Source: Actinoplanes teichomyceticus ATCC 31121
GTDB taxonomy: Bacteria > Actinomycetota > Actinomycetes > Mycobacteriales > Micromonosporaceae
Length of the DNA: 64,000 nucleotides
Reading direction: 5' to 3'
Assembly (NCBI RefSeq): GCF_003711105.1
Contig: NZ_CP023865.1
Location: 718,001-782,000, forward strand
Position 1 is the stretch's first letter; each line of letters begins with the position of its first letter. Of the stretch, positions 1-64,000 are shown in pieces. Position numbers and translations under genes: made by a program. The notes below the pieces were generated by a model. The model did no database searches, was not told where the DNA came from, and was given only the letters and a program-made list of their open reading frames with translations.

Positions 1-161
1 CGATCCCGCAGCCGCCGCGGCGGGCCCGGTGGTGGCTGCGCCGCGGCTGAACCGCGGGATCGAGCGCGGCGGCACCGGCCGGGGCGCCCGGCGGCGCCCG
101 GCGGCCGGCGGCGACCGGGGCGGGGCGGCCGGCGGCCCACTTGGCGGGGCAGGATGGCGTG

Positions 162-1802
162 GTGAGGACATCGATCCGCGCCGGGCTGTCCGGCGTCGCC
201 GCGGCCGCGGCCGCGCTCGGGGCGGCCGAACTGCTCGCCGTGCTCACCGGGGCCCGCTCGGCGCCTCTGGTGGCGGTCGGCGGTGTGGTCGTCGATCACG
301 TGCCGGGGCCGGTCAAGGACCTCGGCATCGCGCTGTTCGGGGTGCACGACAAGACCGCGCTGCTCACCGGCACGGCGATCCTTCTCGGCCTCTACGCCTA
401 CGGGGTCGGGGTGCTGGCCCGGCGCCGGTGGCCGGTCGCGGTCGCCGGGGTGGCGCTGTTCGGGCTGCTCGGGGCCGCCGCGGCGGGGACCCGCCCGGGC
501 GCCGGACCGCTCGCGGTGCTGCCGTCGCTGGCCGGCGCGGCCCTGGCCGTCCCGGTGCTGCGCCACCTGCTCCGCCTCGCCGGCGCGCCTGGCGAGGCCC
601 GGCCGGGTCGGGTGGCCGCCGCGGAGAGCGGGCCGGGTCGGGCGGTCGCCGCGGCGAGCGGGCCGGACCGGGTGGCCGCCGCGGAGAGCGGGCCGGGTCG
701 GGCGGTCGCCGCGGAGAGCGGGCCGGACCGGGTGGCCGCCGTCGGGAGCCGGCGGCGCTTCGTCCGGGACCTGGGCGTCGTGGCCGCCGTCGCCGCCGGT
801 GGCGGGGTGGCCGGGCGGTGGCTGGCCGCGCGCGGCGCGGTGACCTCGGCACGCGGCGCGGTGCGGTTGCCGGCGGCGGCCGGGCCGGCGCCGGCGGTGC
901 CGTCCGGTGCGCAGGTCCGCGGCGCGGTGCCCTACGTGACGCCGAACCGGGACTTCTACCGGATCGACACCGCGCTGATCACGCCGCAGGTCGACCCGGC
1001 GGGCTGGACCCTGCGGATCCACGGGATGGTCCGCAACCCGATCACCCTCACCTGGGCGCAGCTGCTGCGACGCCCGATGGTGCAGCGCTACGTCACGCTG
1101 GCCTGCGTCTCCAACGAGGTGGGCGGCGACCTGATCGGCACCGCGCTGTGGCTGGGCACGCCGATCCGTGCCCTGCTCGACGAGGCCGACCCGCTGCCGG
1201 GAGCGGACCAGGTGGTGCAGCGGTCGGCCGACGGCTGGACGTGCGGCACCCCCACCGCGGTCCTGCGCGACGGGCGGGACGCGCTGCTGGCCGTCGGGAT
1301 GAACGGCGAGCCCCTGCCGGTCCGGCACGGGTTCCCGGCCCGGATGATCGTTCCCGGACTGTACGGCTACGTCTCCGCCTGCAAGTGGATCACCGAGATC
1401 GAGCTCACCCGGTTCGCCGACTTCGACGCGTACTGGGTGCCGCGCGGCTGGGCGGCGCAGGCCCCGATCAAGACCCAGTCCCGGATCGACACCCCTCGTG
1501 ACGGCGCCTCGCGCCGGGCCGGCCCGATCGTCGTGGCGGGGGTGGCATGGGCCCAGCACACCGGTGTCGCCAAGGTCGAGGTGCAGGTGGACGACGGTCC
1601 CTGGGAGGTCGCCGCGCTGGCGCCGACGGTCTCCGCGGACACCTGGCGGCAGTGGAGCCACTCCTGGACGGCGACGTCCGGGGAGCATGTCCTGCGGGTG
1701 CGGGCGACCGATACGGACGGGTACACGCAGACGTCGCAGACCGCGGATCCGGCGCCGGACGGGGCGACCGGATGGCACCAGGTGACGGTTTCAGTCGACT
1801 AG
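162..1802 (+). CDS. Membrane-anchored molybdopterin-dependent oxidoreductase (sulfite-oxidase fold)
   Basis: Predicted Mo-cofactor oxidoreductase of the sulfite oxidase/YedY superfamily, about 546 aa. The N-terminal ~150 residues are hydrophobic and Ala/Leu/Val-rich, consistent with several membrane helices. A linker of decapeptide repeats follows, then a twin-Arg-like stretch (RRRFVRD plus a hydrophobic run), and then the Mo-binding domain. ACVSN holds the expected Mo-ligating cysteine. The C-terminal ~110 residues look like the Ig-like Mo-co dimerisation domain. No cytochrome domain is visible, so the electron acceptor is unknown. I chose GTG at 162 because AGGA lies about 7 nt upstream; TTG at 141 and GTG at 159 are alternatives. 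The substrate cannot be read from sequence. Confidence 0.85.
   Translation: MRTSIRAGLSGVAAAAAALGAAELLAVLTGARSAPLVAVGGVVVDHVPGPVKDLGIALFGVHDKTALLTGTAILLGLYAYGVGVLARRRWPVAVAGVALFGLLGAAAAGTRPGAGPLAVLPSLAGAALAVPVLRHLLRLAGAPGEARPGRVAAAESGPGRAVAAASGPDRVAAAESGPGRAVAAESGPDRVAAVGSRRRFVRDLGVVAAVAAGGGVAGRWLAARGAVTSARGAVRLPAAAGPAPAVPSGAQVRGAVPYVTPNRDFYRIDTALITPQVDPAGWTLRIHGMVRNPITLTWAQLLRRPMVQRYVTLACVSNEVGGDLIGTALWLGTPIRALLDEADPLPGADQVVQRSADGWTCGTPTAVLRDGRDALLAVGMNGEPLPVRHGFPARMIVPGLYGYVSACKWITEIELTRFADFDAYWVPRGWAAQAPIKTQSRIDTPRDGASRRAGPIVVAGVAWAQHTGVAKVEVQVDDGPWEVAALAPTVSADTWRQWSHSWTATSGEHVLRVRATDTDGYTQTSQTADPAPDGATGWHQVTVSVD
601..750 (+). repeat. Five tandem 30-bp units inside the oxidoreductase gene
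   Basis: Five contiguous 30-bp units (601-630, 631-660, 661-690, 691-720, 721-750) encode a decapeptide close to PGRVAAAESG. Units alternate between a GR and a DR form and between RVAAA and RAVAA. The period is a multiple of three, so copy number can change without a frameshift. It lies between the membrane part and the catalytic domain and probably acts as a flexible linker. Confidence 0.9.
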
Positions 1803-1897
1803 TTGAAAGCCGCACTTTCGGTCCGACTTGAAGGCACAAGTCGCTCATACGGTGGGTTGCATGTCCACCAATGCGGTTGAAGAACCGCGAAACCACT

Positions 1898-1927
1898 CGA
1901 CACGGCCCCCCGGGGAGGACCGTGTCG
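1898..1927. terminator. Hairpin between convergent oxidoreductase gene and whiD
   Basis: CGACACGG (1898-1905) pairs with CCGTGTCG (1920-1927), with additional C/G pairing in the interior. It lies in the 159-bp gap between two convergent genes and could terminate transcription in both directions. No T-tract follows, which is usual in high-GC actinobacteria. Confidence 0.5.
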
Positions 1928-1961
1928 CCAGTCGTGTGGTGATGCCGCGCGCCGGGCGCCC

Positions 1962-2348
1962 TCAGGCGGCCGGCGCCTGCCGTTGTGCGGGCACCGCTGA
2001 TTTGTGGGGCCGGCCGAGGCGCGCCTCCAGCCGGACCAGGTCGACACGTCCGTGATGATCCGCCGCATCCTCCCAGCCGACCGCGAGCAGCCGCAGCCGC
2101 TCCGATTCGCTGAAACCTCCCCAGACCCCGTACGGCTCGCGCACCGCGAGGGCGTGGGCGGCGCACTCGGCACGCACCGGGCACGCGCCGCACATCGTCT
2201 TGGCCTTGGCCTCGCGGCGATTGCGGGACGATCCGCGCTCACCGTCCGGGTGGAAGAACTGCGCACTGTCCCGGCCCCGGCAGAGTCCCAGCCGCTGCCA
2301 GTCCCACAGGTCGGCGATCGGCCCGGGCAGCCTGCGAACGTTCGACAT
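1962..2348 (-). CDS. whiD: WhiB-family iron-sulfur regulator, WhiD/WhiB3 type
   Basis: Wbl transcription factor of about 128 aa. Four cysteines fit the 4Fe-4S pattern: Cys23, Cys53, Cys56 and Cys62 (C-X29-C-X2-C-X5-C). They are followed by the Wbl turn GVWGG and a basic tail. ATG at 2348 is chosen because AGGAGGGT lies 5-6 nt upstream; an upstream in-frame ATG lacks this. It is divergent from bldM and lies near guaB2. This matches whiD-bldM-guaB2 in Streptomyces and whiB3-sigD-guaB2 in Mycobacterium, which is the main reason for calling WhiD rather than another Wbl. WhiD is required for late spore maturation in Streptomyces; the role here is inferred. Confidence 0.85.
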   Translation of the reverse strand: MSNVRRLPGPIADLWDWQRLGLCRGRDSAQFFHPDGERGSSRNRREAKAKTMCGACPVRAECAAHALAVREPYGVWGGFSESERLRLLAVGWEDAADHHGRVDLVRLEARLGRPHKSAVPAQRQAPAA

Positions 2349-2579
2349 CAACACCCTCCTCACCGCGCGGCACCGCGGAGTGGTCGACATGGGGGCCGGA
2401 GACTGGCCTCACGCGGGTGTACCCCGGCGGTCGCCGGCTCACACGCAACATGTCGATGTCTCTCCGAGCGGCGTGGCAAACAGGTGGCAAGTCATACCTT
2501 TCTTTCCCGTTTTTTCCATCTAAAGCGCGTAATGCTGCGGCCCTCGCGTGATCTCCTCTGAGAGAGAAGGAGGATCACT

Positions 2580-3428
2580 GTGCGTACCGTCCTCGTGTGC
2601 GTCCGAACCCCGCTGGCGGCCCAGACCGTCGCGTCCACCGCGGCCCGGCTCGGCATGACCGGCGTCGTCCGGACCGCGGTCAGCGAGACCGAGGCCATGA
2701 TCCGACTGGCGGAACGGCCGGCCGAAGTCGTCCTGGCCGACACCGCCGTGACCCGACCTGACAGCGTCGGCTTCACCCGGCGCGTACTCGCCCGAGCTCC
2801 GCAGGCCCAGGTGGTGCTCTTCGGGGCGGAGGATCCCCGGGTGGCGGCGGCGGCCGTGGCCGCCGGCGCCCGCGGCGTGATCCGCGGCGTGGAGCACGAT
2901 CTGGTCAGCGTCGTCGCCAAGGCGCTGCTCCTGCTGCTGTTGCCGGTGCGCCCGCAGGGTATGCCGATCAACGGCGCGAACGCCCAGCCGGCCGGGGTGG
3001 CCGGCGGGATGCGCAACAACAACTCGCCCGCCGCGCGCGGGCAGTACCGCGACGGCATGGGCATGGGGTCGCCGAACGCGGCGGCGGTGCCGGCCATGCT
3101 GCCGAACTCGCCGATGGTGCCCGCGCAGCGCGGCGACGCCCCGATCGATCCGGCCACCGGCCGGCCGATGGTGGCCTGGCCCGGCAACGAGGCCGGGGCC
3201 GGGATGCCGGACGCCGCGCCGGCCGGGCGGCGGCTCACCCTCACCGAGCGCGAGCTGCAGGTGCTGCGCGGGATGGCGGACGGCAAGAGCAACGCCGAGA
3301 TCGGCCGGGAGCTCTTCGTCTCCGAGGACACCGTGAAGACGCACGCCCGCCGGTTGTTCCGCAAGCTCGGGGCCCGCGACCGCGCCCACGCGGTCGCCGC
3401 GGGCTTCCGGGCCGGGCTGGTGGCCTAG
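2580..3428 (+). CDS. bldM: BldM-type atypical response regulator (LuxR HTH)
   Basis: About 282 aa. The N-terminal ~118 residues form a receiver-like domain that keeps Asp54 (VVLAD) but lacks the usual N-terminal acidic pair (VCVRT). The C-terminal 64 residues are a LuxR/GerE HTH with NAEIGRELFVSEDTVKTHAR, nearly identical to Streptomyces BldM. A roughly 95-residue linker rich in Gly, Ala, Pro, Met and Asn separates the domains, whereas BldM is only about 203 aa. GTG at 2580 is preceded by GAAGGAGG. Position beside whiD and upstream of guaB2 supports orthology. BldM acts as a homodimer or with WhiI in Streptomyces development; whether this protein is phosphorylated is doubtful. Confidence 0.85.
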   Translation: MRTVLVCVRTPLAAQTVASTAARLGMTGVVRTAVSETEAMIRLAERPAEVVLADTAVTRPDSVGFTRRVLARAPQAQVVLFGAEDPRVAAAAVAAGARGVIRGVEHDLVSVVAKALLLLLLPVRPQGMPINGANAQPAGVAGGMRNNNSPAARGQYRDGMGMGSPNAAAVPAMLPNSPMVPAQRGDAPIDPATGRPMVAWPGNEAGAGMPDAAPAGRRLTLTERELQVLRGMADGKSNAEIGRELFVSEDTVKTHARRLFRKLGARDRAHAVAAGFRAGLVA

Positions 3429-3434
3429 ACCGAT

Positions 3435-3462
3435 GGCGGGGGCAGGGCCCGCTGCCCCCGCC
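3435..3462 (+). terminator. bldM terminator hairpin
   Basis: GGCGGGGGCAG (3435-3445) pairs perfectly with CTGCCCCCGCC (3452-3462) across a 6-nt loop, 7 nt after the bldM stop. It lies in the 190-bp gap before the convergent DUF5319 gene. Confidence 0.75.
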
Positions 3463-3618
3463 GCCGCTCCTTCCCGGTACGACCGGCGAGCCAGGTCCGC
3501 GGGCCACCCGGCCACGCCCCGTGGCCACCGCGCGCGACGCGGGCCCGGCCGCGATTCGCCGGTACCCGGGCGGCGCCAGGGGTGGTCATCCGCGCCGGAG
3601 CGTCACCGGGCCGGCCGG

Positions 3619-4020
3619 TCAGTCGTCGTCGGAGCCCTCGGTCAGGGTGTCGTGCACACCGTCGGCGTATCCGCGGGCGTACTCCCACGTCACGTAGTGG
3701 TCCGGGTCGGGGTCGTAGGCCGGCTCGTGCACCCGCGGCCGTCCGCTGCTCAACAGGTGACGCAGGTTGCCCCGGAGCAGATCCCAGTCGAAGTAGTGCG
3801 GCTCGTGGCAGTCCTCGCACTCGATGACGAGCCCACGGATGCCGGTCGGACTCAGCAGCGCCTGGTAGATCTCCAGGTCGGAGAGGTCCTCCAGGACATC
3901 CTGCCGCTCGTCCTCGGTCAGCGGTTCGTTCTCGGCGTCCTCGGTGAGGTCGTCGAGTTCCGCGGCCGGATCGGCGGGGTCGCCGTTGAACGGGTCGATC
4001 GGCTCTTCTTGCACCCTCAT
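3619..4020 (-). CDS. DUF5319 family protein
   Basis: 133 aa, strongly acidic at both ends, with a central CEDCHEPHYFDWDLLRGNL segment. The CxxC-H group could bind metal. The family is confined largely to actinobacteria and usually sits beside guaB2 (Rv3412 next to Rv3411c in M. tuberculosis), as here, divergent from guaB with a 129-bp intergenic region. ATG at 4020 begins MRVQEEPIDPF, typical of the family. Its function is not established, and I see no catalytic motif. Confidence 0.85.
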   Translation of the reverse strand: MRVQEEPIDPFNGDPADPAAELDDLTEDAENEPLTEDERQDVLEDLSDLEIYQALLSPTGIRGLVIECEDCHEPHYFDWDLLRGNLRHLLSSGRPRVHEPAYDPDPDHYVTWEYARGYADGVHDTLTEGSDDD

Positions 4021-4119
4021 ACCGTACTCACCTCCCGGGCGGGTGTGCTGGCCCGCACGTTGTGTCCGCCGCCCGGGTGCGGCCGCCGGGATGGGTAGGA
4101 TGATGGACTCCGCCTCTTG

Positions 4120-5637
<1,518 letters not shown>

Positions 5638-5692
5638 GTGCTCACACCACCCCACCCGCCGCCCAGAGAAGGATGAAGGGCAGACTCGCACC

Positions 5693-6811
5693 ATGCGTGA
5701 CGTAGTGGAGATCGGCCTCGGCAAGACCGCCCAGCGCGGGTACCACCTGGATGACATCGCGATCGTGCCGAGCCGGCGGACCCGGGACGTGGACGACGTG
5801 TCGACCGAGTGGAAGCTCGACGCGTACCCCTTCAGGATCCCCTGCGTCGCGCACCCGTCGGACGCCACCATGAGCCCGGAGTCGGCGATCGCCCTGGGCC
5901 GCCTCGGCGGCCTGGGCGTGCTCAACGCCGAGGGCCTCTGGACCCGGTACGAGGATCCCACCAAGATCCTTGAGGAGCTCGCCTCGCTGGACGAGGACGC
6001 GGATGCCACCAAGCGCCTGCAGGAGGTGTACGCCGAGCCGATCAAGCCGGAGCTGATCGCCGAGCGGGTCCGGCACATCCGCGACGGCGGGGTCACCGTG
6101 GCCGTCCGGGTGTCGCCGCAGCACACCCTGGCGCTCGCCCCGGTGATCCTGGACGCCGGGGTGGACCTGCTGGTCATCCAGGGCACCCTGGTCTCGGCCG
6201 AGCACGTCTCCACCACCGACGAGCCGCTCAACCTCAAGGAGTTCATCGCCGACCTGGACCTGCCGGTCATCGTCGGCGGCTGCACCGACTACAAGACCGC
6301 CCTGCACCTGATGCGCACCGGCGCGGCCGGGGTGATCGTCGGGGTCGGCGCGGACGAGTGGTCCACCACCGACACCGTGCTCGGCATCCGGGTGCCGATG
6401 GCGACCGCGATCGCCGACGCCGCGGCCGCCCGCCGCGACTACCTCGACGAGACCGGCGGGCGGTACGTCCACCTGATCGCCGACGGCGGCATCGCCACCT
6501 CCGGCGACATCGCCAAGGCGATCGGCTGCGGGGCGGACGCGGTGATGCTGGGCGAGCCGCTCTCGCTGGCCGAGGGCGCGCCGGCCGGTGGCGCCTGGTG
6601 GCACTCGGCGGCCAGCCACCCGTCCCTGCCGCGCGGCGGCTTCTGCATCGCCGGCGAGCCGGACGGCAGCCTGGAGCAGCTCCTCTACGGCCCGGCGAAC
6701 AGCCCGGACGGCCAGCTCAACCTGTTCGGCGGCCTGCGCCGGGCGATGGCCAAGTGCGGGTACCGCGACGTCAAGGAGTTCCAGAAGGTCGCGCTGGTCC
6801 TCGACCGCTGA
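5693..6811 (+). CDS. guaB3: GuaB3-type IMP dehydrogenase-like/GMP reductase family protein
   Basis: 372 aa, an IMPDH/GMPR-superfamily barrel without CBS domains. Family features include HPSDATMSPESAIALGRLGG near residue 60, a nucleotide site [24 protein letters not shown] and a C-terminal QLNLFGGLRRAMAKCGY. The canonical IMPDH catalytic loop with GAICTT is absent. Instead a GGCTDYKTALHL stretch supplies a cysteine. Members beside guaB2 are annotated as IMPDH-related, and work on homologues (cyanobacterial GuaB3) indicates GMP reductase activity, so the direction of catalysis here is open. Probably co-transcribed with guaB. Confidence 0.9.
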   Translation: MRDVVEIGLGKTAQRGYHLDDIAIVPSRRTRDVDDVSTEWKLDAYPFRIPCVAHPSDATMSPESAIALGRLGGLGVLNAEGLWTRYEDPTKILEELASLDEDADATKRLQEVYAEPIKPELIAERVRHIRDGGVTVAVRVSPQHTLALAPVILDAGVDLLVIQGTLVSAEHVSTTDEPLNLKEFIADLDLPVIVGGCTDYKTALHLMRTGAAGVIVGVGADEWSTTDTVLGIRVPMATAIADAAAARRDYLDETGGRYVHLIADGGIATSGDIAKAIGCGADAVMLGEPLSLAEGAPAGGAWWHSAASHPSLPRGGFCIAGEPDGSLEQLLYGPANSPDGQLNLFGGLRRAMAKCGYRDVKEFQKVALVLDR

Positions 6812-6821
6812 CGATCCGATC

Positions 6822-6853
6822 GGGGGGCGGGCCGGTGCACCGGCCCGCCCCCC
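6822..6853. terminator. Perfect 32-bp palindrome between guaB3 and the M1 peptidase gene
   Basis: Positions 6822-6837 are exactly the reverse complement of 6838-6853 (a GGGGGGCGGGCCGGTG arm). It lies 10 bp after the guaB3 stop and 3 bp from the stop of the convergent gene, so it probably serves as a shared bidirectional terminator. Confidence 0.85.
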
Positions 6854-6856
6854 GGA

Positions 6857-8278
6857 TCACTGCTCCGGCGGGGTCGTGGCGTGCAGCCACGTGTCGAACA
6901 GGTCGTCCAGCTGCCGGCCGGAGACGCGTTCGGCGGTCGCGACGAACTGCGCGGTGTCGCCGTTGCCGTCGCGGTTCTCGCTGGTCCACGTCTTCAGCAG
7001 CCGGAAGAACGCGTCGTCGCCGATCGTCTTGCGCAGCGCGTGCACGGTCATCCCGCCGCGCTGGTAGACCGCGGCGCCGAAGATCCGGGCCGGGCCCGGG
7101 TCGCCGGGCGGCACGCTCCAGTCGAACCCCGCGTACGCCTTGTCGAACCGCTGTTGAGCGGTCGGGCCACCGTCGTGCTCGGACCAGAGCCACTCGGCGT
7201 ACGTCGCGAACCCCTCGTTGAGCCAGATGTCCTGCCACCGGCGCAGCGCCACGCTGTCGCCGAACCACTGGTGCGCGAGCTCGTGCACGACCACCTCGGG
7301 GTTCGGCTCGTCCTTGAAGAACGAGGCGCCGTACACCGGGCGGGTCTGGGTCTCCAGGGCGTACTCGATCCGGTCGTCGGTGACCAGGATCCCGCCGTTG
7401 GCATCGAACGGGTACGGCCCGAACACGCTCGCCAGGTAGTCGGTGATCTCGCCGGTCCGGGCCAGCGAGCGGGCGGCCGGACTGCCGGCCGGCACCGACT
7501 CCGGCACCGCGATGATCATCGGCCGGCCGCCGTGCACGCCCGTGCTGATCCGGTACTGCCCGACCACCACGGTGGAGAGGTAGCTGGCCATCGGCGAGTT
7601 CACGGTCCACCGCCAGGTGGTCCAGCCGTTGCTGGTCCGGCGCGGGCCGGGCACCCCGTTGCTGATCGCCTCCAGTCCGGCCGGCACGGTCATCGCGAGC
7701 GTGAAGGTGGCCTTGTCGGACGGGTGGTCGTTGACCGGGTACCAGGTGCTCGCCGACTCCGGCTGGCCGAGCGCGATGCCGCCGTCCCGGGTCCGCACCC
7801 AGCCGCCGTTGCCCAGCGACTTGTTCTCCAGCTGGCCCGGGATGCCGGCGTAGTCGACCACGACGGTGAACCGGCGGTCCTTCACGAGGCCGGCGGCCGG
7901 GGTCACGACCAGCTCGTTGCCGATGGCCCGGGCGGTCGCCGCGGCGCCGTCCACGGTGACCTGGGTCACACTCAGATGGGCCAGGTCGAAGTCCAGGCTG
8001 GACAGGTCCTGGGTGGCGGTCGCGGTGATCGTCGCGCGGCCGCTCAGCTTCCCGGTCGCCGGGTCGTAGCGCAGGTCCAGGTCGTAGCCGGCCACGTCGT
8101 AGCCGCCGTTGCCGTACTTCGGGAAGTACGGATCACCGGCCCCGTCCGCGCCCGGGCGGAAGTCCGGCGTGCGCGACGGCGACGCCGCGGGTTTCGGTGC
8201 GTCGTCGGAGGTACAGGCTCCGGCTGCCAGCAGGACGGCCAGTGCGGCCGCGGCCGGTGGTAAACCCCGTCGTCTCAT
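6857..8278 (-). CDS. Secreted M1-family aminopeptidase lipoprotein
   Basis: Zinc metallopeptidase of the M1 (gluzincin) family, 473 aa. The signal peptide ends in a lipobox, LLAAGAC, giving a lipid-anchored Cys near residue 21. The active site VVHELAHQWFGDS has His332, Glu333 and His336, with the third ligand Glu355 in NEGFATYAEW, the M1 spacing HExxH-x18-E. The N-terminal half is the beta-sandwich M1 domain. It is shorter than cytosolic PepN because it lacks the large C-terminal helical domain. It lies 27 bp downstream of the LCP gene on the same strand, so co-transcription is likely. Physiological peptides are unknown. Confidence 0.92.
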   Translation of the reverse strand: MRRRGLPPAAAALAVLLAAGACTSDDAPKPAASPSRTPDFRPGADGAGDPYFPKYGNGGYDVAGYDLDLRYDPATGKLSGRATITATATQDLSSLDFDLAHLSVTQVTVDGAAATARAIGNELVVTPAAGLVKDRRFTVVVDYAGIPGQLENKSLGNGGWVRTRDGGIALGQPESASTWYPVNDHPSDKATFTLAMTVPAGLEAISNGVPGPRRTSNGWTTWRWTVNSPMASYLSTVVVGQYRISTGVHGGRPMIIAVPESVPAGSPAARSLARTGEITDYLASVFGPYPFDANGGILVTDDRIEYALETQTRPVYGASFFKDEPNPEVVVHELAHQWFGDSVALRRWQDIWLNEGFATYAEWLWSEHDGGPTAQQRFDKAYAGFDWSVPPGDPGPARIFGAAVYQRGGMTVHALRKTIGDDAFFRLLKTWTSENRDGNGDTAQFVATAERVSGRQLDDLFDTWLHATTPPEQ

Positions 8279-8305
8279 ACGCCGAGGTTAGAGCGGGCCG
8301 CCCGG

Positions 8306-9409
8306 TCAACCCCTGTTGACCAGTTTCGGGTGTGCCTTCAGGTATGCCGCGATCCTGCCCTGGGCGGCCGCGCGCAGGAACCCGCGTGCCTCGGAGTTGA
8401 GCTGCTCGCCGAGGTAGCCGCTGCCGCTGCCGACGCCGCTGCCGTCCAACTGGATCATGGTGATGTTCGCCGGGGAGAGGCCACGCAGGGCGTACGCGTA
8501 CTCGACCGGGCGACGCCCGCCCACCGTGATCAGCGTCCGGCCGAGCGCGGTCAGCACCGGTTCCAGCCGGGACGCGTCGGTCAGCCCGCGGTCCAGCGCC
8601 CGGCCGAGGATCGCCTTGACGAGCTGGCGCTGGTGCCGCTGCCGGTCGTAGTCACCGTTGGGCAGGCCGTACCGCTGGCGGGCGTAGTCGATCGCCTGCC
8701 AGCCGGTCAGGTGCCGCTTGCCGGGCAGGTAGACCGCCTGGGGGCCGACGTAGTCGCCGCCGACGAGTGTGCGCGCCGTGCCGTCCGGCCGCCGGTGCTT
8801 CGACTCGACCCTGCGGTCGATGGTGAGGTCGACGCCGCCCAGCTGGTCGACCAGCTTGTCCAGGCCGCCGAAGTTGAGGATCGCGCCGGCGTGGATGGTC
8901 TTGACCCCGGTGTAGCCGCTGATCGTGCGGGCCAGCAGTTCGTACCCGTTCGCGATGTTCCTGGTCGTGCGGCCGGGCACCCGGGAGCCGTACGCCATCG
9001 CCTCGGTGAGCTTGTGGCGCCCGCCGGCGAACCCGGACTTCTTGAACGCCGGGATCCGCACCCGCAGGTCGCGCGGCAGTGAGTAGAGGTAGCCGGACTT
9101 CAGCCCGGGCTCGACGTGCAGCAGCATGATCGCGTCGGCGTGCGTCTGCCAGTCCGGGATGGTGACCCGGGTGTCCACGCCGACCAGCAGCAGATCCAGC
9201 GGTCCGGTCAGGTCCGCGCCGGGCGGCGGCGACGGCGACGCCGACGGGCTGGGCGTGGACTCCGGCACGGGCGTGGATGCCCGCCCGGCCGGCGCCGGGG
9301 CATCGGCGCCGGTGGAGCCCCGGCGGACGGCGATCGCCACGCCGATCCCGGCCAGCACGGCCACCACCACCCCGGCGACCACGGCCCACGTGATCTTGCT
9401 GTTCCGCAT
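8306..9409 (-). CDS. LytR-CpsA-Psr (LCP) family cell-wall glycopolymer transferase
   Basis: 367 aa membrane protein. A short cytoplasmic N-terminus is followed by one TM helix (WAVVAGVVVAVLAGIGVAIAV), a Pro/Ser-rich spacer and the LCP domain (GPLDLLLVGVDTR, SLPRDLRVRIP, NFGGLDKLVDQLGGVDL, AIDYARQRYGLPNGDYDRQRHQ). The conserved Arg and Asp residues that bind the polyprenyl pyrophosphate are present. The family attaches teichoic-acid-like or other polymers to peptidoglycan. The window also encodes a polysaccharide operon, but that lies 50 kb away and a link is conjecture. The transcript is probably leaderless (see the promoter entry). Confidence 0.92.
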   Translation of the reverse strand: MRNSKITWAVVAGVVVAVLAGIGVAIAVRRGSTGADAPAPAGRASTPVPESTPSPSASPSPPPGADLTGPLDLLLVGVDTRVTIPDWQTHADAIMLLHVEPGLKSGYLYSLPRDLRVRIPAFKKSGFAGGRHKLTEAMAYGSRVPGRTTRNIANGYELLARTISGYTGVKTIHAGAILNFGGLDKLVDQLGGVDLTIDRRVESKHRRPDGTARTLVGGDYVGPQAVYLPGKRHLTGWQAIDYARQRYGLPNGDYDRQRHQRQLVKAILGRALDRGLTDASRLEPVLTALGRTLITVGGRRPVEYAYALRGLSPANITMIQLDGSGVGSGSGYLGEQLNSEARGFLRAAAQGRIAAYLKAHPKLVNRG

Positions 9410-9415
9410 AGCGGA

Positions 9416-9444
9416 ACCCTAGAGCACCCCTGTGACGTGCTCAA
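9416..9444 (-). promoter_or_regulatory. Candidate promoter of LCP gene, leaderless start
   Basis: On the minus strand, TTGAGC (9444-9439) is separated by exactly 17 nt from TAGGGT (9421-9416). The -10-like box ends 6 nt before the ATG and no Shine-Dalgarno sequence lies between, so transcription would begin at or next to the start codon. Confidence 0.5.
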
Positions 9445-9475
9445 TCCCTTCGATTCCCGCCTTCTGGAACCGAAC

Positions 9476-9503
9476 TTGCTAAATACAAGATCACCAGTAC
9501 GCT
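9476..9503 (+). promoter_or_regulatory. Candidate promoter of subtilase gene
   Basis: TTGCTA (9476-9481), a 16-nt spacer and TACGCT (9498-9503) lie about 50 nt upstream of the ATG, divergent from the LCP promoter. The start codon has its own SD-like GGGAGG about 8 nt upstream. Confidence 0.4.
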
Positions 9504-9552
9504 GGCCGGGCGATTCGCCGGTTCGCGGCGGTCGCGTCGGGGAGGCATCCGC

Positions 9553-11340
9553 ATGAACCCACAAGCCCGGCGGTGGACCGTCGGACTTCTTTCCGCTGCT
9601 CTGATCGCGGCCACCGGCGCCGTCGCCGGCCCGGCCGGCGCCGCGCCGGCCGCTCCGGTGTCGTTGCTGGTCGGGCTCAAGCCCGGCTACGACGCCACCG
9701 CGCGACTGGACACCCTGGCCCGGCTGGGCCTGCAGGCCGCCGAGGCGCGCGGCCAGGCCCGCACCGGGCGGCTCGCCGCGATCGGCGCGAAGGCCTTCGA
9801 GGTCCCGGCGAACCGGGTCGAGCTCACCCTGGCCGCGCTGCGCCGGGACCCGGCGGTCGCCTACGCCTCGGTGGACCCGAAGGCCCAGGCCGTCGACGTC
9901 GCGCCCAACGACCCGCTGTTCACCAGCCGCAACCAGCCGGAGCTGGGCCAGATCAAGGTGCCCGCGGCCTGGGGCACCACCACCGGCTCGGGCTCGGTGG
10001 TCGTCGCCGTCGTGGACACCGGCGTCACCGAGATCGGTGACCTGTCCGGCCAGGTCATGGACGGGATCGACCTCGCCGGCGGGGACAACTTCCCCAAGGA
10101 CGAGGGCCGGTTCCCGCACGGCACGGTCGTCGCCTCGCTGATCGCCGGCCGGGGCAACGACGGCCGGGGCATGGCCGGCGTCTGCTGGCAGTGCCAGATC
10201 CTGCCGGTCCGGGTGCTGGACCGGGAGGGCAACGGCAGCTACTCCACCATCGCCGACGGCATCATCTGGGCGGCCCAGAACGGCGCGGACATCATCAACC
10301 TGTCGCTGGGCGGAGTGACCAACGGCAAGGTGCTGGCCGACGCGGTCGCCTACGCCAACGGCCGCGGCGCGCTGGTGGTCGCCGCCGCCGGCAACAGCAA
10401 CAGCTCGAAGAGGTTCTACCCGGCGGCGTACCCGGGCGTGCTGTCGGTGGGTGGCTCGGCCACCTACGGCGCCGACTACAACGCCAAGGCGAGCTTCTCC
10501 AACTACGGGCCCGACTGGGTGGACGTCGCCGCCCCCGGCTTGACCGCCGGCATGTCCAGCAACGGTGGGTACTACTACGGCAAGACCAACGCCGCGCAGG
10601 GCACGTCGTTCGCGGCGCCGCTGGTCTCCGGCGTGGCCGCGCTGGTCAAGTCGGCGCACCCCAACTACACCGGCTGGTCCCTGCAGAACGCCGTCATCTC
10701 CTCGGCCGTCAAGCCCACCTCGGTCCGGCCGTGGACGCGGTACGGCCTGGTGAACGCGGCCAAGGCGCTCACCGTGGGCACCGACACCCGGCCGCCGGCC
10801 GCCAAGTACATCTCGCCCGGGCAGAACGCCAGGGTGCACGGCAACGTGGCGATCAAGCCGGTCGGCGTGACCGACAACTGGTCCGGCGTGCAGAAGGTGG
10901 ACCTCTACGTCAACGGCAAATGGGCCAACTGGTCCTACACCTCGCCGTTCGCGCCGACGCTGAAGACCGGCAGCCGGAACGGCCCGATCAGGGTCAAGCT
11001 GCGGATCACCGACCGGGCCGGCAACGCGACCTGGACCGGTGAGCGCACGCTGATCGCCGACAACGTCAAGCCGAAGGTCTCGCTCGGCAGCGCCAAGAAG
11101 AACAAGGCCAAGGTCAAGGGCACCGTCACGGTGACCGCCAAGGCCAGTGACGCCTCCGGGATCAGCAAGGTCCAGCTGCTGGTCAACGGCAAGGTGGTGG
11201 CGACCGACACGACCGCCGGGTACACGCTGAAGTTCAAGGTCAAGAGCCAGAAGAAGACCATGAAGATCAAGCTCCGGGCGTACGACCGGGCGGGTAACTA
11301 CACCACGACCGGTGTCCTGCGTACGTACTACCGCGCCTGA
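9553..11340 (+). CDS. Secreted S8 subtilisin-like serine protease with C-terminal Ig-like domains
   Basis: 595 aa. A Sec-type signal peptide of about 33 residues ends near GAAPAAP. An inhibitor-like propeptide (LLVGLKPGYDATARLDTL) is followed by the peptidase domain with the triad Asp155 (VVDTGV), His189 (FPHGTVVASLIAG) and Ser352 (GTSFAAPLVSGVAAL). From about residue 410 to the end there are two Ig/bacterial-Ig-like segments (VGVTDNWSGVQKVDLYVNG and ASDASGISKVQLLVNG), which often mediate substrate or wall binding. A hairpin terminator follows. Exported and probably self-processed. Confidence 0.95.
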   Translation: MNPQARRWTVGLLSAALIAATGAVAGPAGAAPAAPVSLLVGLKPGYDATARLDTLARLGLQAAEARGQARTGRLAAIGAKAFEVPANRVELTLAALRRDPAVAYASVDPKAQAVDVAPNDPLFTSRNQPELGQIKVPAAWGTTTGSGSVVVAVVDTGVTEIGDLSGQVMDGIDLAGGDNFPKDEGRFPHGTVVASLIAGRGNDGRGMAGVCWQCQILPVRVLDREGNGSYSTIADGIIWAAQNGADIINLSLGGVTNGKVLADAVAYANGRGALVVAAAGNSNSSKRFYPAAYPGVLSVGGSATYGADYNAKASFSNYGPDWVDVAAPGLTAGMSSNGGYYYGKTNAAQGTSFAAPLVSGVAALVKSAHPNYTGWSLQNAVISSAVKPTSVRPWTRYGLVNAAKALTVGTDTRPPAAKYISPGQNARVHGNVAIKPVGVTDNWSGVQKVDLYVNGKWANWSYTSPFAPTLKTGSRNGPIRVKLRITDRAGNATWTGERTLIADNVKPKVSLGSAKKNKAKVKGTVTVTAKASDASGISKVQLLVNGKVVATDTTAGYTLKFKVKSQKKTMKIKLRAYDRAGNYTTTGVLRTYYRA

Positions 11341-11352
11341 TCCCGCGCAGCC

Positions 11353-11386
11353 ATGAGGGGCCGGTCCGCACGGACCGGCCCCTCAT
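11353..11386 (+). terminator. Terminator after subtilase gene
   Basis: ATGAGGGGCCGGTCC (11353-11367) pairs perfectly with GGACCGGCCCCTCAT (11372-11386) around a 4-nt loop, 12 bp after the stop codon. Confidence 0.85.
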
Positions 11387-11411
11387 CGCATTCGATCACC
11401 GGCCACGCCGG

Positions 11412-11417
11412 TAAACT
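11412..11417 (+). promoter_or_regulatory. Candidate -10 box of guaA
   Basis: TAAACT lies 6 nt upstream of the guaA GTG and there is no Shine-Dalgarno sequence, which suggests a leaderless guaA mRNA. The upstream -35 match (TTCGAT with 15-nt spacing) is poor. Confidence 0.4.
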
Positions 11418-11423
11418 CGCCGG

Positions 11424-12971
11424 GTGAGCACCCCGCGTCCCGTCCTCGTCGTCGACTTCGGCGCCCAGTACGCCCAGCTGATCGCCCGCCGGGTCCGTGA
11501 GGCCCGTGTGTACTCCGAGATCGTCCCGCACTCGATGCCGGTGGCCGAGATGCTGGCCAAGAATCCCGCCGCGATCATCCTGTCCGGCGGCCCGTCCAGC
11601 GTCTACGAGCCGGGCGCGCCCGTGCTCGACGCGGGCCTGTTCGACAGCGAGGTGCCGGTCTTCGGCATCTGCTACGGCTTCCAGGCGATGGCTCAGGCGC
11701 TCGGCGGCACGGTGGCGCACACCGGCTCCCGGGAGTACGGCCGCACCCTGCTGACCGCGCAGGGCGGCTCGCTGCTGCGCGACCTGCCGGCCGGCCTGCC
11801 GGTGTGGATGAGCCACGGGGACAGCGTCGCGGTCGCCCCGGCCGGCTTCATGGTCACCGCGTCCACCCCGGGCGCCCCGGTCGCCGCGTTCGAGGACCTG
11901 GCCGCCCGGCGCGCCGGCGTGCAGTTCCACCCCGAGGTGGCGCACACCGAGCAGGGCCAGGAGATGCTCAAGCGCTTCCTGTACGACATCGCCGGCATCG
12001 AGCCCACGTGGACGCCCGGCAACATCATCGAGGACCAGGTCGCCGCGATCCGCGAGCAGGTGGGCGACAAGCAGGTGCTCTGCGCGCTCTCCGGCGGCGT
12101 CGACTCGGCGGTCGCCGCGGCGCTCGTCCACAAGGCGATCGGCGACCAGCTCACCTGCGTCTTCGTCGACCACGGCCTGCTGCGTGCGGGCGAGGCCGAG
12201 CAGGTGGAGAAGGACTACGTCGCCGCCACCGGCATCCGGCTCAAGGTGGTCGACGCCGCCGAGCAGTTCCTCGGGCACCTGGCCGGGGTCACCGACCCGG
12301 AGCAGAAGCGCAAGATCATCGGGCGCGAGTTCATCCGTACGTTCGAGGCCGCCGCCCGCGAGCTGGACGCCGAGCGGCACATCGAGTTCCTGGTGCAGGG
12401 CACGCTGTACCCGGATGTGGTGGAGTCCGGCGGCGGCACCGGCACCGCGAACATCAAGTCGCACCACAACGTCGGCGGCCTCCCCGACGACCTGCAGTTC
12501 GCGCTGATCGAGCCGCTGCGCACGCTGTTCAAGGACGAGGTGCGCGCGCTCGGCGCCGCCCTCGGCCTGCCCGAGGCGATGGTGCAGCGGCACCCGTTCC
12601 CGGGGCCGGGGCTGGCCATCCGGATCATCGGCGCGGTCGACCGGGAGCGCCTGGACATCCTGCGCCAGGCCGACCTGATCGCCCGCGAGGAGCTGACCGC
12701 CGCCGGTCTGGACCGGGATGTCTGGCAGTTCCCGGTGGTGCTGCTGGCCGACGTGCGCAGCGTCGGCGTGCAGGGCGACGGCCGCACCTACGGCCACCCG
12801 GTGGTGTTGCGGCCGGTCTCCAGCGAGGACGCGATGACCGCCGACTGGTCCCGCCTGCCGTACGACCTGATCGCCAAGATCTCGAACCGGATCACCAACG
12901 AGGTCCGGGAGATCAACCGGGTGGTGCTCGACGTCACGAGCAAGCCGCCGGGCACCATCGAGTGGGAGTGA
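11424..12971 (+). CDS. guaA: GMP synthase (glutamine-hydrolysing)
   Basis: Converts XMP to GMP using glutamine and ATP. 515 aa. N-terminal class I glutamine amidotransferase domain (FGICYGF nucleophile Cys; [13 protein letters not shown] catalytic His/Glu). ATP-pyrophosphatase domain with the P-loop [14 protein letters not shown] near residue 220. C-terminal dimerisation domain with [10 protein letters not shown] and KPPGTIEWE. Completes the IMP-XMP-GMP route with guaB at 4.2 kb. Single gene flanked by hairpins on both sides. Confidence 0.97.
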
Positions 12972-12990
12972 CGGTCGGTAGTGGATCTAT

Positions 12991-13020
12991 AGCTCAGGGC
13001 GGGTAAAAACGCCCTGAGCT
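12991..13020 (+). terminator. guaA terminator
   Basis: AGCTCAGGGCG (12991-13001) pairs perfectly with CGCCCTGAGCT (13010-13020) around an 8-nt loop, GGTAAAAA. It starts 19 bp after the stop codon. Confidence 0.85.
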
Positions 13021-13102
13021 GCGGTTACGCAGCGCTATCCAACTGTCAGGAACCCGACAGTCGTCGCGGAGAGGTAACATAACCCGGGCAGAATGCCGCT
13101 TC

Positions 13103-14050
13103 GTGACCCCCGCACTGGAACCGCTCCGCAGGATCGCCGCCTACGCCGTCGCGACCGACGACGAAGGCCGCGTTCTCCTGGTCCGGGCCTCGGCCAAATC
13201 CGGTACGCCCGGAGTCTGGTCGCTGCCCGGCGGCGCCGTCGACCACGGCGAAGATCCGAACCACACCGTCGTCCGCGAGACCGCGGCGGAGACCGGGCTC
13301 TCCGTCGCCGTCACCGGGCTGCGTGACGTCCTGGCCGACATGCGCTCGCTGCCGCATCGAGGCGTCACCATCCACACCGACCGGCTGATCTACACCGTGT
13401 CGGTGCGCGGCGGCACCCTGATCGACCGGGTCGGCCATCCCACCGACCTGGCGCGCTGGCACACCCTGGAGGAGGCCGAGCGGCTCAGACTACGGCCGTT
13501 CACCGCCGCCGCCCTCGGGCTCAGCGCCGCCTCCGCCGACCTACGCCCGGAGGAGACGCCGGACTTCCCGTCGTTCTACGCCTACCAGGGGCCGGACGGG
13601 CTGCACCGCGCGCAGCGCTTCGCGGCGTACGCGATCGCCGCCGACCCGTACCGGAATCTGCTTCTCACCCGCATCGCCCCGGGCTATCCCGGCGCCGGCT
13701 GCTGGCATCTGCCCGGCGGCGGCACCGACTACGGCGAGCAGCCCGGCACCGCGCTGATCCGCGAGCTGGTCGAGGAGACCGGGCAGCGCGGCCGGCTGAT
13801 CGAGCTGCTCGGGGTGGCCAGTCACCGGGACGCGGCCTCGCTCGGCCCGGAGGGCTACCCGATCGACTGGCACGGCGTCCGGGCGTTCTACCGGGTGGTG
13901 GTGGACGAGCCCACCGAGGTGACCATCCACGACGTCGGCGGCTCCACCTCCGAGGCCCGGTGGATGCCGCTCGATGCGGTCGCCGCGCTCGCCGCCGACC
14001 AGCTCACCGAAGTCACCGCGGATGCGCTGCGGGCGGCGCGGCTAATCTAG
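13103..14050 (+). CDS. Protein with two tandem Nudix hydrolase domains
   Basis: 315 aa made of two Nudix modules. The first (about residues 10-140) has a Nudix box beginning GGAVDHGE and ending RETAAETGL, in which the first of the two conserved adjacent glutamates is Ala, so it may be impaired. The second (about 170-310) has GGGTDYGE...RELVEETGQ with both catalytic glutamates. Nudix enzymes cleave nucleoside diphosphates linked to other moieties; the substrate here is unknown. GTG at 13103 is the likely start. The next gene begins 5 bp later and has the same architecture, so the pair is an operon of duplicated genes. Confidence 0.88.
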   Translation: MTPALEPLRRIAAYAVATDDEGRVLLVRASAKSGTPGVWSLPGGAVDHGEDPNHTVVRETAAETGLSVAVTGLRDVLADMRSLPHRGVTIHTDRLIYTVSVRGGTLIDRVGHPTDLARWHTLEEAERLRLRPFTAAALGLSAASADLRPEETPDFPSFYAYQGPDGLHRAQRFAAYAIAADPYRNLLLTRIAPGYPGAGCWHLPGGGTDYGEQPGTALIRELVEETGQRGRLIELLGVASHRDAASLGPEGYPIDWHGVRAFYRVVVDEPTEVTIHDVGGSTSEARWMPLDAVAALAADQLTEVTADALRAARLI

Positions 14051-14055
14051 GCCCG

Positions 14056-14946
14056 GTGAAGATCAGAAGGGTGGCGGCGTACGGCGTGTGCCGCGCCGCC
14101 GACGGCCGCATCCTGCTCACCCGGGGATCGCACCGCAGCGCGTTCCCCGGGGTCTGGTCGCTGCCCGGCGGCGGCGTGGACCACGGCGAGCACCCGGCCG
14201 ACGCGGTCGTCCGCGAGTTCGCCGAGGAGACCGGCCTGGCCGTCGCCATCACCGGGATCCGCTCCGTGGTGGCCGACGTGGTCGCGCTGCCGGACGGGTC
14301 GGTCGAGCACACCGACCGGATCCTCTACGACGTCACGGTCACCGGCGGCGACCTGCGCCCGGAGACGGACGGCACCACCGACCTCGCCGAGTGGGTGCCG
14401 CCGGCCGTGGCGGCCGGGCTGCCGCTGCTGCCGTTCACCGCCCGGGCACTAGGGACGCAGTTCGTCGAGCCGGACGCCGTGCCGGTCGGCGACGAGCCGC
14501 CGTACCGCACCGACCGGGTGCAGCGCTTCGGGGCGTACGGCCTGGTCACCGACCCGGCCGGGCGGATCCTGCTGGCCCGGATCGCCGAGGGCTACCCGGG
14601 TGGCGGCCTCTGGCACCTGCCCGGCGGCGGCACCGACTACGCCGAGACGCCGGAAGCGGCCATGCTCCGCGAGCTCTACGAGGAGACTTCGCAGCGCGGA
14701 CGGATCGAGGGTCTGCTCAGCGTCGGACACCGGTACGACCCGGCCGCGCTCGGCCCCGAGGGCGTCCCGATGGACTGGCATGTGATCCGGGTCGTCTACC
14801 GGGTAGTAGTGGAGGAACCCGTCACCGCGGCCGTCACCGAGGCGGCCGGCGGGTCCACCGACCGGGCGTCCTGGTTCACCCCGGATGAGGTGGCCGGACT
14901 GCCGCTCAGCGAACTGGCCCGGGAAGCACTCGCCCAGGCGGGCTAA
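14056..14946 (+). CDS. Second protein with two tandem Nudix hydrolase domains
   Basis: 296 aa, paralogous to the preceding gene in domain order and in local motifs (MDWHVIRVVYRVVV matches IDWHGVRAFYRVVV). The first Nudix box GGGVDHGE...REFAEETGL is complete. The second, GGGTDYAE...RELYEETSQ, keeps the EE pair but has Ser for the conserved Gly. Thus the first domain is intact here, while the second is intact in the neighbour. I chose GTG at 14056, five bases after the upstream stop; longer in-frame starts would lie inside the previous gene. Substrate unknown. Confidence 0.87.
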   Translation: MKIRRVAAYGVCRAADGRILLTRGSHRSAFPGVWSLPGGGVDHGEHPADAVVREFAEETGLAVAITGIRSVVADVVALPDGSVEHTDRILYDVTVTGGDLRPETDGTTDLAEWVPPAVAAGLPLLPFTARALGTQFVEPDAVPVGDEPPYRTDRVQRFGAYGLVTDPAGRILLARIAEGYPGGGLWHLPGGGTDYAETPEAAMLRELYEETSQRGRIEGLLSVGHRYDPAALGPEGVPMDWHVIRVVYRVVVEEPVTAAVTEAAGGSTDRASWFTPDEVAGLPLSELAREALAQAG

Positions 14947-15096
14947 AATCGTTACACAGAAGTCGGAGAGCGGCCCGTTGCACAGCGCAACCCAACGGCC
15001 TCTCGCCAAGGCCGTCCCGCTGTGCGATGGTGTAACCCGCAATTTCGCCGGGCTCGTCACGATGCCGGTGGACCACGAACTCCATGGAGGAAGCAC

Positions 15097-16074
15097 GTGC
15101 CGAGTACCCCTTGGCGCCGGCGTCGATCGACGGATAGTCCCCGTCCCGCCGGTCGCCGCTGGGCTGGCCGCTTGCGCCGAGGCGGGACACTCGCCCGGCA
15201 AGCCCTGCTGGTTCGGGTGGGTCGCCGCTCCGCCGAGACGAGCCGGGCCGCCACCGCGACCCGCGCCGAGGTGCTGTACACCGGGTCGGAACCGGGGCTG
15301 AGCCGCACCATTCCCGCCCCCGGAGTTCCCCTGGACACCACCGCCTTCGACCAGCCGGTCCTCGACGAGCCGGCCCCGGCGTCGATCCCGCTGCTGCCCG
15401 GCGAGCGCACCATGGCGCGCCGGGTCCGGTTCGGCCTGGTCAACGCCTGCACCCTGAGCAGCCTCGGCCTCGGCCTGCTGGCCATCTTCGTGGCCATGGC
15501 CGGCAAGCCGCAGATCGCGGCCGTCTGCCTGGTCGCCTGCGTCGCCTTCGACGGACTGGACGGCGCGCTGGCCCGCAAGCTCGGCGTCGCCAGCCCGTTC
15601 GGCGCGCAGATGGACTCGCTGGCCGACATGTGCTCGTTCGGCCTGGCCGCGCCGGTCGTGGTCTACGCCTCGCTGACCCAGGAGGCGGTGCCGCAGCCGG
15701 CCGCCGCGCTGGCCTGTGCCCTGGTGGCCGGCTGCGCCGCGATCCGGCTGGCCCGCTTCAACGTCTCACCCAAGGACGGCCGCTTCTTCTCCGGCGTGCC
15801 GACCACGATGGCCGCGGCGGTGCTCGCCCTGGCCGTGCTGATCGACCTGCCGCTGCCCGGGATGGCGGTGCTGGCCGGCGTCGCGCTGCTCGCCTTCGCG
15901 ATGGTCTCCAGCTTTCCGTACGCGAAGCTCGCCCGCGTCGTGAAGCTCCCGCCGTGGCTGTGGCTGCTGCCGGTGGTCGGCGCGCTGATGCAGCCGCGGA
16001 TGACCTTCGTGCTGGTCGTCGCGACGTACCTGGCCTCCGGCCCGATCCTGTGGATGCGCGCCAAGCGCGCCTGA
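15097..16074 (+). CDS. pssA: CDP-diacylglycerol-serine O-phosphatidyltransferase
   Basis: Makes phosphatidylserine from CDP-diacylglycerol and serine in the cytoplasmic membrane. 325 aa. The CDP-alcohol phosphotransferase signature is complete: DGLDGALAR, then G, D and D with the D-G-x2-A-R-x8-G-x3-D-x3-D spacing, followed by about six TM helices. The N-terminal ~100 residues (basic, then Pro/Ala-rich) precede the enzyme domain and are not part of the catalytic fold. GTG at 15097 has GGAGGA 5-6 nt upstream. psd, which uses its product, is convergent 0.7 kb away. Confidence 0.9.
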   Translation: MPSTPWRRRRSTDSPRPAGRRWAGRLRRGGTLARQALLVRVGRRSAETSRAATATRAEVLYTGSEPGLSRTIPAPGVPLDTTAFDQPVLDEPAPASIPLLPGERTMARRVRFGLVNACTLSSLGLGLLAIFVAMAGKPQIAAVCLVACVAFDGLDGALARKLGVASPFGAQMDSLADMCSFGLAAPVVVYASLTQEAVPQPAAALACALVAGCAAIRLARFNVSPKDGRFFSGVPTTMAAAVLALAVLIDLPLPGMAVLAGVALLAFAMVSSFPYAKLARVVKLPPWLWLLPVVGALMQPRMTFVLVVATYLASGPILWMRAKRA

Positions 16075-16080
16075 CCCGCT

Positions 16081-16127
16081 CCGTCACGAAAGGCCGCCTC
16101 GTAACGGGGCGGCCTTTCGCGTGACGG
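16081..16127 (+). terminator. pssA terminator
   Basis: CCGTCACG plus AAAGGCCGCC (16081-16098) pairs with GGCGGCCTTT (16108-16117) and CGTGACGG (16120-16127), with a 2-nt bulge. It is a strong hairpin starting 6 bp after the stop. Confidence 0.85.
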
Positions 16128-16177
16128 GAATCGACGCGGGCCCGTGCGCGAGATCACGGCACGTCCACCGCGAGCGG

Positions 16178-16290
16178 CGGTGTCGGCCCGCCGTGAGTTG
16201 TGGTGTCGGCCCGCGGAAGCCGTGGTGTCGGCCCGCGGAAGCCGTGGTGTCGGCCCGGCTCGGTCCGCGGTGTCGGTCCGGCGCGAGCTG
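16178..16290. repeat. Five tandem 22-23-bp repeats between pssA and psd
   Basis: Units start at 16178, 16201, 16223, 16245 and 16268, each beginning with (C/T)GGTGTCGG(C/T)CCG. The two central copies are identical; the outer ones diverge in their 3' half. No gene is supported here. Confidence 0.8.
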
Positions 16291-16415
16291 CGGAGCGGCC
16301 GCTGTTGGCTCGGTGCCGCGCGGGCGAGCGCCGGGCGCGCGCGACCGCGCGGACCGTGGGCGGGCGGCCGCGGGCAGAAGCTCCCGGGGCCGTACCGCAG
16401 GAGGTCCGGGCGCGC

Positions 16416-16640
16416 GGCGCACCCGGAACTCACGGCGCGCGGCGCACCCGGAACTCACGGCGCGCGGCGCACCCGGAACTCACGGCGCGCGGCGCACCCG
16501 GAACTCACGGCGCGCGGCGCACCCGGAACTCACGGCGCGCGGCGCACCCGGAACTCACGGCGCGCGGCGCACCCGGAACTCACGGCGCGCGGCGCACCCG
16601 GAACTCACGGCACGCGGCCCACCCGGACCTCACCGGCTCA
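16416..16640. repeat. Nine tandem 25-bp repeats between pssA and psd
   Basis: Eight near-identical 25-bp units (16416-16615), each starting GGCGCACCCGGAACTCACGG, plus a ninth decayed copy (16616-16640). Only one base differs among the first eight. The period is not a multiple of three and the unit contains no stop in the plus frames, so long open frames across it are artefacts. No spacers separate the units. Confidence 0.92.
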
Positions 16641-16703
16641 TTCGCCGCGGTCGGCGCTCGTCGCCCGGTGTCCCCGCAGGCTCGGCGAGCCTGCCATGAC
16701 ACC

Positions 16704-16736
16704 GGCAGGCGCGCCTCCTTTCGGGGCGCGCCTGCC
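16704..16736. terminator. psd terminator hairpin
   Basis: GGCAGGCGCGCC (16704-16715) pairs perfectly with GGCGCGCCTGCC (16725-16736). It lies just beyond the psd stop on the minus strand. Confidence 0.8.
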
Positions 16737-16750
16737 CGTGTCGCGTCCGT

Positions 16751-17995
16751 TCACTTCCAGCGGGCGATGACCGTGGCGCCGCCGATGACCCGCTCGTCGA
16801 CGCTGACCAGCGCCTCCGCCTTGTCGGCCGGCAGGTAGACGTCGGTACGCGACCCGAACCGGATCAGGCCGAACCGCTCGCCCTTGGCGACCAGGGTGCC
16901 GACCGGCGCGCGCTGCACGATGCGCCGGGCGATCAGTCCGGTGCGCTGCGCGACCGCGACGGTGCCGTGGTCGGTGTCCAGGACCGTGTACGCCGCCACG
17001 TTGTGCTCGGCGGCGGCGGTCATCGCGTTCGCATAGCCGCCCTCCTCGACGAAGTAGTCGGCCACCCGGCCGGCCACCGGCGAGCGGTTGACGTGCACGT
17101 CGAAGACCGACAGGAAGACCGCGATGCGCAGGAACTCGTCCGGCCCGAAGCGCTCGTCGTGCATCCGCTCGATGGAGAGCACCTTGCCGTCGGCGGCGGC
17201 GACCACGGCCGACGGATCGCTCGGCACGTCGCGCTCCGGGTCCCGGAAGAACGCCGCGACCGGGGCGGCGGCCACCGCGGGCAGCAGCCACAGCTTCGAC
17301 TTGGGCCGGGCCCGGCGGGCCAGCGCGGCCAGACCGAGCGCGATGCCGGCCGCGGCGACGCCGTTGGAGTCGATGTGCATGGTGCGGGTCAGCGGCACGC
17401 TGGACGGCCGGTACGCCGGGGCGAGGGTGGCCGCGGTCGCCACCTGCGCCGGGGTGAAGCGCAGCTTGTGCACCCGCAGCGGCGGCTGGTTGCGGACCAC
17501 CAGGTCGGAGCCGACGCCGAAGAGCGAGCCCTGCCGGAACAGCTCGGCGGCGGCGCCCGCGGTGCGGCCCGGTCCGGCCGGGGTGGCGACGGTGAGCACC
17601 GCGCCGTCGTTCAGGTGCTTGGTCAGCTCGTCGATCAGGCCGCGGGTCTCCTCGGCGGTGCCGGTGACCGGCTCGCCGACGATCACCACGTCCGCGGTCG
17701 GGGCGTCGTCCAGGGAGTCGACGATCCGCACCCGGTCGGCCACCCAGCTGCCCAGGCCGCTGATGTGACCACGGAGCAGGTCGGCGCTGCTGCGCTCGCC
17801 GGGCACCAGGACGAGCGTGTCACCCGGCAGCAGCGCCTCGACGGCGGCGGCCACCACGGCCCCGGCGTGGTCGGCGCCGACCAGCAGGGCGGTGGTGGCC
17901 GTGTTCTGCCGGGCGAACTCGGCGGTCAGGGCGCGAGCGGCCCGGGCTCCCACGGCCGGGACGGGCGTGGCGGGCACGGCGGGAAACTGGGTCAT
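16751..17995 (-). CDS. psd: Phosphatidylserine decarboxylase with N-terminal extra domain
   Basis: Converts phosphatidylserine to phosphatidylethanolamine. 414 aa. The C-terminal ~210 residues are a short-type (class II) decarboxylase: hydrophobic segment, AFFRDPERDVP, FLSVFDVHVNRSPVAG and the pyruvoyl-generating self-cleavage site FGSR (Gly381-Ser382). The N-terminal ~195 residues (LLVGADHAGAVV..., VVIVGEP, GAVLTVATPAG) resemble a Rossmann-like, perhaps inactive methyltransferase fold, absent from stand-alone Psd enzymes. ATG at 17995 begins MTQFPAVPAT. It is downstream of two membrane-protein genes on the same strand, with a 53-bp gap containing TATGCT 6 nt before the ATG, so it may have its own promoter. 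Confidence 0.88.
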   Translation of the reverse strand: MTQFPAVPATPVPAVGARAARALTAEFARQNTATTALLVGADHAGAVVAAAVEALLPGDTLVLVPGERSSADLLRGHISGLGSWVADRVRIVDSLDDAPTADVVIVGEPVTGTAEETRGLIDELTKHLNDGAVLTVATPAGPGRTAGAAAELFRQGSLFGVGSDLVVRNQPPLRVHKLRFTPAQVATAATLAPAYRPSSVPLTRTMHIDSNGVAAAGIALGLAALARRARPKSKLWLLPAVAAAPVAAFFRDPERDVPSDPSAVVAAADGKVLSIERMHDERFGPDEFLRIAVFLSVFDVHVNRSPVAGRVADYFVEEGGYANAMTAAAEHNVAAYTVLDTDHGTVAVAQRTGLIARRIVQRAPVGTLVAKGERFGLIRFGSRTDVYLPADKAEALVSVDERVIGGATVIARWK

Positions 17996-18048
17996 TCCGC
18001 GAGCATATTGCCCCGCCTCGCGGTGGTGACCCGTGGGCGGGGCATCGG

Positions 18049-18414
18049 TCACTTCCCCGGCTCCTGTTCGCCCGGCTGGTGCTGCCGTCCGGCGCCCGGC
18101 TGCTCCCCGGCGAACCGGGTCGCCGGGTCGTCCAGCAGCTCCTGCACGATCGAGGCGTGCACCTCGGGCGGCAGATCGCCCGGTGCGGCCGCTGCCGGGG
18201 TTTCGGCGGCGACCGGGGCCGGCTGCTCGCGGCGCCCGGAAGTGATCGCCCCGAGCAGGCCGACCACCCCGAACAGGATGAGGCCGCCGGCGACCGTCCA
18301 GCCCAGCGCGGGAAGGTGCAGGGTGACCACCGCCGACAGCCCCCACCAGACCACGATCAGCAGGAAGAGCAGGCCGAAGGTCAGCGAGACGGCGTCCGTC
18401 CGATGCGGTTTCAT
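18049..18414 (-). CDS. Small membrane protein of unknown function
   Basis: 121 aa. Two predicted TM helices (LTFGLLFLLIVVWWGLSAVVTL and LGWTVAGGLILFGVVGLLGAI), then a charged Pro/Ala-rich cytoplasmic or extracellular tail. The ATG overlaps the stop of the upstream PspC gene (ATGA), so the two are probably translationally coupled. I do not recognise a characterised family. Context suggests a partner of the PspC protein in envelope-stress sensing. Confidence 0.8.
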   Translation of the reverse strand: MKPHRTDAVSLTFGLLFLLIVVWWGLSAVVTLHLPALGWTVAGGLILFGVVGLLGAITSGRREQPAPVAAETPAAAAPGDLPPEVHASIVQELLDDPATRFAGEQPGAGRQHQPGEQEPGK

Positions 18415-19799
18415 CGGATCACCTCCAGGTTTCCGGTGTCCAGTCGCAGGTCCAGCGTGAGCTTGCCGCCGCCGGCGCCGTCCGCCCCGAGGTCGGTGAC
18501 CGAACGTGACTGCGCCGTGGAGCCGCTGGTCTCCTGGCCGAAGAGCACCGCGCGGCCGCCGACCCGGACCGAGGCGGTGGCGTCCACGTTCTGCGGCAGC
18601 AGCACGCGCAGTTGTCCGACCTTCATGCTCACCGAGGTGGTCTGCTCGGCGTTGCTGAAGTCCACGCCGCGCAGGTCCAGGGCGACGTTGCCGAGGGTGA
18701 ACTCGTAGGAGTCGGCGACCTCGGCGAGGCTGGCCGGGCGGTACACGCTGTCGCGGAACTCACTGCCCCAGCGCTCGGTGCCGGTGGCGACCAGCAGACC
18801 GGCCGTGGTCAGGACGGCCAGGAAGATCAGTCCGCGGGCGCGACCGAACCAGGCGCCGACCAGCAGGCCGAGCGCGATGGTGGCCAGCGCGGCAGCGAAG
18901 TACGCCGAGACGGTCACGTTCACCCCGGCCATGTCCGTCGCGGCCAGCACGCCCATCACCACGACGATCGCGAAGAAGGTGAGCCGGCCCAGGATCGAGC
19001 GCTCCTTCGGCGGCTTGGGCGGTTTCGCGGGCTTCGCCGGGGCGGGCGGGGGCGGCGGGAACGCCCCGGCGCCGGCGAACGGCCCGTGCGGCGCGAACGG
19101 CGGCCGGTAGCCGGACTCGGCCGGCGGCGTCCAGCGGGGCGGTTCGTACGGCGGGGGAGCCGGCGGGGTCACCGGCTGGCCGGCCGGTGCGGCGGCGGGC
19201 GGCGCGCCGAAGGCCACCGTGGGCTCCTCGGCCGGCGGGGCCGCCGGATCGGCCGGCGGCGCCGGCGGGAACATCGCGGCCTCGCCCGGCGCGCCCCTTT
19301 TGATCAGCAGGAACGCGCCGACGAGCACGGCCGCCGCGAGCATGCTGGCCCGGGCGCCGTCGCTGACCACGAACGAGAAGGTGAGCAGCGCGGCGCTGCC
19401 GAGCAGCACCACCGACAGCGGCGACATCCCGCTGCGGCCCTTGCCGAGCAGCGACTCCACCGGCGAGGCGGAGTCCCCCTCGGACGGGATGATCAGCCAG
19501 CCGATCAGATAGAACAGCACGCCCGCGCCACCGAGCACGCCCAGCACCGCCAGCAGCACCCGCCACAGCACCGGGTCGGTGTTGGTGCGGCGGGCCAGCG
19601 CGCCGCACACGCCGGCGATGTAGCGCCCGTCGCGGGGGCGGACCAGCTGCTGGCGGGCGAACGCGGCGCCGGCCGCGGACAGCCACGGCGGCACGTTCGC
19701 GCCCGGTGGGGGCGGCGGCGTCTGCGCCGTGGCGGAAGGCGCCGGCCCGCCCTCTGGACCGGTGCCCGGGGTACGGGGTTCGGCAGCTTCGTCGTTCAT
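18411..19799 (-). CDS. PspC domain multi-pass membrane protein
   Basis: 462 aa. After a Pro-rich start, residues about 50-115 form a PspC domain (LVRPRDGRYIAGVCGALARR and VLFYLIGWLIIPSEGD). Further TM helices and a Pro/Ala-rich cytoplasmic stretch follow. The C-terminal ~120 residues are beta-rich (VALDLRGVDF, VSMKVGQLRVLLPQNVDATASV), like the DUF4097/toastrack or cell-wall-active-antibiotic-response domains often fused to PspC. ATG at 19799. It is divergent, 133 bp away, from a histidine kinase that also begins with PspC, implying one envelope-stress module. Confidence 0.85.
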   Translation of the reverse strand: MNDEAAEPRTPGTGPEGGPAPSATAQTPPPPPGANVPPWLSAAGAAFARQQLVRPRDGRYIAGVCGALARRTNTDPVLWRVLLAVLGVLGGAGVLFYLIGWLIIPSEGDSASPVESLLGKGRSGMSPLSVVLLGSAALLTFSFVVSDGARASMLAAAVLVGAFLLIKRGAPGEAAMFPPAPPADPAAPPAEEPTVAFGAPPAAAPAGQPVTPPAPPPYEPPRWTPPAESGYRPPFAPHGPFAGAGAFPPPPPAPAKPAKPPKPPKERSILGRLTFFAIVVVMGVLAATDMAGVNVTVSAYFAAALATIALGLLVGAWFGRARGLIFLAVLTTAGLLVATGTERWGSEFRDSVYRPASLAEVADSYEFTLGNVALDLRGVDFSNAEQTTSVSMKVGQLRVLLPQNVDATASVRVGGRAVLFGQETSGSTAQSRSVTDLGADGAGGGKLTLDLRLDTGNLEVIR

Positions 19800-19932
19800 G
19801 TCTGCGATCCTGCTGCCCGCCGCGCCCCAGCCGCCTCCGGAAGCGACCCTGAGGCCACCCTGAGATCCGGCGGGGCCGGTACCCGGGAAGATCCCCGTAG
19901 CCCGGGTGGGCCGGGCGTGTGACGATCGGAGG

Positions 19933-21189
19933 GTGACTACCGCTGCCCCGCCCCAGCCGCGCCGGCTGTACCGGCCCCGCGAGCACCGGATCGTGGCCGG
20001 GGTCGCCGCCGGGCTGGCGGGCCATCTGGGCCTGCCGGTGCTGGCGGTGCGCATCGGCCTGGTGGTCCTGCTCGGTTTCAACGCGCTCGGCCTGCTGCTC
20101 TACGCGGCGTACTGGGCGGTGCTGCCGCAGGAGGCCCGCAACGAGGAGACCCCGGCCCGCCGGGACCTCGCCGCGCTGGTGCCGTTCGCGGCGATCGGCC
20201 TCGGCGTGGTGCTGTTGCAGGCGCTGGTCTTCGGTGGCCAGGTGGCCACCACGGTGGGCTGGATGATCGCGGTGGTGGCGGTCGGCGCCGGGGTGATCTG
20301 GCACCAGTCCGACCCGACCCGCCGCGAGCAGTGGATCGATCCGAACACGCCGACGCCCTGGCTGGCCGCGATCGTCGGGGAGACCGACCGGCGCTCCTTC
20401 ATGTTCCGCTTCGTCGGCGGCGGCATCCTGGTCGCGATCGGCGTGATCGGCGCGGTCGCGGTCTACGCGCCGGCCGACTCGCTCTCCTCGGTCCTCAACG
20501 GCATGATCTTCGCGCTGGTCGGCCTGCTCGGGGTCGGCGTGGTGGTGGCGCCGCTGATCTGGCGCACCTTCGGCCAGCTGCGCGCCGAGCGGGAGGGCCG
20601 GATCCGCGAGCAGGAGCGGGCCGAGGTGGCCGCGATGATCCACGACCAGGTGCTGCACACGCTCGCCCTGATCCAGCGCAACTCGGCGGACATCAAGGAG
20701 GTCCAGCGGCTGGCCCGCGGCCAGGAGCGCAGCCTGCGCAACTGGCTGTACAAACCGACCGCGTCGCCGACCGAGCGGTTCGCCGCCGCGCTCGAGCAGG
20801 CCGCCGCCGAGGTCGAGGACACGTACGCGATCGGTGTGGAGACCGTGGTGGTCGGCGACGCCCGGTGCGACGAGCGGGTCGCGGCGCTGGTCGCCGCCGC
20901 GCGGGAGGCGCTGGTCAACGCCGCGCGGCACGCGGGCGTGCAGACCGTGTCGCTCTACGCCGAGGTGGAGCCGGACGAGCTGAGCGTGTTCGTCCGGGAC
21001 CGCGGCACCGGGTTCGATCCGGCCGGAGTGGCCGACACCCGCCACGGGGTCCGTGGTTCGATCATCGGACGGATGCAGCGCCACGGCGGCCGCGCGGAGA
21101 TCCGCAGCGCGCCCGGCGACGGTACGGAAGTGCGTCTCACCCTCCCGGTCCGGGAGAGCGTGACCGCCGGTAAGGAGTCAGCACGATGA
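19933..21189 (+). CDS. PspC-domain sensor histidine kinase (NarL-type partner)
   Basis: 418 aa. PspC domain at about residues 10-70 (RLYRPREHRIVAGVAAGLAG), then several TM helices, a HisKA_3-like segment (AMIHDQVLHTLALIQRN, phosphoacceptor His) and an HATPase_c domain with N box REALVNAARH and G box VRDRGTGFDP. GTG at 19933 is preferred because it begins just before the conserved domain, although GGAGG abuts it with no spacer; GTG at 19906 is an alternative. The response regulator start overlaps its stop. Signal unknown, probably envelope stress. Confidence 0.9.
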   Translation: MTTAAPPQPRRLYRPREHRIVAGVAAGLAGHLGLPVLAVRIGLVVLLGFNALGLLLYAAYWAVLPQEARNEETPARRDLAALVPFAAIGLGVVLLQALVFGGQVATTVGWMIAVVAVGAGVIWHQSDPTRREQWIDPNTPTPWLAAIVGETDRRSFMFRFVGGGILVAIGVIGAVAVYAPADSLSSVLNGMIFALVGLLGVGVVVAPLIWRTFGQLRAEREGRIREQERAEVAAMIHDQVLHTLALIQRNSADIKEVQRLARGQERSLRNWLYKPTASPTERFAAALEQAAAEVEDTYAIGVETVVVGDARCDERVAALVAAAREALVNAARHAGVQTVSLYAEVEPDELSVFVRDRGTGFDPAGVADTRHGVRGSIIGRMQRHGGRAEIRSAPGDGTEVRLTLPVRESVTAGKESAR

Positions 21190-21851
21190 CCGAGTCCGTG
21201 ACCCGGCCGGACGGCCGGTTGACCGTCTTCCTGGTCGACGATCACGCGATGTTCCGCGCCGGGGTGCGCGCCGAGCTGGGCCGGCACGTCGAGGTGGTGG
21301 GTGAGGCCAGCACGGTGGCCGAGGCGATCAGCCGGATCGCCGCCGTCGGGCCGGACGTGGTGCTGCTGGACGTGCACATGCCCGACGGCGGCGGCCGCGC
21401 GGTGCTGGAGGCGATCCGGCGTACCCATCCGCAGGTGCGCTTCCTGGCGCTGTCGGTCTCCGACGCCGCCGAGGATGTGATCGGCCTGATCCGGGCCGGC
21501 GCCCGGGGGTACGTGACCAAGACCATCTCGCCGGACGAGCTGGCCGCCGCGGTGCGCCGGGTGGCCGACGGCGACGCGGTGTTCAGCCCGCGGCTGGCCG
21601 GTTTCGTGCTGGACGCGTTCGCCTCCCGGCCGGACGTGCCGGTCGCCGATCCGGAGCTGGATCAGCTGACCAACCGGGAGCGGGAGGTGCTGCGGCTGCT
21701 GGCGCGGGGGTACGCGTACAAGGAGATCGCCAAGGAGCTGTACATCTCGATCAAGACGGTCGAGACCCACGTGTCCAATGTGCTGCGGAAACTCCAGATG
21801 AGCAACCGTTACGAGTTGTCACGCTGGGCGGCGGACCGGCGACTCGTCTGA
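21186..21851 (+). CDS. NarL/FixJ-family response regulator
   Basis: 221 aa. Receiver domain with acidic pair Asp18-Asp19, phosphoacceptor Asp62 (VLLDVHMPD), switch residue Ser in LALSVSD and Lys in TKTISPDE. LuxR-type HTH at about residues 150-215 (LTNREREVLRLLARG and KTVETHVSNVLRKL). ATG overlaps the kinase stop (ATGA). Likely targets are its own divergent pspC operon, but no operator was identified. Confidence 0.95.
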   Translation: MTESVTRPDGRLTVFLVDDHAMFRAGVRAELGRHVEVVGEASTVAEAISRIAAVGPDVVLLDVHMPDGGGRAVLEAIRRTHPQVRFLALSVSDAAEDVIGLIRAGARGYVTKTISPDELAAAVRRVADGDAVFSPRLAGFVLDAFASRPDVPVADPELDQLTNREREVLRLLARGYAYKEIAKELYISIKTVETHVSNVLRKLQMSNRYELSRWAADRRLV

Positions 21852-22098
21852 CCCGTGATCAACCAAGCGTCACCGAAGTCCGCACGAATGGCTGCGGCGG
21901 GTGTACGTTCGGACACTACGGGGAGTACTCGCAGGTCAGACCTGCCGAAACGGCCGAAAGAACGATCTTTGGGAGTGCGTACGGACGTAAACGGCTAATA
22001 TCGGCTTGATAACGGCGCTCTTTGGTTTCAGTGCCCCTGTGTCACAGTGGCAGCTACTCACACAACCCCTCGTGAGCGCCCCTGAAGGAGGCACTCCC

Positions 22099-23736
22099 AT
22101 GCCTGGGAAAAGCCCATGGAAGATGGCGGTCGGAGCGACCGCCATCGCCTTGTTGGCCGCCGGTTGCGGTGGGGGCGGGTCCGACGACTCGTCCGCCACT
22201 TCGAATACGGTCGTCATCGGTATCGGCGAACCGCAGCACCTGATCCCCTCCAACACCACGGAGTCCAACGGCGCCGAGGTGCTGGCTTCGCTGTTCTACC
22301 CGCTGGTGGACTTCGACGCGCAGAACAACCCGGTTCCGGTCGCCGCCGAGTCGATCACCCCGGACAAGACCAACACCGTCTGGACGATCAAGCTGAAGCC
22401 GGGCTTCACGTTCAGCAACGGTGAGCCGGTCATCTCGGACAACTACATCGACGCCTGGAACTACGGCGCCTACGGCCCGAACGGCCAGGGTGGCGCGTAC
22501 TTCTTCGAGCGGATCAAGGGCTACGCCGACCTGCAGTCGAAGGACCCGGACGGCGAGGAGGGCCCCAAGAAGGCCCCCGAGCCCAAGGCGAAGAAGCTGA
22601 CGGGTCTGGCGAAGGTCGACGACACGACCTTCACGGTGACGCTCTCGGCGCCGTTCGCCGGCTGGCAGTCGGTCATGGGCTACACCGTCTTCTACCCGCT
22701 GCCGAAGGCCGCCTTCTCCTCCGACGGCGTGATCGCCGAGGGCTTCGAGGACGCGATCATCGGTAACGGCCCCTTCAAGATGAAGGGCAAGTGGGAGCAC
22801 GACTCGCAGATCGTCGTGGAGAGGGTCGCCGACTTCAAGGGCACCGCCCCGAAGGTCGACGGCATCACCTGGAAGATCTACCAGGACCAGCAGGCGCAGT
22901 ACGCCGACCTGATCTCGGGCAGCCTGGACGTGTAGACCACCATCCCGATCGAGAGCCTGGCCAAGGCCTCCGCCGACCTGGGTGACCGGTTCAAGAAGAG
23001 CCCGAACTCCGGCTTCGGCTTCGTCGGCTTCCCCACCTTCCAGAAGGAGTTCTCGGACGTCCGCGTCCGCCGGGCGATCTCGATGGCGATCAACCGCCAG
23101 GAGATCAGCGACCAGATCTTCCTGGGCTCGCGCGCGCCGGCCACCTCGTTCGTCTCCCCGGTCGTCGCCGGTTACCGCCCCAACACCTGTGGCGCCAACT
23201 GCGAGTACAACCCGACCGAGGCCAAGAAGCTGTACACCGAGGCCAACGGCCCCAAGGAAATCAAGATCACGTACAACGTCGACGGCGGCCACAAGGCCTG
23301 GATCGACGCGGCGTGCAACCAGATCAAGGCGACCCTGGGCGTCAACTGCGTCGGCGGCGAGGAGCCGAAGTTCGCCGACCTGCTGACCAAGGTCGAGGCG
23401 AAGAAGCCGGTCGGCCTGATCCGTCTCGGCTGGCTGATGGACTACCCGCTGATGGAGAACTACCTCGGCCCGCTGTACGGCACCGACGGTGGCTCGAACT
23501 ACTACGGGTACAGCAACTCGACCTTCGACAACCTGGTCAAGGAGGGTTCCGCGGCGCCGACGCCCGAGGAGTCCATCAAGAAGTGGCAGGCGGCCGAGGA
23601 CATCCTGGCCAAGGAGATGCCGGTTGTGCCGATCTACACGCAGCAGAACGTGTACGGCTACTCGGAGAAGGTCACCAACGTGAACGTCGACCTGTTCCAG
23701 AAGGTGGACCTCTACAAGATCGAAGTCGTCGGCTGA
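22099..23736 (+). pseudogene. Peptide ABC transporter solute-binding lipoprotein interrupted by an in-frame TAG
   Basis: Family 5 (OppA/DppA) extracellular binding protein. ATG at 22099 has GAAGGAGG 8 nt upstream. The signal peptide ends in a lipobox, LLAAGCGGG. Reading is uninterrupted from 22099 to 22932, then TAG at 22933-22935 (after SGSLDV), then the same frame continues intact to the TGA at 23734-23736 with TTIPIESLAKASADLG..., VRRAISMAINRQEISDQIF and VPIYTQQNVYGY. Codon usage and domain content are normal on both sides. The full product would be 545 codons including the TAG, a normal length. The stop is probably a single C-to-T change from CAG (Gln). It is either a recent null mutation, a sequencing error, or read through. 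All other transporter genes are intact. Confidence 0.88.
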
Positions 23737-23752
23737 TCTGACCGCTCGACCG

Positions 23753-23793
23753 GTGGTGGCGTCACGGAGAATGTGAAACCGTGGCGCCACCAC
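23753..23793 (+). terminator. Intercistronic hairpin between binding-protein and permease genes
   Basis: A 15-bp arm starting GTGGTGGCG (23753-23767) pairs with 23779-23793, with one G-U wobble, 16 bp after the stop. In ABC operons such a hairpin usually gives partial termination or protects the upstream mRNA, so that binding protein exceeds permease. Confidence 0.65.
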
Positions 23794-23864
23794 TGCGTTA
23801 CCCCACCCTCATCGTCGCCGTGCTCACGAGGCCGGCGCTCTTCCGCGGAAGAGGCTAAACCCGT

Positions 23865-24791
23865 ATGTTCCGCTACATCGTGCGGCGCCTACTGCAGATG
23901 GTCCTGACCTTCTTCGGGGCGACCTTCCTGCTGTTCGCGTTGGTGTTCGCCAACCAGAAGGACCCGATCCAGGCCTTGGTTGGCGAACGGCCCGTGTCCG
24001 AGAGTCAGCGCATCACGCTGACCCAGAGGTACCACCTGGATGAAGGCTTCTTCATGCAGTACTGGTACTACATCAAAGGCCTGCTCACCGGGGACTTCGG
24101 CACCTCGATGACCGGCCGCAAGATCATCGATATGATGTCCGACGCCTGGCCGGTGACCCTGCGTCTCTCGCTCATCGCGATCGTCATCGCGGCGACCTTC
24201 GCGGTGACCGTCGGCGTCTACTCCGCGATCCGGCGGGGCGGCGTCTTCGACAACGCCTCGTTGATCATCACGCTCGTGCTGCTCGCCATGCCGATCGTCG
24301 TCATCGCGCCCCTGTTCCAGTTGATCTTCGGCATCCAGCTGGGGTGGTTCGCGCCTACCGCAACACGGGACGCGACCTTCACGCAACTGCTTTTGCCCGC
24401 GATCGTGCTGGCCTGTGTCGTGATCGCGCCGGAGATGCGGGTGACCCGGACCTCGGTGGTGGAGAACCTTCGCGCCGACTACGTGCGCACCGCGCGGGCC
24501 AAGGGCCTGAGCCGGATGCGCGTCATCTGGGTGCACGTGCTGCGCAACTCGCTGATCCCGGTGGTCACGCTGATCGGCGTCGACCTGGGTGGCCTGATGG
24601 CCGGCGCCATCGTCACCGAGCACGTCTTCAACATTCCCGGCGTCGGCTTCAACCTGGCGCGAGCGATCCGCACCGAGGACGGTCCGCTCGTGGTCGGTTT
24701 CGTGAGCATCCTGGTGATCCTCTTCCTGTTCATCAACCTGCTCGTCGACCTGCTCTACGCCGCCCTCGACCCCAGGATCCGCTATGAGTGA
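23865..24791 (+). CDS. ABC transporter permease, DppB/OppB type
   Basis: 308 aa, six TM helices. N-terminal signature MFRYIVRRLLQMVLTFFGAT and the cytoplasmic EAA loop (VRTARAKGLSRMRVIWVHVLRNSLIP). Inner-membrane half of a peptide/nickel-class importer. Ends by overlapping the next permease gene by 8 nt. The upstream solute-binding gene is broken by TAG, so the pore may currently lack its cognate binding protein. Confidence 0.93.
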   Translation: MFRYIVRRLLQMVLTFFGATFLLFALVFANQKDPIQALVGERPVSESQRITLTQRYHLDEGFFMQYWYYIKGLLTGDFGTSMTGRKIIDMMSDAWPVTLRLSLIAIVIAATFAVTVGVYSAIRRGGVFDNASLIITLVLLAMPIVVIAPLFQLIFGIQLGWFAPTATRDATFTQLLLPAIVLACVVIAPEMRVTRTSVVENLRADYVRTARAKGLSRMRVIWVHVLRNSLIPVVTLIGVDLGGLMAGAIVTEHVFNIPGVGFNLARAIRTEDGPLVVGFVSILVILFLFINLLVDLLYAALDPRIRYE

Positions 24792-25722
24792 CTTGAACAC
24801 GGTGGCTGCCGCCGAGGCGCCCGGCGGCCAGCCGAACGTCCCGCACGGCCCGGTGAAGAAGGACAAGCCGCGCAGTCTGGCCGGCGACGCGTGGGACGAC
24901 CTGCGCAAGCGCAAGATCTTCTGGACCGCCGTCGTCCTGGTGGCGATCGTGCTGCTGATGGCGGCCTGGCCGACCCTGTTCACCTCCGGCGACCCCGGCA
25001 AGTGCACGCTGGCCAACCAGTACAAGGGCGCCAGCGGCGGAGCGTTCTTCGGGTACGACTACCAGGGCTGCGACATCTACGCCAAGGTCATCTACGGGGC
25101 CCGGAACTCGATCATCGTCGGTGTGCTGTCCACCTCGCTGGCCGGCCTCATCGGCCTGCTCTTCGGCCTGTCCGCCGGTTACTTCGGCGGCTGGGTGGAC
25201 GCGGTCCTGTCCCGGTTCGTCGACATCATGCTGGGCGTGCCGTTCCTGCTGGGTGGCATCGTGCTGTCCAACCGGCTGTCGTCCGACCCGAAGAGCAACG
25301 GCGTCGCCGCGGTCACCCTCACTCTCGGGCTGCTCAGCTGGACCACCAGCGCCCGGGTGATGCGTTCCGCGGTCATCTCGGCGAAGAACCAGGACTACGT
25401 GGCCGCCGCCCGGATGCTCGGCGCCAAGCCGAGCCGGCTGATGTTGCGGCACATCCTGCCGAACTCGATCGCGTCGTTCATCGTCGTGCTGACCCTGCTG
25501 CTGGGCATCAACATCGCCAGCGAGGCGACCCTGTCGTTCCTCGGCGTCGGCCTCAAGAACGGTGCCATCAGCTGGGGCATCATGATCTCCGAGGGCACCC
25601 AGTTCGCGCGGACCGAACCCTGGCCGCTGGTGTGGCCGGCGCTCTTCCTCGGCCTGACGGTGCTCGCCTTCATCATGCTCGGCGACGCCGTGCGTGACGC
25701 TTTCGACCCGAAGTTGCGGTGA
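24784..25722 (+). CDS. ABC transporter permease, DppC/OppC type
   Basis: 312 aa. N-terminal charged region, then TM1 (IFWTAVVLVAIVLLMAAW), five more helices and the EAA loop (YVAAARMLGAKPSRLMLRHILPNS). A periplasmic-side insert with two Cys (CTLANQ...GCDIY) follows TM1, as in other actinobacterial DppC proteins. Pairs with the DppB-type subunit; ATG overlaps its end. Confidence 0.93.
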   Translation: MSDLNTVAAAEAPGGQPNVPHGPVKKDKPRSLAGDAWDDLRKRKIFWTAVVLVAIVLLMAAWPTLFTSGDPGKCTLANQYKGASGGAFFGYDYQGCDIYAKVIYGARNSIIVGVLSTSLAGLIGLLFGLSAGYFGGWVDAVLSRFVDIMLGVPFLLGGIVLSNRLSSDPKSNGVAAVTLTLGLLSWTTSARVMRSAVISAKNQDYVAAARMLGAKPSRLMLRHILPNSIASFIVVLTLLLGINIASEATLSFLGVGLKNGAISWGIMISEGTQFARTEPWPLVWPALFLGLTVLAFIMLGDAVRDAFDPKLR

Positions 25723-25726
25723 CCCT

Positions 25727-26758
25727 GTGACTGATATCAAGGCGCAAATGGACGTCCTACCGGGCGTCGACCCGCGCGCACCCCTGCTCGAAGTGACCGA
25801 CCTGCACGTCGAGTTCCGGACCCAGTACGGCGTGGCGAAGGCCGTCAACGGCGCGAACTTCCACCTCTCCCCGGGTGAGACGCTCGCCATCCTGGGTGAG
25901 TCCGGCTGCGGCAAGTCGGTGACCGCCCAGGCGATCATGGGCATCCTGGACACGCCGCCCGGCTACGTCACCAAGGGCGAGATCCGCTACCGCGGTGTCG
26001 ACGTCCTGAAGCTCCCGGAGGAGCAGCGCCGCAAGGTCCGGGCGAACCGGATCGCGATGATCTTCCAGGACGCGCTGTCCGCGCTGAACCCGGTCTACAC
26101 GGTCGGTTTCCAGCTCGGTGAGCTGTTCCGCAAGCACCGCGGGATGTCCCGCGGCGACGCCAAGAAGCGCGCGATCGAGCTGCTGGACCAGGTCAAGATC
26201 CCGGGTGCCAGGACGCGGGTGAACGACTACCCGCACCAGTTCTCGGGTGGCATGCGGCAGCGCGTCATGATCGCCATGGCGCTGGCCCTCGACCCCGAGG
26301 TGCTGATCGCCGACGAGCCGACCACGGCGCTCGACGTCACCGTGCAGGCACAGATCATGGGCCTGCTCGCCGACCTGCAGCAGCAGCGCAACATGGGCCT
26401 CATCCTGATCACGCACGACATGGGCGTGGTCGCCGACGTGGCCGACCGGATCTCGGTGATGTACGCGGGCAAGGTCGTCGAGGAGGCGGGTGTCTACGAC
26501 ATCTACTCCCGGCCGGCCCACCCGTACACCAAGGCGCTGCTGGAGTCGATCCCGCGGCTCGACATGAAGGGCCAGCAGCTCAGCGTCATCCGGGGCCTGC
26601 CGCCGGCGCTGACCGACATCCCGCGTGGCTGCCCGTTCAACCCGCGGTGCGCGTACGCGCGGGACGCCTGCCGGCAGGACCCGCCGCCCCCGCCGTACGC
26701 GGTGGCCCCGCAGCGCACGGCTCGCTGCCACTTCTTCCGGGAGGTCATCGGTGAGTGA
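25727..26758 (+). CDS. ABC transporter ATP-binding protein, DppD/OppD type
   Basis: 343 aa from GTG at 25727, four bases after the permease stop. Walker A GESGCGKS, signature [17 protein letters not shown], Walker [14 protein letters not shown]-loop [14 protein letters not shown]-terminal oligopeptide domain with a cysteine-rich cluster ([14 protein letters not shown]...C), characteristic of OppD/DppF C-termini and known to hold an Fe-S cluster in some members. Overlaps the next gene by 8 nt. Confidence 0.93.
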
Positions 26759-27758
26759 CGTCGTCCTTGAGACCAAGGGTCTGGTCAAGCACTTCCCGAT
26801 CACGCAGGGCATCCTCTTCAAGAGCAAGGTCGGCGCGGTCCGGGCGGTCGACGGGGTCGACCTGCAGCTGCGCCGGGGCGAGACCCTGGGCGTGGTCGGC
26901 GAGTCCGGCTGTGGCAAGTCCACCCTGGCCAAGCTGCTGGTGGGCCTGGAGAAGCCGACCGCCGGCTCGATCAATGTCCGGGGCGAGGACATGGTCAAGC
27001 TGCAGGGCGCCGCGCTGCGGCGGGCCCGCCGCAACATCCAGATGGTGCTGCAGGACCCGTACACGTCGCTGAACCCGCGAATGACGGTCGGCGACATCAT
27101 CGGCGAGCCGTTCGAGATCCACCCCGAGGTGGTCCCGAGGGGTGGCCGGGAGCGCGCGGTGCAGGACCTGCTGGACACGGTCGGCCTCAACCCCGACCAC
27201 ATCAACCGGTACCCGCACCAGTTCTCCGGCGGTCAGCGCCAGCGCATCGGCATCGCCCGGGCGCTCGCGCTCAAGCCCGAGATCATCGTCTGCGACGAGC
27301 CGGTGTCGGCGCTCGACGTGTCCATCCAGGCCCAGGTGATCAACCTGCTGGAGCGCCTGCAGGACGAGTTCGGCCTGTCGTACATCTTCATCGCGCACGA
27401 CCTGTCGGTGGTCCGGCACATCTCCGACCGGGTCGCCGTGATGTACCTCGGCAAGGTCATCGAGACCGGGCACGACCAGGCGATCTACGAGCAGCCGACG
27501 CATCCGTACACGCAGGCGCTGCTCTCCGCCGTGCCGGTCCCGGACCCGCGCCTGCGCGGCCACCGCGACCAGATCGTCCTGGAGGGCGACGTCCCGTCGC
27601 CGGCCAACCCGCCGTCGGGCTGCCGCTTCCGCACCCGGTGCTGGAAGGCTCAGGACGTCTGCGCCCAGCAGGAGCCGCTGCTGCAGATCCGGGAGCGGTC
27701 CCCGCACCCCAGCGCGTGCCACTTCGCCGAGGTCCGCGACGTGGTCCACGGGCGCTGA
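26751..27758 (+). CDS. ABC transporter ATP-binding protein, DppF/OppF type
   Basis: 335 aa from GTG at 26751. Walker [15 protein letters not shown], signature FSGGQRQRIGIARALAL, Walker B IIVCDEPVSALD, H-loop IAHDLSVVRHISD, and C-terminal CRFRTRCWKAQDVC cluster. Last gene of the transporter operon; a strong hairpin follows 7 bp after the stop. Confidence 0.94.
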   Translation: MSDVVLETKGLVKHFPITQGILFKSKVGAVRAVDGVDLQLRRGETLGVVGESGCGKSTLAKLLVGLEKPTAGSINVRGEDMVKLQGAALRRARRNIQMVLQDPYTSLNPRMTVGDIIGEPFEIHPEVVPRGGRERAVQDLLDTVGLNPDHINRYPHQFSGGQRQRIGIARALALKPEIIVCDEPVSALDVSIQAQVINLLERLQDEFGLSYIFIAHDLSVVRHISDRVAVMYLGKVIETGHDQAIYEQPTHPYTQALLSAVPVPDPRLRGHRDQIVLEGDVPSPANPPSGCRFRTRCWKAQDVCAQQEPLLQIRERSPHPSACHFAEVRDVVHGR

Positions 27759-27765
27759 CCTGCGG

Positions 27766-27806
27766 ACGACGGTGCCCCGGGAGGTGACGACCCGGGGCAC
27801 CGTCGT
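27766..27806 (+). terminator. Terminator of the peptide transporter operon
   Basis: A 16-bp perfect stem (27766-27781 with 27791-27806; arm ACGACGGTGCCCCGGG), 9-nt loop, followed by TGTT. It also faces the 3' end of the convergent chorismate mutase gene. Confidence 0.9.
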
Positions 27807-27853
27807 TGTTGCGGGCGGTCACCCGGTGGGCCGGGCCCCCGCCGGGGCGCCGA

Positions 27854-28177
27854 TCACAGCGGGCCGCGGCCGGAGCGCAGCAGGAGCAGGGCGACCTGGG
27901 TGCCGTCGGGGCCGAGGGCGGCGCGGAAGCGGTCCACGATCTCCCGTTCGCGGGCCAGGACCAGACGGGTGCCGCCGGAGGCCATCCGGGTCTTGCCGAC
28001 GGTCTGGGAGAGCCGGGAGCGCTCCAGCCAGAGGTCGATGATGGCCTGATCGATCTCGTCGATCCGTTCCCGCATCGCGCGGATCTCGTCGGCGGCCAGG
28101 GGCTTGCCGGCACCCGTGGACTCGTCCATCTGCGGGGCGGAACCGTTGGCGGACTGGTTGATCACGTCGGCGGTCAT
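27854..28177 (-). CDS. Chorismate mutase (AroQ type)
   Basis: Converts chorismate to prephenate, the branch point to Phe and Tyr. About 107 aa, all-helical AroQ fold: IRAMRERIDEIDQAIIDLWLERSRLSQ, GKTRMASGGTR and REREIVDRFRAALG carry the conserved Arg, Lys, Arg and Glu residues. ATG at 28177 is chosen because GAGGAG lies 5 nt upstream; an in-frame ATG at 28198 has none. Its 5' leader encodes an aromatic-rich peptide and a large hairpin, so expression is probably attenuated by Phe/Tyr supply. Confidence 0.9.
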   Translation of the reverse strand: MTADVINQSANGSAPQMDESTGAGKPLAADEIRAMRERIDEIDQAIIDLWLERSRLSQTVGKTRMASGGTRLVLAREREIVDRFRAALGPDGTQVALLLLRSGRGPL

Positions 28178-28200
28178 GCGTGCTCCTCGGGTGCTCATCG

Positions 28201-28292
28201 CCCCGGGCTTCCCACAGCCCGGGAAGCAAACAAGCCCCGGGCTGTGGGAAGCCCGGGGCTTGGAGTAGGTCTGTCGTTCAGCGGCGACCTAC
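28201..28292 (-). promoter_or_regulatory. Candidate attenuator of chorismate mutase: competing hairpins after leader peptide
   Basis: Positions 28201-28223 and 28236-28258 form a perfect 23-bp stem with a 12-nt loop. The same bases can instead fold as two smaller hairpins. In the minus-strand RNA, AGCCCCGGGCT pairs with AGCCCGGGGCT, and further 3' CCCGGGCT pairs with AGCCCGGG. Upstream, GTAGGTC (inside the leader ORF) pairs with GACCTAC beyond its stop (28292-28286 with 28271-28265). This layout of alternative structures after a short ORF is typical of ribosome-mediated attenuation. No T-tract is seen, so termination may be atypical or control may be translational. Confidence 0.7.
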
Positions 28293-28343
28293 GGCTGCCG
28301 GACTTCCGGTGCCGTAGTAGAAAAATCGCGCCTGCTGGATCAC
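28278..28343 (-). CDS. Phe/Tyr leader peptide of chorismate mutase
   Basis: A 21-codon ORF (GTG at 28343, TGA at 28280-28278) reads MIQQARFFYYGTGSP followed by AAVGRR. The four consecutive aromatic codons TTT-TTC-TAC-TAC encode Phe-Phe-Tyr-Tyr, the end products controlled by the downstream enzyme. The ORF ends shortly before the competing hairpins, and its own 3' end takes part in a stem. There is no Shine-Dalgarno sequence. A CATACT -10-like box 6 nt upstream suggests a leaderless start. It is too short for ordinary gene callers. Confidence 0.75.
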   Translation of the reverse strand: MIQQARFFYYGTGSPAAVGRR

Positions 28344-28349
28344 GAGCCG

Positions 28350-28379
28350 AGTATGCCCCGCTCCCGGACCCGGCCGCAA
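28350..28379 (-). promoter_or_regulatory. Candidate promoter for leader peptide and chorismate mutase
   Basis: On the minus strand TTGCGG (28379-28374), an 18-nt spacer and CATACT (28355-28350) precede the leader GTG by 6 nt. Confidence 0.5.
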
Positions 28380-28568
28380 GGAAACCGCCCGAACGATGGG
28401 ACGCGAGTCGCGTCGTGTGCCCGGGCCCGGGCTCGCCGCGTGCCGGGACGGCTCGCCGGCGGCGCGGCGCGGCCGGAGCGGCCATCGTGACCTGCGCAGA
28501 CACGGGCGACGGTGGAGAGCTGCGGTGGCCCGGCGCGACGCGCCGGGCCACCGGAGACGGTGCGTCGG

Positions 28569-30410
28569 TCAGGGGGTCGTGGTGATGCGGTCGGCCCGGC
28601 CCGGGGCGATGGTGCCGGTGCCGAGGTACGCGGTCAGGGCGTCGATGTCGAAGCCCGGGGCGGTGACCCGGCCGGTGCCCTTGGTCAGGGCGCTGAAGCC
28701 GTCGCCGCCGTTGGCCAGGAAGTCGTTGGTGGTGACCTGGTAGGTGGTGGCGGGGTCGATCGGGGTGCCGTTCAGCGCCAGGCCGCTGACCCGGGAACCG
28801 AGCGCGGCGGAGGCGCTCCAGGTGTAGCTGAGCCCGGCGGAGACCTGCAGGATCTTGGTGGTGGTCTGGCCGTTGTAGCCGGCGAACTGCTGCTCCAGCA
28901 CCTCCTTGAGCTGCGCGCCGGTCAGCGTCTGGGTGACCACCAGGTTGTTGAACGGCTGCACGGTGAACGCTTCGCCGTAGGTGACCCGGCCGTAGGCCTC
29001 GCCGCCGGAGGACTGGTCGGCGTCCAGGTCGGCGCGGATGCCGCCCGGGTTCATCAGGGCGATCCGGGCGCCGGCGGCCGAGGTGTAGGCCAGCTGGGCG
29101 TCCGCGATCACGTCGCCGAGCGGGCTCTCACCGGCGGCGTTGGCGGTGCGCACGATGTCGCCGGAGATCGCGCCGACGACCCGGTTGGCGATCGGGGCGA
29201 CCGCGGTGCGGTACTTGTCGGCGACCTTCTTGGCCGCGGCATCGACGGTGTCCGGGTTCTTCAGGTAGACGCCGGTGGCGTCCCTCTTCCAGCCGCCGTT
29301 GCCGTCCGGCACGCCGTTCTCCACGATCACGTTCTTCGCGGTGATCTCGGTGAACCGGCCGCTGCGCCGGTCCACCGACCAGTCGATGTCGGTGATCAGC
29401 TGGCCGTTGCTGCCGGCGCTGGTCACCACGGTGTCTCGCCCGGCCCGGTTGGGCAGCTTGCAGGAGTAGAAGCGGTGGGTGTGCCCGGACACGACCAGGC
29501 CGATCTCCGGGTTCAGCCCGGCCACGATCGGCACGACGGGCCCGGAGAAGCCGGCGCAGTCCGAGACGCCCGGCGTCGGGGTGGCGGCGGCCTGCGAGCC
29601 GCCCTCGTGCAGCAGCAGCACCTGGGCTTTGACCCCGACCAGCTTGAGGATGTTGCTCCACCGGTTCGCGGTCGCCACCTCGTCGGTGAAGTGCACGTTC
29701 TGGATGCCGGCCGGGTTGACGATGCCGGCCGTGCCCTCCAGGGTCGCGCCGATGAAACCGACCGGCACGCCGCCGACGTACCGGATCTCGACGGGCGGCA
29801 GGATCGGCCGCCCGGTCTTGTTGTCGATGGTGTTCGCGGCGAGGTAGCTGAACCGGGCCCCGCCGAAGCCGTCGCCGTCCTGGCAGCCGTCGACCGGGTG
29901 GCACCCGCCGCGCTGGATCCGGATCAGCTCGGCCACGCCCTCGTCGAACTCGTGGTTGCCCACTGAGCTGATCTGCAGGCCGACGGTGTTCATCAGCTCG
30001 ATCGTCGGCTCGTCGTGGAACGCGGCGCTGACCAGCGGGGTGCCGCCGATCAGGTCGCCGGCGCCGACGGTCAGGGTGGTCCGGCCCTCCTGCTTCGCCT
30101 CGGCGCGCAGCTTGCGCAGGTACGTCGCCAGGTACTCCACCCCGCCGGCCGGGGTACTGGTGCCGCCCGCGTTGACCACCGCGCCGCTGCCGGTGGGCGG
30201 GTCGATCGCGCCGTGGAAGTCGTTGTAGCTGAGGAACTGGCCCTTGACCACGGCGGGCCCGCGGGCGCCGGCGTACTGGGCGGTCACCGGGGCGAACTCG
30301 GCGGGCGGCGCGGCGGCCACGGGCCCGGCGGCGGGCACGGCGGAGAGCGCGCCGGCGACCGCAAGCGCGACGGCCGGCACGGCGATGCGTCGCCGAAGCG
30401 GAGATGTCAT
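28569..30410 (-). CDS. Secreted bifunctional metallophosphatase/5'-nucleotidase (UshA-like)
   Basis: 613 aa. Signal peptide of about 33 residues (MTSPLRRRIAVPAVALAVAG, cleavage near AAA). N-terminal calcineurin-like phosphoesterase domain with metal motifs NDFHGAID, GNHEFDEG and SGHTHRFY. C-terminal 5'-nucleotidase domain with GGIRADLD, YGEAFTVQPFNNLVV and ANGGDGFSAL. Hydrolyses extracellular nucleotides to nucleosides and phosphate. ATG at 30410 with GAGGGA upstream. Divergent from pcrA; no lipobox or LPxTG, so it is probably released. Confidence 0.95.
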   Translation of the reverse strand: MTSPLRRRIAVPAVALAVAGALSAVPAAGPVAAAPPAEFAPVTAQYAGARGPAVVKGQFLSYNDFHGAIDPPTGSGAVVNAGGTSTPAGGVEYLATYLRKLRAEAKQEGRTTLTVGAGDLIGGTPLVSAAFHDEPTIELMNTVGLQISSVGNHEFDEGVAELIRIQRGGCHPVDGCQDGDGFGGARFSYLAANTIDNKTGRPILPPVEIRYVGGVPVGFIGATLEGTAGIVNPAGIQNVHFTDEVATANRWSNILKLVGVKAQVLLLHEGGSQAAATPTPGVSDCAGFSGPVVPIVAGLNPEIGLVVSGHTHRFYSCKLPNRAGRDTVVTSAGSNGQLITDIDWSVDRRSGRFTEITAKNVIVENGVPDGNGGWKRDATGVYLKNPDTVDAAAKKVADKYRTAVAPIANRVVGAISGDIVRTANAAGESPLGDVIADAQLAYTSAAGARIALMNPGGIRADLDADQSSGGEAYGRVTYGEAFTVQPFNNLVVTQTLTGAQLKEVLEQQFAGYNGQTTTKILQVSAGLSYTWSASAALGSRVSGLALNGTPIDPATTYQVTTNDFLANGGDGFSALTKGTGRVTAPGFDIDALTAYLGTGTIAPGRADRITTTP

Positions 30411-30579
30411 GACGTTCGATCCCTCGATCGGGTTGGACGGTCGGGCAACTCGATCAGACTGGAGGATCGGCCGGGTCGGCGCCACCACTTCGAGGTGACA
30501 AGTCGATTGCTGATCGCCGATGCGGCGCCGCCCGCGGTGCGACGTCGTGTCGGAGGGTCGGCATACACTGGCTCCCGCG

Positions 30580-33030
30580 ATGCGACCTTCCTTTGAATCC
30601 TCCGACGACGCCCTGTTCGCGCTGCCCACCGCGGCCCCGCCGGCCGCGGCGCCGGCCCCGCAGGTGCCCCGGCCGGCGCCGCACGCGGCTCGCCGGGCCG
30701 ACCCCGGCGCACTGCTCGACGGGCTGAACGGGCCCCAGCGCGACGCGGTGACGCACGCCGGCTCGCCGCTGCTGATCGTGGCCGGCGCGGGCTCCGGCAA
30801 GACCCGGGTGCTGACCCACCGGATCGCCTACCTGCTGGCCGCGCGGGACGTGCACCCCGGCGAGATCATGGCGATCACGTTCACCAACAAGGCGGCCGGT
30901 GAGATGAAGGAGCGGGTGGCCCAGCTGGTCGGCCCGCGCGCCCGGTTGATGTGGGTCTCGACGTTCCACTCGGCCTGCGTCCGGATCCTGCGGGCCGAGC
31001 ACGAGCACGCCGGGCTGAAGAGCACGTTCTCGATCTACGACGCGGACGACTCGCGCCGGCTGATGCAGATGGTCGCCCGCGAGCTCGATCTCGACCCGAA
31101 GCGGTACACCGCCCGTGGCCTGGCCGCCCAGGTGTCCAACCTGAAGAACGAGCTGGTCGACCCGGAGGAGTTCAAGGGCCGGGCGAACGGGCCGAACGAG
31201 CGGGCCGTCGCCGAGGCGTACGAGCTGTATCAGCGTCGTCTGCGGGAGGCGCACGCGCTGGACTTCGATGACATCATCATGGCCACGGTGCACCTGTTCC
31301 AGTCGCACCCGCTGGTCGCCCAGGCCTACCGGCGCCGCTTCCGGCACGTGCTGGTCGACGAGTACCAGGACACCAACCACGCGCAGTACACGCTGATCCG
31401 CGAGCTGGTCGGCCGCGACGACGAGGACCCGTCCGAGCTGTGCGTGGTCGGTGACGCGGACCAGTCGATCTACGCGTTCCGCGGCGCGACGATCCGCAAC
31501 ATCCTGGAGTTCGAGCGGGACTACCCGGACGCCCGGACGATCCTGCTGGAGCAGAACTACCGCTCCACCCAGACCATCCTCTCCGCGGCCAACGCGGTGA
31601 TCGACCGGAACACCTCGCGCAAGCCCAAGCGCCTGTGGAGCGACCAGGGGACCGGCGAGCAGATCGTCGGGTACGTCGCCGACACCGAGCACGCCGAGGC
31701 GGACTGGGTGGCCCGGGAGATCGACCGGCTCTGCGACAACCACGGCGTGCGCCCCGGCGACGTGGCCGTCTTCTACCGCACCAACAACCAGTCCCGGGTG
31801 TTCGAGGAGGTGTTCATCCGGGTCGGCCTGCCGTACAAGGTGGTCGGCGGGGTGCGCTTCTACGAGCGCAAGGAGGTGCGCGACGCGCTGGCGTACCTGC
31901 GGGCGGTGGTGAACGAGGACGACACGGTCAGCGTCCGCCGGGTGCTCAACACCCCGAAACGGGGGATCGGCGACCGGGCCGAGGCCTGCGTCGAGGCGCT
32001 CGCCGGCCGGGACCGGATCTCGTTCGGCCAGGCGCTGCGGCACGCGCGGAACGCTCCGGGCATCTCCACCCGCGCGGCCAACAGCATCGCCGACTTCGTG
32101 CGGCTGCTCGACGACCTGCGCGAGATGGCGACGGTCGCCGCGCCGGAGGAGGTGCTGGAGGCGGTGCTGCAGCGCTCCGGCCTGCTCAGCGAGCTGGAGG
32201 AGAGCCTCGATCCGCAGGACCAGGGCCGGGTGGAGAACCTGCAGGAGCTGGTCAGCGTGGCCCGGGAGTACACCGAACGGGTGGAGTCGCAGGCCGCCGC
32301 GGCCGAGACCGCGGACCCGGAGGCGCCGGCGGCCACCCTGGCCGGGTTCCTGGAGCAGGTGGCGCTGGTCGCCGACGCCGACCAGATCCCCAGCGACGAC
32401 CCGGAGCACCAGGGCGTGGTGACGCTGATGACCCTGCACACCGCGAAGGGCCTGGAGTTCCCCGTGGTGTTCCTGACCGGGCTGGAGGACGGCGTCTTCC
32501 CGCACATGCGGGCGCTCGGTGACAACACCGAGCTGGAGGAGGAGCGCCGCCTGGCGTACGTCGGGATCACCCGGGCCCGGCAGCGGCTCTACCTCTCCCG
32601 GGCGGTGACCCGCTCGGCGTGGGGCCAGCCGCAGTACAACCCGCCGTCCCGGTTCACCGACGAGCTGCCGTCCGAGCTGGTGCGCTGGGAGCGCACCGGC
32701 GGGTCGTACACGTCGTGGTCCGGCACCGGCGGCGGGGTGGGCGGCCGTGGTGGCGGTGACCGTCAGCGCGGCGGCGGCTTCGCCGGCGGCACGCCCAAGG
32801 CGCAACGCATCGCCGAGCGGCTCGGCATCGACGCCAGCCGGCTGGCCACCGCCAGCGAGCTCAAACAGGCCCCGAAGGTGGAGGTCGGCGACCGGGTCAA
32901 CCACCAGAGGTACGGCCTGGGCCGGGTCGTCGCCGTCGAGGGGCACGGGCCCGGCGCCCGCGCCCAGATCGACTTCGGCGACCAGGTGATGTGGCTGATC
33001 CTGCGGCACGCCCCGATCGAGAAGCTCTAG
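30580..33030 (+). CDS. pcrA: ATP-dependent DNA helicase PcrA/UvrD
   Basis: SF1 3'-5' helicase acting in repair and in clearing recombination intermediates. 816 aa. A disordered Pro/Ala N-terminus (~45 aa) precedes Q motif LNGPQRDAV, Walker A GAGSGKTRVLTHR, TFTNKAAGEMKERV, Walker B VDEYQDTNHAQ, motif III GDADQSIYAFRGA, motif IV EQNYRST, motif V TLHTAKGLEFP and motif VI YVGITRARQRLYL. The C-terminal ~60 residues form a Tudor-like RNA-polymerase-interaction fold (VGDRVNHQRYGLGRVVAVEG). ATG at 30580 follows TACACT by 10 nt, so the 5' UTR is very short or absent. Confidence 0.97.
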   Translation: MRPSFESSDDALFALPTAAPPAAAPAPQVPRPAPHAARRADPGALLDGLNGPQRDAVTHAGSPLLIVAGAGSGKTRVLTHRIAYLLAARDVHPGEIMAITFTNKAAGEMKERVAQLVGPRARLMWVSTFHSACVRILRAEHEHAGLKSTFSIYDADDSRRLMQMVARELDLDPKRYTARGLAAQVSNLKNELVDPEEFKGRANGPNERAVAEAYELYQRRLREAHALDFDDIIMATVHLFQSHPLVAQAYRRRFRHVLVDEYQDTNHAQYTLIRELVGRDDEDPSELCVVGDADQSIYAFRGATIRNILEFERDYPDARTILLEQNYRSTQTILSAANAVIDRNTSRKPKRLWSDQGTGEQIVGYVADTEHAEADWVAREIDRLCDNHGVRPGDVAVFYRTNNQSRVFEEVFIRVGLPYKVVGGVRFYERKEVRDALAYLRAVVNEDDTVSVRRVLNTPKRGIGDRAEACVEALAGRDRISFGQALRHARNAPGISTRAANSIADFVRLLDDLREMATVAAPEEVLEAVLQRSGLLSELEESLDPQDQGRVENLQELVSVAREYTERVESQAAAAETADPEAPAATLAGFLEQVALVADADQIPSDDPEHQGVVTLMTLHTAKGLEFPVVFLTGLEDGVFPHMRALGDNTELEEERRLAYVGITRARQRLYLSRAVTRSAWGQPQYNPPSRFTDELPSELVRWERTGGSYTSWSGTGGGVGGRGGGDRQRGGGFAGGTPKAQRIAERLGIDASRLATASELKQAPKVEVGDRVNHQRYGLGRVVAVEGHGPGARAQIDFGDQVMWLILRHAPIEKL

Positions 33031-33857
33031 GCGCCGTCCGGTACGGCGGCGCAGCCGGGGATGCCCACCCCGTGCCGCCGCAGCCACGCGGTCGGCTCCA
33101 CCGGGTTCTTGTAGTGCCCCTGGTGCACCTCGAAATGCAGGTGTGGGCCGGTCGAGTGCCCGGTCGAGCCCTCGTCGCCGATGTGCTGCCCGGCGCGCAC
33201 CACGTCGCCGGCGGCCACGGCGATCCGCGACAGGTGGCCGTAGTGGGTGAGCCAGCCGTTGCCGTGGTCGATCAGCACGGCGTTGCCGTACCCCTGCGCC
33301 GTGCCGGCCTGGACCACCGTCCCGGCGCCGGCCGCGACGATCGGGGCGCCGTCCGCGGCGGCCAGGTCGACGCCGGCGTGCAGCCGGCCCCAGCGCTGCC
33401 CGAAGCAGGAGGTGACCCGGCCCGCGGGCAGCGGGTCCACCCAGTCGGCCCCGCCCAGCGCGGTGGTGGTCACCGCGGTGGTGGTCACCGGAGCGGGCTT
33501 CGGCCGGCGTTGCACCGGGTCCGCCGGGATGCCGTGGTTCTCGGCAGAGGCCGGCCGCCGGGGATGCGTCTTGGCGGGCGCCCCGTCGCCGGCCGGCGGG
33601 ACGATCGGCAGGGCGGCGGGGGCGTGCGCGGCGGTGTGTCCGTCGCTGGTCGGCTGACCGGCGGGTCCGGCCACGGCGGCGCCGCCGGCCACCCCGATCC
33701 CGGTGGCCAGGGTGGCGCTCAGGGCGGTGAGGGAGAGGGCGGAGCGGCGGCGGCTGGCGAACAGGGCCGGGAACGCGGGGGCGCGGTGCCGGTGGAGGCG
33801 CTCCTGACGGTGCCGCCCGCCGCCCGCCGTTGCCGAGATCTGCCCCACCCGAGACAC
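33027..33857 (-). CDS. Secreted M23-family peptidoglycan endopeptidase
   Basis: 276 aa. A long basic N-terminus leads into a hydrophobic signal segment (LTALSATLATGIGVAGGAAVAG), a Pro/Ala spacer and a LytM/M23 domain at about residues 135-265. Zn motifs are HAGVDLAAADGAP and THYGHLS...GPHLHFEV. Probably trims peptidoglycan cross-links. The stop region overlaps the 3' end of pcrA by 4 bp in convergent orientation. A paralogue lies 109 bp upstream on the same strand. Confidence 0.92.
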   Translation of the reverse strand: MSRVGQISATAGGGRHRQERLHRHRAPAFPALFASRRRSALSLTALSATLATGIGVAGGAAVAGPAGQPTSDGHTAAHAPAALPIVPPAGDGAPAKTHPRRPASAENHGIPADPVQRRPKPAPVTTTAVTTTALGGADWVDPLPAGRVTSCFGQRWGRLHAGVDLAAADGAPIVAAGAGTVVQAGTAQGYGNAVLIDHGNGWLTHYGHLSRIAVAAGDVVRAGQHIGDEGSTGHSTGPHLHFEVHQGHYKNPVEPTAWLRRHGVGIPGCAAVPDGA

Positions 33858-33941
33858 CCCTCCCGATGACCGTGCCCAGTGCTGTCACGGTTCTGTCGGT
33901 GCGGGTGCGGGGGCGCTGAGACGGTGCGGACCGGTTCAACC

Positions 33942-33968
33942 GACCCGCAACCGGGGCGGTTGCGGGTC
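33942..33968 (-). terminator. Hairpin at the 3' end of the upstream M23 gene
   Basis: GACCCGCAACC (33942-33952) pairs with GGTTGCGGGTC (33958-33968) around a 5-nt loop. Its minus-strand 5' arm overlaps the stop codon of the M23 gene at 33967. Confidence 0.6.
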
Positions 33969-34722
33969 AGGAGGCGGCGGCCGCGGCCATGCCCGCGTAG
34001 ACCGACTCCATCTGGAGCTTGATGTCGACCTGGTGCTCGCGCAGGAAGGTGATCGGGTCGGTCGGCTTGCCGTCCACGTGCACCTCCAGATGCAGGTGCG
34101 TGCCGTACGAGTACCCGCTGTTGCCCACCTCGCCGATCACCTGACCGGCCTTCACCACGTCGCCCTTGCTCACCAGCAGTCGCCGGGAGTGCGCGTAAAT
34201 GATCTCGGTGCCGTCGTCCTGCCGGACGGTGATGGAGTAGCCGTACCCGCCGTTGTAGCCGGCCGCGGTGACCGTGCCGGCGTGCACCGCCTTGTACGGC
34301 GTGCCGTCCGGGGCGGCCAGGTCGATGCCGGCGTGCAGCTTGCCGAACCGCACGCCGAACGCCGAGGTGAACTCGTAGTCGTCGAGCGGCAGGAGGTAGA
34401 CCTCGGAGGCGGCCACCGCTTCGTCGATCCGGGCGCCGGCCTTGGCGGCGGTGTCCCGGCTCTCGCTGCGCGACGCCCGGCCGGCGTCGTCCGAGCGGCT
34501 CTGCAGGGCGTCCGTGGCGACCTGGGAGGTCTTGTCCAGGCTCTGCAGGATGTCCGGGTTGACGGTCTTGGAGTCCGGGAGGTTCGACGCGGCGCCGAGG
34601 GCGACCACGCCGGCGCCGACGAAGGCGGAGGTGACGACTGCGGCGTAGCGGCTGCGCGGAGGGGTCGGTACGCGGCGTCGGCCGCGATAGCGATCGGGCT
34701 CAGACGACAAGCGCTGGCGCAC
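33967..34722 (-). CDS. M23-family peptidoglycan endopeptidase
   Basis: 251 aa. Basic N-terminus, a hydrophobic anchor (YAAVVTSAFVGAGVVALGAA), a helical region of about 70 residues with heptad-like Asp/Arg/Ala spacing, then the M23 domain: FTSAFGVRFGKLHAGIDLAAPDG and SYGTHLHLEVHVDG give the zinc ligands. GTG at 34722 is preceded by GGAGGG with 6-nt spacing; upstream in-frame ATGs give an implausible non-secretory extension. Tandem paralogue of the following gene, and the better candidate to be membrane-tethered. Confidence 0.92.
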   Translation of the reverse strand: MRQRLSSEPDRYRGRRRVPTPPRSRYAAVVTSAFVGAGVVALGAASNLPDSKTVNPDILQSLDKTSQVATDALQSRSDDAGRASRSESRDTAAKAGARIDEAVAASEVYLLPLDDYEFTSAFGVRFGKLHAGIDLAAPDGTPYKAVHAGTVTAAGYNGGYGYSITVRQDDGTEIIYAHSRRLLVSKGDVVKAGQVIGEVGNSGYSYGTHLHLEVHVDGKPTDPITFLREHQVDIKLQMESVYAGMAAAAAS

Positions 34723-35137
34723 GAAGGACCCTCCGTCGGTGGCATTGCGGCGGCAGGCGCGAGCTCCGCACAAAGCGGTTGACAGGTGCTGGCCGGGCGG
34801 TCGCTGGGGGGTGAACCTGTGCGACAGCCGTGGCCACGGTAACGAAACGGCAGCCGGGTCACAAGTCGCAGCGCCAATTCCGTGACAGTTCCGCGCCAGC
34901 ATTGATCAGCTATTGTCCGAAATGGTGACGTTTCCAGGAAGGTGAGATATCAACGTTCTGTGATCGCTGATAAAGCGGAAAGTAATGTGACCGGCGCAAC
35001 CATTCCGCGGCCGTGTCGCGGCGCGGGGACGCTACCCCGCGCCCGCCGCGGCGGGTTACCGTTCGTTCAGGTGGCCGGTCCGGAAGACCCGGGCCGGGCG
35101 CCCGGACACCGAGGTCCACAGCTCTAGAGGGGTCAGC
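34723..35137. other. 415-bp divergent intergenic region, no gene seen
   Basis: Lies between the divergent M23 and B12-binding genes. It contains a less GC-rich core (about 34890-34995), which probably holds the promoters. An inverted GTCAC/GTGAC pair flanks about 19 bp near 34858-34887. I could not match the M23 leader to a c-di-AMP (ydaO) riboswitch consensus and saw no tRNA. Confidence 0.5.
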
Positions 35138-35542
35138 ATGCAAGCACGGATCAGGGTCGTCGTCGCGAAGCCCGGCCTGGACGGGCACGACCGAGGCGCC
35201 AAGGTGGTGGCCCGGGCGCTACGGGACGCCGGCATGGAGGTCATCTACACCGGACTGCACCAGACGCCCGAGCAGATCGTCGAGACGGCGATTCAGGAGG
35301 ACGCCGACGCGGTCGGCCTCTCGGTTCTCTCCGGGGCGCACATGACGCTGTTCCGCCGGGTGCTGGAACTGCTCGCCGAGCGCGACGCGGCCGACATCGT
35401 GGTTTTCGGCGGCGGCATCATTCCGGAGGATGACATCGCGGAATTGGAATCACTCGGCGTAGCGAAGGTATTCACGCCGGGTGCGACCACCGCATCCATC
35501 ATCGAATGGGTCCGCGCCAATGTAGCCACCCAGGTGGCCTGA
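35138..35542 (+). CDS. Stand-alone cobalamin-binding subunit, methylmalonyl-/isobutyryl-CoA mutase type
   Basis: 134 aa, a single B12-binding Rossmann domain. The signature DGHDRG (Asp15-x-His17-x-x-Gly20) gives the lower axial His; GLSVLSG and [11 protein letters not shown] complete the corrin site. Length and sequence match the small subunit of two-subunit acyl-CoA mutases (IcmB/HcmB type, about 136 aa). The large catalytic subunit is not in this window, so the actual substrate is unresolved. ATG at 35138 with GAGGGG upstream; a terminator follows immediately, so it is monocistronic. Confidence 0.92.
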
Positions 35543-35550
35543 GCATAGGG

Positions 35551-35585
35551 AAGGGCCGGACGCACCCCTCACACGTCCGGCCCTT
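35551..35585 (+). terminator. Terminator of the B12-binding subunit gene
   Basis: AAGGGCCGGACG (35551-35562) pairs perfectly with CGTCCGGCCCTT (35574-35585), followed by CTATG. Confidence 0.9.
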
Positions 35586-36055
35586 CTATGCGCGATGCCC
35601 CGCCGCCACCCCTCGACCGACAGGGCATCGGCCGCTTCCTCGCCCGGCGCGCCCGGTAGCAGCGTGCCGACATCCCACTCAACGACGCCCTTCTCCGGCG
35701 GTTACGCGCGTCCGCGTGACTTTTTCGCCGGCGGTTGCGCGCGGCCCGCCCGGACATCGACGACCGGCGTCACCGGCGGTGCCGCCGGGCCCCGGCGGCC
35801 ACCTGCGCCACACTCGTCCCGAGCGTCCCGGAGCTGCGTTTTCGTCCCTCTGGTGTGTGGTCTTGCACACCGTCTACCCGCGCGGGCGGGGATCCCGAAT
35901 CGGTCGCTAGTCTGCGGGTGAGGGCCATTCGGCAGTTGCGGATGGCCGGACGATCCTCACGCTGGCGGCGCCACTGCGACGCGCCGCGCACACAACAGGT
36001 CGGGACGCAATGGTGCGGCTTGCCGGCGCTTGGCGTCGCGAGCGAAAGGAGACAC
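35586..36055. other. 470-bp region upstream of sucC
   Basis: I find no supported gene. It contains an inverted repeat GGTGTG-N8-CACACC at 35852-35871 and a TAGTCT -10-like hexamer at 35908-35913 without a clear -35. Together they are a plausible operator/promoter area for sucCD with a leader of about 140 nt. The proximal half (35590-35800) is GC-rich with no structure I can name. Confidence 0.45.
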
Positions 36056-37234
36056 GTGGACCTGTTCGAGTATCAGGGGCGCGACCTGTTCGAACGGCAC
36101 GGGCTGCCCGTGCTGGGCGGCGGTGTCGCCGAGACCCCGCAGGAGGCCCGGGCGATCGCCGAGCGGCTGGGCGGCAAGGTTGTCGTCAAGGCGCAGGTCA
36201 AGGTCGGCGGCCGCGGCAAGGCCGGTGGCGTCAAGCTGGCCGACGGGCCGGACGAGGCGCAGGCCCGCGCGACCGACATCCTGGGTATGGACATCAAGGG
36301 CCACACGGTCGGCAAGGTGATGCTGGCCGAGACGGCCGACATCAAGGAGGAGTACTACTTCTCCTACCTGCTGGACCGGGCCAACCGGACGTTCCTCTGC
36401 ATCGCCAGCGTCGCCGGCGGCATGGAGATCGAGACGGTCGCCGAGGAGGACCCGGAGCGGGTCGCCAAGATCGCGATCGACGCCAGCAAGGGCGTGGACG
36501 AGGCGAAGGCGCGCGAGATCGTCGCCGCCGCCAAGTTCCCGGCCGACGTCGCCGACCAGGTCGTCGACATCGCGGTCAAGCTGTGGCAGGCGTTCGTCGC
36601 CGAGGACGCCACGCTGGTCGAGGTCAACCCGCTGGCCAAGGTCGGCGACGGCCGGGTGCTGGCGCTGGACGCCAAGGTCACCCTGGACGAGAACGCGTCG
36701 TTCCGGCACCCCGACCACGAGGCGCTGGTCGACAAGTCCGCGGTCGACCCGATCGAGCAGGCCGCCAAGGCCAAGAACCTCAACTACGTCAAGCTCGACG
36801 GCGAGGTCGGCATCATCGGCAACGGCGCGGGCCTGGTCATGTCGACCCTCGACGTGGTGGCGTACGCCGGCGAGAAGCACGGCGCCGTCAAGCCGGCGAA
36901 CTTCCTCGACATCGGTGGCGGCGCGAGCGCCCAGGTGATGGCCGACGGCCTGGAGATCGTCCTCGGCGACCCGTCGGTGAAGTCGGTCTTCGTGAACGTC
37001 TTCGGCGGCATCACCGCCTGCGACGCGGTGGCCAACGGCATCGTCCAGGCCCTCGCCCTGCTCGCCGAGCGCGGCGAGCAGGTCACCAAGCCGCTCGTGG
37101 TACGTCTCGACGGCAACAACGCCGAGGCCGGCCGTGCCATCCTCGACGGAGCGAACAACCCGCTGGTCGAGCGGGTGGACACGATGGACGGAGCGGCCGA
37201 GCGCGCCGCCGAGCTCGCGGCTGCGGGGAAGTGA
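36056..37234 (+). CDS. sucC: Succinate-CoA ligase, ADP-forming, beta subunit
   Basis: Couples succinyl-CoA hydrolysis to nucleoside triphosphate synthesis in the TCA cycle. 392 aa. ATP-grasp domain at about 1-235 ([39 protein letters not shown]) and CoA-ligase domain ([22 protein letters not shown]). GTG at 36056 has AAAGGAG 6 nt upstream. sucD starts 4 bp after its stop. Confidence 0.97.
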
Positions 37235-37238
37235 ACTA

Positions 37239-38120
37239 ATGGCTATCTGGCTCACCAAGGACTCGAAGGTCATCGTCCAGGGCATCACCGGCTCGGAGGG
37301 CTCCAAGCACACCCGCCGGATGCTCGCCGCCGGCACCAACGTGGTCGGTGGCACCAACCCGCGCAAGGCCGGCACCAAGGTGGACTTCGACGGCACCGAG
37401 CTGCCGGTGTTCGCCACGGTCGGCGAGGCGATGAAGGAGACCGGCGCGGACGTCACGGTGATCTTCGTGCCGCCGGCCGGGACCAAGGCCGCGGTCATCG
37501 AGGCGATCGACGCCGGGATCCCGCTCGCCGTGGTGATCACCGAGGGCGTGCCGGTGCAGGACTCCGCCGCGTTCTGGGCGTACAACGTGGCCAAGGGCGG
37601 CAAGACCCGGATCATCGGCCCGAACTGCCCGGGCATCGCGTCGCCGGGCGCCTCCAACGCCGGGATCATCCCGGCCGACATCACCCCGCAGGGCCGGATC
37701 GGCCTGGTCAGCAAGAGCGGCACGCTGACCTACCAGCTCATGTACGAGCTGCGCGACTTCGGCTTCTCCACCTGCGTCGGCATCGGTGGCGACCCGGTCA
37801 TCGGCACCACCCACATCGACGCGCTCAAGGCGTTCCAGGACGACCCGGACACCGACGCGATCGTGATGATCGGTGAGATCGGTGGCGACGCCGAGGAGCG
37901 GGCGGCCGAGTTCATCAAGGCCAACGTCACCAAGCCGGTGGTCGGTTACATCGCCGGCTTCACCGCCCCGCCCGGCAAGACCATGGGTCACGCCGGCGCG
38001 ATCATCTCCGGCTCGGCCGGCACCGCCGACGCGAAGAAGGCGGCGCTGGAGGCGGCCGGCGTCAAGGTCGGCAAGACGCCGAGCGAGACCGCACGACTCA
38101 TGCGCGAGGTCATGAGCTGA
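37239..38120 (+). CDS. sucD: Succinate-CoA ligase, alpha subunit
   Basis: 293 aa. CoA-binding domain with [24 protein letters not shown] and [13 protein letters not shown]; the phosphorylated active-site His lies in [18 protein letters not shown]. Forms the heterodimer/tetramer with SucC. ATG at 37239 is 4 bp downstream of sucC, with AAGTGAAC between. A terminator follows. Confidence 0.97.
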
Positions 38121-38138
38121 AGCAGCAACCGTACGAAA

Positions 38139-38184
38139 CGGCGCGCCGCCGACCGGGTCACCGCGACCGATCGGCGGCGCGCCG
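38139..38184 (+). terminator. sucCD terminator
   Basis: CGGCGCGCCGCCGA (38139-38152) pairs perfectly with TCGGCGGCGCGCCG (38171-38184), followed by CTGTTTC. Confidence 0.88.
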
Positions 38185-38231
38185 CTGTTTCTGCATCGCC
38201 GTGAGCGCCGCGGCGTGACAAGGTAGTCGCG

Positions 38232-39677
38232 ATGCCCAGCACAACCGACCGTCCCGGCGGCTCGGAGGACCCGTTCGCGGTCGCCGAGGCGCTGCAGTCC
38301 GTCGTGCGGGACACCGAGGCGCTGTCCGTCTCCGCCCCGCCACCCGCCGAGCCCGGCGAACCGGAGAACCGGGACACCGTCGTCGTCGACGACGCGGTGC
38401 TCGGCCGCCGGGAGACCGTCCAGGTTCCGGTCCAGCGCCGCCCGCCCGAGCGCCGAGGCGCGCCGCTGCCGGTGGCGGTGCTCTTCGCCACGCTCTGGGC
38501 GGCCCTGCTGACGTACCTTCCGGTCGCCGCGGTGCTCGGACTGGCCCGCACCCTGGAGGGCGCCGGCGGGCTGGCCGGGGCGGCGCGCGCCGGGGCGGCC
38601 GCGTGGCTGCTCGGCCACGGCGTGCCGATCGGCACCTCGATCGGCCCGCTCGCTCTGGCCCCGTTGCTGCTGACCGTGCTGGTGGTGAGCCGGCTGAACC
38701 GGGCCGGGCTGCACGTGACCCGGGCGATCGGCGCCCGGCGCTCCGGGTCGCTCGGTTCGGCGCTGCTCGTCGCGGTCTGCGTCGCGGTGGCGTACGCGAT
38801 GGTCGGTGCCCTGACCGCCCACCTGACCGACGGTCGCGGCACCCAGGTCTCCACCGCCCGCGCCGCGTCGCACTTCCTGCTGCTGGGCCTGCTCGGCGCC
38901 GGGATCGGCGCGCTGCGCGGCAGCGACGCGGTGACCACGCTGGCCCGCCGGGTCCCGGCCGCGCTGCGGCACGGTGTCCGGACCGGCCTGGTCGCGGCGT
39001 TCCTGATGATCGGGGCCGGTGCGGCGGTCGGCGGGCTGTCGGTGGCGCTCGGCGGCGGTGACGCCGCGAAAATCATCTCCGCCTACCACACCGGGGTCGC
39101 CGGCCAGGCCGGGATCACCCTGATCAGCGTGGCCTACGCCGGAAACGCCGCGATCTGGGCCACCGCCTACCTGCTCGGGCCGGGTTTCGCGCTGGGCGCC
39201 GGCTCGGTGGTCCGGCTGACCGAGTTCTCGGTCGGCGACCTGCCCACCCTGCCGCTGCTCGCCGGCCTGCCGAACGGGCCGATGGGCGCGGCCGGCACGC
39301 TGCTGCTGGCGCTGCCGGTGCTCGCCGGTGGGGTGGCCGGCTGGGGGCTCACCCAGCGGCTGCGCTACGGCCGCGCGCACGCCTGGGGGCCGGGGCGCGG
39401 CTCCGGTGCGGACGGCCCGGAACCGCAGTGGCCGCTGCTGATCGGCGCGGGCCTGCTCGCCGGACCGGTGGCCGGCCTGGTCACCGCGGCGCTCGCCGGA
39501 TTCTCCGGCGGGCCGGTCGGTGCCGGTCGGCTGGCCGAGATCGGCCCGGCGGCCGGCCCGGTGGGGCTGGTCGCGGCGCTGGTCGCGGCGATCTCGGTGA
39601 TCGGTGGCGCGGCGGCGGCCCGCGCGTTCGGCGCCCCCCGCCGCCCGGCGAGCCGCAGACCGGCCGCCCGCAAGTAA
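38232..39677 (+). CDS. perM: PerM-type cell division membrane protein (DUF6350)
   Basis: 481 aa. A cytoplasmic acidic N-terminus of about 75 residues is followed by some ten TM helices (first at VLFATLWAALLTYLPVAAVLGLA) with GNAAIWATAYLLGPGFALG as a conserved family stretch. The gene lies between sucCD and purN-purH, exactly the position of Rv0955 (PerM) in M. tuberculosis, where it supports divisome stability. Family assignment rests on topology, this motif and synteny. The function in this organism is inferred. Confidence 0.85.
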   Translation: MPSTTDRPGGSEDPFAVAEALQSVVRDTEALSVSAPPPAEPGEPENRDTVVVDDAVLGRRETVQVPVQRRPPERRGAPLPVAVLFATLWAALLTYLPVAAVLGLARTLEGAGGLAGAARAGAAAWLLGHGVPIGTSIGPLALAPLLLTVLVVSRLNRAGLHVTRAIGARRSGSLGSALLVAVCVAVAYAMVGALTAHLTDGRGTQVSTARAASHFLLLGLLGAGIGALRGSDAVTTLARRVPAALRHGVRTGLVAAFLMIGAGAAVGGLSVALGGGDAAKIISAYHTGVAGQAGITLISVAYAGNAAIWATAYLLGPGFALGAGSVVRLTEFSVGDLPTLPLLAGLPNGPMGAAGTLLLALPVLAGGVAGWGLTQRLRYGRAHAWGPGRGSGADGPEPQWPLLIGAGLLAGPVAGLVTAALAGFSGGPVGAGRLAEIGPAAGPVGLVAALVAAISVIGGAAAARAFGAPRRPASRRPAARK

Positions 39678-39705
39678 CCGGCCGCGCCGGAAGCGGGCCG
39701 TCCGA

Positions 39706-39841
39706 GGGAGCATCGCGCCCGGCAGGAGGCATCCCCGCCCGGCAGGGAGCATCGCGCCCGGCAGGAGGCATCCCCGCCCGGCAGGGAGCATCGCGCCCGG
39801 CAGGGAGCAGTCCGCCGGTTCGGGAGCATCCCGGCCCGTTC
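39706..39841. repeat. Tandem 19-20-bp repeats, paired into 39-bp units
   Basis: Two identical 39-bp units (39706-39744, 39745-39783), each made of two related halves: GGGAGCATCGCGCCCGGCA and GGAGGCATCCCCGCCCGGCA. Three more diverging halves follow (39784-39802, 39803-39821, 39822-39841). Noncoding, between perM and purN. Confidence 0.9.
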
Positions 39842-39927
39842 GGGTGAGCGCAGCCGGACGCCACCGCCCGCCGGTGCGGCAACCGCCCGATTTCGGTCAG
39901 CGTGGGCTGCCCGGATAGGGTGCGGAG

Positions 39928-40545
39928 GTGACTGACCCCGCGCCCGCCCGCCTGGTCGTCCTCATCTCCGGATCGGGCAGCAACCTGCAAGCTCTACTCG
40001 ACGCGACCCGCGACCCGGCGTACGGCGCCGAGGTGGTCGCCGTCGGCGCGGACCGGGACGGCATCGCCGGTCTCGACCTCGCCGCCGCGGCCGGCGTCCC
40101 CACCTTCGTGGACTCGGTGAAGGCGTACGCGACCCGCGACGACTGGGACGCCGCGCTCACCGAGCACGTCGCCGCGTACCGCCCCGACCTGGTCATCTCG
40201 GCCGGCTTCCTGAAACTGGTCGGCAAGCAGTTCCTGGACGCCTTCGGCGACCGGTACATCAACACGCACAACGCGCTGCTGCCGTCGTTCCCGGGCATCC
40301 ACGGGCCCCGCGACGCGCTCGACTACGGCGTGAAGATCGCCGGAGCGACGCTCTTCTTCGTCGACGCCGGCGTCGACACCGGACCGATCATCGCCCAGGT
40401 CAGCGTGCCCGTGCTCGACGACGACACGGAGCAGACGCTGACCGAGCGGATCAAGGTGGCCGAGCGGGCCCAGCTGGTCGAGTACGTCGGCCGCCTGGTC
40501 CGCGACGGCTGGACCATCGAGAACAGGAAGGTACGGATTCCGTGA
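39928..40545 (+). CDS. purN: Phosphoribosylglycinamide formyltransferase
   Basis: Transfers formyl from 10-formyl-THF to GAR in purine synthesis. 205 aa. N-terminal [17 protein letters not shown] phosphate loop; catalytic Asn and His in [15 protein letters not shown]; catalytic Asp in [11 protein letters not shown] at 39928, with GGAGGTG directly at the start. Overlaps purH by 4 nt (GTGA). Confidence 0.96.
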
Positions 40546-42101
40546 GTAGCGAGGGTCGTCGTCCGATCAAGCGGGCGCTGCTGAGCGTGTGGGACAAGGC
40601 GGGGATCGTCGAGCTCGCCCAGGCGCTGCACGCCGCCGGGGTGGAGATCGTCTCGACCGGCTCCACCGCCACCACCGTGGAGAAGGCCGGTGTGCCGGTG
40701 ACCCGGGTGGAGGATCTGACCGGCTTCCCGGAGATCCTCAGCGACCGGGTCAAGACGCTGCACCCGAAGGTGCACGGCGGCCTCCTCGCCGACCTGCGGC
40801 TGGACAGCCACGTGCGGGAGCTCGCCGAGCACGGCATCGAGCCGTTCGACCTGCTGGTCAGCAGCCTCTACCCGTTCAGCGAGACGGTGGCCTCCGGCGC
40901 CGGGGAGGAGGAGTGCATCGCCAAGATCGACATCGGTGGCCCGGCGATGGTCCGCGCGGCGGCCAAGAACCACGCCTCGGTCGCGGTGGTCGTGTCGACC
41001 GAGGGCTACCCGCTGATCCGCGAGGCGCTGGAGAACGGCGGCTTCACGCTCGCCCAGCGCAAACTGCTGGCGTCGAAGGCGTTCATCAACATCGCCGAGT
41101 ACGACATCGCGGTCGCCAACTGGACCGCCACCACGCTGGTCTCGGAGAGCGACTGGCCGGAGTTCGCCGGTCTCGCCCTGCAGCGCGGGAACACCCTGCG
41201 GTACGGCGAGAACCCGCACCAGCGGGCCGCGCTCTACCTGGACCGGACCGCCCCCGCCGGGCTGGCCCAGGCGCGGCAGCTGCACGGCAAGGAGATGTCG
41301 TACAACAACTACGTCGACGCGGATGCCGCGTGGCGTACCGCGAACGACTTCGCCGAGCCGGCCGTGGCGATCATCAAGCACGCCAACCCCTGCGGTGTGG
41401 CGATCGGCGCCGATGTGGTGCAGGCGCACCGCCGGGCGCACGAGTGCGACCCGGTCTCCGCGTACGGCGGCGTGATCGCGGTCAACCAGGAGGTCTCGGT
41501 CGAGCTGGCCCGCCAGGTCGCGGAGATCTTCACCGAGGTGATCGTGGCCCCGGCGTTCGCGCCGGAGGCACTGGAGATCCTGCGCGAGAAGAAGAACCTG
41601 CGCGTGCTGGTCGCCCCGGCGTGGAACCCGCCGCCCACGGAGATCAAGCAGATCGGCGGCGGTGTGCTGGTGCAGACCGCCGACCGGATCGACGCCGACG
41701 GCGACGACCCGGCCGGCTGGACGCTGGCCACCGGCCCGGCGGCGTCCCCCGAGACCCTGCGTGACCTGGTCTTCGCCTGGCGGGCGGTGCGCGGCGTGAA
41801 GAGCAACGCGATCCTGCTGGCCCGTGACGGCGCCACGGTCGGCGTCGGGATGGGCCAGGTGAACCGGGTCGACTCGGCGAAGCTGGCGGTCGCCCGCGCC
41901 GGCGCCGAGCGGGCGGCCGGCAGTGTGGCCGCCTCGGACGCGTTCTTCCCGTTCCCGGACGGTCTGCAGGTGCTGATCGAGGCCGGGATCACGGCGGTGG
42001 TCCAGCCGGGCGGCTCGATCCGGGACAACCTGGTGATCGAGGCCGCGGAGAAGGCCGGTCTCACCGTCTACCTCACCGGGACCCGGCACTTCTACCACTG
42101 A
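40542..42101 (+). CDS. purH: Bifunctional AICAR formyltransferase/IMP cyclohydrolase
   Basis: Last two steps to IMP. 519 aa. N-terminal IMP cyclohydrolase ([37 protein letters not shown]-like [24 protein letters not shown]). C-terminal AICAR transformylase ([54 protein letters not shown]). GTG start overlaps the purN stop. Its IMP feeds guaB and guaA elsewhere in the window. Confidence 0.97.
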
Positions 42102-42112
42102 CGTACGCCAGG

Positions 42113-42143
42113 AACGGCCCCGGGTCCGCGGCCCGGGGCCGTT
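42113..42143 (+). terminator. purNH terminator
   Basis: AACGGCCCCGGG (42113-42124) pairs perfectly with CCCGGGGCCGTT (42132-42143) around a 7-nt loop. Confidence 0.88.
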
Positions 42144-42318
42144 CGCGTTCGCGGGTTCGCAGCCGGTTCCCGGCCGCCGGGGGTTTCCGCCCGTGCGGTC
42201 ACCGGCCGCCTGGGATGGTAGAGACAGATCACCAGTTCGGGGCCGCCCGGCGATCTTCAGCGGGCGGGCAGTACGCTCGTACTGCTAAGCGTGTGTTTCG
42301 GGAGAGGAGCGCCGGCCG

Positions 42319-43533
42319 ATGGCGAAAATCAAGGTCAAGAACCCGGTCGTTGAGATCGACGGCGACGAGATGACCCGGATCATCTGGAAGCAGATCCGTG
42401 AGCAGCTGGTCCTGCCCTACCTCGACGTCAACCTCGAGTACTACGACCTGTCGATCCAGTACCGGGACGAGACCGACGACCAGGTGACGGTCGACGCCGC
42501 CAACGCCATCAAGCAGCACGGCGTGGGCGTCAAGTGCGCGACCATCACCCCGGACGAGGCCCGGGTCCAGGAGTTCGGCCTCAAGAAGATGTGGCGGTCG
42601 CCGAACGGCACCATCCGCAACATCCTGGGCGGCGTGGTCTTCCGTGAGCCGATCATCATGAAGAACGTGCCCCGCCTGGTGCCGGGCTGGACCAAGCCGA
42701 TCATCATCGGCCGGCACGCGCACGGTGACCAGTACAAGGCCACCGACTTCGTCGTCCCGAAGGCCGGCAAGCTGACCGTCACCTTCACCCCGGAGGACGG
42801 CTCCGAGCCGATCGAGTTCCACGTCGCGGACTACCCCGAGGGTGGCGTGGCGATGGCGATGTACAACTTCGACGAGTCGATCCGGGACTTCGCCCGCGCC
42901 TCGTTCCGGTACGGCCTGGCCCGCAACTACCCGGTCTACCTGTCCACCAAGAACACCATCCTCAAGGCATACGACGGCCGGTTCAAGGACCTCTTCGCGG
43001 AGATCTTCGAGACCGAGTTCGCCGAGGAGTTCAAGGCGAAGGGCCTCACCTACGAGCACCGGCTGATCGACGACATGGTCGCCGCCGCGCTCAAGTGGGA
43101 GGGCGGCTACGTCTGGGCGTGCAAGAACTACGACGGTGACGTGCAGTCCGACACGGTCGCCCAGGGCTTCGGCTCGCTCGGCCTGATGACCTCGGTGCTG
43201 ATGACCCCGGACGGCCGGACCGTCGAGGCCGAGGCCGCCCACGGCACCGTCACCCGGCACTACCGGCAGTGGCAGAAGGGCGAGAAGACCTCGACCAACC
43301 CGATCGCGTCGATCTTCGCGTGGACCGGCGGCCTCAAGCACCGCGGCAAGCTGGATGGGACGCCGGAGGTCACCCAGTTCGCCGAGACGCTGGAGCGGGT
43401 CTGCATCGAGACCGTCGAGAGCGGCCAGATGACCAAGGACCTCGCGCTGCTGATCAGCAAGGACTCGCCGTGGCTGTCCACCGACGAGTTCATGAACGCG
43501 CTGGACGAGAACCTGGCTCGTAAGCTGGCCTGA
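42319..43533 (+). CDS. icd: NADP-dependent isocitrate dehydrogenase
   Basis: 404 aa, homodimeric type resembling eukaryotic NADP-IDH rather than E. coli Icd. Motifs: [35 protein letters not shown] (substrate Ser/Asn/Arg), [14 protein letters not shown], and [12 protein letters not shown] for NADP and adenine binding. Produces 2-oxoglutarate and NADPH. ATG at 42319 with GAGAGGAG upstream. Monocistronic, with a terminator directly downstream. Confidence 0.96.
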
Positions 43534-43548
43534 TCCTCGTACCGGAAA

Positions 43549-43590
43549 GAGAAGCCCGTCGACCCGTGTCGGCGGGCTTCTCGCGTTTTC
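43549..43590 (+). terminator. icd terminator
   Basis: GAGAAGCCCG (43549-43558) pairs with CGGGCTTCTC (43573-43582), followed by GCGTTTTC, the most T-rich tail of any hairpin in this window. Confidence 0.88.
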
Positions 43591-43659
43591 GGGACCTTCG
43601 GCCCGTACGACGGAGCCTTTGCGCCGCGTCCGCGGCGCGCCCCGCCCCGGAGGATGGAC

Positions 43660-46296
43660 ATGTCGGAGAGATCCGCCGACATACCCGAGGGGGAGATGAC
43701 CGTGGGCGACATCCCGGCGATCGACGATCTGGTGCGAGGCGCGGAGAAGGCCCTGGCCGACTACGCGGACTTCACCCAGGAACAGGTCGATTACATCGTC
43801 GGCAAGGCTTCGGTGGCCGCGCTCGACAAGCATGGCGAGCTGGCTGCACTGGCGGTCGAGGAGACCGGCAGGGGCGTGTTCGAGGACAAAGCCGTCAAGA
43901 ACATCTTTGCCTGTGAGCACGTCACGAACAGCATGGCCGGGATGAAGACGGTGGGCATCATCCACCGCGACGACGTCAACGGCATCACCGAGATCGCCGA
44001 CCCGGTGGGCGTGGTCTGCGCCGTCACCCCGGTGACGAACCCGACCTCCACCACCATCTTCAAGGCGCTGCTCGCGCTGAAGACCCGTAACCCGATCGTC
44101 TTCGCCTTCCACCCGTCCGCACAGCGGTGCAGCTCGGAGGCGGCGCGGGTGGTCCGGGACGCGGCCATCGCGGCCGGCGCGCCGGAGAACTGCATCCAGT
44201 GGGTGGAGCAGCCGTCGATCGAGGCGACCGGCGCGCTGATGAACCACCCCGGTGTCGCCACCATCCTGGCGACCGGCGGCAACGCGATGGTGCGGGCCGC
44301 GTACTCGACCGGCAAGCCGGCGCTCGGCGTCGGCGCCGGCAACGTTCCGGCCTACGTGCACCCGACCGCGGACGTGGTCCGCGCCGCGCACGACATCGTG
44401 GTGTCGAAGACCTTCGACAACGGCATGATCTGCGCCTCCGAGCAGGCCGTCATCCTGGACAAGAAGATCGCCGGGCAGGCCATCCGGGAGTTCAAGCGGC
44501 TGCACGCCTACGTGGTGTCGGCCAAGGAGAAGAAGCTCCTGCAGGACTTCATCTTCCCGCCGGAGGGTGAGGGCAAGGACTGCGTCGGTGAGAAGCTGAA
44601 CGCCGCGGTCGTCGGGCAGTCGCCCGCCTGGATCGCCGCGCAGGCCGGTTTCAGTGTGCCCGAGGACACCTCGATCCTGCTGGCCGAGATCACCGAGGTC
44701 GGCCCGAACGAGCCGCTGAGCCGGGAGAAGCTCTGCCCGGTGCTGGCCATGCTCAAGGCCGACGACGAGGAGCAGGGCATCCGGTACGCCGAGCAGATGG
44801 TCGAGTTCCACGGGCTCGGGCACAGCGCGGTCGTGCACGCCAAGGACGCGTCGCTCTCCGAGCGGTTCGGCAAGCGGATGAAGGCGGTCCGGATCATCTG
44901 GAACGCGCCCGCCTCGCAGGGCGGCATCGGCGACATCTACAACGGGTTCCGGCCCTCGCTGACCCTGGGCTGCGGCAGCTACGGGCACACCTCGGTCTCC
45001 GACAACGTGTCCGCCCTCAACCTGCTCAACATCAAGCGCATCGGCCGTAGGACTAACAACATGCAGTGGTTCAAGGTGCCGGCGAAGATGTACTTCGAGC
45101 CGCACGCCATCCGGTACTTCAAGGACATGCCGGACGTCTCGCGGATCACCATCGTCACCGACTCGACCATGACCCGTCTCGGCTACGTCGACCGGATCAG
45201 CAACGTGCTGCGCGAGCGGCCCGAGCCGGTGACCATCCAGGTGATCGACAGCGTGGAGCCGGAGCCCAGCATCGACACCGTGCAGAAGGGCGCGGCGCTG
45301 ATGCGCTCGTTCCGCCCGGACACCATCATCGCGATCGGCGGCGGCTCGCCGATGGACGCGGCGAAGGTGATGTGGCTTCTCTACGAGCACCCGGACATCG
45401 AGTTCGGGGACATGAAGGAGAAGTTCTTCGACATCCGCAAGCGGGCCTTCAAGTTCCCGACCCTGGGCAAGCAGGCGAAGCTGGTCTGCGTGCCGACCAC
45501 GTCCGGCACCGGCGCCGAGGTGACCCCGTTCGCGGTGATCACCGACACCGCCACCGGGCAGAAGTTCCCGCTGGCCGACTACGCGCTCACCCCGAGCGTG
45601 GCGATCATCGACCCGCACCTGACCAAGAACCTGCCCGCCGTGGTGACCGCGGACAGCGGCTTCGACGCGCTGACCCACGCCACCGAGGCATACGTCTCGG
45701 TCTACGCCAGCGACTACACCGACGGTCTGGCACTGCACGCGATCAAGCTGATCTTCAACAACCTCGAGCAGGCGGTCAAGGACGGCCCGAACAGCCCGCT
45801 CGCCCGGGAGAAGATGCACAACGCGGGCACCATCGCCGGCATGTCGTTCGGCAACGCGTTCCTGGGCATCGTGCACGCCATGGCCCACACCCTGGGCGCC
45901 ACCTTCCACGTGGCGCACGGGCGGACCAACGCGATCCTGCTGCCGCACGTGATCCGGCACAACGGCACCGTGCCGGCCAAGCTGAACAGCTGGCCGAAGT
46001 ACGAGCGCTACGTCGCGCCGGAGCGGTTCCAGGACATCGCGCGGCACCTCGGCCTGCCGGCCGAGACGCCGGAGGAGGGCGTGGAGTCCTACGCCCGGGC
46101 GGTCGAGCGCCTGCGGGAAGCGGTCGGGATCCCGTCCTCGTTCAAGGGCGCCGGCGTCGACGAGGCGGAGTTCGTGGCCGCGCTGCCGCAGCAGGCGATG
46201 AACGCCTACCTCGACCAGTGCGCCCCGGCCAACCCGCGGATGCCGATGCTCGCCGACCTCCGCCGGATCATGGAGAACGCTTACTACGGTCGCTGA
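43660..46296 (+). CDS. adhE: Bifunctional acetaldehyde-CoA/alcohol dehydrogenase
   Basis: Reduces acetyl-CoA to acetaldehyde and then ethanol with NADH, or the reverse. 878 aa, full length for AdhE. N-terminal aldehyde dehydrogenase domain (about 1-450) with NPTSTTIFKAL, GVGAGNVPAYV and catalytic Cys near residue 258 (FDNGMICASEQ). C-terminal iron alcohol dehydrogenase domain (about 470-860) with GGGSPMDAAKVMW, PTTSGTGAEVTPFAV and His ligands in GIVHAMAHTLGATFHVAHGRTN. ATG at 43660 has GGAGG 6 nt upstream; ATG at 43654 touches the GGAGG. Unusual for a mainly aerobic actinomycete; may serve oxygen limitation. Confidence 0.95.
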   Translation: MSERSADIPEGEMTVGDIPAIDDLVRGAEKALADYADFTQEQVDYIVGKASVAALDKHGELAALAVEETGRGVFEDKAVKNIFACEHVTNSMAGMKTVGIIHRDDVNGITEIADPVGVVCAVTPVTNPTSTTIFKALLALKTRNPIVFAFHPSAQRCSSEAARVVRDAAIAAGAPENCIQWVEQPSIEATGALMNHPGVATILATGGNAMVRAAYSTGKPALGVGAGNVPAYVHPTADVVRAAHDIVVSKTFDNGMICASEQAVILDKKIAGQAIREFKRLHAYVVSAKEKKLLQDFIFPPEGEGKDCVGEKLNAAVVGQSPAWIAAQAGFSVPEDTSILLAEITEVGPNEPLSREKLCPVLAMLKADDEEQGIRYAEQMVEFHGLGHSAVVHAKDASLSERFGKRMKAVRIIWNAPASQGGIGDIYNGFRPSLTLGCGSYGHTSVSDNVSALNLLNIKRIGRRTNNMQWFKVPAKMYFEPHAIRYFKDMPDVSRITIVTDSTMTRLGYVDRISNVLRERPEPVTIQVIDSVEPEPSIDTVQKGAALMRSFRPDTIIAIGGGSPMDAAKVMWLLYEHPDIEFGDMKEKFFDIRKRAFKFPTLGKQAKLVCVPTTSGTGAEVTPFAVITDTATGQKFPLADYALTPSVAIIDPHLTKNLPAVVTADSGFDALTHATEAYVSVYASDYTDGLALHAIKLIFNNLEQAVKDGPNSPLAREKMHNAGTIAGMSFGNAFLGIVHAMAHTLGATFHVAHGRTNAILLPHVIRHNGTVPAKLNSWPKYERYVAPERFQDIARHLGLPAETPEEGVESYARAVERLREAVGIPSSFKGAGVDEAEFVAALPQQAMNAYLDQCAPANPRMPMLADLRRIMENAYYGR

Positions 46297-46302
46297 TCCG
46301 GT

Positions 46303-46390
46303 GCCCGCGCGGGTGTTCCCTCCACCCGCGCGGGCATCCCGGCAAACGGAAGCTCCGCCCCGTCGCCCCCAACGCGGCGGGGCTTCCGTT
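46303..46390 (+). terminator. Two consecutive hairpins after adhE
   Basis: First stem: GCCCGCGCGGG (46303-46313) with CCCGCGCGGGC (46325-46335). Second stem: 46345-46359 with 46376-46390 (arm ACGGAAGCTCCGCC, one G-U pair). Tandem terminators of this kind give strong stops. Confidence 0.8.
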
Positions 46391-47250
46391 CGTCCCGGAC
46401 CGGCGCGGGGCGGCGGTCGGCCCCGCCCAGAGACGGGTTGGGCGCTCGGTTCGTGCCGCACGCGGCGCTCCCGCCCGCCTCCGAGCCGGCTGCGCCCGTC
46501 CCCGCGATAACCGTCGTCAGCGCCGGCCGCACCGCCCCGGCCGGCGCCTGCCGTGGTCATCCAGCGCCTGCCGTGGTCATCGGCGCGCGATGGCCAGTGT
46601 CGTCACCAGCCGGGCGGCGGTTGGTGGCACGGTCGTCGGTCGCGGCGGATGCGCACGGGGAATCCTGCCGGAGCGCCGGTCGTGGAGTGGCGCGGTTCGG
46701 ACCGGGGCGTTCGCCGAGGTACGGGGTCCGGGCGGCGCCTGTGGCCCGGTCCGGGCGCGAGCACGCTGCGGAGACACGCACGGGGCGTGGCGGCGGGCGG
46801 GAGGGGCAGGTCGTACCGGAAAGGGGGTGTTCGGGTTCGCCGCGCACGGCCTAACTTCGCAAAACGGATGTTTGGTACGTAACCGTCGTTATCCGGGGTC
46901 GTTTGACTCAGTGGTGCGGGTGGTGGGCTTGGGTACGCCGCTCGCCGTCCCCTTCAGCGGGGGCCTTGTCCCGGGCCCCCGCTGGTCCCCTTTCCGCCGC
47001 CCGCACCCTGACCAGGCGGGAGGTGCGCGGAGCCACCGCCCAGCCGGCCGGCGGTGTGCCTGTCCCGGCGGAACTCCTCGGCGGGATGGGCCCGGTGCTG
47101 CGCCCGGCGCGACGCCGCACAGCTGGGCCGGCACGGGCGGGTGCGCCTTTCCCGCCGGTGACGGCGGTGACGTACGCGTCGCTCACGCCGCCCGGCGCGG
47201 GTGCGTGCGTATATCGCTGCGCGGCGTGCGCTCGCTGCCGGGCGCTCCTC
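46391..47250. other. 860-bp gene-free region between adhE and galT
   Basis: I find no ORF with convincing start, codon bias or domain; open frames here are GC-driven. Visible items: a 17-bp direct repeat GCGCCTGCCGTGGTCAT (about 46545-46580, two copies); a short AT-richer stretch with TTGACT (46903-46908) but no matching -10; and a hairpin AGCGGGGGCC...GGGCCCCCGCT (about 46957-46984). It could hold a small RNA or a decayed gene. Confidence 0.5.
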
Positions 47251-48345
47251 CTACCCGGCGTCCCGGAGCAGTTCCGCGGCCCTCTCCGGCACCACGTCGC
47301 TGACGAAGGCGCCCATCGCCGACTCCGAGCCCGCGAGGTACTTCAGCTTGTCCGCGGCGCGCCGGATGCTGAACAGTTGCAGGTGCAGATAGCCCAGCTC
47401 GCGGCCCTCGCCGACGACGGCCTGGTGCCAGGCCGAGATGTACGGCATCGGCTTGCCGAACAGGGCGTCGAACCGCCGCAGCACGTCGAGGTAGAGCGGG
47501 CCGAACGCGTCGCGCTCCTCGTCGCGGAGCGCGGGCAGGTCGGGAACCTGCCGGTGCGGCGCCAGCTGCACCTCGAACGGCCAGCGGGCGGCGGCCGGGA
47601 CGTATGCCGTCCAGTGCTCGTTCGCCGCCACCACGCGCACCTTCGCGGACTGCTCGGCGGCCAGGACATCGGCGTACAGGTTGCGCCCGCCGGTCCGCTC
47701 GGCGTGCTTGGCGGCGGCCCGCAGCATCGCCGCGGTCCGCGGCGGCACCGTCGGGTACGCGTAGATCTGCCCGTGCGGGTGGTGCAGCGTCACGCCGATC
47801 TCGACGCCCCGGTTCTCGAACGGGAACACCTGGGCGACCCCAAGCAACCGCGACATCTCGGCGGTCCGGTCGGCGAGCGCGTCCACCACGGTGCGCACCC
47901 GGGAGGCCGGCAGCGCGCCGAACGAGCTGTTGTGGTCGCTGGTGAAGCAGACCACCTCGCACCGGCCGAGCCCCGGACGGACCGGAACCATGTCGGTGAG
48001 CTCGGTGATCTCGCCGCCCGGCACCTCGCGGTAGCTGAACGACGGGAACTGGTTCTCGAAGACCACCACGTCGTAGTCCGGCGCCGGGATCTCGCTGGCG
48101 AACCGCGACGTGGTCGGGCACAGCGGGCACGCGTCGGACGGCGGCAGGAAGGTGCGGGTCTGGCGGTGCGCGGCGACCGCGATCCACTCGTCGACCAGCG
48201 GGTCGTATCGCAGCTGGGAGGCCGGCGGGGGCGGCGGCAGTTCCCGGGTGTCCCGGTACGCCGCGCGGCCGGAGTCCGGCTTCTCGTCGAAGTAGATGAG
48301 TTCGCGGCCGTCGGAGAGCTGGACGGTGGAGCGAAGGGGTGTCAC
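47251..48345 (-). CDS. galT: Galactose-1-phosphate uridylyltransferase
   Basis: Leloir pathway: exchanges galactose-1-P with UDP-glucose. 364 aa. Zn-site CPLCP, active-site HPHGQ (nucleophile His) in VTLHHPHGQIYAYP, and FENQFPSFSY. GTG at 48345 overlaps the deoR-type gene stop by 4 nt. No galE or galK follows; the only other gene in the operon is the regulator. UDP-galactose could feed the polysaccharide genes nearby, but that is inference. Confidence 0.94.
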   Translation of the reverse strand: MTPLRSTVQLSDGRELIYFDEKPDSGRAAYRDTRELPPPPPASQLRYDPLVDEWIAVAAHRQTRTFLPPSDACPLCPTTSRFASEIPAPDYDVVVFENQFPSFSYREVPGGEITELTDMVPVRPGLGRCEVVCFTSDHNSSFGALPASRVRTVVDALADRTAEMSRLLGVAQVFPFENRGVEIGVTLHHPHGQIYAYPTVPPRTAAMLRAAAKHAERTGGRNLYADVLAAEQSAKVRVVAANEHWTAYVPAAARWPFEVQLAPHRQVPDLPALRDEERDAFGPLYLDVLRRFDALFGKPMPYISAWHQAVVGEGRELGYLHLQLFSIRRAADKLKYLAGSESAMGAFVSDVVPERAAELLRDAG

Positions 48346-49118
48346 TGGGGATTCACCACCACGAGTTCGGGGACGGTTTCGGTGAGGAGGGTTCGCGTGG
48401 CGGTGTCCAGGCCGTCGTCGGTGATCAGCACGTCCGCGCGCTCCAGCGGCACGATCGAGGAGATGCCGACGGTGCCCCATTTGGTGCTGTCGGCGAGCAC
48501 GACCAGACGTTCGGCCGCCTCCACCAGGGCGCGGTTGACGTCCGCCTCCATCAGGTTGGGCGTGGTGTAGCCGGCGCGCTCGCTCATCCCGTGCACGCCC
48601 AGGAAGAGCATGTCCAGGTGCAGGGTGCCGATCGCGGCCACCGCCACCGGCCCGACCAGCGCGTCCGACGGGGTGCGGGTGCCGCCGGTGAGCACCACGG
48701 TCTGATCCGGCCGGCCGGCGCGGTAGAACACGTCGGCGACCGGGATCGAGTTGGTCACCACGGTCAGCGACGGGACGTCGACCAGGCGCTGGGCCAGCAC
48801 CGCCGTGGTGGTGCCGGCGGAGAGCGCGATGGCGTCGCCGGGGGAGACCAGGGCGGCCGCGCGGGCGGCGATCGCCGCCTTCTCGTCGCGCTGGCGCACC
48901 GACTTGGCGGCGAATCCGGGCTCGTGTGCGGAACCGGGGCTGACCGTGGTGGCGCCGCCGTGCACCTTCGCCAGCAGTCCGCGGTCGGCCAGCGCCTCCA
49001 GGTCGCGGCGGATGGTCATGTCGGAGACGCCGTACTCGGTGGCCAGCTCGCTGACCCGGACACCGCCGGTGGCCCGGACCCGGTCGAGGATCGCGGCCTG
49101 GCGCTGCTGCGCCAGCAT
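48342..49118 (-). CDS. DeoR-family transcriptional regulator
   Basis: About 258 aa. DeoR HTH at the N-terminus (RQAAILDRVRATGGVRVSELATEYGVSDMTIRRDLEAL) and a sugar-phosphate-sensing DeoRC domain (GDAIALSAGTTTAVLAQRL, GVHGMSERAGYTTPNLMEADVNRALVEAAERLVVLADSTKWG). The start is uncertain: ATG at 49118 gives the usual MLAQQRQ N-terminus but has no SD, and GTG at 49142 is possible. Translationally coupled to galT, so it probably controls galactose use. Effector unknown. Confidence 0.9.
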   Translation of the reverse strand: MLAQQRQAAILDRVRATGGVRVSELATEYGVSDMTIRRDLEALADRGLLAKVHGGATTVSPGSAHEPGFAAKSVRQRDEKAAIAARAAALVSPGDAIALSAGTTTAVLAQRLVDVPSLTVVTNSIPVADVFYRAGRPDQTVVLTGGTRTPSDALVGPVAVAAIGTLHLDMLFLGVHGMSERAGYTTPNLMEADVNRALVEAAERLVVLADSTKWGTVGISSIVPLERADVLITDDGLDTATRTLLTETVPELVVVNPQ

Positions 49119-49177
49119 CAGCAATGCACCGACTTCGGCCACTCTGCCAAAAACGATCGGGATTTCCGCACTATTTC

Positions 49178-49193
49178 GAACACACTTGAACAC
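49178..49193 (-). promoter_or_regulatory. Candidate DeoR operator: GAACAC repeated 10 bp apart
   Basis: GAACAC occurs at 49178-49183 and 49188-49193 (GTGTTC on the gene strand), exactly one helical turn apart, 60-75 bp upstream of the regulator start. DeoR-family proteins bind phased repeats, so autoregulation of deoR-galT is plausible. Confidence 0.4.
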
Positions 49194-49227
49194 TACCGCC
49201 TGAGCTGGCATGCGCGGAAGAGTGACT

Positions 49228-50142
49228 TCAGATACCCCGCCCCCGCTTGTGCAGGGCCGACAGCACATTCTCCACCTTCACCGCGCCGGTCATCGCGGCC
49301 AGCGCGATCGCGGTGCGTGGCTCCCGCCAGTTCGCCCGCACCGCCTCCTTGCTGAACTGCCACGCCTGGCTACGGTTCCCGGACGCGGCCGACCAGCAGG
49401 CGAGCTGCCCGTACACCCGGGCGGCGCCGGGCCGGCAGCCACTGATCTCCGGGTGTCGCTGCATCATCCAGCGCAACGAGGAGATCTTGGTGGCGTACTC
49501 GTAGGCGTAGTGCGAGCTGCGCCCCCAGAGGACCTGCACCAGCGGCTCGTCCAGATGCACGATCGGCGCCCGGCGGGCCGCCCTGAGCAGAAGGTCCCAG
49601 TCCTCGTTCTGGCTGCCCGGCGCGTCCTCGGCGACCAGGCCGATGGCGTCCTCGGCGAGCGCCTCCCGCCGGATGAGGAACGACGACGAGTGCAGCATCG
49701 CCATCCGGGACCGGGCCAGATCCTCAACGGTCACCCGGCTGCGGCCGGCCAGCCGGGGCGTGGTGCGCCCCTCGAACTCCACCTCGATCGCGCACGTGGC
49801 GAACTCGGCCTCCGGCTCGGCCAGCAGCGCGGCCACCTGGCGGCGCAGCTTGTCCGGCAGCCAGCGGTCGTCGTCGTCGCAGAACGCCACCAGCTCGGTG
49901 TCCAGCGCCAGGATCCCGGTGTTGCGGGCGCCGGCCAGGCCGGCGGCCCGCCAGTTGGTCAGCACCCGCACCGGTACGTCGTCGGTGCGGGCGAGCAGGT
50001 CGTCCGGCTCGGCCTGGTCGTACACCACCACGATCTTGAGCTCGCCGGGGTAACGCTGGTTGCGCACCGCGGCGATCGATCGGCGAAGCAGTTCCGGGCG
50101 GTTGCGGGTGGGGATGACGACCCCGACGGTCGGCCAGTTCAT
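49228..50142 (-). CDS. Family 2 glycosyltransferase
   Basis: 304 aa, GT-A fold. N-terminal VGVVIPTRNRPELLRRSIAAV, NTGILALDTELVAFCDDDDRW with the DxD metal motif, and a NEDWDLLLRAAR segment acting as the acceptor/catalytic region. Cytosolic, no TM helices. ATG at 50142 follows AGGAGG. Overlaps the preceding sulfotransferase by 4 nt (ATGA), so both belong to one transcript, probably for decorating or assembling a surface glycan. Confidence 0.92.
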   Translation of the reverse strand: MNWPTVGVVIPTRNRPELLRRSIAAVRNQRYPGELKIVVVYDQAEPDDLLARTDDVPVRVLTNWRAAGLAGARNTGILALDTELVAFCDDDDRWLPDKLRRQVAALLAEPEAEFATCAIEVEFEGRTTPRLAGRSRVTVEDLARSRMAMLHSSSFLIRREALAEDAIGLVAEDAPGSQNEDWDLLLRAARRAPIVHLDEPLVQVLWGRSSHYAYEYATKISSLRWMMQRHPEISGCRPGAARVYGQLACWSAASGNRSQAWQFSKEAVRANWREPRTAIALAAMTGAVKVENVLSALHKRGRGI

Positions 50143-51071
50143 CGCGCCTCCTGTGGGTTCAGCGGGTAGCCGTATGCCCGCAGCATCGGCCCGCACATCG
50201 CCCCGACCAGGCGGCGTTGCGCCGGCGGCAGCGCCCGCATCCAGGCGTCGTCGTGGCGCAGCGGCAGGCGGCCCACGGTGAAACGCATCGGGTTGCCGGC
50301 CGCGCTGTGCCCGACCCGCAGGTCGGCGTATCCGGGCCGGAGGAACTCCAGATCCTCCGGGCGCGGGGCGAGACCGGCGAAATCGGCGAGCCGGATGATC
50401 GCGGCGCGCGGGTCGGCCAGGAACTCCTCGTAGCGGATCCGGCGCACCGGCACACCGCGGCGGGCCAGCAGCCCGAACGCGGCGTTGTGCGCGTTCCACA
50501 GCAGCGCCGAGCGGCCGGGGGAGTAGCGGGTCATCTCGTCGGCGCCGTCGGTCTCCGGGCGGGCCACCCGCTTGGTCCAGGAGTACGCGACGCCGCGCGC
50601 GTCCCGGACCACGTGCACTACCCGCAGATCGATGTCACCGGCCGCACGCAGCACGTGGGCCAGCGCGGAATGCTTGGACGAGTCGACGACCAGTTTCGCG
50701 CCGGAGACCTCGGCGGCGGCGGCGTAGACCCGGGAGTAGTAGGAGGCGTACTCGCGCACCTGGGCGGCGGGCTGGGCGGCGGAGGCGAGCCGCGGGATGT
50801 GCCGGGTCCGCTCGACCCCGTCACGCAGGGTGTGCACCCGGTCGACGTCGACGTTGGCCCAGCCGCCGAATGCCCGCTCACCCACCCGTTGCCAGAACGT
50901 GCACCCGGAGAACCGCGACCCGCACCCGCACCGCTCGTCGTCGCGCAGGTCGCGCTGCCACAGGTGGACGACCTCGCCGAGCGCGCAGATCCCGGGCAGT
51001 TCGCCGAGCAGACGTTCGACGAGCGTGGTGCCGCTTCGCCCCAATCCGCCGAGAAATAGCACTTGTGCCAC
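50139..51071 (-). CDS. PAPS-dependent sulfotransferase family protein
   Basis: 310 aa. 5'-PAPS loop GLGRSGTTLVERLLGELP at residues about 9-26 and 3'-phosphate site KLVVDSSKHSALAHVL with RVVHVVRDARGVAYSW. Two CxC-type segments (CGCGSRFSGC) near residue 50 are typical of carbohydrate sulfotransferase-like actinobacterial proteins. GTG at 51071. Followed by the GT2 gene; divergent from the WecG-type gene with 62 bp between. Probable acceptor is a glycan. Confidence 0.88.
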   Translation of the reverse strand: MAQVLFLGGLGRSGTTLVERLLGELPGICALGEVVHLWQRDLRDDERCGCGSRFSGCTFWQRVGERAFGGWANVDVDRVHTLRDGVERTRHIPRLASAAQPAAQVREYASYYSRVYAAAAEVSGAKLVVDSSKHSALAHVLRAAGDIDLRVVHVVRDARGVAYSWTKRVARPETDGADEMTRYSPGRSALLWNAHNAAFGLLARRGVPVRRIRYEEFLADPRAAIIRLADFAGLAPRPEDLEFLRPGYADLRVGHSAAGNPMRFTVGRLPLRHDDAWMRALPPAQRRLVGAMCGPMLRAYGYPLNPQEAR

Positions 51072-51133
51072 TTTGGCCCGCCTTCGATCGTTTCGCTCTG
51101 GTAACGAGTGAAGCAGGCAAAAGGAGGCGTCAG

Positions 51134-52165
51134 GTGGTTATCGAGGCTTTCGATCGCGTGCATCTGGACGGTACGGGCATCGACCGGATCACCGAGGACG
51201 AGGTGGTCGCGGTCGTCCGGGACGCCCTCGCGCACGGCCGAGGCGGCCGGATCATCACCCCGAACGTCGACATCCTGCGCCGTGCCGCCACCGACCCGTC
51301 GGCCCGCCGCCACCTCGACGACGCCGACCTGATCGTCGCCGACGGCATGCCGCTGATCTGGGCCAGCCGGCTGGGCGGCGCCCCGCTGCCGGAACGGGTC
51401 GCCGGAAGCAGCCTGATCTGGAGCCTCTCCGCGGGGCTCGGCCGCGACGCCCGGTCCATCTTCATCATCGGCGGTACCCCCGCCCCGCGCGCCATCGCCG
51501 CTGGCAGCGATTCCCGGGCGACTGCGGGCGGCGGGTCCGGAGGGTCCCGGGCGGCTGCGGGCGGCGGGGCCGGAGGATCCCGGGTGACTACGGGTGGCGA
51601 GCCCGGGGTGGTATCCGGCGGCGGACCTCGGGAGGCCGCCGTACCGGCCGGGCCGACCGCCGAGGTTCCGATCGTCGGTCGCGCGCTCCGCTCCGCCGCT
51701 GCCGCCGAAGGCACGGTCACCGTGCGCGAGGTGCGCGCGTCCGGCGCGGTGCGCGCCGCGGTGCGGCTCGCGGCGGCGAGCCCGGGCCTGCGCATCGCGG
51801 GCGCGGTCAGCCCGCCGTTCGGCTTCGAGCGCGACGAGACGGCGTACGCCGAAGTCTGCGCCCAGGTCGCCGCCGCCCAGCCGGACCTGGTCTTCGTCGG
51901 TCTCGGCTTCCCCAAGCAGGAGCTCGTGATCGAACGCCTCCGCCGCGACCTGTCGGCCACCTGGTTCGTCGGCTGCGGCGCCGCGGTCAACTTCGTGGCC
52001 GGTGACGTGCACCGCGCCCCGCGGTGGATGCAGCGCACCGGCCTGGAATGGGCGCACCGGCTGGGCACCGAGCCGCGCCGCCTGGCCCGCCGCTACCTGC
52101 GCCACGACGCCCCCTACGCCCTTCGCCTCCTGGCCCGCGCCCCGCGCCGCTCGGGCCGCTCCTGA
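51134..52165 (+). CDS. WecG/TagA/CpsF family glycosyltransferase with a repeat insertion
   Basis: 343 aa from GTG at 51134 (GGAGG upstream). GT26 fold: RIITPNVDILRRAATDP, DADLIVADGMPLIWASRLGG, RVAGSSLIW, then the normally short loop after FIIGGTPAPR is expanded by about 80 residues including three 11-residue repeats. The domain then resumes with AVRLAAASPGLRIAGAVSPPFGF, LVFVGLGFPKQE and WFVGCGAAVNFVAGDV. Transfers ManNAcA/ManNAc-like sugars to lipid-linked acceptors in other bacteria. Confidence 0.9.
   Translation: MVIEAFDRVHLDGTGIDRITEDEVVAVVRDALAHGRGGRIITPNVDILRRAATDPSARRHLDDADLIVADGMPLIWASRLGGAPLPERVAGSSLIWSLSAGLGRDARSIFIIGGTPAPRAIAAGSDSRATAGGGSGGSRAAAGGGAGGSRVTTGGEPGVVSGGGPREAAVPAGPTAEVPIVGRALRSAAAAEGTVTVREVRASGAVRAAVRLAAASPGLRIAGAVSPPFGFERDETAYAEVCAQVAAAQPDLVFVGLGFPKQELVIERLRRDLSATWFVGCGAAVNFVAGDVHRAPRWMQRTGLEWAHRLGTEPRRLARRYLRHDAPYALRLLARAPRRSGRS
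51512..51610 (+). repeat. Three tandem 33-bp units inside the WecG-type gene
   Basis: Units 51512-51544, 51545-51577 and 51578-51610 encode an 11-residue motif close to SRATAGGGSGG (residues 127-159). In-frame and increasingly diverged towards the 3' end. Confidence 0.85.
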
Positions 52166-52221
52166 CCGACGGCGGGGGCGTGTGCGCCGGGGTGGGAGGT
52201 GGTCAGGCGGTGGGGTGTGTG

Positions 52222-52764
52222 TCATGGGGTGGGGCGGTCGCGGCCGGTGCCCGTGCGTCGGGGATGCGGGCCGGCCAGGCGGCGGGGCGCGCGGCAGTGG
52301 GCCGGCGCCGCGGATCGGGCGTTGATCAGGGGCTGGCGGTAATCATCCGCGTCATAGGCCGTCTGCCAGGGAAAGTGGTTGCCGGGATCGGGCCAGACCA
52401 GTTGCTGCAGGCGGAGGCGGGACCGGCCGTAGCGCGCCAGCGCGGCGCCCGGCCACAGGTCGGCGGTCGGCGCGCCGGAGACGATCACCACGTCCTGGTC
52501 GATGATCAAGTCGGACACCCGGCGGCCGTGGCGGAACCGGGCGCCTTCCTCATGGACCCGGCCGGCCAGCTCATTGAGCAGCTGGTGGCCGAGATCCGGC
52601 GGGAGCCCGGCGATGATCAGCTCCGGGCGGTCGCCCGCGGTCAGGCCGACCGTGTAGGCGAACGGGACGGCGTCGGCCGGGTCCTCGTCGGACGGGAGCA
52701 CATGCACCACGGCCCAACCGAACTGCTGGATGATCTCGGTCTGCTCACGGAAGAAGTCGGACAT
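52222..52764 (-). CDS. DUF4262 domain protein
   Basis: 180 aa. Residues 10-110 match the DUF4262 pattern: FGWAVVHVLPSDEDPADAVPFAYTVGLT, ELIIAGLPPDLGHQLLNELAGRV. The Arg/Pro-rich C-terminal ~40 residues are probably disordered. ATG at 52764 with GAGGGG upstream. Function unknown; such proteins are common as scattered accessory genes. Divergent from the VOC gene with a shared 108-bp region. Confidence 0.85.
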   Translation of the reverse strand: MSDFFREQTEIIQQFGWAVVHVLPSDEDPADAVPFAYTVGLTAGDRPELIIAGLPPDLGHQLLNELAGRVHEEGARFRHGRRVSDLIIDQDVVIVSGAPTADLWPGAALARYGRSRLRLQQLVWPDPGNHFPWQTAYDADDYRQPLINARSAAPAHCRAPRRLAGPHPRRTGTGRDRPTP

Positions 52765-52831
52765 CGGGTGACCCCTCGGGCTCGATCGGCAAGACTGCGG
52801 CCCACTATGGAACAGGTGTACGACACTTTTC

Positions 52832-52869
52832 GGGACCGGGAAGCAGTACGTGCGTACTGTTAAGGTCCC
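52832..52869 (+). promoter_or_regulatory. Nested inverted repeats just before the VOC gene
   Basis: CAGTACG-TG-CGTACTG (52844-52859) is a perfect inverted repeat. It is flanked by GGGACC (52832-52837) and GGTCCC (52864-52869), which also pair. The structure ends 3 nt before the ATG and overlaps TACTGT, a possible -10. It may be an operator or an mRNA hairpin that hides the start. Confidence 0.5.
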
Positions 52870-52872
52870 GGC

Positions 52873-53262
52873 ATGGCGTTCCGCATCGATGATCTGCACC
52901 ATGTCCAGCTCCTGATCCCGGGTGGCGGCGAAGCCGTCGCGCGGGCCTTCTACGCCGGCGTCCTCGGCATGGCCGAGGTGCGGAAGCCGCCGGCGCTGGC
53001 CGCCCGGGGCGGCTGCTGGTTCCGGGCCGGCGGCTGGGAGGTGCACCTCGGTCCGGTCCCGGACTTCACGCCCGCCGCCAAGGCTCACCCCGGCGTGCTC
53101 GTCGAGGACCTCGACGCGCTGGCGGGGGTGCTGCGGGCGGCCGGCCACCCGGTCGAGTGGGATCCGCATTTCCCGGGCCACCGGCGGCTCTACTCGGCCG
53201 ACGGCCACGGCAACCGCCTGGAGTTCCTGGAGCCGATCGTGGGTCGGATCGCCGGGGAGTAA
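52873..53262 (+). CDS. VOC (glyoxalase/bleomycin-resistance) family protein
   Basis: 129 aa, two beta-alpha-beta-beta-beta modules. HHVQLLIPGGGEAVARAFYAGVLGM opens the fold; metal-ligand positions are His12-like in LHHVQ, His in EVHLG and Glu in EFLEP. Members are dioxygenases, isomerases, or antibiotic-binding or thiol-transferring enzymes. Nothing here fixes the substrate. ATG at 52873. Confidence 0.9.
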   Translation: MAFRIDDLHHVQLLIPGGGEAVARAFYAGVLGMAEVRKPPALAARGGCWFRAGGWEVHLGPVPDFTPAAKAHPGVLVEDLDALAGVLRAAGHPVEWDPHFPGHRRLYSADGHGNRLEFLEPIVGRIAGE

Positions 53263-53284
53263 TTCATGATCCGCTTATTGAAAT

Positions 53285-53324
53285 TGATCAACGACATTGT
53301 GTGAACCTGATCAACGATTGTGTG
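53285..53324 (+). repeat. AT-rich direct repeat upstream of the EspC-like gene
   Basis: TGATCAACGACATTGTGTG (53285-53303) and TGATCAACGATTGTGTG (53308-53324) differ by a 3-bp indel and are spaced 23 bp apart. They are among the few AT-rich segments of the window, about 90-130 bp upstream of the EspC-like gene, and may be regulator sites. Confidence 0.65.
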
Positions 53325-53415
53325 GTGTACGTTGGCAGCGCATCGAGCGAAGTGGAGATGTCGCGTGACGTTGCCCTGATCAAGGGGTGTCCGGTCCGGT
53401 GCACGGGGAGCGGGA

Positions 53416-53790
53416 ATGGCGGAGAATCCGAATCTTGGCGTTGATCTGTACAACCTGTGGACGGCCGGAAAGGACAACTATCCGTCCGTGGCCTACCAGT
53501 ACACCGAGGCGCTCCGGTCGATCGACGCGACCGAGCCTGGCCTCGCCTACGCGTTCCGGCGGCCGGAGGTCTTCGGCGGCGGCGCCTGCGGCCCGGTCTA
53601 CCAGCCCTGGCGTGACCTGCGCGACGGTCTGGCCGCCGTCCTCGGCGAGACCAGGGCCAATCTCCTGGGCGTCGCCGACGTGCTGTGCATGGCGGTACGG
53701 ACCTATCAGGAGACCGATGACGAGGCGGCCGCCGCCTTCCGCGCGGTGCTGGGCGAGCGCGGCGAGCCCTTGCCGAAGCTGTTCGACTGA
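53416..53790 (+). CDS. Small EspC/WXG100-like type VII secretion-associated protein
   Basis: 124 aa, helical, no signal peptide. NPNLGVDLYNLWTAGKDNY and a central helical hairpin with PWRDLRDGLAAVLGETRANLLGVADVLCMAVRTYQETDDEAAAAFRAVLG resemble EspC-type proteins; YQETD-E near the C-terminus is like the YxxxD/E type VII export signal. ATG at 53416 with GGGGAG upstream. Followed 14 bp later by a WXG-type gene. Assignment is by pattern only. Confidence 0.6.
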   Translation: MAENPNLGVDLYNLWTAGKDNYPSVAYQYTEALRSIDATEPGLAYAFRRPEVFGGGACGPVYQPWRDLRDGLAAVLGETRANLLGVADVLCMAVRTYQETDDEAAAAFRAVLGERGEPLPKLFD

Positions 53791-53804
53791 CTCCGGGAGC
53801 GGCC

Positions 53805-54782
53805 ATGAGTTTCGACCAGCTGATGCAGCACGCTCACGATATTCAAACCACCGCGATCGCCAAGGCGATGGAGCAGCGCGGCGTGCGCCAAGCGTCGAAG
53901 CCCGGCGACCCGCCGTACACTCCGCGTCCCGGCGAGGATGCCGTGCGAGCGAAGATTTCCGCTGACTTCGCCGACATCGCCTCGCTGTTCGAGCCCTTCT
54001 CAGCGATGCCCGACCCCGCCGCGTTCGACGGTCTCATCAGTTATCTCGACCAGGCGATGGGCTACCTGTCCACCGGCTTCATGCCGGACGACCCCATCAC
54101 CGGCCAGGTGTATCCCGCCAATGAGACTCTGACCCGGATCGGCGCCTCGGAGAGCTACCTGGAGGAATGGACCGGGCACGCGGCCGATCGCTTCAGGACG
54201 GATTTCGTCAACACCTTCCCGCCCATCGTGGTGAACCAGTTCGTCGGCTGCGCCGTGCTGCACAGTGCCCTGATGGCTCAGCAGGCGCTCTGGGCCAGTG
54301 CGCGGGACGACATCGACAAGGTCGCGCACCACACGCTCAACGCTCTCGACAACATGGACCACTGCGGGCAGAACCGTTGGACGATGAGCTGGACCATCGT
54401 GGCCTCGGTCGCGGCGGTGGCGGCGGTGCCGGTGTCGGCCGGCACCTCGGTGCTGGGTGGCGGGCTCGCGCTCGGGACGGCGACCGCGGTGACCGCGGTG
54501 GGCGCCACCGGACAGGTAGTCGCGGCGCACCAGGTCACGCCACCCAAGGAGACGGAGTACCACGGCGAAACCGCCGAGGCCGTCATCGAGCAGATGCGCC
54601 ACGGGGTGGCCGAGGCGATCAGCGAGATCCAGCACGGCGAGCAGATGATCGCCACCGCGCTCCGGCAGACGCACGCCTCCATGAGCGAGCACCGGGGGCT
54701 GTTCGTCGCCCCGCGGCCGAAGCTGCTCGACGCCACCCCGGGCAGCGTCTTCGACGACCGATATCTGGGGCGCGAGCGATGA
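53805..54782 (+). CDS. WXG-like protein with hydrophobic segment, candidate T7SS substrate
   Basis: 325 aa. Helical N-terminal region, then YLEEWTGHAADRFRTDFVNTFP with a WTG turn reminiscent of WXG100. A hydrophobic double segment follows (WTIVASVAAVAAVPVSA and LALGTATAVTAVGATGQVV), then a helical C-terminus. No known toxin domain is seen. ATG at 53805 with GGGAG upstream; its stop overlaps the next ATG. Probably secreted through, or associated with, an ESX system whose core genes are not in the window. Confidence 0.6.
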   Translation: MSFDQLMQHAHDIQTTAIAKAMEQRGVRQASKPGDPPYTPRPGEDAVRAKISADFADIASLFEPFSAMPDPAAFDGLISYLDQAMGYLSTGFMPDDPITGQVYPANETLTRIGASESYLEEWTGHAADRFRTDFVNTFPPIVVNQFVGCAVLHSALMAQQALWASARDDIDKVAHHTLNALDNMDHCGQNRWTMSWTIVASVAAVAAVPVSAGTSVLGGGLALGTATAVTAVGATGQVVAAHQVTPPKETEYHGETAEAVIEQMRHGVAEAISEIQHGEQMIATALRQTHASMSEHRGLFVAPRPKLLDATPGSVFDDRYLGRER

Positions 54783-55279
54783 GACTGCGGGAGTCCCTGG
54801 ACCGGATGCGGGTGCACGCCTCCGTCGCGGGCGGCGCGATCACCGGCGAGCTGCACGACGCCGACCAGGTCGAGCTGACGTTCACGCCGGGTTACTACGA
54901 CCGTGTCGCCGAGCCGGTGCTGATCGACCACCTGGTGGCGCTCGCGCGGGTGATGCACGCCGAGTACGTCCGGCAGTACCTCCGGGCCGTCAGCGAGGCG
55001 TCCGGGCGGACGATCACGAAAGAGCCGGCCGGGGACGGCCGCCGGGACCGGGCATACGCCGAGCAGCGGCAGGAGCTGATCGCGGAGGGGCGCTCCGCCG
55101 ACGGCCGGATCACCGTCACGGTCCGGGGAATGCGGTCCTGGTGGGTGCGGATCGCCCCGGGCACGCTGCGGGTGCTCGACGAACGGCAGTTCGCCGCCCG
55201 TTTCGGCGAGGCCGCCCATGCCCTGATCCGCGATCAGTTCGCCGGAATTCGTGCCCTGAAGAACCATGTCTACGGCTGA
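54779..55279 (+). CDS. Hypothetical protein, possibly YbaB/EbfC-like
   Basis: 166 aa. Residues about 8-75 (VHASVAGGAITGELHDADQVELTFTPGYYDRV, then a helix ending EYVRQYLRAVSEAS) resemble the sheet-helix arrangement of YbaB/EbfC proteins that accompany EspC/WXG genes in Micromonosporaceae. The rest (ITVTVRGMRSWWVRIAPGTLRVL) is unassigned. ATG overlaps the upstream stop (ATGA), so translation is coupled. No firm function. Confidence 0.6.
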   Translation: MRLRESLDRMRVHASVAGGAITGELHDADQVELTFTPGYYDRVAEPVLIDHLVALARVMHAEYVRQYLRAVSEASGRTITKEPAGDGRRDRAYAEQRQELIAEGRSADGRITVTVRGMRSWWVRIAPGTLRVLDERQFAARFGEAAHALIRDQFAGIRALKNHVYG

Positions 55280-55292
55280 GACGAGAGGTGCC

Positions 55293-56132
55293 ATGACCCG
55301 GCAGGTTTCCTGGGCTGTTGTGCTCGGCCTGGCTCTTGTGGCGGCGACGGTTGGATGCGACCGCGGCTCGCCGTCGGCGCAGCCGTCGGTGTGCGCGGTT
55401 CCCACGAGTGCTCCGGCTGGTACCTATGGGCTTGCCGGACATGCGCCGGGTGGCGGCGGACTTGAGCTTGTCGACCATGGGTTCACGCAATTCACCGGCA
55501 CGAGACGGGTGAGCCTGGGCGCCGTGGTACGCAACACGAGCGGCCTGATCGCTTACCGGACGGGCGTCAAGCTGCGCATCAGGGACGCGCAGGGGCGGGA
55601 CGCGGTGCATCCCGTGAACGCGCGGGAACTGGTCATGGAGATTCCCGTCGTCCGGCCCGGTGAGCGGGTCGCGGTGGGGGCGAGGGTCGGTACCCGTGAC
55701 GACGTGAGTCTCAACGGCGCTGCCGACAAGGTCGTCCGGTTCGATGTGGAGCTGGGATCGGCGACCTGGCTGCCGGCGGACGACGCGGCGTTGTTCCCGA
55801 CCTTCACCGCCACCTTCCGTGGCATTGGACGCAACAGCACAGACCCGGTCAGGGGCGGTATCCGGTACTCGGTGACCTCGATGTCCTGCCGCCAGATGGC
55901 CTCTCGAGGCACCGCGGCGGTCTTTTTCGACTCGTCCGGCGCCGTGGTCGGCGGCACGATCGACGGAATCGGGGACCCGAGGCGATGCGGCACCGACGGA
56001 TACGAGAAGACGTCTCTGGAGACCTACGTCCCCAAAGGCATCGACGAGGCGAGGACGCTGCTGACCGAGTACTGCGACGTGTCGCGGCCGGAGGGCGGAG
56101 TCTTCCGGCCCTCCGGAGCGCCGTTCAACTAG
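55293..56132 (+). CDS. Lipoprotein of unknown function
   Basis: 279 aa. Signal peptide with lipobox (ALVAATVGC, Cys near 22). Beta-rich domain about 60-185 (RVSLGAVVRNTSGLIAYRTGVKLRIRD, EIPVVRPGERVAVGARV) resembles FxLYD-type or DUF4352-type immunoglobulin-like folds. ATG at 55293 chosen because GAGAGG lies 5 nt upstream; it begins 13 bp after the preceding stop. Last of the four-gene cassette. Ends in a CTAG shared with the convergent GH26 stop. Confidence 0.75.
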   Translation: MTRQVSWAVVLGLALVAATVGCDRGSPSAQPSVCAVPTSAPAGTYGLAGHAPGGGGLELVDHGFTQFTGTRRVSLGAVVRNTSGLIAYRTGVKLRIRDAQGRDAVHPVNARELVMEIPVVRPGERVAVGARVGTRDDVSLNGAADKVVRFDVELGSATWLPADDAALFPTFTATFRGIGRNSTDPVRGGIRYSVTSMSCRQMASRGTAAVFFDSSGAVVGGTIDGIGDPRRCGTDGYEKTSLETYVPKGIDEARTLLTEYCDVSRPEGGVFRPSGAPFN

Positions 56133-57133
56133 TCGGTGACATTGAAGTACGGGTCCTTGACGAGGGAGTGGAACGCCTTGAACGCCGCCTCGTCGCCGGA
56201 CAGCTGGAACTGCTGGTTGGGCCCGTTCCCCTCGGGGTCCGACTCGAAGTACGCGACCGCCTTGATCTGCCGGTTGGCCTTGAAGGTCCGTTCCGCGTCG
56301 CGCAGCCACGCGGCCCGGTTCGCCGATCCCCACGCCTTCGCCACCCCGAATTCGCCGATCACGATCGGTTTCGGTCGCTGCGCCGCCCACCGCAGGAACG
56401 GCTCCATCAGTTCGCCGATCGGCTGGAAGCTGGCGCCGGCGTACACGTCGACGCAGGTCCAGTCGACCTGGTCGTCGCCGGGGTAGAAGTCCGGGGCGTC
56501 GCCGCGCATGAAGCCCTCCGCGGTCGGGCACCACACCCAGGACACGTTCTCGACGTGCTCGCGCCGGAAGATGTCCCGGACGTACTTCCAGGCGGCGATG
56601 TAGTCGGCCCCGGACCACATGGTGGCCCGCAGGTTGGGCCGGTCCATCTCCCAGCGCATCCGCAGCAGCACCGGGCGTTTGATCCGCCGGATCGCCCGGG
56701 CCTGCGCGCGGATCAGCCGGTCGTGCTCGCCGTCCAGGATGGACCGGTTGTCGCCGGTCGCCCAGCTGATCATCAGGGACTGGCCCTGGGCCAGGAACTC
56801 CTGATCCGATTCGGTCCCGACGAGCTGTTCGAAGCGGCGGTAGGTGTTCAGGATGTCCAGTCGCCGTCCCAGCGAGCTCTCCAGCGAGCCGACCGCGGCC
56901 AGCCGCCCCACGTGGGTGAGCTCGTCCGGTTTGATCCAGGCTCCGACGTACGCGCCCCGTGCCGGAGGCGTGAACGGGCCGGCGGCGAACGGGCCGTCCT
57001 GCACCGCGATGGCCCGCGGCCGCCCGAACAGGTCGGGCGCGGGCGGCGGGGCCGGTTGCGGGCGCTCGTCGTCGCCGCCGCAACCGGACAGCATCAGTAC
57101 CGCGACGAGCGCCGCCGCCCACGCCCTACGCAT
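56129..57133 (-). CDS. GH26-like beta-glycanase lipoprotein
   Basis: 334 aa. Lipobox signal peptide (LVAVLMLSGCGGDD). TIM-barrel domain with WATGDNRSILDG, acid/base Glu in LLRMRWEMDRP and nucleophile Glu in IVIGEFGVAK, the GH26/mannanase layout. ATG at 57133; GTG at 57139 is an alternative. Overlaps the methyltransferase stop by 8 nt. As the last gene of the polysaccharide operon it may trim or release the polymer on the cell surface. Polymer specificity is not readable. Confidence 0.85.
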   Translation of the reverse strand: MRRAWAAALVAVLMLSGCGGDDERPQPAPPPAPDLFGRPRAIAVQDGPFAAGPFTPPARGAYVGAWIKPDELTHVGRLAAVGSLESSLGRRLDILNTYRRFEQLVGTESDQEFLAQGQSLMISWATGDNRSILDGEHDRLIRAQARAIRRIKRPVLLRMRWEMDRPNLRATMWSGADYIAAWKYVRDIFRREHVENVSWVWCPTAEGFMRGDAPDFYPGDDQVDWTCVDVYAGASFQPIGELMEPFLRWAAQRPKPIVIGEFGVAKAWGSANRAAWLRDAERTFKANRQIKAVAYFESDPEGNGPNQQFQLSGDEAAFKAFHSLVKDPYFNVTD

Positions 57134-57863
57134 GGACACGCCGGGCGGTGTAGAGGACGTTCACCGCGTACCCGTCGGTGCCGGGCAGCCGCCGCGCCGC
57201 CGCGTCCGCCAGCCGGGCGACCCGGTGGCCGTGCAGCGACGGGGTGAGCATCGAGAACCCGCGCCGTTCCACGATCTCGAAGCCGTGCCGGTCGAGCAGC
57301 GCCGCCACCTCCTCGTGGGACAGCTCGGCGAACCAGCGCTCGCCGCGGTGCCGGCGGGCCCGCAGGTGCCGCAGCGATCCGGCGTTGCCGTGGTTCTCCA
57401 CCACGAGCAGCCCGGAGCCGCGGTGCGGCAGCGCCTTGGCGGCGAACGCGATGGCCCGGTCCCGGACCGGGTCGGGCACGTTCAGCAGCAGCCGGAACAC
57501 CGTCACGATGGCCGGGAAGCCGGCCGCCACCGGGGTGGGCACCGGCCCGTCGGTCGACACCCGGTGCCAGTACGCCCGGGAGCCCACCTCGGCCGCCTTC
57601 GCCATCATCTCGGCCGACGTGTCGTACCCGTGCGCCTCGCGGACCAGCCCGTGCAGAGTGCGGATGGCCCGCCCGGTGCCGCAGGCGAAGTCGTGCTGGA
57701 CCGGCGGGTGCTGCCCCTCGAACTCGCGCCGCACCAGCGCGCGCAGGTAGTCGCGCTGCCGGTCGTTGATCCGGGACGCGTAACTGTCCGGCGCGTACGT
57801 CACGGACTCGTACTTCTCCACCGCCTCGGTGTCCTGGAACACCTCGGTGTAATCGCTGGTCAA
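57126..57863 (-). CDS. SAM-dependent methyltransferase
   Basis: 245 aa, class I Rossmann fold. Motif I is HDFACGTGRAIRTL, then HGYDTSAEMM, a catalytic-region VTVFRLLLNVPDPVRD and C-terminal GFEIVERRGFSMLTP. Probable start is TTG at 57863, which overlaps the flippase stop (TTGA) and has AGGAGG 4 nt upstream. Operon position suggests methylation of a sugar or lipid-linked intermediate. Target unknown. Confidence 0.85.
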   Translation of the reverse strand: MTSDYTEVFQDTEAVEKYESVTYAPDSYASRINDRQRDYLRALVRREFEGQHPPVQHDFACGTGRAIRTLHGLVREAHGYDTSAEMMAKAAEVGSRAYWHRVSTDGPVPTPVAAGFPAIVTVFRLLLNVPDPVRDRAIAFAAKALPHRGSGLLVVENHGNAGSLRHLRARRHRGERWFAELSHEEVAALLDRHGFEIVERRGFSMLTPSLHGHRVARLADAAARRLPGTDGYAVNVLYTARRVHA

Positions 57864-59434
57864 CTCGCCTCCTGGAGGTTTCGTCGGGTGAACGCGCCGA
57901 GCTCGAGCCGGCCGCGCAGCAGCCAGGCGCCGAGGCCGAAGGCCGGTGCCGCGACCGCGACGGCCAGCGCCAGGCCGGCCGGGCCGTCCCCGGCGAGCCC
58001 GGTCACCGCCCGGGGCAGCAGGCCGAAGCAGCCGATCGCGAGCAGGGCGGCGGCCCGGGTGCCCGGGCCGAACGGGTGCAGACGGGCGCCGCGGAACACC
58101 TGGATCAGCGGCAGAAGGTTGTTGGCGACGATCGCCCCGGCCAGCCCGGCGGCCGCGCCCATCGCGCCCCAGCGCGGGATCAGCAGCACGTCGAGCCCGA
58201 TCGTGACGGCCAGCGCGATCAGCACGTTGGCCAGGTTCAGCGAGGTCCGGCCGGCCATCGCCAGCACCATGTCGACCATGCCGCAACCGGTGGCGACCAG
58301 CATCGCCAGCGCCAGCAGCCGCACCACGGGGGTGCCGGCGACGTACTCGCCGCCGAAGATACGCAGGTAGTACGGGGCGCACAGGATCACCAGCAGGTTG
58401 ACCGGCCAGGTCACCAGCACCAGCCAGCCGGTGGCGACCTGGTAGAGGCGGTTCGCGGTGGCCCGGTCACCGGTGCTCAGCGCCTCGGCCAGGCGCGGCT
58501 GGAACGACTGGGAGATGCCCTGGTTGGCGAACTGGATCAGGATCACGAAGCGGCCGGCCACCGCGTAGACCGCGGCCGCGCCGAGCCCGCCGAACGCGGC
58601 CACCAGCAGCACGTCCACCCGCTGCAGCGCGAGCTGGGCCACCGCCGCGAGCGCGCGCGGGCCGGTGAACCGCCAGAAATCCCGCCGCAGCCGGCGGCGT
58701 TCGGCCGGCTCGCTGGTCGCGCCGCGCGGGCGCCCGGCCAGGTAGGCGCGGCGGGCGGCATACCCGGCCAGCAGGGTGACCGGGAGGTACGGGGCGGCCC
58801 AGGCCAGCGCGAAGACCGGCAGCGAGGCCGCCACCCACAGCGTGGACACCGCGGCGGCGGCCACCGCGAGCAGTTGCAGCGCGCTGCGCAGCACCCGGTC
58901 CAGCAGCACGGTCGGGCGCATCCAGCGGTACCCGCGGGTGACCGTGAGCAGCGCGTCGGTCAGCGCCTGCAGCGGGATGAAGGCGGCCAGCACGCGCAGG
59001 CCCTCGGTGTGCGCGGCGACCACGGCGGGGGAGTCGTGCGCGGTGATCCGGGCGACGCCGGGCGCGGTCGTCCACACCGCGGCGGCCAGCAGCAGCGAGA
59101 ACCCGACGACCGGGCCCAGCCCGGCGCGCAGGCAGGGGCCGAGCAGGTGGCTGCGGCCGGTGGCCCGCAGCCGGGCCGGCCAGTACACCAGGCCGGTGCC
59201 GGTGCCCAGCTTGGCCAGGCCGCCGGCCAGCACGAACGCGGCGGTGGCGGAGAAGAAGGCGCCGGCCTCGGCGCGGCCGAGGCTGCGGGCGACGATCCAG
59301 GTGACGGCCACGCCGGTCGCCCCGGCCAGGGCGGATCCGGCCATGTTGGCCAGCCCGCCGCGGGCCGCGCCACGCGCGCCGGGGCCCGGGCCGGCCGCGG
59401 GCGGGGCCGGGTCGGTCAGCGGGCCGGCCGTCAC
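57860..59434 (-). CDS. Polysaccharide flippase (Wzx/MATE-like)
   Basis: 524 aa with about 12-14 TM helices, Wzx/MviN-like. Conserved stretches: SALAGATGVAVTWIVARSLG, FWRFTGPRALAAVAQLALQRVDVLLVAAFGG and FANQGISQSFQPRLAEAL. Translocates lipid-linked repeat units outward. GTG at 59434 overlaps the sulfotransferase stop by 4 nt. Confidence 0.9.
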   Translation of the reverse strand: MTAGPLTDPAPPAAGPGPGARGAARGGLANMAGSALAGATGVAVTWIVARSLGRAEAGAFFSATAAFVLAGGLAKLGTGTGLVYWPARLRATGRSHLLGPCLRAGLGPVVGFSLLLAAAVWTTAPGVARITAHDSPAVVAAHTEGLRVLAAFIPLQALTDALLTVTRGYRWMRPTVLLDRVLRSALQLLAVAAAAVSTLWVAASLPVFALAWAAPYLPVTLLAGYAARRAYLAGRPRGATSEPAERRRLRRDFWRFTGPRALAAVAQLALQRVDVLLVAAFGGLGAAAVYAVAGRFVILIQFANQGISQSFQPRLAEALSTGDRATANRLYQVATGWLVLVTWPVNLLVILCAPYYLRIFGGEYVAGTPVVRLLALAMLVATGCGMVDMVLAMAGRTSLNLANVLIALAVTIGLDVLLIPRWGAMGAAAGLAGAIVANNLLPLIQVFRGARLHPFGPGTRAAALLAIGCFGLLPRAVTGLAGDGPAGLALAVAVAAPAFGLGAWLLRGRLELGAFTRRNLQEAS

Positions 59435-60309
59435 CCGCGGCGCCAGATCGGGGTGTGCCCCAGCCAGCCGGCCAGCGCCTCGTCGTGCGGCCGGTAGTAG
59501 GCGCTCAGCTCACCTCGCAGCCCCGGGTCCATGTCGGCCTGCCGGGGGCGGGCGTTGTGCTGCTCGAACGCCGGCCGGTCCAGGTCGGTCGGCAGCCCGA
59601 GGAACTCGCAGACCTCGTCGTAGACCGGTTCCGGCTCGGTGAAGAAGCGCTCGCTCTCCACCACGTGGATGCGTTCCCGGCCGACGTGCTGGGCCATCAC
59701 GCTGAGGTAGCGGGCGTACTCGCCGCGGGCGCGGTAGGCGTGGTGCTGATGGGCGAAGCTGTAGTACATCGGGTCGGCGGCGAGCCGTTCCTCCCGGCGG
59801 TGCAGGCGGGCCGGCTCCAGGGCGAGCGCCGCGCCGAAGTCGCGTTCGCTCTCGAAGGCCCGGGCCACCTCGTGGTGGTGCTGCGAGTAGGCCCGCTCCA
59901 CCGGGTCGCGGACGAGGACCAGCAGCTTCGCGTTCGGCAGGTCGCGGGCGATCCGGGCCGCCGCCTGCGGGTGGTACATGTAGTACGGGGCGGATTCGAA
60001 GGTCTGCGCGGGCACGCCGTACCGCTCGGCCACCTTCTGCGCCGACCGGCGCGACGGGAAGTGCGCCCGGTACCAGTCCAGCCCGCGGTGGTACGACGTG
60101 TCGAAGTAGTGCACGCCCTTGTGCAGCACCGCCTTGAGCACCACCGGGTGCGCGGCCAGTGCCCGGTACAACGAGGTGGTGCCGCACCGCTGGCCGCCGC
60201 AGATCAGGAAGGACGGCAGCATCCGGTGCTCGCTGGTGAGCCGGCCGTACGAGCGGGAGCCGAGGTGCACCACCCGTTTCACCGGGGCGGGCAGGTTGCG
60301 TACGTTCAT
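59431..60309 (-). CDS. Sulfotransferase (PAPS-dependent, carbohydrate type)
   Basis: 292 aa. 5'-PAPS loop FLICGGQRCGTTSLYRAL at residue about 34, 3'-phosphate region AKLLVLVRDPVERAYSQHHHEV, catalytic-area HKGVHYFDTSYHRGLDWYRAHF. Matches sulfotransferases that modify sugars. ATG at 60309 with GAGGAG 5 nt upstream overlaps the upstream TGA by one base. Lies inside the Wzx/Wzy operon, so it probably sulfates the polysaccharide. Confidence 0.9.
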   Translation of the reverse strand: MNVRNLPAPVKRVVHLGSRSYGRLTSEHRMLPSFLICGGQRCGTTSLYRALAAHPVVLKAVLHKGVHYFDTSYHRGLDWYRAHFPSRRSAQKVAERYGVPAQTFESAPYYMYHPQAAARIARDLPNAKLLVLVRDPVERAYSQHHHEVARAFESERDFGAALALEPARLHRREERLAADPMYYSFAHQHHAYRARGEYARYLSVMAQHVGRERIHVVESERFFTEPEPVYDEVCEFLGLPTDLDRPAFEQHNARPRQADMDPGLRGELSAYYRPHDEALAGWLGHTPIWRRG

Positions 60310-61538
60310 CACAGCTCCTCAACACGCCGGATCAGCACCGGCAGCAGCCAGGTGCCGAGCACACCGAGCCGGGCGCCGGCCTCGGCCTGGCGGTCGGTCA
60401 GGTAGCGCACGGCCAGGTCGACCAGGTAGAGCAGGGCGGTGGTCTCGCGGGCCACCGGCGCCACCCCGAACGGGGTGAGCAGCTCGTCGGCGCGGCGTAC
60501 GGTGGCTTCCACCGCGCCCCGGGCGTCCCCGCTGGTCTGGATGCGTTTCTGCAGCTCGTGGTGGATCGCGTCGAAGCCCGTCGGCACGCCGGTGGCGAAC
60601 CGCTCCCAGTCCCAGACCAGCAGCGCGTCGGCGAGGTTGGCCATGTTCCAGGGCGCCCAGTCGCCGTGCCAGGCGCCGTAGCGCAGCGCGATCTCCCCGC
60701 TGTGCGCGGCGAGCAGGTCGACCGCGGCGGACAGCGCCGCGCCCTCGGCCCGTTCGGTGACCGCGGCCAGCCGGCCCCGCAGCTCGTGCCAGTACGCGCT
60801 CTGGGCCAGCGGCCCGGTGGTGTATCCGCAACATCCGGCGATGTCGAGCATCGCCGCGGCGAGCCGGCGCGGGGTCAGCGGCGCCCGCGGCAACCAGACC
60901 GGTAGCGCCGACTGGACCAGCACCTGCAGGCCGCGCCACTGGCCGGCGTGCAGCACGCGGGGGACGGTCAGCTTGGTCAGCCCGCTGGTGCCCAGCGCCT
61001 GGAGGGCGGTGGTCTCGGCGCGGACCAGGCGCTGGGTCAGCGGCCCGGTGCCGATCTTGCCGAAGCCGAACGTCTCGCCGTCCGGGGTGAGCAGCTGAAG
61101 CACCGGCTTGCGGTTGGCGCGAGCCGGACCGATGTGCACACTCACTGACAAATCGCGCCGGAGCGCGTCGCTCAGGTAGCCGTCGATGCTGGCCGAGACC
61201 GGCCCGGTGACCCGGATCCGGTCGCGGAACACCAGCCGGTCGGCCCGGGACCGTACCGCCGCCACCACCGCGTCGCGCTTGAGGCGGGCCAGGCGGGACT
61301 GCGGCTCGGCGTACCGGCGGACCGCGGCCGCGGCGACCGGGCGCGACGGTGTCGGGACCAGCAGGCGCGGGCGGTGCGCGTTCGGCACCACGAGGTATTC
61401 CACGACGGTGTTGTCCCCGGCGCCGTCGGTGCGGCAGGGCGCCGGGTAGAGCAGCCGCAGCACCTCGGTCAGGTACTGCGTGCGCAGCGCCGCGTCGCCC
61501 GCCGTGAGCTCGGCCGGAGCGGTCTTCACTGGGCTCAA
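60309..61538 (-). CDS. Aminoglycoside phosphotransferase-fold protein of polysaccharide locus
   Basis: 409 aa. The C-terminal ~230 residues carry a kinase-fold pattern: catalytic loop YGAWHGDWAPWNMANL and Asp motif LLVWDWERFATG, i.e. HGD-x4-N...D. Upstream Gly-rich FGKIGTGPLTQRLV and Glu in RAETTALQAL fit the ATP-binding lobe. The N-terminal ~130 residues are unassigned. TTG at 61538 directly follows the Wzy stop and has GAGGGG 9 nt upstream; GTG at 61529 is possible. Probably phosphorylates a sugar or small-molecule precursor; resistance is unlikely from context. Confidence 0.7.
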   Translation of the reverse strand: MSPVKTAPAELTAGDAALRTQYLTEVLRLLYPAPCRTDGAGDNTVVEYLVVPNAHRPRLLVPTPSRPVAAAAVRRYAEPQSRLARLKRDAVVAAVRSRADRLVFRDRIRVTGPVSASIDGYLSDALRRDLSVSVHIGPARANRKPVLQLLTPDGETFGFGKIGTGPLTQRLVRAETTALQALGTSGLTKLTVPRVLHAGQWRGLQVLVQSALPVWLPRAPLTPRRLAAAMLDIAGCCGYTTGPLAQSAYWHELRGRLAAVTERAEGAALSAAVDLLAAHSGEIALRYGAWHGDWAPWNMANLADALLVWDWERFATGVPTGFDAIHHELQKRIQTSGDARGAVEATVRRADELLTPFGVAPVARETTALLYLVDLAVRYLTDRQAEAGARLGVLGTWLLPVLIRRVEEL

Positions 61539-62906
61539 TTAATCGTTCCCCTCGATCCAGTTGCGCCAGAGCAGCGCGTACGCCAGAACCATGAAGGCCA
61601 GAGGGGTGACCAGGGAGTTGTACCAGAGCATCGCGGAGAACGAGCTGACCAGCGCGGCGCTGCCGGCCACCCCGATCGCGGTCCGGTCGCGGCGGAAGCG
61701 CCACAGGCCGTACCCGAAGAAGCCGAGGTAGCCGGCCGTGCCCACGGCGCCGTGGGCGTAGAGCAGCTGCCAGAGCTGGCCGTTGCCGCCGACGGTGAAG
61801 TTGCCGCAGCGCTCGCACTCGGAGCTCTCGCCGACCGTGATCGAGTTGCGTCCGCCCACGGTGTTGCGGGTGCCGCCGTAGCCGATCACCGGCGAGGCGG
61901 CGAAACCGTCCAGGGCACGCTCGATCAGGAACGAGCGCACCCCGTTCGACTTGCCGTTGTCCAGCCGGGCCTGCACGGTGTCGCCGAGCGGGGTGGCGAC
62001 CAGCGACACCGTGATCGCGGCGGCGGTCAGCGCCAGCGCGCCCAGCACCCACAGCTTGCCGGCCAGCACGTAGCGGGCCGCGACGTACAGGACGAGCACG
62101 CCGAGGCCGATCCACAGGCCCCGGTTCAGCGAGACCACGGCCGGCGCGATCGAGGCCAGCAGGCACAGCCACGCCAGGGCCCGGCGGCCGCCGTGCGGAC
62201 TGGCCGCCACGGCCACCAGCAGCCAGCCGACCAGCAGGCAGAAGTTGTTGCCCCAGGTGTTGGTGTACCCCCAGGGCGCGGCCGGGCGGGGCCGCTCCCC
62301 GCCGACCAGGTCCATGATCTGCGCCGCGTACGGGTGCACCAGCGACCGGACGAACCCCTTGCTGCGGACCCCGTGCGGCAGCAGCCACTCCACCGGCGAG
62401 GTGAACTCGAACGTGCCGGCGACCATGCCGAGCAGGCCGCCCAGCACGGTCAGCACGAACATGCCGGCCAGCAGCCGGACCAGGCGGTAGCGCGGCAGCT
62501 CCCGCTCGGCCAGGTTCCCGGCGTAGAGCAGCAGGACGGTGAGCGAGCCGTACATGGTGAGTTTGTAGAGGACCGCCGGGAGCCGCCCGGATGCCTTCTC
62601 GACCACGGTCTGCGCCGGGTCCGCGCCCAGCGCGGCGATGCTCACCACGACCGCGGCCAGGAAGATCACCCACCAGGCGAAACCGGGTGGCAGGTGCAGC
62701 GGGCGGCCCGCCGCCCGGCGGCGGATCAGCAGGAACAGCATCGGTGCGGCCATCAGCGGGAAGATCAGCACGCCCAGGCCGAGCGCCCACCAGAGCGGGT
62801 AGAACAGCAGGATGCCGGTCACCGGCCAGGCGGGCAGGGAGAGGTTCCGGCCGGCGCGGCGGTGCGCCGGACCGGTGGGCGGCGCCGCCGGGGCGACCGC
62901 GATCAT
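61539..62906 (-). CDS. O-antigen polymerase/ligase family membrane protein (Wzy/WaaL)
   Basis: 455 aa with about 11 TM helices and a large external loop (about residues 150-230). PFAM Wzy_C-like stretch: VSLNRGLWIGLGVLVLYV, then RSFLIERALDGFAASPVIGYGG. Polymerises or ligates lipid-linked repeat units outside the membrane. ATG overlaps the upstream stop (ATGA). Confidence 0.9.
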   Translation of the reverse strand: MIAVAPAAPPTGPAHRRAGRNLSLPAWPVTGILLFYPLWWALGLGVLIFPLMAAPMLFLLIRRRAAGRPLHLPPGFAWWVIFLAAVVVSIAALGADPAQTVVEKASGRLPAVLYKLTMYGSLTVLLLYAGNLAERELPRYRLVRLLAGMFVLTVLGGLLGMVAGTFEFTSPVEWLLPHGVRSKGFVRSLVHPYAAQIMDLVGGERPRPAAPWGYTNTWGNNFCLLVGWLLVAVAASPHGGRRALAWLCLLASIAPAVVSLNRGLWIGLGVLVLYVAARYVLAGKLWVLGALALTAAAITVSLVATPLGDTVQARLDNGKSNGVRSFLIERALDGFAASPVIGYGGTRNTVGGRNSITVGESSECERCGNFTVGGNGQLWQLLYAHGAVGTAGYLGFFGYGLWRFRRDRTAIGVAGSAALVSSFSAMLWYNSLVTPLAFMVLAYALLWRNWIEGND

Positions 62907-64000
62907 TTCTCGTCGCCGTCCGTGGCGCCCGCGCCGGTGATGTCGATGATCGAGGTGTCGTCGTCCCGGCCGCCGTCCGCCGGGCGGGACCGGACCGCGG
63001 CCGGCACCGGCTCGCCCCGCTCCGGCAGGGGCGGCAACTGCTGGGTCGATTCGTCGATCACCGGCTCCTTGCCGGGCGATGGCAGGGTCACGGCGGGCGT
63101 CGGCGAGCTGTCCGACCGGCGGGCGGCCAGGCGGGGCAGCACCACCGCGCCGAGCAGCCGGGTGCCCACCCGGCGCAGCTGTTCGGTGGCGTCCACCAGG
63201 GCCGGGCGCCGGGTGCGGCGCAGCTCCACCGCGAGGATCGCCGCGTCGGCGAAGCTGGCCAGGCTCTGCGCGTCGGCGCTGCTGCTGGTCGACGGCGCCT
63301 CGATGATCACGTATCCGCCCTGCCGGCGCAGCGCCTCCAGGGTGTCGCGCAGCCGCTGCGACTGCATCAGCCCGGCCGCGGTCGCCGCGCCGCCGGTGGC
63401 GATCACCCGCAGCGACGGGATCCGCGGCGTGCGCTGCAGCGTGCGGTCCAGGGTGACCCGGCCGGCGAGCAGCTCGGACAGGCCGGGCACGGCGGCGACC
63501 CCGAGCATCCGCGCGAGCGGCGCGGTGTCGATCACGCTGTCCGGCAGGTGCGCGCCGATCAGGACGACGTCGCTTCCGGTACGGGCCAGCGCCGCCGCCA
63601 GGTTCGCCGCGACCAGGGTGCTGGCCGATCCCCGGCTGGTGCCGGTCACCACGATGATCCGGTCGCCGGGCGCCAGGCTGGCCAGCACCTCGTTGCGCAG
63701 CCGGTTGAACACCCGGCCGCCCGGTCCGTAGGGCTGCAGCACGTCGTCGAAGTGCGGGGTGGTCCGCTCGTCCAGGGCGGCCAGCACCGGCACCCGGCCC
63801 CGGTCGCGTACGTCCACCGCGGTGACCAGCCGCCGGTCGAAGCGCTCCCGCAGGTACGCCAGCGCCAGTCCGGCCAGCAGCCCGATCATCGCGCCGGTGG
63901 CGATGTCCAGCAGCGTGTTCGGGCTGGACGGCTCGTCCGGCATCCGCGCGTCGCTGATGATGCTGCCGCCGCCGACCGTGGTGGTGGTCAGCTCGTTGAG
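62903..64000 (-). CDS. Polysaccharide chain-length/BY-kinase-like protein (Wzz-CpsD type), partial
   Basis: The 5' end lies beyond the window. The frame is open to 64000, and its first visible residues (LNELTTTTVGGGSIISDAR, then MPDE) are the end of a Wzz extracytoplasmic domain. A TM helix (LLDIATGAMIGLLAGLALAYL) and a cytoplasmic CpsD-like P-loop domain follow. The Walker A region reads VTGTSRGSASTLVAANLA, with no Lys before the Ser/Thr. Walker A' and B positions (VVLIGAHLPDS, YVIIEAPSTS) also lack the expected acidic residues (VVLID, DxP). The C-terminus is Pro/Asp-rich with no Tyr cluster. It is probably a chain-length regulator without kinase activity. Confidence 0.85.
   Translation of the reverse strand, partial: LNELTTTTVGGGSIISDARMPDEPSSPNTLLDIATGAMIGLLAGLALAYLRERFDRRLVTAVDVRDRGRVPVLAALDERTTPHFDDVLQPYGPGGRVFNRLRNEVLASLAPGDRIIVVTGTSRGSASTLVAANLAAALARTGSDVVLIGAHLPDSVIDTAPLARMLGVAAVPGLSELLAGRVTLDRTLQRTPRIPSLRVIATGGAATAAGLMQSQRLRDTLEALRRQGGYVIIEAPSTSSSADAQSLASFADAAILAVELRRTRRPALVDATEQLRRVGTRLLGAVVLPRLAARRSDSSPTPAVTLPSPGKEPVIDESTQQLPPLPERGEPVPAAVRSRPADGGRDDDTSIIDITGAGATDGDEK

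Follow-up and report, generated by a model that had tools for sequence, protein, structure and literature searches.

The chorismate mutase locus and conservation of its leader

The window analysed here, a stretch of 64,000 nucleotides from Actinoplanes teichomyceticus ATCC 31121, contains a chorismate mutase (CM) gene that is preceded by promoter-like boxes, a short open reading frame and a series of RNA pairings. The enzyme directs chorismate into the synthesis of Phe and Tyr. The features are as follows.

28374–28379, minus strand: −35-like box TTGCGG, read in the window sequence
28350–28355, minus strand: −10 box CATACT, 6 nt upstream of the leader start codon
28278–28343, minus strand: leader ORF of 21 codons plus TGA with a GTG start, peptide MIQQARFFYYGTGSPAAVGRR (window sequence and comparison)
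28314–28325, minus strand: putative sensor codons TTT TTC TAC TAC (Phe Phe Tyr Tyr; sequence and codon-8 conservation)
28289–28317, minus strand: hairpin 1:2 (pause/preemptor), CTACGGC..GCCGTAG with inner CCGG/CCGG (covariation)
28250–28304, minus strand: candidate antiterminator, AGTCCGG/CCGGGCT plus GTAGGTC/GACCTAC (covariation and masked folding)
28231–28262, minus strand: predicted terminator hairpin, CAAGCCCCGGGCT/AGCCCGGGGCTTG, followed by TTTGCTT (28230–28224; hairpin search and covariation)
28200–28259, minus strand: 24-bp perfect inverted repeat, arms 28200–28223 and 28236–28259 with 12 nt between them (repeat search)
28183–28188, minus strand: Shine-Dalgarno-like GAGGAG of the CM gene (window sequence)
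27854–28177, minus strand: chorismate mutase gene (AroQ, CM_2), 107 aa plus stop (Pfam and solved relatives)

The identity of the downstream gene, originally predicted as a chorismate mutase, is confirmed by Pfam (CM_2) and by its nearest solved relatives, which are chorismate mutases (5hub, 2qbv) and include the intracellular Rv0948c. The best-scoring named relatives of the protein belong to Actinoplanes and sister genera of Micromonosporaceae. Position 28177 is the likely start, with another in-frame ATG at 28198, and GAGGAG is found in 19 of the 20 CM loci displayed. The minus-strand ORF of 21 codons, 28343–28278, is present as claimed; it begins GTG ATC CAG CAG GCG CGA TTT TTC TAC TAC and ends with TGA. 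The chance of at least four Phe/Tyr codons among 20 is at most about 2e-4, given the codon usage in three of the window's ORFs.

A TTGCGG/CATACT promoter had also been proposed. Both boxes are present, separated from each other by 18 nt and from the GTG by 6 nt, but a consensus promoter scan found no sigma-70-type promoter between 28150 and 28450, and the support for a promoter comes from conservation of the boxes. TTGC occurs at the −35-like position in all 25 same-genus loci with sequence covering the site (30 loci were displayed, of which 5 end short), and CATACT is exact in 121 of the 132 Micromonosporaceae CM loci with a −10-like box. The gap from this box to the leader start in these 132 loci is 7 nt in 88, 6 nt in 43 and 9 nt in one. 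The leader peptide of the window, so near to the presumed −10 box, is probably leaderless. This had been regarded as an unusual variant, a view that does not hold, since leaderless starts have been reported for several Streptomyces lividans attenuator leaders (PMC8079986) and for the ilvB leader of C. diphtheriae.

Chorismate mutase is present in 60/60 same-genus genomes, 119/121 genomes of the family sample and 59/197 genomes of the class sample. A subset of these matches, 226 CM loci including duplicates in which one genome bears two names, was used for comparison. A leader was defined by a −10-like box followed after 4–10 nt by an ATG/GTG ORF of 10–32 codons with at least two Phe/Tyr codons, and was found at 205 of the 226 loci (175 distinct regions). 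The remaining 21 consist of five loci of family f2, eight second CM copies (L161–L168), seven distant or spurious matches (L220–L226) and L125, in which an aromatic leader is present by eye behind a variant box. Seven of the eight second copies have no such leader; in L166, inspection by eye shows a diverged ORF with Phe/Tyr codons and a terminator. At the primary CM loci of Micromonosporaceae (L001–L061, L089–L160), an aromatic leader starts 6–9 nt past a −10-like box in 132 of 133 cases, a count that includes the doubtful L148. Alignment of the orthologous regions showed the short ORF, the aromatic codons and the hairpins to be conserved in Micromonosporaceae, with compensation in the hairpins, and the leader to occur in further families.

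The doubtful loci L075 and L148 were removed before codon composition was counted. Among the 160 distinct leaders from all families, 158 encode both Phe and Tyr and two encode Phe alone; a Trp codon is present in four. Phe and Tyr together make up 19.7% of the post-start leader codons vs 5.8% in the three window ORFs, and Trp accounts for 4/3246 leader codons vs 15/1505. The mean number of Phe/Tyr codons per leader is 3.99 in frame, with 1.39 and 0.79 in the other two frames. In 100 leaders picked by the pattern V....R[FY], which covers codons 6 and 7 and leaves codon 8 outside, codon 8 is Phe in 51 and Tyr in 49, and nothing else. No excess of third-position change was detected at leader codons 2–6. 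In the A1 alignment, indels before or within the aromatic codons come in threes (L010 and L015 lie outside A1), and frame-changing indels occur 3' of these codons in several lineages (the L127 group, L193). As regards translation of the leader, which is presumed here, the sequences show codon-level selection at the aromatic codons.

In two Actinoplanes species (L010/L175 and L015/L176) the T-run is one T shorter; L010 and L015 retain both Phe codons, and the altered downstream frame comes to an early stop at TAG. Phenylalanine is encoded by TTT 239 times and by TTC 69 times in 162 distinct leaders (the two doubtful ones still included), so that the TTT share is 239/308 in leaders vs 1/47 in the three window ORFs (Fisher p 6e-25). 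This bias fits a sensor built on a genome-rare codon, and a need for unpaired U/A could yield an equal bias.

A covariance model of the family leader was run against 296 class genomes and matched in 138 (E 0.01 or better); many of these matches are weak or restricted to the terminator. The best model matches gave 29 new loci: CM is the next ORF by BLAST in 26 (two of them Micromonosporaceae), L244 and L256 adjoin CM matches, and L264 lies upstream of a DAHP synthase gene. The CM leaders of family f19, probably Streptomyces, read like MLTHPTFLFTYGNRPTGCHGRAA; in their stalled-state fold, at least 5 of the 9 checked terminator-arm bases are paired upstream in 23/23 distinct sequences, vs 8/23 unmasked. 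A box-to-start scan of 20 CM loci from more distant families found a candidate in 13 (weak, and not counted) and none in seven. In family f18, a CATGCT box at six CM loci (L290–L292, L294, L297, L302) is followed by a candidate leader with FYGxRARSPLxR at its end, which may be a more remotely related form of the device.

Searched with model R1, the genome of the window itself gave one strong place (E 2.8e-33). A second match, L228 (E 1.3e-3), was rejected as a copy of the CM leader, having three Thr codons and no Phe/Tyr codons. Its ORF MCCHAITTTPGSPGVESR (L228 1501–1557; G000:C1:7216181 on), with the three Thr codons consecutive and a GC-rich hairpin, lies upstream of a class II tRNA synthetase core (PF00587) and is similar to that of thrS among the leaders listed for S. 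lividans.

Pairings in the leader RNA

The alignment for structure comprised 83 of 182 family leaders, selected at less than about 93% similarity. Mutually exclusive hairpins had been predicted behind the leader; hairpin 1:2, the antiterminator and the terminator are conserved in Micromonosporaceae and show compensatory changes. Hairpin 1:2, the 5' arm of which overlaps the Tyr codons, is paired in 96.3% of cells and has 9 double-change cells vs 2.3 in shuffles; the count of pairs changed on both sides is matched in 47 of 500 shuffles, and when the hairpin is slid by −1 or +2 the double-change cells number 16 or 13, respectively, more than the true 9. The antiterminator pairing, mutually exclusive with both hairpin 1:2 and the terminator, is paired in 91.8% of cells, with 18 double-change cells vs 5.3 in shuffles and 22 in a version slid by +3. 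Judged by these weaker measures, the signal in the two pairings is modest. The terminator has 96.0% of cells paired and 48 double-change cells vs 13.1. The covariation score of all three helices lies above all 500 shuffles, which ignore relatedness, and above every slid version. Furthermore, five pairs of hairpin 1:2 together with the terminator were recovered by RNAalifold unaided.

With a ribosome modelled as stalled at codon 9 (masked), the antiterminator is the minimum-energy fold of the window leader at transcript ends 94, 97, 100 and 104, before the 3' arm of the terminator has been made, and it is absent from the unmasked folds at the same ends. Among the 83 leaders, its pairs have a mean probability of 0.5 or higher in 69 with masking and in 18 without, and in none with the 5' arm shuffled; the stalled-state model thus leaves 14 leaders without it. 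Hairpin 1:2 has a pair probability of at least 0.5 in 62/83 leaders unmasked, and the terminator in 83/83 with the ribosome at the stop codon. In the full-length transcript, the terminator plus inner stem (−38.9 kcal/mol) is more stable than the antiterminator (−18.7 kcal/mol), and antitermination must therefore be kinetic. Antitermination in classical attenuators is kinetic. Many Actinoplanes loci have a poor U-tract; a T-run directly follows the hairpin in many other genera. No match to a T-box or other Rfam family was obtained at gathering score across the whole window.

The original prediction had counted a perfect 23-bp stem (28201–28258) among the alternative hairpins. The perfect stem exists; it is, however, 24 bp long and lies outside the conserved switch, overlapping the terminator plus a downstream copy. 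Of the 177 downstream regions that are distinct, a single one has it, and no other perfect inverted repeat among them exceeds 16 nt; sister species have other sequence there, so that it was rejected as a part of the switch. The RNA 28343–28178 folds at −99.9 kcal/mol vs a shuffled mean of −65.4 (z −7.1), a value dominated by this non-conserved long stem. At the place where the window has CCCGGGCTGTGGGAAGCCCGGGG, sister species, e.g. L002 and L005, have CCCGGGCCGGGCTGTCCGGGG; the middle of CCCGGGCTGTGGGAAGCCCGGGG is the reverse complement of the terminator loop, and CCGGGCTGT stands at that site in the sister species. This difference suggests a template switch, and the repeat is likely to be a recent local copy of the terminator loop made in that way. 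Transcription completes the terminator before the repeat, which is therefore not expected to block termination.

Leaders at DAHP synthase genes

The CM-leader model also matches leaders upstream of DAHP synthase genes in families f17, f14 and f29. The enzymes of this type combine Pfam DAHP_synth_1 with a ferredoxin-like domain in 4/4 proteins tested, and five of the six leaders inspected contain Trp (L264, L268 and L283 with FWRFYGY, L267 and L269 with W-F-x-Y-F; not L274). The genome of the window has its own DAHP leader (L310, L316), located outside the window at G000:C1 about 554776–554705 (minus strand). It reads VSRMWSFYWFTRPARAGVSAMTV, begins 6 nt after TATGCT and is probably leaderless; its Trp, Phe and Tyr codons are followed by a terminator with a T-run. 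The DAHP synthase behind it has Pfam DAHP_synth_1 only, without the ferredoxin-like domain, and a close relative of this enzyme occurs in 46 of 71 family genomes. With a minimum of two aromatic codons required in the scan, 29 of 30 family DAHP loci have an aromatic leader, with Trp in 27; the exceptions are L334, without a leader, and L344 and L345, the leaders of which lack Trp.

Other aromatic genes in the genome of the window were scanned for a leader with a −10-like box 4–9 nt before the start. None was found at three PF04715 (TrpE-like) genes, at L312 (prephenate dehydratase) or at four DAHP synthase matches (L306, L307, L309 and L311); L308 has a weak two-aromatic ORF and L310 the clear leader. 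A second DAHP synthase and a second CM about 16 kb apart (G000:C1:3544840–3561359; L311, L161, L346), with no leader by these scans, may be copies that serve secondary metabolism.

Several families share the CM leader, and the leaders at DAHP synthase accompany two different types of this enzyme. Trp is common in the leaders of DAHP synthase, at the entry step that the branches share, and almost missing from those of the Phe/Tyr branch, so that the leader codons track pathway position. We consider it likely that actinomycetes possess a two-tier aromatic attenuation, in which the DAHP leader carries Trp, Tyr and Phe codons and the CM leader, old and conserved in structure, carries Phe and Tyr codons and almost never Trp, with most of the extra CM copies devoid of the device. 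The contrast between Phe/Tyr and Phe/Tyr/Trp leaders lends itself to testing how the composition of a leader is fitted to its branch of the pathway.

Proposed attenuation and comparison with known systems

The central proposal of the original prediction, attenuation of CM through Phe/Tyr codons, withstands the comparative tests as judged from sequence, with the ORF, the codons and the hairpins all conserved. Three hallmarks of a leader-peptide attenuator are present: an ORF rich in codons for the end products, a terminator between leader and gene, and an antiterminator that excludes it according to pairing counts and folding (14 of the 83 leaders fail in the latter). The locus is very probably a ribosome-mediated transcription attenuator of the primary CM gene that senses Phe/Tyr. 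Transcription would start at or next to the GTG of the leader peptide. With ample charged tRNA-Phe and tRNA-Tyr, the ribosome would reach the stop codon and cover the middle segment, whereupon the GC-rich terminator would form and RNA polymerase would halt before the CM gene. When either charged tRNA is short, the ribosome is expected to stall on TTT TTC TAC TAC and block hairpin 1:2, and the freed segment could pair with the 5' arm of the terminator, letting transcription proceed into CM. If the leader is left untranslated, hairpin 1:2 would form and the terminator would win again.

The hairpin might be no true terminator, the stalled ribosome instead altering access to the CM ribosome-binding site or access of Rho. 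The weak U-tracts in many Actinoplanes loci and a second GC-rich segment between terminator and ribosome site in the displayed same-genus loci agree with such translational or Rho-dependent control, and anti-sequestor hairpins are mentioned in a 2005 actinobacterial survey (PMC1262725). However, GAGGAG lies outside the conserved helices and a T-run stands right behind the hairpin in many other genera, and we regard this type of control as unlikely. It is far less probable still that the leader has no part in regulation, with aromatic codons that arise incidentally from RNA structure and a hairpin that ends upstream transcription. The region around and after the aromatic codons is indeed structured and T-rich, and structure explains part of the peptide conservation; nevertheless, codon 8 lies upstream of hairpin 1:2 and alternates exclusively between Phe and Tyr, the A1 indels keep to threes (outside A1, L010 and L015 lost one T), and leaders with added Trp sit at DAHP synthase. 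The 24-bp perfect stem, for all the stability of its fold, is hardly credible as the main regulatory element, e.g. an RNase III or protein site, given its occurrence in a single downstream region and the different sequence of sister species.

Ribosome-mediated attenuation at this locus would be a specific mechanism, open to testing, by which actinomycetes that produce antibiotics control the Phe/Tyr branch, and knowledge of it should be useful for producers because aromatic precursors feed many natural products. No description of a CM leader in actinobacteria was found in the searchable literature, outside which most subscription papers lie; within that literature the CM attenuator appears to be undescribed so far, the device type itself, leader-peptide attenuation, being already known. 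The conservation of the CM leader stands against the statement, in the 2005 survey of actinobacteria, that conserved RNA structures were not seen upstream of phenylalanine and tyrosine operons (PMC1262725).

As in E. coli pheA, where the leader pheL is reported to be regulated by charged tRNA-Phe ahead of a bifunctional CM-prephenate dehydratase (PMC11802643), a leader peptide precedes a CM-containing gene; unlike in that Phe-sensing system, the leader in the window has Tyr codons beside those for Phe, its start is probably leaderless, and the CM, of AroQ type, stands alone. Among the eight leader peptides listed in the S. lividans reannotation (PMC8079986), none is for Phe/Tyr or CM, in contrast to the Phe/Tyr leader at CM described here. 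Corynebacterium glutamicum aroR-aroF likewise has an actinobacterial Phe/Tyr leader ahead of an aromatic-pathway gene, namely Phe-Tyr-Phe before a DAHP synthase gene (PMC11802643, PMC4046766), whereas the window leader precedes CM; that attenuator is reported as unresponsive to Tyr (PMC11802643). The leader of the window is similar to the actinobacterial trp, leu and ilv leaders reported for S. lividans, small ORFs that frequently lack a 5' leader, contain end-product codons and are followed in several cases by a terminator.
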